A stretch of 36,680 bases of DNA from Pseudomonadota bacterium (GTDB lineage: Bacteria; Myxococcota_A; UBA9160; PR03): contig QEVM01000026.1 of assembly GCA_003576805.1 (NCBI GenBank), positions 1 through 36,680 of the forward strand, written 5' to 3'. Position 1 is the stretch's first letter. Each line of letters opens with the position of its first letter. Positions 1-36,680 of this stretch are shown here, one piece after another. The notes under the pieces were generated by a model. That model saw nothing but the letters and a program-made list of their open reading frames with translations, was not told the DNA's origin and searched no databases. Both the position numbers and the translations under genes were made by a program.

Positions 1-518
1 GGAGCCGGCGCGGCGGCGGGCGTGGGATCCGGCTCCGGCGCGGCCGCGGGTGCGGGCGCCCGCGCGGCGGGCTGGCGCACGGCTTCGGTCGGCTTCTCCC
101 TCTGCGTCGTCCGCCGCCGCCGCGTGCTGCGACTCCGATCGGCGTCGGGCCACGAGTGCGAGGGCGTCTCTTCCATCGCGCCGAGCAGCTCGCGCGTCGC
201 GCGCTCGAGCTCGCTCGGCCGCAGCACGCGCAGCGGCGAGCTCTCCCAGCGATCCGGCGCGCGCCCGCGGCCGCCGCGCTCCGCGACGACGATGCGGTCC
301 GGCGCGTCGAACGCGGCCGCGATCGGGTCGCGCGCAGCCGCGGCGCGCGCATCCGACTGGGCGGTCGCAGGCGGAGCGTGCGCCAGCCACGCCGCGGGCA
401 GCGCGAGCAGCGCGAGGCGGCAACGAACGCGCAGCGGCGGCCCTCCGATCGTGCGGGCGCGGCCGTCCCGTCGGGCGCGCCCCGCGTGAACGCACGATCG
501 GGCTGCTGCGCGCCCCAC
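1..518 (-). CDS. Partial secreted Ala/Pro-rich protein, cut by the left window edge
   Basis: A minus-strand frame is open from about 518 to the left edge. No ATG is available. The only GTG I find in frame is at 518-516, and it has no convincing ribosome binding site, so the start is uncertain. The translation has a hydrophobic stretch (LALLALPAAWLAHAPPATAQ) that looks like a Sec signal peptide. A moderately polar segment follows, including RIVVAERGG and LRPSELERATRELLGAME, then an Arg/Thr-rich stretch and a Pro/Ala-rich tail that reaches the edge. I do not recognise a family. The signal-peptide pattern and mixed composition favour this frame over the plus-strand frames in the same region, which are Arg/Ala/Ser rich and look like shadows. 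Confidence 0.4.
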   Translation of the reverse strand, partial: MGRAAARSCVHAGRARRDGRARTIGGPPLRVRCRLALLALPAAWLAHAPPATAQSDARAAAARDPIAAAFDAPDRIVVAERGGRGRAPDRWESSPLRVLRPSELERATRELLGAMEETPSHSWPDADRSRSTRRRRTTQREKPTEAVRQPAARAPAPAAAPEPDPTPAAAPA

Positions 519-574
519 TGAAGGCGCCGCCGCACGGCTCAGCAGCCGCGCGCGTCCGACCGATCCGCGCCGCG

Positions 575-1027
575 ATGGTGTCGCCCGACGTGCAGCTTCC
601 GCACAGCCGCAGTCTCGCGATCCGCCTCGCGGTCGTGGCCGGCGCGATCGCGCTCGGGCTCGCGCTCCAGTCGCTCGTGGGCGCGCGGCTCGCGGCGATC
701 CAGGAGCTCGGCGAGCGCGACGTCGTCGCGGCGCGACAGCAGCTCGGCGCGATCCTGCGCGTCGTCGCGATCTGCCTCTTCGGCGGCCTCACGGCGCTCG
801 GCGGCTGGATGACGTGGGCGAGCTGGCGCAGCCTCGCGGCGGGCGTCTTCCCGCCGCCCGGCGCATGGGGCTTCGGATCGGCGCGCCGCCTCGAAGGCGC
901 CGCCGCGCGCCGCGTCGCGGGCGTGATGCTCGGCCTCGCGATCGCGGTCGCCGTGCTCTCGCTCGTCGGCGGCGGCCTCACGTGGCACATGGCGGCCACG
1001 CTGATCGCCTGTCGCGCGGGCGTCTGA
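575..1027 (+). CDS. Small integral membrane protein of unknown function
   Basis: This is a 150-residue protein starting at ATG 575. Three hydrophobic segments are visible: about residues 11-33 (AIRLAVVAGAIALGLALQSL), 58-85 (LGAILRVVAICLFGGLTALGG) and 113-137 (AGVMLGLAIAVAVLSLVGGG). A charged loop (IQELGERDVVAARQQL) separates the first two. I recognise no catalytic motif or named family. The gene ends 38 bases before a methyltransferase on the same strand, so the two may be co-transcribed. The longer upstream open frame is low-complexity Arg/Ala sequence and was not used. Confidence 0.55.
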   Translation: MVSPDVQLPHSRSLAIRLAVVAGAIALGLALQSLVGARLAAIQELGERDVVAARQQLGAILRVVAICLFGGLTALGGWMTWASWRSLAAGVFPPPGAWGFGSARRLEGAAARRVAGVMLGLAIAVAVLSLVGGGLTWHMAATLIACRAGV

Positions 1028-1065
1028 GCGAGGCGATCCTCCGGCGCGCGGCGCAGGAGGATTCC

Positions 1066-1821
1066 GTGCGGAAGCCGAAGCGGAGCTCGTTCTACGGCGG
1101 CGACCTCGCGCACGTCCATCACACCGGCTTCGGCGACTTCCTCGCGGCCGCGGCGCCCGAGCTGCTCGCGATCCTGCACCGCGCCGGCGTTTGTGCGGGC
1201 ACCGTCGTCGACCTCGGCTGCGGCGGCGGGCAGTGGCTGCGCGTGCTCGGCGAGCACGGCTACGACGCCGTCGGCGTCGACGTCTCGCCGGCGCTGGCTG
1301 CGCGCGCGCGGCGCGAGGCGCCGGACGCGCGCGTCGTGACGGCGTCGATCTACGACTTCGCGCTGCCGCTCTGCGACGCCGTCACCGCGCTCGGTGAGGT
1401 GCTCGGCTACCTGCCGCCGGACGGCGCACGCATCCCTTCGTTCGAGCGCTTCTTCCGGCGCGTCGCGCGCGCGCTGCGTCCCGGCGGCGTCCTCGCGTTC
1501 GATCTCGTCGTGCGCAATCCGAAGGCGCCGCTGCACACGCGCAACTGGCGCAGCGGCGACGACTGGGCGGTGCTCGCCGAGACGATCGAGGATCCGAAGC
1601 GCGGGCGGCTCGTGCGCGACGTCACGACCTTCCGGCGCGTCGGCGCCGGCGAACGCTGGCGCCGCGGGCACGAGCTCCACCGCGTCCGCGTGCCGTCGCG
1701 GCGCGAGCTGCTGGACGCGCTGCGCGCCGCGGGCTTCGCGGTGCGGGCGGCGGCGCCGCGCTACGGCTCGTTCGCGCTCGGGCCGGGCCGCCTGGGATTC
1801 GTCGCGACGCGGCGCCGCTGA
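1066..1821 (+). CDS. SAM-dependent class I methyltransferase
   Basis: This is a 251-residue protein with a GTG start at 1066. A strong ribosome binding site (CAGGAGG, 1054-1060) sits five bases upstream and decides the start. Motif I is clear (VVDLGCGGGQWLRVL), followed by the acidic end of strand 2 (GVDVS), a DAV..LGEVLGYL segment and the post-motif region ALRPGGVLAFDLV. These mark a Rossmann-fold S-adenosylmethionine methyltransferase of the Methyltransf_25/11 kind. The C-terminal part (RRELLDALRAAGF) is the usual helix before the last strands. The substrate cannot be read from the sequence. The gene converges on a DUF6624-like gene, and a hairpin holds both stop codons. Confidence 0.85.
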   Translation: MRKPKRSSFYGGDLAHVHHTGFGDFLAAAAPELLAILHRAGVCAGTVVDLGCGGGQWLRVLGEHGYDAVGVDVSPALAARARREAPDARVVTASIYDFALPLCDAVTALGEVLGYLPPDGARIPSFERFFRRVARALRPGGVLAFDLVVRNPKAPLHTRNWRSGDDWAVLAETIEDPKRGRLVRDVTTFRRVGAGERWRRGHELHRVRVPSRRELLDALRAAGFAVRAAAPRYGSFALGPGRLGFVATRRR

Positions 1822-1837
1822 CGCCGTTCGGCGTCAG
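1818..1837. terminator. Bidirectional hairpin shared by two convergent genes
   Basis: A perfect 8-base inverted repeat, CTGACGCC-GTTC-GGCGTCAG, has a four-base loop. The plus-strand stop (TGA 1819-1821) lies in the left arm, and the minus-strand stop (TGA, 1836-1834) lies in the right arm. No T-run follows on either side, so it may stabilise 3' ends or block readthrough rather than act as a classical intrinsic terminator. Confidence 0.55.
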
Positions 1838-2433
1838 TCCTCGAGCCAGCCCGCGCGGCGCGACCAGTCGCGGATCTGCGCCTGGCGCTCCGCGTACGGG
1901 AGCGGCGCCGTCCCTCCCTCGCGGCGCGCGGACTCGCGCACCCGCTCGATCTCGCCGCCGAGCGGCGGAAGACCGACCTCCGCGCGCCGCTCGTCCACGC
2001 GTGCGGGCTCCTCGATCGGCCACGGGCTCAGCTCGCCGGCCTCGTCCCAGTCGAAGATCGAGCCGTAGCGCTGCGGGCGCCGTTCGTTGAAGCGGATGCG
2101 GTCGAAGAGCGCGGCCCAGTGCGCGCGCGACGCCTCGCCGCGCGCGGCCGCGTCGGCGAGCGACGCGAGACAGCGGCGCTGGAACGCGGGCCGGCCGATC
2201 GCGTGCAGCGCGACGACGACGGCGGCCTGCGCGCCGTCGTCGCCGACCTCGCGGCGCGGCGGCCACCCGGACGCATCGAGGATCTGCGCGAGCGCGTCCG
2301 CGTTCTCGCCGTGCACCTGCTCCATCTCGGGGTGATAGCCGTCCCACAGCTCGCGGCGCGCGACCAGCTCGCTGCGCTTGCGGGCGTCGCGGTCGCGCAG
2401 GGCGAGCAGTCGTTCGCGCAGCGCTGCGTCCAT
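1834..2433 (-). CDS. DUF6624-like conserved hypothetical protein
   Basis: This is a 199-residue soluble protein with no signal peptide or membrane segment. The pattern YHPEMEQVHGENADALAQIL, GWP, then a stretch of small and hydrophobic residues before HAIGRPAFQRRCL, and later the conserved-looking YGSIFDWDEAGEL, matches my recollection of the DUF6624 family, whose function is unknown. The N-terminus is a charged helix (LRERLLALRDRDARKRSEL). The gene is divergent from lspA with only 56 bases between the starts, so the two promoters must overlap. Family assignment is from memory of the motif pattern. Confidence 0.65.
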   Translation of the reverse strand: MDAALRERLLALRDRDARKRSELVARRELWDGYHPEMEQVHGENADALAQILDASGWPPRREVGDDGAQAAVVVALHAIGRPAFQRRCLASLADAAARGEASRAHWAALFDRIRFNERRPQRYGSIFDWDEAGELSPWPIEEPARVDERRAEVGLPPLGGEIERVRESARREGGTAPLPYAERQAQIRDWSRRAGWLED

Positions 2434-2489
2434 GGCGCGATCCTCGCGGCGATCGGGCGCGGCGTCCAGCGCGCGCGTAGACTCGCGGC

Positions 2490-3008
2490 ATGTCCAGCGT
2501 CCTGCGCGCGCTCCCGTTCGTCGCCGTGCTGCTGCTCTGCGTCGGCTGCGATCAGGCGGTGAAGGCCGCGGCCACCTCGCTCCTCACCGGCGCGGAGCCG
2601 GTCTCGCTCGCCGGCGGCGCGGTGCAGATCGAGCTCGCGTACAACCCGGGCGCGTTCCTCAGCCTGGGCGGTTCGTGGCCGCCGCTGCTGCGCTCGCTGC
2701 TGTTGCAGTGGCTGGTGCCGCTGGGCCTCGTCGTGCTGTGCGTCGTCGCGCTGCGCTCGCGCTCGCTCACGCGCCTGCAGCTCGTGGCGCTCGGACTCCT
2801 CGCGGGCGGCGGCATCGGCAACTCGATCGACCGCATCTTCCAGGGCGGCTACGTGACCGACTACGTCAGCATCGGCGTCGGCGCGCTGCGCACGGGCGTG
2901 TTCAACGTCGCGGACGTCGCCGTGATGGCGGGCGTGCTCGTCTTCGCCCTCGCGTCGCGCGACGAGGCGCGCGACGCGCCGGCGCCCGACCCGGCGGCCG
3001 CGCCCTAG
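2490..3008 (+). CDS. lspA: Lipoprotein signal peptidase (signal peptidase II)
   Basis: This is a 172-residue, four-helix inner-membrane aspartyl protease that cleaves prolipoprotein signal peptides after diacylglyceryl transfer. The family motifs appear in order: CDQAVK near residue 20, YNPGAFLSLG at 51-60, GGIGNSIDRIFQGGYVTDY at about 107-125, and FNVADVAV at 138-145. Asp114 (in NSIDR) and Asp142 (in NVAD) are the expected catalytic dyad. The length is normal for the family. The last bases overlap the convergent downstream gene through a shared CTAG that supplies a TAG stop on each strand. Candidate substrates in this window include NosL, which has an LxxC lipobox. Confidence 0.93.
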   Translation: MSSVLRALPFVAVLLLCVGCDQAVKAAATSLLTGAEPVSLAGGAVQIELAYNPGAFLSLGGSWPPLLRSLLLQWLVPLGLVVLCVVALRSRSLTRLQLVALGLLAGGGIGNSIDRIFQGGYVTDYVSIGVGALRTGVFNVADVAVMAGVLVFALASRDEARDAPAPDPAAAP

Positions 3009-3616
3009 TCGGGCGCTTCGGCGCCGCAGCGGCCGTCGACCACCGCGCCGCTCTCGTATCGACACTGAGCGGCGACGGATCCCGCCTCGTCCCACCACGT
3101 CCAGCGGCCTTCGCGCCGGCCGGCTTCGCGGCGGCCGCGCAGCTTGCGCGCGCCGCTCTCCCACCACGCCGCGACGGCGCCGTGCGGGCTGCCGTGCCGC
3201 ATCTCCCACTCGGTGCGCTTGCGCCCGTTCGGCCACCAGCGCGTCCAGGTGCCGTCCATCTCGCCGCGCGCGTCGTGGCGGCCGGCGTAGAGGCGCCGGC
3301 CTTGCTCGTCCCACTGGCGGAAGTCGCCCACCAGCACGCCGTCGCGGTACTCCGCCTGCTTCGAGCGCACGCCGTTCGCGTGCCACGACGTCCACGTCCC
3401 GTGCGTGCGTCCGCCGCGCGCCGCGCCGCGATACTGCACGGTCCCGTCGTCGCGCAGCGCCCAGAACGGCCCTTCGCCGACGCCGTCCGGCGTCGCGCAG
3501 GCGAACTCCTGCGCGTGCTCGCGCAGCGCCGTCCCGGGCGGGCACGCGGCTTCGGGCTCAGCGGCGCGCACGGCGAGCGGAACGAGCAGCGAGAGCACGA
3601 GCCCGGCGCGCGACAT
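3005..3616 (-). CDS. Secreted YwqK/MORN-like repeat protein
   Basis: This is a 203-residue protein with a signal peptide (SRAGLVLSLLVPLAVRAAEP). It then has at least five imperfect repeats built around the pattern G.W..W..NG....E...G. Examples are GTWTSWHANGVRSKQAEYRDG, DFRQWDEQGRRLYAG, GTWTRWWPNGRKRTEWEMRHG and GRWTWWDEAGSVAAQC. This resembles MORN-variant repeats in proteins often annotated as YwqK-family antitoxins. No toxin partner is visible nearby, so the antitoxin label should not be taken literally. Four Cys in the mature protein may form disulfides. It is convergent with and overlaps the end of lspA. Confidence 0.7.
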   Translation of the reverse strand: MSRAGLVLSLLVPLAVRAAEPEAACPPGTALREHAQEFACATPDGVGEGPFWALRDDGTVQYRGAARGGRTHGTWTSWHANGVRSKQAEYRDGVLVGDFRQWDEQGRRLYAGRHDARGEMDGTWTRWWPNGRKRTEWEMRHGSPHGAVAAWWESGARKLRGRREAGRREGRWTWWDEAGSVAAQCRYESGAVVDGRCGAEAPD

Positions 3617-3652
3617 GGCAGCCGTTACGGCCGGCCCGCGGGCGCGATTGAG

Positions 3653-4063
3653 CTACGCGGGCTCGAGGATCACGACCGGGATGTCGCGGTCGGTGCGCGC
3701 CTGGTAGTCGTCGTAGTCGCGGTACATCGCGACGAGCCGCGGCCAGAGCGCCGCCTTCTCGTCCGCGCTCGCGGTGCGCGCCGTCATCGCGCGCCGCTCG
3801 CGGCCGATCTCGACCGTGCAGCGCGGGTTGGCGACGAGGTTGCCGTACCAGGCCGGGTGCTTCGACATGCCGCCCTTCGACGCGACGATCACGACGCGCT
3901 CGCCGTCGGCGAGATAGAGCAGCGGCGCGGTGCGCGGCTGCCCCGACTTGCGCCCCGTGGTCGTCACGAGGCACACCGGCGCGCCGCGCAGAAAGCGGCC
4001 GCCGACGCGGCCGCCCGACGCGCGGTACACCCAGACGTTGAGCGCCGACATCACGCGGATCAC
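3653..4063 (-). CDS. Deazaflavin-dependent nitroreductase family protein (Ddn/DUF385)
   Basis: This is a 136-residue protein with the split-barrel flavin/F420-binding family pattern: VCLVTTTGRKSGQPRTAPLLYL, then VVIVASKGGMSKHPAWYGNLVANPRCTVEI, then the C-terminal YRDYDDYQARTDRDIPVVIL. This family includes mycobacterial Ddn and related F420H2- or FMN-dependent enzymes. The substrate here is unknown, and no F420 biosynthesis gene is in the window. The annotated GTG start (4063) is conservative. The same frame stays open upstream and encodes more residues (SPKQPALTPGQERLADV) back to a CTG just after the preceding gene, so the true N-terminus may be longer. It lies 55 bases downstream of the beta-helix/cytochrome gene. 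Confidence 0.8.
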   Translation of the reverse strand: MIRVMSALNVWVYRASGGRVGGRFLRGAPVCLVTTTGRKSGQPRTAPLLYLADGERVVIVASKGGMSKHPAWYGNLVANPRCTVEIGRERRAMTARTASADEKAALWPRLVAMYRDYDDYQARTDRDIPVVILEPA

Positions 4064-4118
4064 GACGTCGGCGAGGCGCTCCTGTCCGGGCGTGAGCGCC
4101 GGCTGCTTCGGGCTCAGC

Positions 4119-6524
4119 TCAGTTCCCTCCGGTCGGGCGCGGGCACTCGGGGCCGGTCAGCGACGCGATCCAGTCGGCCACGATCTGCGTGCCCTCCGCG
4201 TGCACCACGCTCTTCGCGAGCTCGGGCATCTTGATCTGCGGAGCGACCGACGCCATGCGGTAGATCATCACCGAGAGGTCGGGCTCGCCGGGCACGATGT
4301 CGTAGTCGAGACCGCCCGCGCCCGGGCCCGCCGAGCCGGGCCGCTTGCAGATGCCGACGCGAGCGTCGAGCGGGCGGTCCGCCTCGAGGTAGAGGCCCGT
4401 GAAGCGCGCGCGGCCGGACGGGTTGTGGCAGAAGGCGCAGTTCACCTCGAGATAGGCGCGCGCGCGCTCGTCGAGCGTGCCGTCGCTCGGGTCGTTCCAG
4501 ACCGGCAGCCGCGGCGCGGCGCCCGGATCGCCGGGCGCGCCGGCGAGCAGGCCCGCGTCGGTCCAGTACGCGAGCTGGTTGGCGACGACGCCGTCGCCGT
4601 AGTCGAGGTCGCGGTTCAGGTAGCGCGCCTTCGGCCCGATCGGCTCGTCGCCGTTCGCGCCGGTGTGGCAGCGGCTGCACTGCGCGCTGTTGGGGATCTG
4701 GTACTGCGTCGTGCGCGCGGTGCCGTCGGCGGCGATCCACTCGACCGCTTTCGAGCCGCCGCCGAGTGCGAGCGTCGCGGCGCTGCGCTCCGCGTTCCAG
4801 ATCCACGCACGGCCTTGCCAGCCGTCGGGGCGGCGGATCAGGAGGCGCGTCTCGACGACGTCCGTGCCGCGCACGGCCGGCGTGCGTTCGTCGTGCGAGA
4901 AGCTGAAGGTCTTCGCGATGATCGTGCCGACCGGGAACTCGAAGACGCCGTTCTCGGAGTAGGTCGCCTGCTGTCCCGGCGGCAGGAACACGAAGCGGTC
5001 CTTCTGCGCGTAGTCGGAGAAGAGCGCCGTCGTGAGATCGAAGGGCGTGCCGCCCGGATTCGGCGCCGAGCGCGGCTCGCTCGGATCCTCGAAGAGCCGG
5101 TAGTCGGAGAGCTGCGGGCAGTCGACGGCGAACGCGTCCCAGTTGACGCCCGCCGACGCCGCGACGCCGCTCTCGCACAGCGCCGCGATCTCCTCGGGCG
5201 TGTAGGGATCCGTCACGACCGGCGGCGTCGAGATCGGCGCGAGCACGGTGTCGCTGCGGCGCGGGTGCGCGCAGTCGTGCGGCGCGAGGTCGAAGCGGCG
5301 GCGCATCTTGCCGAAGCTGGCGGGATTGCCGGCGCCGTCGTGGTTGTCGCGCACGCAGACCTCGACGGAGTCCACGAGCGTGCCGTCCGGCTCGGTGTTC
5401 TCGGGCGCCAGGAAGATGTTCTCGTAGGTCACGTCGGGAAGCGGATCGGGATAGAAGACGCCGGCGGCGAGGATGCCGAGGTCGCCCTCGGGCTCGTAGC
5501 CGCCCTCGGCCATCTCGTTCTCGCGGATGTCGATGCGCTCCGGATAGGGGTCGTAGCCGGGATCGCCGAACGGCACCTGCGTCAACAGGAAGCTGATGAT
5601 CGTCATGTTGACGGTCTTGTGGTTGCGGATGACGTTGCTGAAGATCTCGATCGTGTCGGTGGCGAGCACGATCACGCCGGTGCCCGGCGGCACGAGGGCG
5701 ACCGTGCCGCCGTTCGCGAAGTTGGTGTGGTTGTTGCCGACGATCCAGTTGGCGAACACGCGCGTGCCGCGGCAGTCGGGCTGGTCCTTCGCGGGGTCCG
5801 CCGAAGCGCGGCAGCCATAGCGGGGCAGGCCCGGGTTGTCGAAGACGAGGATCCCGCCGGTGTTGTCGCTCGCGTAGTTGAGATAGACGTCGGCGTCCTT
5901 CGAGTTCTCGATCTCGATGCCCGCCACGTTCTCGAAGGCGCGGCTGCGGCGCACGATGATGTGCTCGGACTGCCCGACGTAGATGCCCGCGTCCGAGGAG
6001 CCGCGCACCTCGGAGTCGTCGATCAGCACGTTGGAACACTGCACGGGGTAGATCCCGTAGGCGCCGTGCAGGTTCTCGGGCTCGGTGTTCCAGTCGACGG
6101 TGACGCCTTGGAACACGACGCCGTCGGCGCCCTCGACGCGGACGCCGTCGCCCTTCGGATTGAGGACGCGCAGGTCCTGCATCACGAAGCCGTCCTCGGT
6201 GCCGAGGATGCCCTGCGCGCCGGTCTGCTGGTGCGTGAAGTCGAGCGTCGTGTTGGCCGCGCCCTTGCCGCGCAGCACGACGTGCGAGACCGGCACGATC
6301 AGCTCGTCGGTGAACTCCCAGTTGCCGGCCGGGAACTCGAGGATCGTGCCCGGCTTCGCCGTGAGCAGCGCCTCGCGGGCGCGGAACTCGAGGTCCGGTC
6401 CGGGCGTGAGCCGCACCACGCGATAGCCCGGGAAGGTGAGCCGCGGGAAGCACGCGCCGGGGCCGAGGGCGGCGAGCGCGGGCAGCGCGAGCAGGATCAG
6501 CAGGAAGGGCTTGGCGCGATTCAA
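4119..6524 (-). CDS. Parallel beta-helix protein fused to SO2930-type diheme cytochrome c
   Basis: This is an 801-residue exported protein. I chose TTG 6524 because it begins a clean signal peptide (NRAKPFLLILLALPALAALGPGAC), possibly a lipoprotein signal, with GGGAG about nine bases upstream. Residues about 30-400 are a right-handed beta-helix with repeated turns such as GIYVGQSEHIIVRRSRAFENVAGIEIENS and IEIFSNVIRNHK, like NosD/CASH repeats. Residues about 430-800 form a second domain with two c-heme motifs, CSRCH (616-620) and CAFCH (696-700), matching the SO_2930 diheme family. In other genomes these two families occur as an adjacent gene pair of unknown function (TIGR03805 and TIGR03806, as I recall); here they are one polypeptide. 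Its periplasmic or outer-surface location is inferred from the leader and hemes. Confidence 0.85.
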   Translation of the reverse strand: MNRAKPFLLILLALPALAALGPGACFPRLTFPGYRVVRLTPGPDLEFRAREALLTAKPGTILEFPAGNWEFTDELIVPVSHVVLRGKGAANTTLDFTHQQTGAQGILGTEDGFVMQDLRVLNPKGDGVRVEGADGVVFQGVTVDWNTEPENLHGAYGIYPVQCSNVLIDDSEVRGSSDAGIYVGQSEHIIVRRSRAFENVAGIEIENSKDADVYLNYASDNTGGILVFDNPGLPRYGCRASADPAKDQPDCRGTRVFANWIVGNNHTNFANGGTVALVPPGTGVIVLATDTIEIFSNVIRNHKTVNMTIISFLLTQVPFGDPGYDPYPERIDIRENEMAEGGYEPEGDLGILAAGVFYPDPLPDVTYENIFLAPENTEPDGTLVDSVEVCVRDNHDGAGNPASFGKMRRRFDLAPHDCAHPRRSDTVLAPISTPPVVTDPYTPEEIAALCESGVAASAGVNWDAFAVDCPQLSDYRLFEDPSEPRSAPNPGGTPFDLTTALFSDYAQKDRFVFLPPGQQATYSENGVFEFPVGTIIAKTFSFSHDERTPAVRGTDVVETRLLIRRPDGWQGRAWIWNAERSAATLALGGGSKAVEWIAADGTARTTQYQIPNSAQCSRCHTGANGDEPIGPKARYLNRDLDYGDGVVANQLAYWTDAGLLAGAPGDPGAAPRLPVWNDPSDGTLDERARAYLEVNCAFCHNPSGRARFTGLYLEADRPLDARVGICKRPGSAGPGAGGLDYDIVPGEPDLSVMIYRMASVAPQIKMPELAKSVVHAEGTQIVADWIASLTGPECPRPTGGN

Positions 6525-6742
6525 GGCGTCGTCTCCCGTCGCGGGGAAAACCCCCGCATCGTGTGGCGGTCGGACCTGCCGTTTTACCACGGGGTCGGGT
6601 GCGATGCCGGCGCAAAAACGCGGTTTGATCTCGCGCGGCCCGCCGCCGCACCAGCGCGACGGGCGCCCTGCCCCACGGCGCCGTTTCAGGGCGCCCGTCG
6701 CGACGCCGATGAGAGTCCGCAGCGAACCAGCAGGAGACGCGG

Positions 6743-8515
6743 ATGGCGAGCGGGCCGAACGAGGAATCTCCCGCCGCGGCGGCGTCCCCGATCCGGGTGC
6801 TCCTGGTGGGGGGTCCGGCCGCGGACGTGGAGCTGGTCCGCGCGCTGCTCGAGCACGCCCGCCAGACCCACGTCCAGCTCCGCCACGCGCCGAGCCTCTC
6901 GCAGTCCTTCGCCGCGCTCGACGCCAACGAGGTGGACGTCCTGCTGATGGACGTCGGCAGCGGCGCGCCGCGCGAGCTGGTGGCCGTGTCGCAGGCCCGC
7001 GTGCGCGCCCCGCTCGTGCCGGTCGTCGTGCTCGCCGACGGCGACGACGAGTCGCTCGCGACCAAGGCGGTCGACGTCGGCGCGCGCGGCTACCTGATCA
7101 AGTGCGCGCTCTCGCCGGGCGCGCTGGTCTGGAGCCTGCACCACGCGATCCGCAACCAGCGCATGTTCGTCGAGCTCAACATCGCGCGCGAGCGCGCCCG
7201 CCAGCTCGCCACCTACGACCAGCTCACCGGCTTCGCGAACCGCTCGCTGTTCCAGGACCGCCTCGACCAGGCCGTCGCGTCGGCGCGGCGCAATCGCCAG
7301 AAGCTGGGCGTGCTGTTCCTCGACCTCGACCGCTTCAAGGACGTGAACGACACCTACGGCCACCTCGCCGGCGACGCGCTGCTGCGCATGGCGGCGCAGC
7401 GCATCGCGACGTGCCTGCGCAAGAGCGACACCGGCGCGCGTCTGGGCGGCGACGAGTTCGCGGTGCTGCTCACCAACCTCGCCGACGAGGCGGACGCCAC
7501 GCGCGTGGCCGAGAAGGTGCTCGCGGCGCTGCGCGAGCCGGTGTCGCTGAAGGGGCGCGAGCATTTGATCAGCGCGAGCGTCGGCATCGCGAGCTTCCCG
7601 CGCGACGCCGGCTCCGCGGACGAGCTGGTGCGCCGGGCCGACGCCGCGATGTACGCCGCCAAGGCGGGCGGGCGCGCCCGCTACGCCGTCTTCTCCGCGA
7701 TGCAGAGCCCCGAGGACGCCGAGCGCAGCGGCCGCGAGCAGCGGCTGCGCGCGGCGCTCGAGGGCGGCGAGCTGATGCTGCACTACCAGCCCGTCGTGGA
7801 CGTCGTGCGCGGCAGCGTCGTGGGCGCCGAGGCGCTGATCCGCTGGCGCCACCCGGAGCTCGGCGTGATGCTGCCCGCCGACTTCCTCGGCCTCGCCGAG
7901 GAATCCGACCTGATCGTGTCGATCGGCGAGTGGGTGCTGCGCTCGGCGTGCGAGCAGGCGGTGCGCTGGCAGCGCGCCGGCCACCCGGGCTTCCGCATCG
8001 CGGTGAACGTGTCGGCGCAGCAGTTCCACACCGGCGACCTGGTCGAGCAGGTGCGCCAGGCGCTGCGCGCGTCCGGTCTCGCGCCCGACGCGCTCGAGCT
8101 CGAGATCACCGAGCGCAGCCTGCTCTCGGGCGGCGAGCGCACGCTCGACCAGTTCTCGCAGCTGCGCGGCCTCGGCGTGCGCATGGCGATCGACGACTTC
8201 GGCACCGGCTACTCGGCCCTCGCCTACCTGAAGCAGCTGCCCGTCGACGTGCTGAAGATCGACCAGTCGTTCGTGCGCGCGGTCGCGACGGATCCGGCCG
8301 ACGCGACCATCACCGCGACGATCGTGCAGATGGCGCGCGCCCTCGACCTCACGACGATCGCCGAGGGCGTCGAGACGGCGGAGCAGATGCAGCTGCTCGC
8401 CTCCTACGGCTGCAGCCGCATGCAGGGCCACCTGTTCAGCGAGGCGATCGAGCCGCCGCGCATCGCCGACGTGCTCGGCGCGCCGCCGTTCTTCTGGATG
8501 CGGCGCGGCGCCTAG
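6743..8515 (+). CDS. Response regulator with GGDEF and EAL domains (cyclic-di-GMP turnover)
   Basis: This is a 590-residue cytoplasmic protein with an AGGAGA ribosome binding site. Residues 17-135 are a receiver-like domain with the phosphorylatable Asp70 (LLMDVG) and Lys120 (GYLIK), but the usual acidic pair after strand 1 is Gly23-Gly24. Residues about 155-325 are a GGDEF domain with intact GGDEF at 235-239, preceded by DLDRFKDVNDTYGH. Residues about 340-580 are an EAL domain with EAL at 363-365, NVSAQQF, ITERSLL, DDFGTGYSAL, LKIDQSFV and AEGVET. Metal and catalytic positions appear intact, so both diguanylate cyclase and phosphodiesterase activity are possible. No partner kinase is adjacent. 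Its stop is immediately followed by the convergent stop of the RCC1-repeat gene. Confidence 0.93.
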   Translation: MASGPNEESPAAAASPIRVLLVGGPAADVELVRALLEHARQTHVQLRHAPSLSQSFAALDANEVDVLLMDVGSGAPRELVAVSQARVRAPLVPVVVLADGDDESLATKAVDVGARGYLIKCALSPGALVWSLHHAIRNQRMFVELNIARERARQLATYDQLTGFANRSLFQDRLDQAVASARRNRQKLGVLFLDLDRFKDVNDTYGHLAGDALLRMAAQRIATCLRKSDTGARLGGDEFAVLLTNLADEADATRVAEKVLAALREPVSLKGREHLISASVGIASFPRDAGSADELVRRADAAMYAAKAGGRARYAVFSAMQSPEDAERSGREQRLRAALEGGELMLHYQPVVDVVRGSVVGAEALIRWRHPELGVMLPADFLGLAEESDLIVSIGEWVLRSACEQAVRWQRAGHPGFRIAVNVSAQQFHTGDLVEQVRQALRASGLAPDALELEITERSLLSGGERTLDQFSQLRGLGVRMAIDDFGTGYSALAYLKQLPVDVLKIDQSFVRAVATDPADATITATIVQMARALDLTTIAEGVETAEQMQLLASYGCSRMQGHLFSEAIEPPRIADVLGAPPFFWMRRGA

Positions 8516-9568
8516 CTAGCGGCGCGCGAGCACGAGCAACGCGATCCCGCTTGCCGCCGCGAGCAGCGGAACCGCGGGCTCGGGCGCCGCGATCGCGAGC
8601 GTGTGATTCAGGCCGGTGGCGATGGCGCTGGCCGTGCCGGCCACGCCGTTCACCAAGTCGGGGGGCGTCGCCTGACCGGCGGCGTCGTTTCCCCAGCACA
8701 CGACCTGGTCGGTGCCCGCCTGAATCGCACAGCTGTGCGCACCCCCGGCGGCGACGGCGACGGCCGTGCCGGCCACGCCGTTCACCGAGTCGGGCGGCGT
8801 CGCCCGACCGCCGGCGTCGAGCCCCCAGCAGACGACGATCCCCGTGCCGGCCTGGATCGCACAGCTGTGCGCACCGCCGGCGGCGATCGCGGCGGCCGTG
8901 CCGAGCGTTCCGTCCACCGTGTCCGGCGCCGCCGCTTGCCCGGACGTGTCGTCGCCCCAGCAGGCGACGATCCCGCTGCCCGACGTCACGCAGTTGTGGA
9001 AGCTGCCCACCGCGAGCGTCTCGGCATAGAGCTGCGAGCTCGGCGGCGTCGCAGCGCCGTGGTAGTCGTCGCCCCAACACGCGACCCATCCTTGGGTCGA
9101 CCGGATCGCGCAGCTGTGGATCTCGCTCACTGCGATCGCGGACGCCGTGCCGAGGATCCCGTTCACCTCGTCGGGCGGGTTCGCCTGACCCTGGGCGTCG
9201 AGTCCCCAGCAGACGACCATCCCCGTGCCGGCCTGGATCGCACAGCTGTGCGCACCGCCGGCGGCGATGGCGCTGGCCGTACCGGCCACGCCGTTCACCG
9301 AGTCGGGGGGCGTGGCCTGTTGCCACGCATCGTCGCCCCAGCAGACGACGGATCCGGTTCCCGCCTGGATCGCGCAGCTGTGCGTGCCGCCTGCCGCGAT
9401 GGCGGAGGCGAGGCCGGCCGTTCCGTCCACCGATGGGGGCGGCGTCGCCTGGCCGGAGCCGTCGTCGCCCCAGCCGACCACCGGACCATCGGCAGGGGCG
9501 CTGGCCGCGCCGAGCCACAGACTGACAACGGCGGCTCCGAGGACGCGCGCCACACCGAGAGCTGTCAC
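8516..9568 (-). CDS. RCC1-repeat protein with PEP-CTERM sorting signal
   Basis: This is a 350-residue protein with a GTG start at 9568 behind AAGGGGA. A signal peptide (residues about 1-26) is followed by seven RCC1/BLIP-like repeats of 40-44 residues. A typical unit reads ASAIAAGG.HSCAIQAGTG.VVCWG, then about 11 variable residues, ATPPD.VNGVAGT. The C-terminus (APEPAVPLLAAASGIALLVLARR) is a PEP-CTERM tail: PEP motif, one hydrophobic helix, basic end. Such proteins are processed by exosortase and go to the cell surface or exopolysaccharide; no exosortase is in this window. The repeats should fold into a beta-propeller-like ligand-binding surface. Each repeat carries two Cys (SCAI and VCWG), suggesting within-repeat disulfides. 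The ligand is unknown. Confidence 0.85.
   Translation of the reverse strand: MTALGVARVLGAAVVSLWLGAASAPADGPVVGWGDDGSGQATPPPSVDGTAGLASAIAAGGTHSCAIQAGTGSVVCWGDDAWQQATPPDSVNGVAGTASAIAAGGAHSCAIQAGTGMVVCWGLDAQGQANPPDEVNGILGTASAIAVSEIHSCAIRSTQGWVACWGDDYHGAATPPSSQLYAETLAVGSFHNCVTSGSGIVACWGDDTSGQAAAPDTVDGTLGTAAAIAAGGAHSCAIQAGTGIVVCWGLDAGGRATPPDSVNGVAGTAVAVAAGGAHSCAIQAGTDQVVCWGNDAAGQATPPDLVNGVAGTASAIATGLNHTLAIAAPEPAVPLLAAASGIALLVLARR
8590..9430 (-). repeat. Tandem 132-base coding repeats of the RCC1 gene
   Basis: The motif containing AGCTGTG (coding for the SCAIQ strand) recurs at about 8731, 8863, 8992 (as AGTTGTG), 9112, 9244 and 9376. The spacings are 132, 129, 120, 132 and 132 bases. A degenerate seventh unit lies at about 8599. 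Units near 8830-8890 and 9215-9275 are nearly identical at the base level, which suggests recent duplication or gene conversion. Confidence 0.75.
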
Positions 9569-9664
9569 GGGATCCCCTTCGCGGCATCGGGCTGCACCGC
9601 CACGCTACCCGGGCGCGAGCGCGCTCGACACCCCTTCGCGACGGCCGGCCTCTCTACCGCCGGG

Positions 9665-10897
9665 CTAGAGCCGGCTGGCCGCGATCTCGCCGCCCTTCAT
9701 CACGAGCGCGAGGTGTTCGTCGGGCGCGGCGAGCAGCGCGACGTCGCGCAGCGGGTCGCCGTCCATGAGCAGGAGGTCGGCGAGCGCGCCCGGCGCGACG
9801 ACGCCGAGCTCGCCCTCGCGGCCGAGGATGCGCGCGTTGACGACGGTCGCCGAGCGCAAGATCTCGAGCGGCGGCAGCACGCGGGCGCGGATCGCGAACT
9901 CCTCGTTCTGGTGTACGTGCGTCTCGCCGAGCAGATCGGTGCCGAAGCCCATCGCGACGCCCGCCGCGCGCGCGATCTCGAGCGATGCGAGCCCGGCGTC
10001 GAGCACGTCCTTCACCTTGCGCTGCGACACCGCGGGAAAGCCGAGCGCGCGGCCGAGCTCCTCGATCTTGAAGTACGTGACGAGCGTCGGGACGAGGAAG
10101 GCGCCGCGCTCGGCCATCGCGCGCGCGGTAGCGGCGTCGATCAGGTTGCCGTGCTCGATGGTGCGCACGCCCGCGCGCACGGCGCGGCCGATCGCCTCGG
10201 GCGTGTAGGCGTGCGCCATCGCGTAGGTGCGCCAGCCGCGCGCCTCCTCGACGATCGTGCGCATCTCGTCCTCGGAGTACTGGAGGTTCCAGATCGGGTC
10301 GGTCGGCGACGCGACCCCGCCCGACGCCATGATCTTCACCTGCGTGGCGCCGCGGCGGAGCTCCTCGCGCGCCGCCTTGCGCACCGCGTCGACGCCGTCG
10401 GCGACGTGCGCGAAGCCGCTCGTGCGGATGCCGCACGCGCACAGCCGCGGCGCGTCCTCGCGCGGCGAGAAGTCGCCGTGGCCGCCGGTCTGCGAGAGGA
10501 CGCGGCCCGAGAAGAAGATGCGCGGCCCGCGGATCAGGCCGCGCTCGACCGCCTGCGCGAGGCCCCAGTCCGCGCCGCCCGCGTCGCGCACGGTCGTGAA
10601 GCCGCGGCGCAGCATGCCCTCCAGCACGAGCCGCGCCTCGTTCGCGACGAGCGTCACCGGCTTTCGCTCGAGCGCCGCGAGGTCCATCGTCGTCAGCACG
10701 GCGTGCACGTGCGCGTCGATCAGACCGGGCATCAGCGTGCGCCCGCCCGCGTCGATGCGCTGCGCATCCGGCGCGCGCAGCGCGCCGGAGCCGACCTCGA
10801 CGACGCGGTCGTTTTCGACGAGCACGCTGGTGTCGGGGCGGAGCTCGCCGCGCTCGAGGTCGAGCAGCGCCGCGTTCGTGATCAGGATCTGCGCCAT
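9665..10897 (-). CDS. Metal-dependent amidohydrolase (prolidase/imidazolonepropionase-like)
   Basis: This is a 410-residue cytoplasmic enzyme of the amidohydrolase superfamily. An N-terminal beta-sandwich strand (ILITNAALLDLERGEL) leads into the metal-binding LIDAHVHAV. Then come TTVRDAGG, the metal-bridging lysine strand VKIMASGG, the ligand His segments YAMAHAYT and IEHGN, and the catalytic Asp in MGFGTDLLG. The C-terminal NARILGREGELGVVAPGALADLLLMDGDPL closes the sandwich. The motif spacing matches the Met_dep_hydrolase_A subgroup, which cleaves Xaa-Pro or other amide/ester bonds. The real substrate cannot be told. The ATG at 10897 gives the expected N-terminus. It ends 20 bases before the upstream hypothetical gene on the same strand and could be co-transcribed with it. 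Confidence 0.9.
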   Translation of the reverse strand: MAQILITNAALLDLERGELRPDTSVLVENDRVVEVGSGALRAPDAQRIDAGGRTLMPGLIDAHVHAVLTTMDLAALERKPVTLVANEARLVLEGMLRRGFTTVRDAGGADWGLAQAVERGLIRGPRIFFSGRVLSQTGGHGDFSPREDAPRLCACGIRTSGFAHVADGVDAVRKAAREELRRGATQVKIMASGGVASPTDPIWNLQYSEDEMRTIVEEARGWRTYAMAHAYTPEAIGRAVRAGVRTIEHGNLIDAATARAMAERGAFLVPTLVTYFKIEELGRALGFPAVSQRKVKDVLDAGLASLEIARAAGVAMGFGTDLLGETHVHQNEEFAIRARVLPPLEILRSATVVNARILGREGELGVVAPGALADLLLMDGDPLRDVALLAAPDEHLALVMKGGEIAASRL

Positions 10898-10917
10898 GCG
10901 GCGGAAGGTATCGGAGA

Positions 10918-11502
10918 CTACGCCTTCCAGGAGACGCGGATCGAGGCGGTGCCGGCCGCCGGATCCGCCGCCGCGACGGACGCTTCGCCGTCGACGCCCA
11001 TCGCCTCGAACGCGGCTCCGAGCGACGCCGCCATGCCGAGCAGATAGGGGCGGCTCGCAGCGATGCACGCCGGCAGGCCGGTGAGGCGCAGGTGCCCGGA
11101 GCTCGGGCCGTCCGCTTCGAACGCCATCGTGCCCGCGTCGCGATAGAGCTGGCCCCAGAACTTCGCGCTCCAGCCGAGCAGCCGCGCGGGCGAGCGGCCG
11201 AGCAGGCGCAGCCCGCCGGAGACGAGCGCCGAGAGCAGCGGCGACTCGAAGGTGAGCTCCAGGTTCTCGCGCATCACTTCGCAGCCGCGCTCGCTGCCGG
11301 CCTCGGCGAACAGACACTCGGTGACGTCGACGTCGACCTCGACCGGCACGTACGAGACGCTCGACGCCTCCGCCAACGCACGCGCCGTCTCCGGCGCGAG
11401 CTTGGCGCGCACGCGGGCGCCGAGCGCGGCGTCGATGCGGTCGAGCGTGTCGAGGCTCGATCGCACGAAGCCGGCGAAGATGCGGGGCTGCTTCGCGCTC
11501 AC
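10918..11502 (-). CDS. Conserved-looking hypothetical protein, perhaps DUF2378-like
   Basis: This is a 194-residue soluble protein from the preferred GTG start at 11502 (GGGAG is only three bases away, so the start is uncertain; the frame stays open to 11574). The sequence is globular, with FVRSSLDTLDRIDAALGARVRAKL, then SSVSYVPVEVDVDVTECLFAEAG, then LELTFESPLLSALVSGG..LLGRSPARLLGWSAKFWGQLYRDAG, and a final beta-rich part ending ASIRVSWKA. This layout vaguely recalls the DUF2378 (TIGR02265) proteins of myxobacteria, but I cannot confirm it. It precedes the amidohydrolase on the same strand. Confidence 0.6.
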   Translation of the reverse strand: MSAKQPRIFAGFVRSSLDTLDRIDAALGARVRAKLAPETARALAEASSVSYVPVEVDVDVTECLFAEAGSERGCEVMRENLELTFESPLLSALVSGGLRLLGRSPARLLGWSAKFWGQLYRDAGTMAFEADGPSSGHLRLTGLPACIAASRPYLLGMAASLGAAFEAMGVDGEASVAAADPAAGTASIRVSWKA

Positions 11503-11663
11503 ACGCTCCCGATCGTCGCGCGCGCCGCCGCGCTGAAGCCGGGATCCGCACGCGCCTCGCACGCACGGCTCCACAGCGCGCAGCAGCGCGTCGGCACGCC
11601 GCAGCCGACCGGCAGCTTCACGGCACGTGCGCCGGGGGCTAAGCCCATCGCGCGCACGCGCCG

Positions 11664-13733
11664 ATGCAAGGTCACATGTCGCCGACGTTGCTCTGTGCCG
11701 ACCCGAGCCGCGACCTCTGCAGCATCCTCGCGCGTGCGCTCGGGGCGGACGGCTGCCGCGTGGTCGTCGCGCACGACGGCGAGACCGCGCTGGGCGCGAT
11801 CCGCACCCGGGTGCCGGACCTCGCGATCCTCGACGTGGGGCTGCCGGGGCGCGACGGCATCGCGGTGCTCGAGACGATGCGCACCTCGGCGACGCCAGCG
11901 GCGACGGTGCCGGTGATCCTGTGGAGCGACGCGCCCTGCAACGCCGACCAGGTGGAGCGCGCGCGCAAGCTGGGCGCGGCCGCGCTGCTGCGCAAACCCG
12001 TGCCGCTCGACGCGCTCGTCGCGCGCGTCACCAAGCTGTTGTCGCGCGAGCGCGACGCGCGCGCCGGCGACGCCGGCCGCGTGCGCAGGAGCGCGCCGCT
12101 GCGCGGCTCGCTCGAGCACATGCCGTTTCCGGCGCTGCTGCACCAGGCGCACGGCCTGCGCGCCAACGGTGTGCTGCACCTGCGGCGCGGCGAGGTGCGC
12201 AAGGAGGTCGAGCTGCGCGACGGCCGGCCGGCGGCGGTCCGCTCGAACGTCGCGACCGAGCGGCTCGGCGAGTGGCTGCTGGGCGCGGGCCGCATCGAGC
12301 CCACCGTGCTGGCGGAGTCGGCGCGGCGGCTGTTGCGCGGCGAGGGCCTGCTCGGCCAGATCCTCGTCGGCATGCAGGTGCTCTCCGAGGACGAGCTCGG
12401 CGCCGCGCTGCGCGAGCAGGCCGAAGACAAGCTCTTCGAAATATTCGAGTGGACGAGCGGCGAGTTCGCGCTGCAGTTCGGCGCGCAGCTCGCGCGCGCG
12501 ACCGCGCTGCCGCTGGTGCAGAGCGCGGCGGACGTGATCCGCGCCGGGCTGCGGCTGCGCTTCCCGCTCGAGCGCATCGACGCCGCGCTGCGCGCGCACG
12601 AGCACGACTACATCGTGCCGAGCGCCAACCCGTTCTACTCGTTCCAGGAGATCGAGCTCGGCGACGCCGAGCGCAAGATGATCGACGCCTGCGGCCGCGG
12701 CGTCGCGACGAAGGCGGTGCTCGCGAAGCCCGAGCGCGTGCGGCGCACCGCGTACACGCTGCTCGAGGTCGGGCTGCTGGAGCTGCGCGACGGCGAGATC
12801 TTCCGCCGCGGCGGGCCCGCGCCGGTGGTGCGGCTGCACGCGAACGCAGCGCCGCTGCGGCCCGCCGAGTCCGCGGCGGCGGCTCCGCCCGCGGCGGCGC
12901 CCACGCCGGCGCCCGTCGAGCGGCCGATTGCCGTGCCGGTGCGCTCGCCCGCCAAGCCCGCCGCGACGCAGGACGATCACTCGCACTACGCCGCGGACCA
13001 CGAGCGGCGCGCGGCGCTCACCGCGCTGCTCGAGCGGCTCGGCAAGCCGAGCCCGTTCGAGAAGCTCGGCGTCGCGCCCGACGCATCCGAAGACGAGATC
13101 CGCTCGGCGTACATGCAGCTCGCCAAGGAGACCCACCCCGACCGCTACGCCGCGGCCAGCCGCGCCGCGCGCGAGCTCGCCGAGCAAGCGTTCCGAGAGG
13201 TGACGCGCGCCTACGAGATCCTCTCGGATCCGGTGCGCCTCGCCGCCTATCGCGACGATCCCAACCGCGACCGCAAGGAGGCGCAGGCGCTCGAGGAGGC
13301 GCAACGCGCGATCGCGGCCGAGCGCGAGTTCCAGCGCGGCGAGGCGCGCCTGCGCTCGCACGACTGGTCGGGCGCGCTCACGCACTTCGAGCGCGCCGTC
13401 GAGCTGTATCCCGACGAGGGCGAATACTTCGCGTACTGCGGCTGGGCTTACTACCTGACGCACGGCCACGACGCCGACGTGCTGCGCAAGGCGTTCGCGC
13501 TCGTGAAGCGCGGCGTGAAGCTCGCGCCCGAGCGCGAGAAGCCGTACCTCTTCCTCGGCCGGCTGTGCCTCGCCGCCGGCAAGCTCGACTCCGCCGAACG
13601 CATCTTCACGAAGGCGGTCGAGTGCCGGCCCGACTCGATCGAGGGCCTGCGCGAGCTGCGCCTGCTCCAGATGCGGCGCCCGAAGAAGGGCCTGCTCGGC
13701 CGCCTGCTGCGGCGGCCCGACGGCAAGAGCTAG
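11664..13733 (+). CDS. Four-domain regulator: REC, PATAN (DUF4388), DnaJ and TPR
   Basis: This is a 689-residue cytoplasmic protein. Residues about 6-125 are a receiver domain with Asp57 (LAILDVGLPG) and Lys111 (LLRKP), but only one acidic residue (Asp13) after strand 1. Residues about 145-275 match a PATAN/DUF4388 domain (GSLEHMPFPALLHQAHGLRANGVLHLRRGE, then LGEWLLGAGRIE and GLLGQILVGMQVLSEDEL). A Pro/Ala linker at about 390-430 leads to a J domain (SPFEKLGVAPDASEDEIRSAY) with HPD at 491-493. The rest is TPR-like (WSGALTHFERAVELYPDEGEYFAYCGWAYYLTHG). Known J domains stimulate Hsp70 ATPase; the intact HPD suggests this one can. Translation may begin at the second Met (11676), which has AAGG upstream. 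Confidence 0.9.
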   Translation: MQGHMSPTLLCADPSRDLCSILARALGADGCRVVVAHDGETALGAIRTRVPDLAILDVGLPGRDGIAVLETMRTSATPAATVPVILWSDAPCNADQVERARKLGAAALLRKPVPLDALVARVTKLLSRERDARAGDAGRVRRSAPLRGSLEHMPFPALLHQAHGLRANGVLHLRRGEVRKEVELRDGRPAAVRSNVATERLGEWLLGAGRIEPTVLAESARRLLRGEGLLGQILVGMQVLSEDELGAALREQAEDKLFEIFEWTSGEFALQFGAQLARATALPLVQSAADVIRAGLRLRFPLERIDAALRAHEHDYIVPSANPFYSFQEIELGDAERKMIDACGRGVATKAVLAKPERVRRTAYTLLEVGLLELRDGEIFRRGGPAPVVRLHANAAPLRPAESAAAAPPAAAPTPAPVERPIAVPVRSPAKPAATQDDHSHYAADHERRAALTALLERLGKPSPFEKLGVAPDASEDEIRSAYMQLAKETHPDRYAAASRAARELAEQAFREVTRAYEILSDPVRLAAYRDDPNRDRKEAQALEEAQRAIAAEREFQRGEARLRSHDWSGALTHFERAVELYPDEGEYFAYCGWAYYLTHGHDADVLRKAFALVKRGVKLAPEREKPYLFLGRLCLAAGKLDSAERIFTKAVECRPDSIEGLRELRLLQMRRPKKGLLGRLLRRPDGKS

Positions 13734-13761
13734 AGGACCGACTCGAGACGAATCCGTTCGC

Positions 13762-14568
13762 TCAGCCGGCGGTGCTCCGGCGCCGGGCCGCGAGGCTCGC
13801 GAGTCCGAGCGTGACGAGGCCTGCCGTCCCCGGCTCGGGGACGAGCGCGTACAGGCTGAGCGAGCCGCTGAGCTCCATCGTCACGGTCACCGGACCGAGC
13901 GACGAGTCGAGCGTGAACGACGCGGGAGGAAGACCGGCCAGGTCGATCCCGAGCCAGAGGTCGTAGATCCCCGTCGGCCAGTAATAAGGGACGTCGTCGT
14001 CGTCGTAGTAGACGTGGATCCGCTCGCTGGCGCTGTAGTCGGCGAGCTGGCCGGTCAGATTGAAGACGAGCGGATCGGCGTCGAAGAAGTAGATCCCTGC
14101 GCCCGGGAAGTACGACTCGACCCAACCTTGATCGAGCGTCAACGACACACCGGCCAGATCGATCCCCGACTGCGAGGCGTTGTACCCGTCCCACTGCAGC
14201 GGGTGGAAGTCGACGCCTCCCGTGAGCCGCGCTTGCACGCTCCTGAGGAACATCGAGATGGGGCCCAGCACCGGGTCGAGCGGGTCCACCTGGGCGTCCG
14301 CGAGGGTCCATCCGCTGCCGCCCCCGAACCCGAGCTGGACAGGGCTGCCCGACACAGGCTCGTTCACGGCGCCCGACGAAGCTCCTCCGATGCTGAGCAA
14401 CGCCTGCTGCGCCGCGCTGGTCCCGAAGACGGTGGTGGTCGTGACCGCGATGCTGAGCTGCGTGTCGGGTTGGACGACCCAGCCGAGCGCCCGGGCCGAC
14501 GCAGGGGCCGTCGTCGCGAGCGCGAGGACCGCGATCGTCAGGACGGAACGGAGATTCCCGAAGCGCAT
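13762..14568 (-). CDS. PEP-CTERM exported protein, sigma-54 controlled
   Basis: This is a 268-residue protein. ATG 14568 has an AGGGGAG ribosome binding site and starts a signal peptide (RFGNLRSVLTIAVLALATTAPASARA). The mature part is beta-rich and contains no motif I recognise. The C-terminus VPEPGTAGLVTLGLASLAARRR is a textbook PEP-CTERM signal: VPEP, hydrophobic helix, basic cluster. A consensus sigma-54 promoter lies 53 bases upstream of the start, consistent with the PrsK/PrsR-sigma-54 control known for PEP-CTERM genes in other bacteria. The mature protein contains essentially no Cys. It is convergent with the REC-PATAN-DnaJ-TPR gene (28-base gap). Confidence 0.82.
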   Translation of the reverse strand: MRFGNLRSVLTIAVLALATTAPASARALGWVVQPDTQLSIAVTTTTVFGTSAAQQALLSIGGASSGAVNEPVSGSPVQLGFGGGSGWTLADAQVDPLDPVLGPISMFLRSVQARLTGGVDFHPLQWDGYNASQSGIDLAGVSLTLDQGWVESYFPGAGIYFFDADPLVFNLTGQLADYSASERIHVYYDDDDVPYYWPTGIYDLWLGIDLAGLPPASFTLDSSLGPVTVTMELSGSLSLYALVPEPGTAGLVTLGLASLAARRRSTAG

Positions 14569-14620
14569 GACAGCTCCCCTCCCAGTCCGCGGCGGTCGTG
14601 CCGCACGACCTCCGGAGGCG

Positions 14621-14636
14621 AGCAACGGTCGTGCCA
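14621..14636 (-). promoter_or_regulatory. Sigma-54 (RpoN) promoter of the PEP-CTERM gene
   Basis: Read on the minus strand this is TGGCACGACCGTTGCT, an exact match to the TGGCACR-N4-TTGCW consensus with the invariant GG and GC at correct spacing. Transcription would start about 12 bases downstream, near 14609, giving a leader of about 40 bases that contains the AGGGGAG ribosome binding site of the gene starting at 14568. Confidence 0.78.
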
Positions 14637-14733
14637 GAAAGACGCTGATCCGTGTCGGCCTGCAAATGCGCGTCACCCAAGAATGTTGGATCGATCGACG
14701 CGACGCGCGTTCGCACGGAATGGACGGCGGGAT

Positions 14734-14768
14734 GGGAAGACGCCTTCCGTCTTCGGGAAGATGCCTTC
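14734..14768. promoter_or_regulatory. Tandem palindromes, candidate enhancer-binding sites
   Basis: Two copies of GGGAAGAYGCCTTC (14734-14747 and 14755-14768) match at 13 of 14 positions and are 21 bases apart, two helical turns. Each holds a GAAG-N4-CTTC palindrome. They lie about 100 bases upstream of the sigma-54 promoter, the usual place for an activator of the NtrC/PrsR class. The first copy also belongs to a 7-base stem with a 5-base loop (14736-14754). Confidence 0.5.
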
Positions 14769-14840
14769 ACGACGCCGGCGCCCTTCGCTCGTCGCGTCCC
14801 CGCGGCGTTTCCGTGGTTCCGTTCCGGCAGGATCGTTCCG

Positions 14841-15263
14841 CTAGCGCTCACCGAGCGCAGCGCGCAGCGCGCTTCGCACGCGCGCGACATCGACGAGCGG
14901 ATCGCGCCGCAGCCGCGCCACCTCCTCCGCGGTGTAGGGCGCGTGCGACGCCGGGATCGCCGCCGCGTCGAAGCGGCGCAGCGTCCACTCGAGTAGCGCT
15001 GCGAGGTCGGCGTCCGAGAGCGGCGCGCTCGCGACGCCCGGCACGCGCACCAGGAACTCGCGCCCGCCCGGCACGCGCAGGAAGTGCGCGACCGATCCCG
15101 CGAGCGGCGGCACCTTCCCCGGCGTCTCGCTGCCGTCGGCGAGGTGGCAACCCTGGCAGTGCAGCGCGTAGTGCGTCGCGGCGTCCCAGGCGTACGCGGC
15201 CGGCGCGGCCGCGAGCGAGAGCGCGACCGCGAGGAGCCGCACGGCCGCGCGTGCGACGCTCAC
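14841..15263 (-). CDS. Monoheme c-type cytochrome of the amine dehydrogenase operon
   Basis: This is a 140-residue periplasmic protein. A GTG start at 15263 overlaps the mauA stop as GTGA, so translation is coupled. The signal peptide (residues about 1-25, ending AAPAAYA) is followed by one c-heme motif CQGCH at 36-40. After it come a cytochrome-like helix (SDADLAALLEWTLRRFD) and a charged tail (TAEEVARLRRDPLVDVARVRSALRAAL). The mature protein contains no methionine, so the sixth iron ligand cannot be the usual Met; a His such as that in SVAHFLRV is possible. Its position after mauA suggests it accepts electrons from the TTQ enzyme, the role amicyanin or cytochromes play in other mau/aau systems. 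That role is inferred. Confidence 0.85.
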   Translation of the reverse strand: MSVARAAVRLLAVALSLAAAPAAYAWDAATHYALHCQGCHLADGSETPGKVPPLAGSVAHFLRVPGGREFLVRVPGVASAPLSDADLAALLEWTLRRFDAAAIPASHAPYTAEEVARLRRDPLVDVARVRSALRAALGER

Positions 15264-15799
15264 TTGCCGTCGGTGGCGACGCCGAGCACGAGCGCGACGG
15301 TCGAGCTGTACGCGGTGGTCGGCGTGCCCATGCACCAGTTGATGTCGTTGGCCTTGCCGGGCTGGTAGACGGGCCGGTCGTCCTCGTTGCGATTGCAGAA
15401 GCAGCGCCCGCAGTACGTGCTGCCGCAGCAGTCGTTGTACGAGATCAGGTAGTCCTTGCCGTCCACCGGATTGCGGCAGGTCCCGATCCACGTGACGGTC
15501 GACATCTGCGTGCCGGGCGGGCACGAGGTGTGCGTGCCGCCGCAGCACGCCGACAGAAAGCCGTCGACCGCGCAGTAGCGCCAGTAGTCGCAGCTCGCGG
15601 GATCGCCGCTCTCGGGGGCGGACGGCGCGCGCGACGGCTGCGCCGCGGCGCGCGCGACGGGCAGCAGCGGCAACGCGGCCGCGCCGAAGAGGGCGGCGCC
15701 GATGCGGCCGAGGAAGCCGCGCCGCGACGTCGTACGCGCGAGCCGCCGCGACGCCGTCTCGAGCCAGCCGTCGACGTCGCCGCCGTTGCGCTGCGCCAT
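15260..15799 (-). CDS. mauA: Amine dehydrogenase small (TTQ-bearing) subunit
   Basis: This is a 179-residue precursor of the catalytic beta subunit of a methylamine/aralkylamine dehydrogenase. A long leader has a twin-arginine motif (SRRGFLGRIGAAL, residues 25-37), so it is exported folded. Trp104 (VTWIGTC) and Trp155 (NDINWC) are 51 residues apart, exactly as the two tryptophans that form TTQ in the Paracoccus enzyme. Asp79 (CAVDG) and Asp123 (YNDCC) match the active-site aspartates. There are 12 Cys for six disulfides, but one pair is relocated compared with Paracoccus. The start ATG overlaps the mauD stop by one base. Methylamine versus aromatic amine preference cannot be decided. MauG, needed for TTQ in methylamine dehydrogenase, is not in this window. 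Confidence 0.94.
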   Translation of the reverse strand: MAQRNGGDVDGWLETASRRLARTTSRRGFLGRIGAALFGAAALPLLPVARAAAQPSRAPSAPESGDPASCDYWRYCAVDGFLSACCGGTHTSCPPGTQMSTVTWIGTCRNPVDGKDYLISYNDCCGSTYCGRCFCNRNEDDRPVYQPGKANDINWCMGTPTTAYSSTVALVLGVATDGK

Positions 15800-16404
15800 C
15801 ACGCCGCTCCCTTCTCCGCGCGCTCGCGGGCAAGATACTCCTGGATCGACGCCACGCCCTGCGCCTTCGCCTCGAGCAGGCTCTCGAGATGCTCGCGCGT
15901 GTTGACGAGGCCCTGCGCGCGCACGACGCCGTCCGCGTCGATCAGCACCGCCCACGGCAGCTTGCCGACGCGGTACGAGAGACCGAGCGGCGTCGAGAGC
16001 AGATACGGCAGCGCGATGCCTTCGCGCGCCGCGAAGGCTTCGTGCTCCTGGCGCGCGCCGTCGCTCGCCAGCACGACGCGCAGCGACGCCCCGCGCGCGA
16101 GCGCGGCGAGCACCGGCAGCAGCGCCTTGCACACCGGGCAGCTCGGCGAGAGGAAGAAGAGCAGCGTGTCGCGGCCGTCCGCAACGGGCGCGCCGACCAC
16201 GTGCGCCGCGCCGGCGAGGTCGTCCGCCTCGACGACCGGCGCCGGCTCGCCGACGCGCGGGCCGGTCTGGATCGCGAGCGCGCCGGCGGGCCGCACGCGC
16301 TCGTGCAGCACGCCGATCTGGCGCACCAGCGCGACCACCACGGCGCCGAGCGCGAGCACTGCGATCCACAGCAGCACGTTCGAGACGAGCAGCGCCTCGG
16401 TCAC
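15799..16404 (-). CDS. mauD: MauD-like thioredoxin-fold maturation protein
   Basis: This is a 201-residue protein with an N-terminal membrane anchor (ALLVSNVLLWIAVLALGAVVVALV, about residues 4-27) and a periplasmic thioredoxin fold. The redox motif is CPVC in FLSPSCPVCKALLPVLAAL, and the cis-proline region is LPWAVLIDADGVV. MauD is needed for stable small subunit, presumably by forming or sorting its six disulfides. The GTG start (16404) overlaps the mauE stop as GTGA, and its own stop overlaps mauA by one base, so mauE, mauD and mauA are translationally coupled. The disulfide role is known for the family, not shown here. Confidence 0.87.
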   Translation of the reverse strand: MTEALLVSNVLLWIAVLALGAVVVALVRQIGVLHERVRPAGALAIQTGPRVGEPAPVVEADDLAGAAHVVGAPVADGRDTLLFFLSPSCPVCKALLPVLAALARGASLRVVLASDGARQEHEAFAAREGIALPYLLSTPLGLSYRVGKLPWAVLIDADGVVRAQGLVNTREHLESLLEAKAQGVASIQEYLARERAEKGAA

Positions 16405-16949
16405 ACGTCCTCCTGCATGCGCGCGAGCGCTGCCGCGTGCGCGAGCAGCCCGTGCACGGCGGTCCAAATGAGCGCGAGCGCCGCGACGCCGCCGGCGATC
16501 GTGAGCGCGTCGACGAGACCGAGCGCGCGCTGCGCCACGCCGGCGAGACAGGCGAGCGCCATCGCGACGAGGATCGCGTTGCGCGCGAGCAGCCAGCCGG
16601 AGAGCGGCACGTGCGCGGCGGGCCCGCCGCAGCCGCAGTCGATCTCGCGCCGACCGCGCGCGAGGTTGATCGCGATCGCGGCGGCGTAGAGCGCGAACAG
16701 CGCGGCCGCGAGCGCGAGCGCGCCGGGCCGCAGGCCGAAGCGCGCCGGCGCCAGCAGCGCGGCGCCGAGCGCGCCTTCGAGCGCCGCGAAGAGCGCCGCC
16801 GCGACGCCCGCGAGCCTGGCCGGCAGCAGCTCGTAGCCCTCCACCGCCGCGCGGAAGAGCGCGAAGTCGCGCGCCTTCTGCACGGCGCCGCTGGCCAGCA
16901 GCAGCGCGAGCGATCCGCGCAGCACGTGCTCGAGGGCGGGGTCCAGCAC
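16401..16949 (-). CDS. mauE: MauE-like membrane protein for amine dehydrogenase maturation
   Basis: This is a 182-residue inner-membrane protein with about four to five helices (for example LRGSLALLLASGAVQK, LAGVAAALFAALEGALGAALL, ALALAAALFALYAAAIAINLARG, ALTIAGGVAALALIWTAVHGLL). The motif REIDCGCGG after helix 3 is the conserved Cys-containing segment of MauE/DoxX-like proteins and probably exchanges disulfides with MauD. The GTG start at 16949 lies 9 bases after the large-subunit stop with only a weak ribosome binding site, and the stop is coupled to mauD. MauE is required for small-subunit accumulation in other methylotrophs. Confidence 0.85.
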   Translation of the reverse strand: MLDPALEHVLRGSLALLLASGAVQKARDFALFRAAVEGYELLPARLAGVAAALFAALEGALGAALLAPARFGLRPGALALAAALFALYAAAIAINLARGRREIDCGCGGPAAHVPLSGWLLARNAILVAMALACLAGVAQRALGLVDALTIAGGVAALALIWTAVHGLLAHAAALARMQEDV

Positions 16950-16957
16950 GGCGGCGC

Positions 16958-18178
16958 CTACGGGAGCTGGAGCAGCGACAGCGCGATCCCGATCTCCCGC
17001 ACGTCGCGCAGGTGCGCGCCGCTGCGGGCGTCGTAGACAGCGAGCGTGCTCGGGAAGCCGGAGGCGGCGAAGAGCAGCGGCGCGTCGTCCTGGGTCACCG
17101 CGATGCGCTCCATGCCGTCGTTGGGCAGCGCGCGCTGGAGCAGCCAGTCGAGCGCGCCGCCCGGCTCGATCTTCGCCTGCTCGGCGACGAACGCGGCGGC
17201 GGGTCCGCGCAGCGCGATGCGCTGCACGCGCTCGCGCGTGGCGACGTCGAACACCCAGACCTCCGTGCCCGGCGCCTTGTGCGCGCCCTGCTCCGCCTGG
17301 TTCATCAGCGCGTAGAGCCGGCCGCTCGGCGCGTGCAGCGCGAGGTTCTGCATGCCGCCCGTGCGCCAGCCGGCGTCCGCGTCGGCGACGAGGCGCCACG
17401 TCTCGCCGAAGCGGACGGCGTCGCCGGAGACGTCCACCGGGTGCACGACGCCCGCGAACGACACGAACAGCCACTCGCCGCCGCGCCGCACGGGCTTGTC
17501 CATCACCGGGTCGGCCTGCGCGTCGAAGAAGCGCGCGGTGCGGACCTTCGACGCCTCCGCGCCGCGCTCGTCGAGCGTGACGACGAGCGCCGTGCCGTCC
17601 CCGCACAGCGACAGGAAGCGGCGCGGCCCGGCGGCGTAGACGAGCGCGCAGCCGGGCGTGTCGATCTCGCCGGCGAAGCGGCGCTCCGCGACGTCGACGA
17701 TGCTGAGCGAGGTCGCGGGATTCATGTTCGCGACGGCGGCGAAGCGGCCGTCGTCGGAGAGCGCGGAGCCGCCGACCCACGACGTGTGCTCGCCGCGCTT
17801 GGGCGGGATCTCGACCTCGGCGACGGGCTGGAGCGTCACGGCGTCGCGCACGCTCACGAGATCGGTGCGCGCGCCGCGCGTGCCGCGCGCGTAGTGCGTC
17901 TCGGCGAGATAGATCTCGCGGCCGTCGGGCGAACGCAGCGGCGCGATGATGCCGACGCCGCCCGGGATCTGGCCGAGGAACGCGCCGGTGCCGCCGTCCA
18001 CGATCGCGGCGCGTCGCAGCAGGATGTCGCCGACCCAGAGCCAGTGCGGTCCGGGCTGCGCCGGCAACGTCTCGACCTGCCCGAGCGAGTCGGCTGCCCG
18101 ACTCGCGAGCGGCAGCAGCGCCGCGGCGGCGAGCGCCGTCGCGAGCAGTCGCCTCGGGAACGCGCCGGCCTTGCGCAT
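16958..18178 (-). CDS. mauB: Amine dehydrogenase large subunit
   Basis: This is a 406-residue precursor. A Sec-type signal (RKAGAFPRRLLATALAAAALLPLASRAAD) precedes a seven-bladed beta-propeller. Characteristic amine-dehydrogenase heavy-chain stretches include HWLWVGDILLRRAAIVDGGTG, IAPLRSPDGREIYLAETHYARGTRGARTD, PPKRGEHTSWVGGSALSDDGRF and the C-terminal LFAASGFPSTLAVYDARSG. It forms the alpha subunit of the alpha2-beta2 TTQ enzyme in the periplasm and shapes the substrate channel. It heads the operon mauB-E-D-A-cytochrome. It is divergent from the HAMP-only gene with 91 bases between starts; no clear promoter or ribosome binding site could be assigned. AauB (aralkylamine dehydrogenase) is an equally possible label. 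Confidence 0.9.
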   Translation of the reverse strand: MRKAGAFPRRLLATALAAAALLPLASRAADSLGQVETLPAQPGPHWLWVGDILLRRAAIVDGGTGAFLGQIPGGVGIIAPLRSPDGREIYLAETHYARGTRGARTDLVSVRDAVTLQPVAEVEIPPKRGEHTSWVGGSALSDDGRFAAVANMNPATSLSIVDVAERRFAGEIDTPGCALVYAAGPRRFLSLCGDGTALVVTLDERGAEASKVRTARFFDAQADPVMDKPVRRGGEWLFVSFAGVVHPVDVSGDAVRFGETWRLVADADAGWRTGGMQNLALHAPSGRLYALMNQAEQGAHKAPGTEVWVFDVATRERVQRIALRGPAAAFVAEQAKIEPGGALDWLLQRALPNDGMERIAVTQDDAPLLFAASGFPSTLAVYDARSGAHLRDVREIGIALSLLQLP

Positions 18179-18269
18179 GCGCCCACGCTATCAGCGAAAT
18201 CCCGGCGCCGGAAGGGTCGCGCGGGAGTAACATGCGACGCATCCGAACTGCTTCGCGGAGGCTCCCATC

Positions 18270-18947
18270 ATGGTCCGACTCGCATCGGAGGCGCCGAGCG
18301 TCGAGCGGCGGCTCCTGCTGCTGCTCGCCTTCATCGGGGCGATCGCCGTCGCGGGCGTGCTGATGATCGTCCCGTACCGGCTCTACGCGCGCGACGTGCG
18401 GCTCGCGGAGCAGAACGCGCACCGCATCGGGAGCCTGCTGCACGTGGCGCTCGCGAACGACCTCGCGCACAAGACCGATCCCCGCGAGATGGCGGACCTC
18501 GTGAACCGCTTCCAGGGCATCGCGGACATGAAGATCTCGCTGCGCCAGCTCCTGCCCGGCGAGACGTCGCCCGGCGATCCCAGCGGCGCGGGCAGCAGCA
18601 CGCGCGACGGCACCGACCTCACCTACACCGCGCCGCCGATCCTCGACCGCGACGGCCACACCTGGGTCGCGGCGATGAAGTTCGACCTCGCGCCGATGAA
18701 GCGCGAGTCGATCCGGCTGATCGTGGATCTCACGCTCGCGGTGCTGATCGGCTCCGCGCTGTTCTCCCTCGCGGTCTTCGTGCTCGTGCGCAACTCGATC
18801 GTGCAGCCGCTGCGCGAGGTGACCAAGCAGGTGGACCGCTTCGCGCAGGGCGCGACGCTCGACCGCATGCCGCAGTTCGAGAGCCGCGAGATGACGTCGC
18901 TGCTCGAGGCGCTCGACCGCGCGCGCCAGGCGAAGGCGGGCGCGTAG
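18270..18947 (+). CDS. Membrane HAMP-domain protein without an output domain
   Basis: This is a 225-residue protein with a GGAGG ribosome binding site. Helix 1 is at about residues 15-37 (LLLLLAFIGAIAVAGVLMIV). A periplasmic region at about 38-148 includes LAEQNAHRIGSLLHVALANDLAHKTD and a Gly/Ser-rich loop. Helix 2 is at about 150-172 (LIVDLTLAVLIGSALFSLAVFVLV), followed by a HAMP domain to the end (NSIVQPLREVTKQVDRFAQG, then MPQFESREMTSLLEALDRAR). No kinase, cyclase or chemotaxis domain follows the HAMP. It sits between the mau operon (divergent) and nosY (convergent, 10-base gap). It may be a truncated sensor, or one that signals through a separately encoded partner. Its ligand is unknown. 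Confidence 0.8.
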   Translation: MVRLASEAPSVERRLLLLLAFIGAIAVAGVLMIVPYRLYARDVRLAEQNAHRIGSLLHVALANDLAHKTDPREMADLVNRFQGIADMKISLRQLLPGETSPGDPSGAGSSTRDGTDLTYTAPPILDRDGHTWVAAMKFDLAPMKRESIRLIVDLTLAVLIGSALFSLAVFVLVRNSIVQPLREVTKQVDRFAQGATLDRMPQFESREMTSLLEALDRARQAKAGA

Positions 18948-18957
18948 CCGGAGCGGC

Positions 18958-19860
18958 CTACGGCAGGTCGCCGCGCCGGAAGCGCCACCAGCCGAAGGCG
19001 GCGACGGCGGCGCCGAGCCCCGTCGGGTACGCGATGGCGTAGACGAGATATCCCGTCTTGCCGAAGGCGTCGAAGAGCACGAACGCCGCGGGCCCGAGCA
19101 GCACCAGGTCGGGATCGAAGAGCATCAGCGCCGCCGTGCGGAACACCTGCAGCGGATTGGCGAGCGCGATCCCGACCACCGTCTCCGCCGGCACGTGCTC
19201 CTGGATCAGCACGCCGAGCAGGATCAGGTCGAGGAACAGGATCAGCACGAGCCAGAGCGCGAACGCGGCGCCCTGCGCGACGTCCACCGAGCGCGCCACC
19301 GCCGAGATCCCCATCGCGAGGCCGAGGAAGCACGCAGAGAGCGCCGCGAGCAGCGCGGCGTACAGGCCGAACATCGCCCACGGCACCTCGATCTGCTGGA
19401 ACGCCGCCCACGCCGCGGCGGCGCCCATCGCGAACAGCGCCGGCAGGTACACGACCGCGAAGCGCCCGAGCATGCGGCCCCAGAACCAGGCGCCCAGGCC
19501 GACGGGGAGCGAGAGCAGGTACTCGAAGACGCCCGCCTCGCGGTCGCCCGCGACCGAGCGCACGGTCGTCACCAGCACGAAGATCGGCAGGATCGCCATG
19601 CAGAGCTGGATGTAGGTGACGAGCAGGCGCGAGAGGCCCATGAAGCCGAGGATGCGCGACTCGGTGAGGCCGAACACGAAGAGCAGCGCGACGATGCCGC
19701 CGAAGAGCAGCGCGTAGACGCTGAACCAGCGCGCGCGCAGCGACTCGCCGATGTCGAGCCGCGCGACCATCCAGAGCTGGCGCAGCGCGCCGTGCCGGCG
19801 CGGCGCCTCGGCGGCCGCCGCGCCGGCGGCGAGCCGCGATTCGAGCGCGTCATCGACCAT
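18958..19860 (-). CDS. nosY: NosY ABC transporter permease
   Basis: This is a 300-residue membrane protein with six hydrophobic helices, including WFSVYALLFGGIVALLFVFG, LLVTYIQLCMAILPIFVLVTTVRSVAGDREAGVFEYLLSLPVG (the permease coupling motif region), and ALWLVLILFLDLILLGVLI. NosY forms the transmembrane part of the NosDFY complex that supplies copper or sulfur for the CuZ centre of NosZ. The ATG start at 19860 overlaps the nosL stop by 11 bases. It is the last nos gene, after nosL; in many clusters nosY precedes nosL. Confidence 0.9.
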   Translation of the reverse strand: MVDDALESRLAAGAAAAEAPRRHGALRQLWMVARLDIGESLRARWFSVYALLFGGIVALLFVFGLTESRILGFMGLSRLLVTYIQLCMAILPIFVLVTTVRSVAGDREAGVFEYLLSLPVGLGAWFWGRMLGRFAVVYLPALFAMGAAAAWAAFQQIEVPWAMFGLYAALLAALSACFLGLAMGISAVARSVDVAQGAAFALWLVLILFLDLILLGVLIQEHVPAETVVGIALANPLQVFRTAALMLFDPDLVLLGPAAFVLFDAFGKTGYLVYAIAYPTGLGAAVAAFGWWRFRRGDLP

Positions 19861-20308
19861 GCGCGTCGCGCTCCCGCTGGTGTTCGAGGATCGCGCGGCG
19901 CGCGGCGTCGAAGTCCGCCGTATCCGGCCCCGCGCGCGCGACCGCCGCCCAGCCGTACGCCATCGGCGTGCGCTGGTCGCTGCGGAAGTGCGCGCGCCGC
20001 GCGTCGAGCCACGACTCGCGCTGCGCATCCGACGACTGCGAGTCCATCGCCCAGATCTCCTGCGCGGCCTCGAGGCCGCCGTGCGCCTCGAGCCACAGCA
20101 CCGCGCAGCCGAAGTCGTCGAAGCGCGCGACGTCGCGCGGGCCGGTGCGGATCTGCGCGGCGTAACGCGGATCGCTGATCGCCATCGCGCACTGATCGCA
20201 GGCGTGACGGCCGAAGACGACGCGCGCCGGGCCGCTCGTCGGCTCCGAGCACGCGAGCGCGCCGAGCAGCGCGGCGATCGCGGCGGCGAGAAGGTGCGCG
20301 CGCTTCAC
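19850..20308 (-). CDS. nosL: NosL copper-binding lipoprotein
   Basis: This is a 152-residue lipoprotein. The signal ends in a lipobox with Cys20 (LLGALACSEP), a substrate for LspA. The mature part starts with the copper-site motif HACDQCAMAISDPRYAAQI (Cys37, Cys40, Met42), followed by FDDFGCAVLWLEAHGG and, near the C-terminus, TPMAYGWAAVA. NosL is a Cu(I) chaperone that hands copper to NosD/apo-NosZ. The GTG start at 20308 overlaps the nosF stop as GTGA. Confidence 0.92.
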   Translation of the reverse strand: MKRAHLLAAAIAALLGALACSEPTSGPARVVFGRHACDQCAMAISDPRYAAQIRTGPRDVARFDDFGCAVLWLEAHGGLEAAQEIWAMDSQSSDAQRESWLDARRAHFRSDQRTPMAYGWAAVARAGPDTADFDAARRAILEHQRERDAHGR

Positions 20309-21162
20309 GAGCGGCGCTCCTCTTCGAGCGCGAGCACCCGGAGCTGCCCCGCGTAGCGCGCGATCGCGCCGAGGAAGCGCAGCCGGTCGGGCCCCGCGAT
20401 CGCGCCCTCGAAGACGCGGCCGTCGCCGCTCGCCGCGAAGCCCCAGCTCGCGAGCGCGCCGGCCGCCGCGGGCGACGGCTGCACCAGCTCGACGCGGCAG
20501 CGCAGCACGGCGTCGAGCGCGGCCGTACCGGCGACGCGGTCGTCGAGCACGACCTTGCCGCGATCGAGCTCGATCACGCGCGAGACGAGCTGCGCCACCT
20601 CGTCGATGCGATGGCTCGAGATCAGCATCGTCGCGTGCGGCCGCTCGGCGAGCAGCGCGAAGAAGGCGCGGCGCGCCTGCGGATCGAGGTTCGCGGCGGG
20701 CTCGTCGAGCACGAGCAGGTCGCAGGCGCGCCCGAGCGCGATCGCGATCAAGAGCTTCTGCTTCTGGCCGCCCGAGAGCTTGCCGAACGGGCGCTTCCAC
20801 AGCGCGCGCGCGTCGAGCCCGAGCCGCGTCGCGACGGCCTCCATCGGACCGGTGCGCTCGCCGCACACCGCCGCCGCGAACGCGAGCAGCCCGCCGACCG
20901 GCATGCGCAGCGGCGGCGGGAGCTGCGGCACGAAGCCGGTGCGGCGCAGCACCTCCGTGCGCGCGCCGCGCGGCTCGCGGCCGCCGACCGCGAGCCGGCC
21001 TTCGTAGGTGTACTCGCCGAGCAGGCAGCGGATCAGCGTGGTCTTGCCGGCGCCGTTGGCGCCGACGAGCGCGACGCGCTCGCCGTCCTCGACGGCGAGG
21101 TCGAGCGCGTCGAGCACGCGCGTGCGCTGGAAGCTCTTGGTGAGCGCTTCGGCCCGGATCAT
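20305..21162 (-). CDS. nosF: NosF ABC transporter ATPase
   Basis: This is a 285-residue cytoplasmic ATPase. Walker A is GANGAGKT (34-41), the signature is LSGGQKQ (129-135), Walker B is LLVLDEP (149-155), and the switch His is in ISSHRIDEVA. It powers the NosDFY complex used for NosZ maturation. The ATG at 21162 has a GGAGAGG ribosome binding site and lies 8 bases after nosH. The C-terminal about 80 residues (VELVQPSPAAAGALASWGF and onward) form a small extra domain typical of NosF. It is coupled to nosL downstream. Confidence 0.95.
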   Translation of the reverse strand: MIRAEALTKSFQRTRVLDALDLAVEDGERVALVGANGAGKTTLIRCLLGEYTYEGRLAVGGREPRGARTEVLRRTGFVPQLPPPLRMPVGGLLAFAAAVCGERTGPMEAVATRLGLDARALWKRPFGKLSGGQKQKLLIAIALGRACDLLVLDEPAANLDPQARRAFFALLAERPHATMLISSHRIDEVAQLVSRVIELDRGKVVLDDRVAGTAALDAVLRCRVELVQPSPAAAGALASWGFAASGDGRVFEGAIAGPDRLRFLGAIARYAGQLRVLALEEERRS

Positions 21163-21170
21163 CGCCTCTC

Positions 21171-22136
21171 CTACAGCAGCCGCTTGACGCCCTTCAGCTC
21201 GTAGCGCAGCGCGCCGGTCGGGCAGACGTCGACGCACAGGCCGCAGCGCGTGCAGTCCGGCCCGACGTCGAGCTTGGTCTCCTCCGCGCGGCCCTTGATG
21301 GTGAGATCGAGCACGTGCGGCACCTCGCAGACCTTGCGGCACTCGCCCTCGTGGGCGCACGACTCCAGATCGTAGGTCACGCGGATCGGCGCCTTCGCGC
21401 CGAGCACGCCGTAGGTGAGCCCGATCGGGCAGACGTAGCGGCACCACGCGCGGCGCGCGTAGACCACCTCGAAAGCCAGCAGCAGCGCCACCCAGAGCAG
21501 CGCCAGGCTCGCGCCGTAGACGACGGCGCGCGAGAGCACGCCGATCGGGTTCAGCGCGAGGAAGAGCGTGTGCCCCGTCAGCAGGGCGAGCGCCGCGAAG
21601 CCGATCCAGAACGCGACGCGCACGCCGCGGTGCAGCGGGTGGTCGCGCACCCAGCCGCGCTTCGCGAGCGCGAGGTGCAGCATCTCCGCCCACTCGGCGA
21701 CGAGGTGGTACGGGCACACCCAAGCGCAGAAGCTGCGCCCGCCGACGAAAGCCCACACCAGCGTCACGGTCACCGCGCCGATCACGAGGTTCACCGCGAC
21801 GTGTCGCTGCGCGAGCATGACGAGGAAGCTCGAGTAGACGTCGGCGAGGTGGAAGCCGAGCAGCCGCGAGGCCGTCAGCGATCCCTCGAGGATCTGGATG
21901 TCGACCCAGTACGAGAGGGTGAAGAGCAGGTTGATGCCGATCAGCGCGGCCCAGCGCCGGTTGCGCCACGTGTGGTTGGCGGCGGCCTCGTCGATCTCCG
22001 CCTGCAGCTCGTGCTTCTTCATGCCCTTGCCGCGCTTGGCGGCGTGCATGGCCGCCGCCTCGGGCGACGGCGCCCGCTTCTCGGGCGCGCGGCCGAGCAC
22101 GATGGCGAGCTGGTCGAGCAGGCGCGGCATCCCCAT
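21171..22136 (-). CDS. nosH: NosH-like membrane iron-sulfur protein (NapH family)
   Basis: This is a 321-residue inner-membrane protein. A cytoplasmic N-terminus of about 60 residues precedes four to five helices. The two CxxxCP motifs of the NapH/NosR family are at 137-142 (CAWVCP) and 232-237 (CRYVCP). The C-terminal domain carries Cys-rich motifs for [4Fe-4S] clusters: CAHEGECRKVC at 260-270 and CTRCGLCVDVCP at 295-306. With NosG it is thought to form a quinol dehydrogenase-type path that delivers electrons to periplasmic cytochromes for NosZ in clade II systems lacking NosR. The ATG overlaps the nosG stop by one base. Confidence 0.9.
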   Translation of the reverse strand: MGMPRLLDQLAIVLGRAPEKRAPSPEAAAMHAAKRGKGMKKHELQAEIDEAAANHTWRNRRWAALIGINLLFTLSYWVDIQILEGSLTASRLLGFHLADVYSSFLVMLAQRHVAVNLVIGAVTVTLVWAFVGGRSFCAWVCPYHLVAEWAEMLHLALAKRGWVRDHPLHRGVRVAFWIGFAALALLTGHTLFLALNPIGVLSRAVVYGASLALLWVALLLAFEVVYARRAWCRYVCPIGLTYGVLGAKAPIRVTYDLESCAHEGECRKVCEVPHVLDLTIKGRAEETKLDVGPDCTRCGLCVDVCPTGALRYELKGVKRLL

Positions 22137-23008
22137 CACGACGACTCCTCGCCGTGCTCGCCGCGCTCGCCGCGGCCGCCGCGGTGCTTGCGGTGCCGGC
22201 CGCCCGCGAAGACGGCGCGCGCGTCCACCACGATCGCGGCCGGCTCGGCGGGGCAGATCATCTGGCACACGCCGCAGCCGGTGCAGCCGCGGTGCACCTC
22301 CGGCGTGAAGAGCCCCGGCGCGCCGCCGTCCTCGGGCGGAAGCGGCACGAGCCGCAGCGCGCTCTCGCCGATCGGACACTCGAGCACGCACAGATCGCAG
22401 ACGGCGCGGTCGTAGCCGTGCGTCGCGACGGGCATCGGCGTCCAGCGGTCGACGTCCTCGTAGCGCAGCAGTCCCGGGAAGTCGGGGCCGCGCGCGGTGC
22501 CGCGCAGCGGCTCGCCGCGGCGCGCGAGGCACGCCTCCGGCCGCGCCAGCCGCGCGACGCCCATGCGCACCTCTTCCTTCATCTTGAGCTCGTGCGAGAG
22601 CGCGCCGGTCGGACAGGCGAGGATGCACGAGAGCGCGTCGCACGAGAAGTCGCACGCCTGGCTGCGCGCGTCGACGTAGGGCACGCCGACGCCGAGGCCT
22701 TCGTCCGCGTCGGCGAGCACGATCGCCTGCACGGGACACACCTGCACGCACTGGCCGCACTTGATGCACGCGGCGAGGAAGCGCTCCTCGTCGAGCGCGC
22801 CGGGCGGGCGCAGGCGGTCGCGCAGCCGGCGCACGATCGGGATCGCGGCGAGCGGCTGCAGCGCGAACAGCACCGCCGCGGCGAGCGCTCCGCGCAGAAT
22901 CGTGCGCCGCTGCTCCTGCTGCCGCGAGAGGCGCGGCCGCGTGGGCCGGGTCCGCTTCGCGGGCTCCGCGGCGGGCGCCTCCGGCTCCGGCTGCTGCGCG
23001 TCGCTCAT
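22136..23008 (-). CDS. nosG: NosG-like periplasmic ferredoxin (NapG family)
   Basis: This is a 290-residue protein. A long basic and proline-rich N-terminus leads into a possible twin-arginine leader (EQRRTILRGALAAAVLFALQPLAAIP, residues 32-57), as in NapG. Four cluster motifs follow: CIKCGQCVQVCP (81-92), CDFSCDALSCILACP, CDLCVLECP and CTGCGVCQMICP, enough for four [4Fe-4S] clusters. It pairs with NosH in electron transfer to NosZ. A basic, Gly/His-rich tail (GGRHRKHRGGRGERGEHGEESS) is unusual. The ATG overlaps the nosD stop (ATGA), and its stop overlaps the nosH ATG. Confidence 0.9.
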   Translation of the reverse strand: MSDAQQPEPEAPAAEPAKRTRPTRPRLSRQQEQRRTILRGALAAAVLFALQPLAAIPIVRRLRDRLRPPGALDEERFLAACIKCGQCVQVCPVQAIVLADADEGLGVGVPYVDARSQACDFSCDALSCILACPTGALSHELKMKEEVRMGVARLARPEACLARRGEPLRGTARGPDFPGLLRYEDVDRWTPMPVATHGYDRAVCDLCVLECPIGESALRLVPLPPEDGGAPGLFTPEVHRGCTGCGVCQMICPAEPAAIVVDARAVFAGGRHRKHRGGRGERGEHGEESS

Positions 23009-24297
23009 GACCGATCTCCCGCCGCGCGCGGCGCGCGCGCCTCGAAGCGCGGCGCGTCGAAGCGCGGTGCGTCGTCGCGCAGGATCACGGTGGGCGACGA
23101 GAAGGGCGCGAGCCGGTCCAGGAAGTCGATCACCTCGAGCAGCGGCGAGGCGCGGAAGAAAGCGGCGGGCGGCGACTCCATCCAGATGCGATCGGCGTAC
23201 GAGCGCAGCTCGTACGGCGTGTCGCCGGTGCCGTCGCGGTCGCGGTCGAAGCCCTGGTAGTCGTCCCAGTGGTTGCCGGACCAGCGATTGCGCAGCGCGG
23301 CGCCGCCGCCGCGCACGGCCACCTGCGTGAAGTTGCCGAGGAACACGTTGTCCACGAACTCGTTTCCGTACCAGTCGTTGTGGAACAGCACGCCGACGCC
23401 GTTCCAGGCGAAGCGGTTGCGGGCGAAGCGGATCGTCGTGTCGGGCTCGTAGGGCGAGACGTCGAGCAGCACGCCGGTCGCGCAGTAGACGATGTCGTTG
23501 TCCTCGAGCACGATCGCGCTCGACTCCTTGAAGCCGATGCCGACGCCCGTCGCGCCCTGCGCGCCGAGGATGCGGTTGCGGCGCAGCTCGACGCCGTCGC
23601 TGTACATGAGGAAGACGCCGGTCATGTTGTGGCGGAGGTCGTTGTCCTCGACGCGGTTGTGGTGCGCGTACATGGTGTGGAGCGCGTAGCGGCCGCGCTC
23701 GATGCGGTTGCGCGCGATCAGGTTGTCGGCCGAGTACCAGACGACGACGTCGCGCGTGTCGCTGATCTCGTTGTCGGTGATCGAGTTGCGGAAGCTGTAC
23801 CAGAGCCGGATGGCGTCGCCGCGCAGCGCCGTCGAGCGCGACTTCGAGTGGATGCGGCTCTCGCGCACGACGTTGTCGTTCGCCTGCGCGAGATCGATCC
23901 CGAAGAGGCAGTCCTCGATCGAGACGTGCTCGACCACGTTGCCCGTCCCGGCGATCGCGATGCCGGCGTCGACGTCGTCGTGGTTCGAGCCCGAGCCGGT
24001 GATGGTGATGCCGCGCACGCGCGCGCCGGCCGTCTCGATCCGCAATACCGTGCCCCGGCCTTCTCCAGAGATCGTCGCCGCGCCCCCGCCGTCAAGGGTG
24101 ATCGGGCGGCGCAGCACGACCGGACCCGCCCAGCTTCCGGGCGGGATGCGCAGCTCGCCGCCCGCCGGCGTCGCGTCGACCAGGGGCTGGAGCGGTCGCA
24201 ACGCCGCGACCGGACCCTCCGCGACGTTCGCGATCCCCGCCGCCGCCAGCACGCAGGCGGCCGCGATCGCGAGGCCGCTGCGTGCCGCGGCGTTCAT
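23005..24297 (-). CDS. nosD: NosD periplasmic beta-helix copper maturation protein
   Basis: This is a 430-residue exported protein with a signal peptide (about residues 1-27) and a right-handed parallel beta-helix of CASH-type repeats. Typical segments are DAIRLWYSFRNSITDNEISDTRDVVVWYSADNLIARNRI, YALHTMYAHHNRVEDNDLRHNMTGVFLMYSDGVELRRNRI and VGVLFHNDWYGNEFVDNVF; these also match conserved NosD stretches such as MY....V and NHWDDYQGFD.D.DG.GD.PY. It is the periplasmic part of NosDFY and binds NosL to insert copper into NosZ. The ATG overlaps the upstream nosB-like stop (ATGA). A repeated C-terminal sequence (DAPRFDAPRFEARAPRA) is not part of the usual fold. Confidence 0.95.
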   Translation of the reverse strand: MNAAARSGLAIAAACVLAAAGIANVAEGPVAALRPLQPLVDATPAGGELRIPPGSWAGPVVLRRPITLDGGGAATISGEGRGTVLRIETAGARVRGITITGSGSNHDDVDAGIAIAGTGNVVEHVSIEDCLFGIDLAQANDNVVRESRIHSKSRSTALRGDAIRLWYSFRNSITDNEISDTRDVVVWYSADNLIARNRIERGRYALHTMYAHHNRVEDNDLRHNMTGVFLMYSDGVELRRNRILGAQGATGVGIGFKESSAIVLEDNDIVYCATGVLLDVSPYEPDTTIRFARNRFAWNGVGVLFHNDWYGNEFVDNVFLGNFTQVAVRGGGAALRNRWSGNHWDDYQGFDRDRDGTGDTPYELRSYADRIWMESPPAAFFRASPLLEVIDFLDRLAPFSSPTVILRDDAPRFDAPRFEARAPRAAGDRS

Positions 24298-24986
24298 GCG
24301 CGGGCCTGCCGGAGCGCGGCCGGCGCGGCTTGCGAGACCTCGAGCTCCTTGCGGCGGCGCAGCAGCGCGAGCGCGAGGCACGCGGACGCGGCGACCGACA
24401 GCGCGAACCCGTAGTGCGGATACGAGTAGGTGCTGAACTGCGCCACCTTGCCCTCTCCGAGCACGGTGGGCATGAACGGCTTCACCGTGAAGGCGGCCCA
24501 TTCGTTCAGGTTGTGTCCGAACCAGTAGAGCCAGCCGGAGAAGTCCACGAGGAAGCCGAGCGGCAGCGCGATCGCGGGCAGCCACAGCAGCCACCAGAGC
24601 GGCCCGGCGTAGAAGAGGCCCGCGATCACCAGCGCGCCGAACCCGAGGAACAGCCACGGCGCGGCGGCGAGCTCGAGGCGGGCGCCGCGCTCGATCGGGT
24701 GCATCCCGATGTAGTGGTTGATGACGTTCATCTCCTCGACGCAGTCGAGCGGCTCTTCCTCGGCGATCTCCTCGCGCTCGCGCTGCTGCACGCCGCACCC
24801 GTTCGCGACGCGGTCCCAGTGCAGGACGATGCGCACGCCGTCGGGATACATGTGCTCCGGGTAGTTGGGCGCCGTCAGCGACACCCACCACATCGGCGCG
24901 AAGAAGGAGGCCGCCATCAGCGCGAGGCCGACGGCCGCGAGGCCGAGGACGGCCCCCGATCGTCCCGCGTTCGCTGCGCCGGGCAT
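24294..24986 (-). CDS. nosB: NosB-like membrane protein of clade II nos clusters
   Basis: This is a 230-residue protein with about five helices (GAVLGLAAVGLALMAASFFAPMWW, then LAAAPWLFLGFGALVIAGLFY, PLWWLLWLPAIALPLGFLVDFSGWLYWFG, and YGFALSVAASACLALALL). The segment MNVINHYIGMHPIERG and two Cys in the first extracytoplasmic loop (ANGCGVQ, LDCVEE) are notable. A membrane protein of this kind is a hallmark of clade II (atypical) nos clusters and is called NosB; its function is not known. Here it stands between the cytochromes and nosD, not directly after nosZ. Assignment rests on context, length and topology. Confidence 0.65.
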   Translation of the reverse strand: MPGAANAGRSGAVLGLAAVGLALMAASFFAPMWWVSLTAPNYPEHMYPDGVRIVLHWDRVANGCGVQQREREEIAEEEPLDCVEEMNVINHYIGMHPIERGARLELAAAPWLFLGFGALVIAGLFYAGPLWWLLWLPAIALPLGFLVDFSGWLYWFGHNLNEWAAFTVKPFMPTVLGEGKVAQFSTYSYPHYGFALSVAASACLALALLRRRKELEVSQAAPAALRQARA

Positions 24987-24987
24987 G

Positions 24988-25710
24988 TCAGCCTCCGCCG
25001 GCCTTGGAGCGCGCGGGCCACGACAGCCGCGACATGTAGTCCACGACGGCCTGCAGCTCCTCGTCCTTGTAGTCCTTGACGACCTTCACCATGTCGGGGT
25101 TCGCGTTGCGGCGGCGCAGGCCCGCGATGTCGCGGATCTGGCGCAGCATGTACTCGTAGTGCTGGCCCGCGAGCACGGGGTAGAACTTCGCCGCGTCGCC
25201 CTCGCCCTGCTTGCCGTGGCACTGCACGCAGTCGCGCGCGTAGAGCTGCTCGCCGCGCTCGAGGTCCGTGCCCGGGCCCTTGCCGTTGCCGGGCGGGATC
25301 GGGAGCTTCTCCAGATAGGCGGAGACGTCGGCGAGCTCCTGCGGGTCGACCAGCGTCGTCGCGAACGGGTACATGATCGGGTTGTCGCGGCGGCCGGCGC
25401 GGATGTCCGCGATCTGCTTGATCAGCACGCTGGCGTGCTGCCCGGCGAGCTGCGGGAAGGTGCCGTCGGGGCGGCCCGAGCCGTTCGGGAGATGGCACGC
25501 CGAGCACACCTCGTAGGCGGCCTCGCCGTTCGCCGGGTCGCCCTTCAGATGGAGCGCCTCGACCTTCTCGCCTTCCATCTCGTTCCACTTGTAGTCCTTG
25601 GACTCGATGCCGCTCGCCTTGGGCGCGGGCTGCGCAACCGCGGGCTGCGCGGCGGCGAACGCGCCGGCGACGCCGGCCGCGAATGCGAGAGTGCGAATCA
25701 GAGAACGCAT
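24988..25710 (-). CDS. Diheme c-type cytochrome of the nos operon
   Basis: This is a 240-residue periplasmic protein with a signal peptide (ending AQPAVAQP) and two class I cytochrome domains. The first heme motif is CSACH in YEVCSACHLPNGSGRPDG, and the second is CVQCH in YARDCVQCHGKQGEGDAAKFY. Each is followed by the cytochrome c553-like pattern PQLAGQHASVLIKQI..IRAGRRDN or PVLAGQHYEYMLRQIRDIAGLRRRNANPDM. This is a NosC-like electron carrier between NosG/H or quinol oxidation and the CuA site of NosZ. It ends one base before the nosB-like ATG. The ribosome binding site is AGGAAAGGAAA. Confidence 0.9.
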   Translation of the reverse strand: MRSLIRTLAFAAGVAGAFAAAQPAVAQPAPKASGIESKDYKWNEMEGEKVEALHLKGDPANGEAAYEVCSACHLPNGSGRPDGTFPQLAGQHASVLIKQIADIRAGRRDNPIMYPFATTLVDPQELADVSAYLEKLPIPPGNGKGPGTDLERGEQLYARDCVQCHGKQGEGDAAKFYPVLAGQHYEYMLRQIRDIAGLRRRNANPDMVKVVKDYKDEELQAVVDYMSRLSWPARSKAGGG

Positions 25711-25744
25711 GTCGTCGTTTCCTTTCCTGTCGATGTCGGCGCGG

Positions 25745-26083
25745 CTACGGCAGCGCCGCGAGCCAGTCCGCGATCAGCTTCAGCTCCTCGTCGTTCACGA
25801 GGTGCATCACGCCCTTCATCGCGGCGGTGTTGGCGTTGTCGCGCGCGCCGCTCTGGATGTCCTTCGCCTGCTGCAGCAGGTACTCCGCGTTCTGCCCGGC
25901 CAGCTTCGGATAGCTGGGGAGGATCGGCGTCTTCGCGTCCGGTCCATGGCAGGCGATGCAGGTCTTGGTCTTGTAGAGCTCTTCGCCCGTGGCGGCGCGA
26001 CCCGTCGCGGGCGCGAGCGCGGCGAGCAGCAGCGCGGCCGCTGCGGCGCCTCGCGCTGCGCGTCTGGAAATGGCGGCCTTCAT
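25745..26083 (-). CDS. Monoheme c-type cytochrome of the nos operon
   Basis: This is a 112-residue protein. ATG 26083 has an AAGGAG ribosome binding site. The signal peptide (ending ATGRAATG) is followed by a small class I cytochrome with CIACH, the PILPSYPKLAGQNAEYLLQQ core, the probable distal Met in AAMKGVMHLVNDEEL, and a C-terminal helix. It lies right after nosZ and probably hands electrons to CuA (NosC-type role). A strong hairpin separates it from nosZ. Confidence 0.9.
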   Translation of the reverse strand: MKAAISRRAARGAAAAALLLAALAPATGRAATGEELYKTKTCIACHGPDAKTPILPSYPKLAGQNAEYLLQQAKDIQSGARDNANTAAMKGVMHLVNDEELKLIADWLAALP

Positions 26084-26103
26084 GTCGAGTCTCCTTGCGA
26101 GAA

Positions 26104-26134
26104 GCGCCCGGCGAGCCAGCGGCTCGCCGGGCGC
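26104..26134 (-). terminator. Strong intercistronic hairpin after nosZ
   Basis: A perfect 14-base stem (GCGCCCGGCGAGCC / GGCTCGCCGGGCGC) with an AGC loop lies between the nosZ stop (26149) and the next gene. On the minus strand it is followed by TTCTCG rather than a T-run, so it may be a partial terminator or an mRNA-stabilising element that raises nosZ over the downstream genes. Confidence 0.6.
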
Positions 26135-26148
26135 CGCTCCGCACTGGC

Positions 26149-28446
26149 CTAGTTGCCCGGCGTCGCGCCGGTCTGGTCGAGCCGCGTCTTGGCGCGCAGG
26201 CCGATGTCCGCGGCCTTCACCTGGTACTGGTAGACCTGGTTCGCCCACAGCATGGCGTCGCTCCAGTTGCCCGCCGCGGCGGCGGCCTCGGCCTTCTGCT
26301 TCGCCTCCGGAACCTTGCCGAGCTGGTCCGTCGCGTCGTCCATCAGCGACGACACCATCGGGTCGTTCTTGTACGGGCGCGCCGTGACGTACGCGACCAC
26401 CTCGTCGATCACCTTCTGCGTGTCCGCGTTCTGCTGGATCTGCTTCTCGTAGTCGGCCTGCGTGTACTGCGTGCCGGCCTTCGCGGTGACCGCCGTCGGC
26501 TTGTAGCCGGTCGGCTTCACGAGCAGGTAGCCCTGCATCTCGAGGTGCAGCGCCGAGCAGAACTCGGTGCAGTAGTACGGGAACACGCCCGGCTGGTCGG
26601 CGGTGAACTTGAAGGTCGCCGTCTTGCCCGGCTCGAGCGACCCGTTCACGTTGTACTTGCCGATCGTGAAGCCGTGGGTCTGGTCCTCGGCGCGCTCCAG
26701 GTTGGTCAGGTGGATGGTGATCTCGTCGCCCTGGTCCACCTCGATGATCTCCGGCGTGATGTGCGAGCGGATCTCGGTGCCGAACACCGTGACCTTCTTG
26801 CCCTCCTTCACGATCTTCTCCTCGCCCGGACGCGTCTTGCCGGGCGAAATCTCGTCGGTGCGGCTGTTGGTGCCGGCCGGGTAGCGGATGATCGGCTTGA
26901 GCAGCGTCGCGTCGATCGCCACCACGTAGTGCGGCTCGCCGAGCGGGACCGGCATGTCGTAGAGCATCTGCATCTTGTCGTTCGACACGTCGATCAGCTG
27001 GTGGTTCTGCGGGTGCAGCGGGCCGACCGGGTTGAAGCGGTCGATCGCGAGCTTGTTCAGCGCCACGACGTACTTGCCGCGCGGCTTCACGGTGTCGCCG
27101 TGCATCGCCATGATGTGGCCGATGTTGTAGTGCACCGGGATGCGGTCGATCAGCTTGCCGTTGACGTAGTCCCACTTCGCGACCATCGAGTCCACGTACA
27201 GCGACGTGTACGCGATGCCGGGCCGCGAGTCGTACTGCGTGTGGAGCGGGCCGAGGCCGAGCGGCACCTGGGTGTGCAGCGCGTCCTCGAGCGCGATGAT
27301 CGGCAGCCCGTAGTCGTCCTTGCCGGTGAACTTCTTGGCGGCGATCGCGGCCTGGATCTTCTCGAAGCTGTAGACCCAGGTGTGGGTGTCGAGCTTGCCC
27401 GAGACCGTGATGTACTTGCCGTCGGGCGTGACGTCGACGCCGTGCGGGCTCTTCGGCTCGGGGACGAGGTAGACGACGCCTTCGGCGGCCGAGACGTCCA
27501 TCATCAGCACGGAGAAGCCGTTCACCTTCTTGGCGCGGCCCGCCGCGACCAGCTCCGCCGCCTTCCTCCAGTTGACGACGTGCAGGTAGTCGGTGTCCTT
27601 CGCGGAGCAGCCCGCCTCGAAGGGCGGGCGGCCGCGCTCGATGCCGCCGACGTAGCGCTCCGAGCAGAACGAGTTGGTGAACGACCAGCCGTCGCTGCCG
27701 AGCTTGCCGAAGTCGGAGAGATCCTGGCTGTAGGGGGGCAGCTCGACCGCGAACGAGCCCGACGGGTCGATGCGGCCGCGCGTGCGGTCGAACTTCCAGT
27801 ACGTGACGCCGCCGCGGTACTTGTCGTTGAACTCCTCGAGCGGCGCGTAGCTGCCGCCGAGCGGCGCGGCGTACTGCACGGCCTCCATGATCCAGTCGGT
27901 GTTCTGCGACACGAACGCGCCGCCGTGCTCCGACTGGAACACCGGGTTCACCACGATCTGCTTGGTCTCGAAGTCGCGCAGGTCGATCACCGCGATGCGC
28001 GGGTTCGCCTTGTCGTTGATGAAGAGGAACTGGCCGTCGTAGTCGCCGTTGGTCTCGGAGAGCGCGGGGTGATGGGTGTCGCCCCACGTGATGTCCCGGC
28101 CGTTCATGCGGCCCTGGTTCAGGACGGCCTTCGACTCCTCGTCGTAGCCGTACGCCTGCCACGGCTCCGGCGTGAAGACCGCGATGTACTTCAGGATCCG
28201 CATCGACGGGATCCCGTACACGATCACCTGCCCGCTCTGGCCGCCGGACGAGAACGCCAGGAACTCGTCGCGCTTGCCGCTGGGCACGTACGTCTTCGCG
28301 GCCGCCATCAGGTCTTCCTGCGTGAGCTGCCGCCGCTTCATGACGTCCTGGAGCGATTCCGCCGCGCCAGCCGTGTGAGCCATCGAAGCGATCGCGATCG
28401 CAGCGGTGAAGCCGCGGATCCACCGCCGGTTGCCGTTGTGCGCCAT
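26149..28446 (-). CDS. nosZ: Nitrous oxide reductase, clade II type
   Basis: This is a 765-residue periplasmic copper enzyme that reduces N2O to N2. ATG 28446 has a GGGAGG ribosome binding site. The leader (NRRWIRGFTAAIAIASMAHTAGAAE) lacks a strict Tat motif, as in Sec-type clade II enzymes. The propeller carries CuZ His segments: DTHHPALSETNGDYDG (His125, His126), HGGAF (174), SPHGVDV (335), LGLGPLHTQYD, NIGHIMAMHGDT, and EPHY (506). The C-terminal cupredoxin has the CuA site: His591 (DQTHGF), Cys626, Cys630, His634 and Met637 in CTEFCSALHLEM. About 125 residues of mostly helical sequence follow CuA. The gene leads the nos operon. Confidence 0.97.
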   Translation of the reverse strand: MAHNGNRRWIRGFTAAIAIASMAHTAGAAESLQDVMKRRQLTQEDLMAAAKTYVPSGKRDEFLAFSSGGQSGQVIVYGIPSMRILKYIAVFTPEPWQAYGYDEESKAVLNQGRMNGRDITWGDTHHPALSETNGDYDGQFLFINDKANPRIAVIDLRDFETKQIVVNPVFQSEHGGAFVSQNTDWIMEAVQYAAPLGGSYAPLEEFNDKYRGGVTYWKFDRTRGRIDPSGSFAVELPPYSQDLSDFGKLGSDGWSFTNSFCSERYVGGIERGRPPFEAGCSAKDTDYLHVVNWRKAAELVAAGRAKKVNGFSVLMMDVSAAEGVVYLVPEPKSPHGVDVTPDGKYITVSGKLDTHTWVYSFEKIQAAIAAKKFTGKDDYGLPIIALEDALHTQVPLGLGPLHTQYDSRPGIAYTSLYVDSMVAKWDYVNGKLIDRIPVHYNIGHIMAMHGDTVKPRGKYVVALNKLAIDRFNPVGPLHPQNHQLIDVSNDKMQMLYDMPVPLGEPHYVVAIDATLLKPIIRYPAGTNSRTDEISPGKTRPGEEKIVKEGKKVTVFGTEIRSHITPEIIEVDQGDEITIHLTNLERAEDQTHGFTIGKYNVNGSLEPGKTATFKFTADQPGVFPYYCTEFCSALHLEMQGYLLVKPTGYKPTAVTAKAGTQYTQADYEKQIQQNADTQKVIDEVVAYVTARPYKNDPMVSSLMDDATDQLGKVPEAKQKAEAAAAAGNWSDAMLWANQVYQYQVKAADIGLRAKTRLDQTGATPGN

Positions 28447-28474
28447 GACTGCCTCCCTCTGGCCGGGGAGGGAT

Positions 28475-28490
28475 TGCAAAGGCCGAGCCC
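28475..28490 (-). promoter_or_regulatory. Possible sigma-54 type promoter before nosZ
   Basis: On the minus strand this reads GGGCTCGGCCTTTGCA. The -12 half (TTGCA) is perfect and the GG-N10-GC spacing is correct; the -24 half matches TGGCACG at 5 of 7 bases. Transcription would begin near 28463, 17 bases before the nosZ ATG and just ahead of the GGGAGG ribosome binding site. The match is imperfect and could be chance in GC-rich DNA. Confidence 0.35.
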
Positions 28491-28625
28491 CGGTCCGCGA
28501 GCGAGGCGAACGTCGGGATTCCGCGGGGTTGAGCGATCCGTACTCCGTGTGGGTGTGTCATCGGATGCACGCGTGAACGCGGCTCGCTCGCGCAGTGCGG
28601 CGATTTGTCGCGGTCGCGCGACTGC

Positions 28626-28642
28626 CGAGACGGCACGTCTCG
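28626..28642. promoter_or_regulatory. Inverted repeat between nosZ and the divergent pentapeptide gene
   Basis: CGAGAC-GGCAC-GTCTCG is a perfect 6-base inverted repeat with a 5-base spacer in the 275-base divergent intergenic region (28447-28721). Nearby, CCCAGGT-like units repeat three times (about 28679-28697). Either could bind a regulator. I saw no TTGAT-N4-ATCAA FNR/DNR box in this region. Confidence 0.25.
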
Positions 28643-28721
28643 CTCCGCGACGGCGTGCCACGTGCAAGTCCTCGGGACCCAGGTCCCAGGTCCCAGGAGC
28701 ACGCAGCACGGAGGGCAGCTC

Positions 28722-29222
28722 ATGACTCGTTGGATTCTCGTCGGAGGGCGCGTCGGCCTGTTCGCCTGGCTCGGCGTCGCGGCCGCGGCCGGCGCCGAGC
28801 CGCGCACGATCAACGGCTGCCGCGTGGAGGCGGCGACCAACTGCTCGTTCGCGCGCTTCGAGAAGGCGGACCTGCGCGGCGTCGATCTCTCCGACGCGTC
28901 GCTGCACGGCGCCAAGATGGCCGGCGCAGACCTGCGCGACGCCCGGCTGCGCGGCGCCGATCTCCAGGTCGCGGTGGCGAGCGGAGCGGACCTGCGCGGC
29001 GCCGACTGCGAGGGCGCACACCTGTTCGCGATCGACCTGCGCGGCGCGCGTCTCGACGGCGCCAACCTGCGCGGCGTGAACCTCCAGGACGCGCACCTCG
29101 AAGGCGCGAGCCTCGCGGGCGCCGATCTCACGGGCGCGCTGCTCGGCACGGTGCGTCTCGACGGCGCGACCTGGACCGACGGCCGCGTGTGCGCGTCGCC
29201 GTCGCAGGGCGCATGTCGTTGA
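28722..29222 (+). CDS. Secreted pentapeptide-repeat protein
   Basis: This is a 166-residue protein with a GGAGGG ribosome binding site and a signal peptide (TRWILVGGRVGLFAWLGVAAAAGAEP). From about residue 42 to 150 it consists of roughly twenty A(D/N)LXX pentapeptides (for example FEKADLRGVDLSDASLHGAKM and GANLRGVNLQDAHLEGASL). These should form a right-handed quadrilateral beta-helix. Two N-terminal Cys (NGC, TNC) and two C-terminal Cys (GRVC, QGAC) may clamp the ends by disulfides. It is divergent from nosZ. Its role is unknown, but an exported beta-helix next to nosZ is reminiscent of scaffold or maturation proteins. Confidence 0.85.
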   Translation: MTRWILVGGRVGLFAWLGVAAAAGAEPRTINGCRVEAATNCSFARFEKADLRGVDLSDASLHGAKMAGADLRDARLRGADLQVAVASGADLRGADCEGAHLFAIDLRGARLDGANLRGVNLQDAHLEGASLAGADLTGALLGTVRLDGATWTDGRVCASPSQGACR

Positions 29223-29479
29223 AGCGCGCCTGCGCGGGCGTCGCGCACGTCGTCGACTACGTGCGCGCGCCTTCCGCGCGGAAGTCCGCGCTGCCGCCGA
29301 TGGCGATCGAGCGCTGGGGCGTGATGCCGCCGCTTGCGTTGCCCGACGCCGAGCTGCGCGCGGTCGCGACGTGGCTGTGGGAGCCGCACGACCCCGCCTT
29401 CCCGCATCGCGGCATGGGCGCAGGAGCCGGCATGCGCCGCGGCGGACCGCCGCCCGAACGAGGTCCCGCGGCGCCGTAG
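29213..29479 (+). CDS. Cytochrome-c-like C-terminal fragment lacking a heme motif
   Basis: This is an 88-residue frame starting at ATG 29213, inside the end of the pentapeptide gene (10-base overlap in another frame). The middle (YVRAPSARKSALPPMAIERWGVMPPLALPDAELRAVATWLWEPHD) looks like the distal-Met half of a small c-type cytochrome. No CxxCH precedes it; the only related string is CAGVAH near the start, and no signal peptide is present. The tail is Gly/Pro-rich (GMGAGAGMRRGGPPPERGPAAP). It may be a decayed or truncated cytochrome, or a frame coding a small unrelated protein. The overlap suggests coupling to the pentapeptide gene if it is translated. Confidence 0.45.
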   Translation: MSLKRACAGVAHVVDYVRAPSARKSALPPMAIERWGVMPPLALPDAELRAVATWLWEPHDPAFPHRGMGAGAGMRRGGPPPERGPAAP

Positions 29480-29531
29480 CGCGCTCGCGCGCGTGGCCCG
29501 CCCGCGCGGGCTCGACTAGCGTTGCCGCCCC

Positions 29532-31310
29532 GTGCAGTCGGCGCCGCGGCAGAGCCGGTCCTCTCGTTCGCGGCTCCCGGCGCTGCGCAGCGCGGCGCCG
29601 CTCGGCTGCGTGCTGCTGCTCGCGCTCGCGCCGATCTTCGGCGACCTCGGCGGGCCGCTCTTGTGGGAGGACGAAGGCGACACGGCGATCTTCGCGCGCC
29701 GCATCGTCGAGTCGGGCCTGCCCACCGCCTGGGACGGCCGCACCTTCCTCGACAGCGACTACGGCTTCCGCGTCGCGCCGCACCTGTTCGGCCGCGACTT
29801 CGTGATGGTGGGAACGCCGTGGCTGCCGTTCTACGCGACGGCCGCGTCGTTCGCGCTGCTCGGCGACACGGCCTTCGCCGCGCGGCTGCCCTTCGCGCTC
29901 GCGTCGTTCGCGACGATCGCGCTGCTGTACGCGTTCGTGCTGCGCACCACCGGCTGCCGGCGCGCGGCGTTCGCGGCGGCGCTCGTGCTGCTCGCGACCA
30001 CGCAGTTCGTGCTCTACGCGCGCGAGTGCCGCAGCTACGGCTTCAACATGCTGTTCACGATGCTGCTGCTGTACGGCTTCGTGCGGCTGCGGCCGGCGGG
30101 CGCCGAGGGCGCGCGCCGCCGCGACGTCTGGCTCGTCGTCGCGGCGGTGCTGCTGTTCCACACGCAGTTCATCCCCGCCGCGATCGCGCTCGCGGCGTGC
30201 GGCGCGCTCGCGCTGGCGCTGCCGCGCTTCCGCCCGCGGCTTCCCGCGCTGCTCTGGCGCGCGCCGGTCGTGGTCGCGTTCACCGCACCGTGGCTGCTCG
30301 TCACCTGGTCGGCGGTGCAGACCAACTGGCGCCCGCTCGAGGGCGGCATGGAGTGGCCGTCGCGCGTCGCGCAGCTCGGCGCCGAGTCGATGGCCGCGGT
30401 GCCGTGGCTCGGCTGGCTCGTCGCGATCCCGCTGCTGCGCCGCCGCTTCTCCGAGCGCGACCGCGATCTGCTCTGGATCGGGCTCGCCTACGTGGTCGCG
30501 GTGTTCGCGCTGCTGCCGCTCGCGCTCACCAAGACGCTGCTGCTGGTCGTCGGGCTCCGCTACGTGTGCGGCCTGCTGCCGGTCGCGGCCGCGGTGACGG
30601 GGCTGCTGGTCGCGCGCGCCGGCGGCGCGAGTCCGCGGCGCTTCGCCGCCGCGCTCGCGCTGGTGTGCGCGACGCACCTCGCGGGCAACGCGCTGCCGTG
30701 GCTCGCGCTCGGCGAGAGCCGTCACGTCGCGGGCCGGCTCGCCTTCGTGAACGCGCCGCGCGAGACGAGCGAGAAGCTCTTCAACGCGACCTGGTGGTAC
30801 CACCTGCGCGGACTCGGCGAGCCGAACCCGGGCACGCTGCCGGCGCTCGTCGAGCTCGCGCGCAGCGCGATCCCGCCCGACGACGTGGTCGTCACGAACT
30901 TCGCCTGGGACAACTTCTACTTCCACACGAACCGCCGCCTCGGCTTCCGCATCTCGCCGCACGCGACCGAGATCGTCGCGGCCGCGCGCGCGGCGAACCT
31001 GCCGGAGTACGTCTTCGGACTCGCCGGCGTGCGCTGGCTGATCTGGCGCCACGCCGCCGATCCGCTCCCCGACACGCCCTTCGACGCCGTGCAGGCCGCG
31101 CTCGAAGCGGACGGCGCGCGGCTCGAGCCCGTGGCGCGCTTTCGCGAGACGCTCTGGGAGAACCGGCCCGAGCTGCACTGGCACCGCTTCGCGCGCGTCG
31201 GCTACCCGTTCGCGCCGCGGCGCATCGGCGCGCAGGGCCGCCGCCATCCCGACGCCGTCGTCTACCGCGTCGTGCGGCCGGACGACGCGGTGCCCGCGGC
31301 CGCACCCTAG
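29532..31310 (+). CDS. Family 39-like membrane glycosyltransferase
   Basis: This is a 592-residue integral membrane protein with about ten or more helices. After helix 1, LLWEDEGDTAIFARRIVESGLPTAWDG carries the acidic D/E motif of the first extracytoplasmic loop typical of GT-C enzymes such as ArnT and PMT. GTPWLPFYATAASFALLGDTAFAARLPFALASF is the usual second-loop region. A soluble C-terminal domain begins near residue 410 (ETSEKLFNATWWYHLRGLGE). Such enzymes transfer a sugar from a polyprenyl-phosphate donor to lipid or protein at the periplasmic face; the acceptor here is unknown. The GTG start at 29532 has a weak ribosome binding site. Its TAG stop forms part of the ribosome binding site of the next gene. 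Confidence 0.85.
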   Translation: MQSAPRQSRSSRSRLPALRSAAPLGCVLLLALAPIFGDLGGPLLWEDEGDTAIFARRIVESGLPTAWDGRTFLDSDYGFRVAPHLFGRDFVMVGTPWLPFYATAASFALLGDTAFAARLPFALASFATIALLYAFVLRTTGCRRAAFAAALVLLATTQFVLYARECRSYGFNMLFTMLLLYGFVRLRPAGAEGARRRDVWLVVAAVLLFHTQFIPAAIALAACGALALALPRFRPRLPALLWRAPVVVAFTAPWLLVTWSAVQTNWRPLEGGMEWPSRVAQLGAESMAAVPWLGWLVAIPLLRRRFSERDRDLLWIGLAYVVAVFALLPLALTKTLLLVVGLRYVCGLLPVAAAVTGLLVARAGGASPRRFAAALALVCATHLAGNALPWLALGESRHVAGRLAFVNAPRETSEKLFNATWWYHLRGLGEPNPGTLPALVELARSAIPPDDVVVTNFAWDNFYFHTNRRLGFRISPHATEIVAAARAANLPEYVFGLAGVRWLIWRHAADPLPDTPFDAVQAALEADGARLEPVARFRETLWENRPELHWHRFARVGYPFAPRRIGAQGRRHPDAVVYRVVRPDDAVPAAAP

Positions 31311-31318
31311 GAGCGCAC

Positions 31319-32518
31319 GTGCTCGAAGCAGCCAAGGCAGCCGGCGTTCCGTACGCGGGGAGCTTGATCGCGCTCGAACGCGGCCAGTTCGAGACGATCG
31401 AGCGCACCGTCGCGGCGCTGCACCGCGTGGCGCACGGCGAGGCGTGGCAGCGCGCCGTGGACGACGAGCTGCGCGCGGGCGCGCCTGCGGACGCGGCGGC
31501 GGTCGCGCTGCACCGGCCCGCCAACTTCGCCGTGTTCATGGGCTACGACTTCCACCTGACGCCCGCCGGGCCGCGCCTCATCGAGGTCAACACCAACGCC
31601 GGCGGCGCGCTGCTCAACGGCCTGCACACCGCGAGCCTGTGCGATCCCGTCCGGCTCACGTGCCTGTGCTCGCACCTGATGCCCGTCGAGACGATGCAGG
31701 CGCGCATCGTCGAGACGTTCCGCGCCGAGCAGCGCGCGGCGCGCGGCGACGCGCCGCTCGGCTTCGTCGCGATCGCCGACGACCGTCCGGGCGAGCAGTT
31801 CCTGCGCGGCGAGTTCGAGCTGTTCGTGCGCCTGTTCGCGCAGGCCGGCGTCGACGCGCGCATCTGCGACGTGCGCGAGCTCGAACGCGTCGCGGGCGGC
31901 CTCGCGCTCGGCGGCCGCCGCGTCGACCTCGTGTACCTGCGCGACACCGACTGGCGTCTCGAGGACGCGCGCAGCCGCGCGCTGCGCGACGCCTATCTCG
32001 CGGACGAAGTCGTCGTGACGCCGTCGCCGCGCGAGCACCACCTGCTCGCGAACAAGCGCCGCCTGCTGCGCTTCTCGTCGCCCGAGGCGCTCGCCGCCGC
32101 GGGTGCGGGCGCGGACGAGCGGGCGCTGCTCGCGGCCGTCGTGCCCGAGACGCACGCGCTCGCCGACCTCGGCGCGGAGCGCGCCTGGAGCACGCGCCGC
32201 GAGTGGGTCTTCAAGCCGGCCGCCGCCTACGCGAGCCGCGCCGTCTACCGCGGCGACAAGATCTCGCGCAAGAAGCTGGACGAGATCGCCGCACAGGGCG
32301 ACTTCGTCGTGCAGCGCCGCGTCGAGCCCGGCGAGATCGCCGTCGCGACGAGCGAGGGTCCGCGCGCGATGAAGTTCGACGTGCGCGCCTACGCGTACCG
32401 CGACGAGGTCCTGCTGCTCGGCGCGCGCGTGTACCAGGGCCAGGTCACCAACCTGCGCACGCCCGGCGGCGGGTTCTCGGCGATCTGCGTGGTGCGCGAT
32501 CTGCCGGCGTGTGCGTAG
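31319..32518 (+). CDS. ATP-grasp-like protein of unknown product
   Basis: This is a 399-residue soluble protein with a GTG start at 31319. TAGGAG, which includes the preceding stop codon, gives its ribosome binding site. An early RLIEVNTNAGGALLNGLHTASL (residues 87-108) and later VVTPSPREHHLLANKRRLLRF, WVFKPAAAYASRAVYRG, QRRVEPGEIAV, MKFDVRAYAY and LLGARVYQGQVTNLRTPGGGFSAI resemble ATP-binding and metal-binding parts of ATP-grasp ligases, in a permuted order as in glutathionylspermidine-synthase-type proteins. The reaction is unknown. Tight coupling with the family 39-like glycosyltransferase suggests a shared pathway. Assignment to ATP-grasp is my reading of motifs only. Confidence 0.6.
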   Translation: MLEAAKAAGVPYAGSLIALERGQFETIERTVAALHRVAHGEAWQRAVDDELRAGAPADAAAVALHRPANFAVFMGYDFHLTPAGPRLIEVNTNAGGALLNGLHTASLCDPVRLTCLCSHLMPVETMQARIVETFRAEQRAARGDAPLGFVAIADDRPGEQFLRGEFELFVRLFAQAGVDARICDVRELERVAGGLALGGRRVDLVYLRDTDWRLEDARSRALRDAYLADEVVVTPSPREHHLLANKRRLLRFSSPEALAAAGAGADERALLAAVVPETHALADLGAERAWSTRREWVFKPAAAYASRAVYRGDKISRKKLDEIAAQGDFVVQRRVEPGEIAVATSEGPRAMKFDVRAYAYRDEVLLLGARVYQGQVTNLRTPGGGFSAICVVRDLPACA

Positions 32519-32563
32519 CGGCGCGCTTCCCGCGGCAGCCGCTGCTCGAAACGAGGCCGGACG

Positions 32564-32603
32564 GAAAGAACGGGGCCGCTCCCGCGTGCGGGAGCGGCCC
32601 CGT
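32564..32603 (-). terminator. Intrinsic terminator of the RRM protein gene
   Basis: A perfect 16-base stem (32570-32585 pairs with 32588-32603; arms begin ACGGGGCC and end GGCCCCGT) is followed on the minus strand by TTCTTTCC. It lies 10 bases after the RRM gene stop. On the plus strand no T-run follows, though the hairpin could also slow transcripts arriving from the ATP-grasp-like gene. Confidence 0.78.
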
Positions 32604-32612
32604 GTCGATGGG

Positions 32613-32906
<294 letters not shown>

Positions 32907-32909
32907 GAT

Positions 32910-33276
32910 CGATGTCCTGTGCGATCGGCGGAGCATCGGAGCGCCGCGATCGCGAATTCATCGCGCGAGAGCCTGCGTACGGACCATCCGGTGGAAGGAG
33001 CCCGCGCGATGAGGCGCTGCACCGCGTTCGCGAGGATGCGGACATCCATCGCTGCGCGGAGCCGCGCAGGCGCGTTTCAAGGGGCGAACGAACAGGCAGG
33101 TGGGTTTGGGAGCCCAGTCGAAGGAGTCCGAAAGGACTCGAGGCGACCCGCTGAGCATCGACCGAAGAATACGAACCAGTGCAGTGGATAGCCGATCCCC
33201 GAACGAACGCCAGCGCAGCGCTCCGCGAGTCACGCGCTCGTGTCGCACACGAGACGCAGCACACGACGCTCCCGCT
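32910..33276. other. Non-coding gap with three hairpins between the RRM gene and the glycan operon
   Basis: I see no credible gene in these 367 bases. Perfect hairpins are CTCGTGT-CGC-ACACGAG (33237-33253), GAGTCC-GAAA-GGACTC (33124-33139, a GNRA loop on the plus strand) and CTGCGCGG-AG-CCGCGCAG (33052-33069). None has a T-run. The first is the best candidate for ending transcripts from the minus-strand glycan operon. The part nearest 32910 must hold the RRM gene promoter and leader. Confidence 0.5.
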
Positions 33277-34398
33277 TCACGGCGCTGCGCGCGCGGACGA
33301 CTGCGCCCACGCCTCGATCCGGCGCCAGCGCGCGCGCTGGACGCGATCGCACAGCGACGGGCGCGGGCGCTCCCACGGCAGCGCGAGCCGGTCGCACGAG
33401 ACGTCGAGCGCGATGCGCGGCGCCCGGCGCGCGCCGCCGCTCCGGATCCACGTACGAGCTCCTTCCGCGAAGGGCATCGCCGCGACGCCCGCGCGCAGCG
33501 CCGATGCGGCGAGGTCGCGCAGCGGCGCGGCGGAGAGCGACGGCAGCGGGTCGTCGCGCAGCGCGCGCAGCCGCCAGTCGAGCGCGCGCGCGTGCTGGTC
33601 GTTGAACTCGCACACGCCCGCCAGGTACGTGAAGAAGTAGCTGCGCGACCAGCGGAAGAGCGCCTCGGGCAGCTCCGGGTGCGCCTTGCGGACGCGCTCC
33701 ATCACGACCTCGTACGAGCGCGCCAGCGCGCCGCCGTCCGCCGACATGCTGCCCGGCACGCGGCGGTAGGCCACGACGTACGCGGGCACGACGCCGACCT
33801 CGAAGCGCTCGGCGAGGCGCAGCACCACGTCCCAGTCCTCGCAGCCGCCCGCGCCGGCGTCGCGCAGCCCGCCGTCGTAGCCGCCCACCTCGACGAGCGC
33901 GTCCTTGCGGAACAGCGGACAGCTCGCGCTGCCCGTGAAGTGGACCCACACGAGCTGCGGCAGCACGTGGCCCTCGACGCGCCACGGCGGCGCCGCGCCG
34001 ATCGTCGCGCCGCGCGCGTCGATGATCGTGGACCAGCCGTACACGAAGCCGAGCTCCGGGTCCGCCTCGAAGCGCGCCACCTGCCGCTCGAGCTTGTGCG
34101 GCAGCCACACGTCGTCGTGATCGAGCGGCGCGACGAGCTCGGCGCGCGCGCGCGCGATGCCGGCATTGCGCGCCGCCGCGACGCCGCGGTTGCGCTGGCG
34201 CACGAGCACGACGCGCGGATCGCGCGCCGCGATGCGCGCGACGATCGCGGCCGTGTCGTCGGGCGAGCCGTCGTCCACGACGATCACCTCGATCTCGCGC
34301 AGCGTCTGCGCGAGCGCCGAGCCGACGGCGCTCTCGATCGTCGCGGCCGCGCGATGGGCGGGGATCACGACCGAGACGCGCGGCGTGGCGGCGCTCAC
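33277..34398 (-). CDS. Family 2 glycosyltransferase
   Basis: This is a 373-residue cytoplasmic or membrane-associated enzyme. The GT-A nucleotide-sugar fold shows VSVVIPAHRAAATIESAV, EVIVVDDGSPDDT (motif VDDGS), NRGVAAARNAGI, the metal-binding DHDD (in VAPLDHDDVWLPHK), and the acceptor-side ED motif GGCEDWDVVLRLAERF. The remaining about 150 residues are helical. It probably adds a sugar to an extracellular or O-antigen-type glycan. The GTG start overlaps the SGNH gene stop as GTGA. It is the last gene of the operon. Confidence 0.93.
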   Translation of the reverse strand: MSAATPRVSVVIPAHRAAATIESAVGSALAQTLREIEVIVVDDGSPDDTAAIVARIAARDPRVVLVRQRNRGVAAARNAGIARARAELVAPLDHDDVWLPHKLERQVARFEADPELGFVYGWSTIIDARGATIGAAPPWRVEGHVLPQLVWVHFTGSASCPLFRKDALVEVGGYDGGLRDAGAGGCEDWDVVLRLAERFEVGVVPAYVVAYRRVPGSMSADGGALARSYEVVMERVRKAHPELPEALFRWSRSYFFTYLAGVCEFNDQHARALDWRLRALRDDPLPSLSAAPLRDLAASALRAGVAAMPFAEGARTWIRSGGARRAPRIALDVSCDRLALPWERPRPSLCDRVQRARWRRIEAWAQSSARAAP

Positions 34399-35465
34399 GG
34401 CGCGGCCGCCTCGCGCCGCGCGAGCGACGCGCCGCCGCCCGTGTCCGCGCGCTCCGCGAGGGACGCCGCGAGCGACGCCGCGATCACGGCGTTCGCGCGC
34501 GCCGAGTCGTGCCCGTCCCAGGGCAGGAAGAGCGCGTCGCCCTCTTCCCGCCACGCGCTGCGCAGCGGCGCGAGCGCGTCCACGAACGCGAGCCCGTGCG
34601 CGGCGGCGATCGCGGCGAGGCGGCGCTGGTAGCCGGTCTCTTCGACGCGACTGCTCACCTGGTCGCGGCGCGGGATCGCGAGCACGACGAGCTCGGCGCC
34701 GGCGTCGCGCGCGATCGCCTGCATCGCCGCGAGCGAGCGCTCGACCTGCGCCCAGCCGCGCTCGGCGTCGGGCGTCGCGCGTCCGGCGACGACGTCGCGC
34801 TCGCGCGCCGCGCCGGGATCGGGCTCGAGCCAGGCGCGCAGCGGGACGCGCGCCTGCCAGAGCGCGGTCACGAGCGCGCTGCGGCGCAGCGCGTACGAGG
34901 CGCGGTGCGCGAGGCCGTTCGAGAGCGACACCGCAGCCGGGAGCCGCTCGGGCGCGGGCACCACGTCGTTCACGTAGAAGCCGAGCACGACGCGATGAAA
35001 GCGGTAGCGATCCGCCAGCTCCGCGAGCCAGCGCTCGTGCTGCCAGGTGTCGGTGCCGGGCACGCCGGCGTTCAGTACCTCGAAGCGCGCGCCGGCCGCG
35101 CTGCGCGCGAGCGCCCGCTGGAGCTGCTTCGGCCAGGTCTCGTCGAGCGTGAGCCCGTTGCCGAAGGTCTGCGAGTCGCCGATCGCGAGGATCCGCACCA
35201 CGCCGGGCGCCGGCTCGACGGGGTGCTCGACGTCGCGCAGCCCCTGCGCGTTCACGAAGACCGGCGCGTCGTGCGTGTAGGCCTGTTGTCCCGGCAGCAA
35301 CCGATGGCCGAGCACGGGATCCGCGACGTACGACTCCTGCGGCACGCGCCAGCGCACCGGCGGTCCGACGCGCACGCGCAGCGCGATCTCGGCGGCGGCG
35401 AGCGCGACCGCGAGCGAGACGCCGAGCAGCGTCCAGTTCGCGAGCGGCGCGCGGCGGCGCGTCAC
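34395..35465 (-). CDS. Membrane-anchored SGNH/GDSL hydrolase-like protein
   Basis: This is a 356-residue protein with one N-terminal anchor (ANWTLLGVSLAVALAAAEIALRV). The SGNH fold shows block I GDSQTFGNGL, then LNAGVPGTDTWQHERWL, block III-like GFYVNDVVPAPE, and the C-terminal block V LPWDGHDSARANAVIA with the Asp-x-His dyad. Such proteins in glycan clusters are often esterases or O-acetyl transferases/deacetylases acting on polysaccharide (AlgX/AlgJ-like). The substrate is unknown. The GTG start overlaps the upstream GT4 stop, and its stop overlaps the GT2 start, both as GTGA, so the three are coupled. Confidence 0.87.
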   Translation of the reverse strand: MTRRRAPLANWTLLGVSLAVALAAAEIALRVRVGPPVRWRVPQESYVADPVLGHRLLPGQQAYTHDAPVFVNAQGLRDVEHPVEPAPGVVRILAIGDSQTFGNGLTLDETWPKQLQRALARSAAGARFEVLNAGVPGTDTWQHERWLAELADRYRFHRVVLGFYVNDVVPAPERLPAAVSLSNGLAHRASYALRRSALVTALWQARVPLRAWLEPDPGAARERDVVAGRATPDAERGWAQVERSLAAMQAIARDAGAELVVLAIPRRDQVSSRVEETGYQRRLAAIAAAHGLAFVDALAPLRSAWREEGDALFLPWDGHDSARANAVIAASLAASLAERADTGGGASLARREAAAP

Positions 35466-36538
35466 GGCGCCCGCCGCGCCGTCGCGCGGACCGCGAGCGC
35501 GTCGCCGTAGATGCCGAGCATGCGCTGCGCGGCGGCGCGCGCGGTGAAGCACGCTTCGAAGCGCGCGCGCGCGGCGAGCGAGGCGCGCGCGCCCCATTCG
35601 ACGTCGGCGAGCGCCGCGTCGATCGCGGCCGCCCAGCCGTCGGGATCGCGATCGGGCAGCAGCAGACCGCCGCAGCCGCCCAGCGTCTCGTCGACGCCGG
35701 GCAGCGGGCCCGCCACCACCGGCGTGCCGAACGCCATCGCCTCGAGCACCGCGATCGGATTGCCCTCGTGCAGGCTCGGCACGAGCAACAGCCGCCAGCC
35801 GCCGAGGTGCGCGCCCGGATCCGGATCGAAGCCGACGAAGCGCACGCGGCCCGGCGCGACGCGGCGCGCGAGCGATTCGAGCCGCGCGCGCGCGGGGCCG
35901 TCGCCGACGACGTCGAGCTCGACGTCCGGCATCCACGCGATCGCGCGGATCGCGAGGTCGACGCCTTTCACGGGATGCAGGCGCGCGACGACGCCGATGC
36001 GGCGCGGGCGCTCCTGCCAGGGCGCCGGCGCGCGGCCCGCTGCGGGGTCGGCGATGCCGTTCCACGCGTGCACGACGCGCTGCTCGCCGACGCGCGCGGC
36101 GAGCCACGCCTCGATCTCGCGCGACACCGCGACGACGCGGCGCGCGCGCCGCTGGGCGCAGCGATCGAGCGCGTCGTAGGCGGCGAAGCGCGCGTGCGCG
36201 AAGCCGCGGTGCGGCTCGGGGCGGCCGTGCTGCGTCGCGATCCAGGGCCGGCCCGAGAGCGCGGCGAGCACGTCTTCCTTGTAGCCGTGCGCGTGGACGA
36301 GATCCGCCTTCTCGGCGTGGCCGCGCACCGCGCGCGCGAGCGACGGGAAGCGCTGCGCGCGCTCCGACTCGACTGCCGCGAGCAGGCCCGCGTGCTCGAG
36401 GCGGTCGGCGAGCTCGCCGCGGGCGAGCACGATCGCGCGCGCGTCGGCGCCCGCCTCGCGCAACCCGAGCAGCAGGTGGAACGTCGCGACGGCGGCGCCC
36501 GCCCAGAGGTCGCCCGACACGACGTGCACGACTCTCAC
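35462..36538 (-). CDS. Family 4 glycosyltransferase
   Basis: This is a 358-residue GT-B enzyme. The N-terminal domain starts VVHVVSGDLWAGAAVATFHLLLGLREAG and includes DLVHAHGYKEDVLA. The linker and C-terminal domain carry RIGVVARLHPVKGVDLAIRA, ELDVVGDGPARARLESLA, and the retaining-GT signature LLVPSLHEGNPIAVLEAMAFGTPVVAG (E-x7-E). It is likely cytoplasmic, building a surface glycan. The GTG start overlaps the preceding gene as GTGA. Confidence 0.93.
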   Translation of the reverse strand: MRVVHVVSGDLWAGAAVATFHLLLGLREAGADARAIVLARGELADRLEHAGLLAAVESERAQRFPSLARAVRGHAEKADLVHAHGYKEDVLAALSGRPWIATQHGRPEPHRGFAHARFAAYDALDRCAQRRARRVVAVSREIEAWLAARVGEQRVVHAWNGIADPAAGRAPAPWQERPRRIGVVARLHPVKGVDLAIRAIAWMPDVELDVVGDGPARARLESLARRVAPGRVRFVGFDPDPGAHLGGWRLLLVPSLHEGNPIAVLEAMAFGTPVVAGPLPGVDETLGGCGGLLLPDRDPDGWAAAIDAALADVEWGARASLAARARFEACFTARAAAQRMLGIYGDALAVRATARRAP

Positions 36539-36680
36539 GGCGCGCTCCGCCCGAGCGCGCCGCGCAGCCAGGCGGCGAGCTCGCGCGCGAACGGGCGCGG
36601 ATCGTCGCGGCGCAGCACCTCGAGCCGCGCGCCCGACGCGAACTCGCGTGCGAAGCGCGCGACGGCCTCGCGCGCGCCGA
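36535..36680 (-). CDS. C-terminal end of an unidentified gene, cut by the right edge
   Basis: The last 47 or so codons of a minus-strand frame run from the right edge to TGA 36537-36535. The stop overlaps the GT4 GTG as GTGA, the same coupling seen at the next two junctions. The residues visible (REAVARFAREFASG, LEVLRRDDPRPF, ELAAWLRGALGRSAP) are helical and give no family. Context suggests another glycan gene. Confidence 0.6.
   Translation of the reverse strand, partial: GAREAVARFAREFASGARLEVLRRDDPRPFARELAAWLRGALGRSAP

Follow-up and report, generated by a model that had tools for sequence, protein, structure and literature searches.

Does the amine dehydrogenase light chain encoded in the window (the whole stretch of DNA analysed, 36,680 nucleotides) carry a disulfide bridge that has moved? 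The MADH light chain is a standard case of a small six-disulfide protein with a self-derived cofactor and its own maturation proteins. Compared with Paracoccus MADH, the window light chain lacks one complete pair of cysteines and has another, which suggested a relocated, structurally swapped bridge to an earlier note. Comparison with the family gives another answer. The protein is an AADH-like TTQ light chain that very probably inherited seven disulfides and has since lost one; the 39-83 pair (MADH numbering) is part of this inheritance, and nothing was relocated.

The operon and its residue map

The amine dehydrogenase operon and the nitrous oxide reductase cluster next to it comprise the following features.

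14841..15263, minus strand: small mono-haem c-type cytochrome with CQGCH, directly downstream of the light chain, recognised from its translation
15260..15799, minus strand: aauA/mauA-like TTQ light chain, 179 aa, with a Tat leader and a mature part with 12 Cys
15799..16404, minus strand: mauD, thioredoxin-like, with CPVC; TIGR02661, above the NCBIfam cut-off
16401..16961 (outer limits approximate), minus strand: mauE with a CGCGG motif; PF07291 match at 16542-16934
16958..18178, minus strand: amine dehydrogenase heavy chain, PF06433
18958-28479, minus strand: nitrous oxide reductase cluster, immediately upstream of the amine dehydrogenase operon
23005-24891, minus strand: NosD of this cluster
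24988-25710, minus strand: cytochrome c of this cluster
26149-28479, minus strand: nos propeller protein with a cupredoxin domain, of this cluster
within 18958-28479, minus strand: ferredoxin proteins, ABC ATPase, permease and a NosL-like frame of this cluster

Transcription runs from the heavy chain through mauE, mauD and the light chain to the cytochrome c, which is the gene order of annotated aau clusters such as L190. The light chain is the single match to PF02975 (Me-amine-dh_L) in a profile search of the whole genome (1.8e-48), and its 164.8 bits pass the curated cut-off of 25. Its leader is of the Tat type (TTSRRGFLG). MauE of the window carries CxC, and MauD carries CPVC. The cytochrome at 14841..15263 has no family match in the profile search; its gene is kept in relatives, and it is the presumed electron acceptor of the amine dehydrogenase.

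Alignment with Paracoccus MADH and Alcaligenes AADH shows that the residue numbers of the earlier note were right. The offset of 47 that it had used holds up to residue 156 and falls to 45 at the C-terminus, with a two-residue gap. Ten MADH cysteines are also cysteines in the window light chain; C36 and C121 of MADH are S83 and S166, and S39 and S83 of MADH are C86 and C130. Both TTQ tryptophans (MADH W57 and W108) are kept as W104 and W155, and both active-site aspartates (MADH D32 and D76) as D79 and D123. The codons of interest are as follows.

15551..15553, minus strand: Ser83, at the position of the lost MADH Cys36, located by codon arithmetic
15302..15304, minus strand: Ser166, at the position of the lost MADH Cys121
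15542..15544, minus strand: Cys86, at the position of MADH Ser39, which is also Cys in AADH and in the majority of family members
15410..15412, minus strand: Cys130, at the position of MADH Ser83, which is also Cys in AADH and in the majority of family members
15488..15490, minus strand: TTQ Trp104 (MADH Trp57)
15335..15337, minus strand: TTQ Trp155 (MADH Trp108)
15299..15301, minus strand: Thr167 (MADH active-site Thr122), adjoining the lost Cys121

A misaligned C-terminal cysteine was considered and rejected, as the window and its relatives have the same number of residues, without gaps, between Tyr119 and the C-terminal Leu/Val-Gly. A possible one-residue slip (NCST-A to NSTVA) would still leave no cysteine at the C-terminal position. 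Chance is ruled out, since 25 distinct light chains from related genomes, that of the window among them, show the S/A36 and S121 pattern.

AauA: The AADH light chain of Alcaligenes faecalis (2AGL, 2AH1, 2H47) is 59% identical to the window light chain over 107 positions, and the cysteines at positions 39 and 83, the TTQ tryptophans and the aspartates are common to both. In contrast, AADH (2agl_D) has all 14 cysteines, and the window has 12, without the 36-121 pair. Other annotated aau light chains also differ in cysteine number (L190), and 14 cysteines are a typical, not a strict, feature of this group. AlphaFold models of L069 and the window light chain are of low confidence (pLDDT 66 and 61, respectively), were made from an alignment without sequences from plasmid records and served for fold matching only; they match AADH best (Foldseek).

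MauA: The Paracoccus light chain (2BBK, 3C75) is 49% identical to that of the window, with the TTQ residues and a Tat leader common to both. Five of the six Paracoccus MADH disulfide pairs are kept in the window. Paracoccus MADH keeps 36-121 and lacks 39-83, whereas the window shows the reverse. Against the MADH (amicyanin) small-subunit equivalog TIGR02659 the window light chain reaches 167.7 bits, below the cut-off of 196.85, and the heavy chain reaches 148.8 bits against the MADH heavy-chain equivalog, below its cut-off of 454.45. The light chain is followed by a cytochrome c gene and not, as in the MADH cluster, by an amicyanin (mauC) gene. No match in the genome reaches the MauG cut-off; as a correlate MauG is uninformative, with 0/14 genomes above cut-off. 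Apart from this one variation the amine dehydrogenase of the window is AADH-like and ordinary; it would be a periplasmic TTQ enzyme, akin to aromatic amine dehydrogenase, to which this light chain belongs.

Cysteine pairs across the family

The survey drew on genomes from the phylum of the window, on other bacteria and on plasmids. It gave 202 light-chain matches, of which 171 are distinct, and 173 rows with the two reference sequences; none was found in viral contigs. Six disulfides are stated for the beta subunit of MADH (PMC7876137), and the open-access literature on MauD, MauE or AADH disulfides added nothing useful to this statement. All 14 cysteines are present in 138/173 aligned rows, and the usual family light chain is taken as having seven disulfides.

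Among the 171 full-length rows, C36 and C121 are absent together in 25/25 cases, C23 and C88 in 4/4, C38 and C86 in 6/6, and C39 and C83 in 8/9, the exception being L059 with C39 and G83. Cross pairs have a Jaccard index of ≤0.40. The core six cysteines (29-61, 46-77, 78-109) are lost in 0/171. This co-loss agrees with the MADH pairings, which we take to be 23-88, 29-61, 36-121, 38-86, 46-77 and 78-109, and adds 39-83. Pairing is supported because the cysteines vanish in pairs, and the sequences support Cys86 and Cys130 of the window (positions 39 and 83) behaving as a bonded pair; the co-variation of these two residues across relatives, which the earlier note had named as a check, is found. 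With Ser/Ser replacing the pair at positions 36 and 121, six disulfides are presumably left in the window light chain, and from the MADH structure and the co-loss we infer that these pairs are bonded in the subunit.

A two-sequence comparison with Paracoccus MADH gives one pair lost and one gained, as would be expected if the window lineage had lost one bridge and gained a new one to yield a rewired TTQ subunit. This is very improbable, for C39 and C83 are present in AADH, in most rows of the survey, in all sampled nearest 14-Cys relatives and in L195, a MADH-type light chain of Indioceanicola from a cluster with mauF and mauJ that has all four cysteine positions. Since the relatives and L195 carry C39 and C83, the 39-83 pair pre-dates the loss of 36-121. 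Since AADH, most of the family and L195 carry both pairs, 39-83 is inherited and Paracoccus MADH is derived; so Paracoccus and Methylobacterium MADH lost C39-C83. That 14 cysteines are ancestral depends on a parsimony rooting in which the MADH group serves as the outgroup. The description of one complete pair lost and one gained therefore stands relative to Paracoccus MADH, but 'gained' is untrue relative to the family, and no bridge was relocated. The proposal of a distinct TTQ subfamily survives insofar as the 36-121 loss marks a distinct lineage or lineages.

Other departures from 14 cysteines occur in the family. Two plasmid-borne light chains (L190 from Pseudomonas aeruginosa and L194 from Haematobacter), L166 and L158 are of the AADH type and have lost 38-86 and/or 39-83 as pairs. 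Because all four keep the Tat leader and mauED, a light chain can do without these two pairs even where MauED is present. Only L065, L059, L068 and L069 have lost 23-88. The active-site Asp32 (MADH numbering) is replaced by Gly in six rows and by Asn or Ser in single rows.

Decay of a gene also starts with the loss of conserved residues, and one plasmid copy (L193:6001-6288, Sphaerotilus) appears to be decaying: this light chain is not annotated, its end is altered and it has no twin-arginine leader. It is hardly credible that the bridge-less light chain is likewise decaying or non-functional: its losses come in pairs, its active-site and TTQ residues are intact, its operon is complete, and its state is common to many genera. 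The dN/dS ratio is well below 1 in related pairs; L048 and L057, both bridge-less and of the window's genus, give dN 0.13 and dS 0.59.

History of the 36-121 loss

The inherited 14-Cys state having lost 36-121, the number of losses can be considered. The 25 sequences concerned, such as L033, L048 and L057, all belong to the window's class. Like the window, they lack the same bridge and have Thr122, and most have the heavy-mauE-mauD-light operon and a Tat leader. They differ at position 120, which is Asn in most and Ser in the window's genus. Four of them have further lost disulfides, the Tat leader and mauED, all of which the window kept.

Two losses are favoured over one. In the light and heavy chain trees 22 bridge-less rows form one clade (100/100), whereas L001, L048 and L057, which represent the window's genus, are placed with the 14-Cys L041, and a single origin is found in 5-12% of bootstrap trees. 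On the other side, a light-chain tree built without the variable cysteine columns places all 25 bridge-less rows together with one 14-Cys row, and a single clade of bridge-less rows is not rejected by the AU test (p=0.19). Separate losses, one in the genus of the window (YSST) and one in the 22-sequence clade (YNST), with a parallel S122T change, have a slightly better than even chance of being correct, and would refine the explanation by loss of an inherited bridge.

Thr122 is present in 25/25 bridge-less rows versus 21% elsewhere, with Ser in 79% of the rows that have the bridge. By the MADH numbering, the lost bridge would have linked the strand with active-site Thr122 to the residues that follow active-site Asp32. 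It is reasonable to suppose that Thr122 compensates for the absent bridge. TTQ formation and electron transfer to the cytochrome should persist without 36-121. The loss is part of a class-wide trend in which disulfides outside the core 29-61, 46-77 and 78-109 are removed.

Light chains with three to five disulfides and the proposed role of MauE and MauD

The bridge-less clade also contains light chains with fewer cysteines. In addition to 36-121, L065 (G290) lacks 23-88 and has five disulfides left; L059 (G255) lacks 23-88 and one side of 39-83 and has four left; L068 (G342) lacks 23-88 and 38-86 and has four left; and L069 (G094) lacks 23-88, 38-86 and 39-83 and has three left. W57, W108, D32, D76 and Thr122 are intact in all four, and their loci retain the heavy chain's own two cysteines and the downstream cytochrome. 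The heavy chain directly precedes the light chain in 4/4, with a four-base overlap in three. Within pairs of these light chains dN is 0.10-0.11 and dS 0.65-1.09.

Searches of the four genomes, which are draft metagenome assemblies with a completeness of 73-95%, gave no convincing match for mauE or mauD. The twin-arginine leader is present in 0/4, but in all remaining light chains of the survey that are complete and undecayed. The four light chains form two pairs, and one origin is rejected by the AU test (p=0.013), although this grouping was picked after earlier trees had been seen and comprises two events only. On balance, the class probably dropped mauE and mauD twice independently, exchanging Tat for a Sec-like leader and reaching three to five disulfides, while the TTQ residues, heavy chain and cytochrome were kept. 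In G332 the operon lacks mauED, both genes lie elsewhere in the genome, and the light chain keeps 12 Cys and Tat.

MauD and MauE have roles in disulfide formation. Together they would supply and sort disulfides in the cysteine-crowded light chain; with fewer cysteines, the general periplasmic machinery may suffice. Where a 14-Cys light chain is an orphan or has only the heavy chain beside it, mauD lies elsewhere in most of the genomes. The absence of mauD alone was rejected as a predictor of disulfide loss, as five of these genomes (G041, G182, G381, G1126, G1127) show no convincing mauD.

Two of these genomes have unusual loci. G381 has three heavy-light pairs (L078, L197, L198) whose light chains are 14-Cys or similar, with no mauE or mauD in the stretches examined and no mauD in the genome. 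In G041 the 18 kb examined around a 14-Cys light chain (L196, G041:C79:116000-134000) contain neither a heavy chain nor mauE or mauD, and no mauD was found in the genome.

For comparisons with a single reference, the survey provides a correction: it is Paracoccus MADH that departs from the family at positions 39 and 83. The disulfide-loss series, which ends in light chains that have also lost mauED and Tat, is the stronger result and lies outside the window. The window represents the mildest step in this natural deletion series (7, 6, 5, 4, 3 disulfides), along which the catalytic residues are kept. If the twofold loss of MauE and MauD is true, TTQ formation needs 29-61, 46-77 and 78-109 only, and the need for MauED depends on disulfide load. 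The series makes it testable which disulfides are required for TTQ formation, what purpose MauE and MauD serve, and why the light chain is usually exported by Tat.
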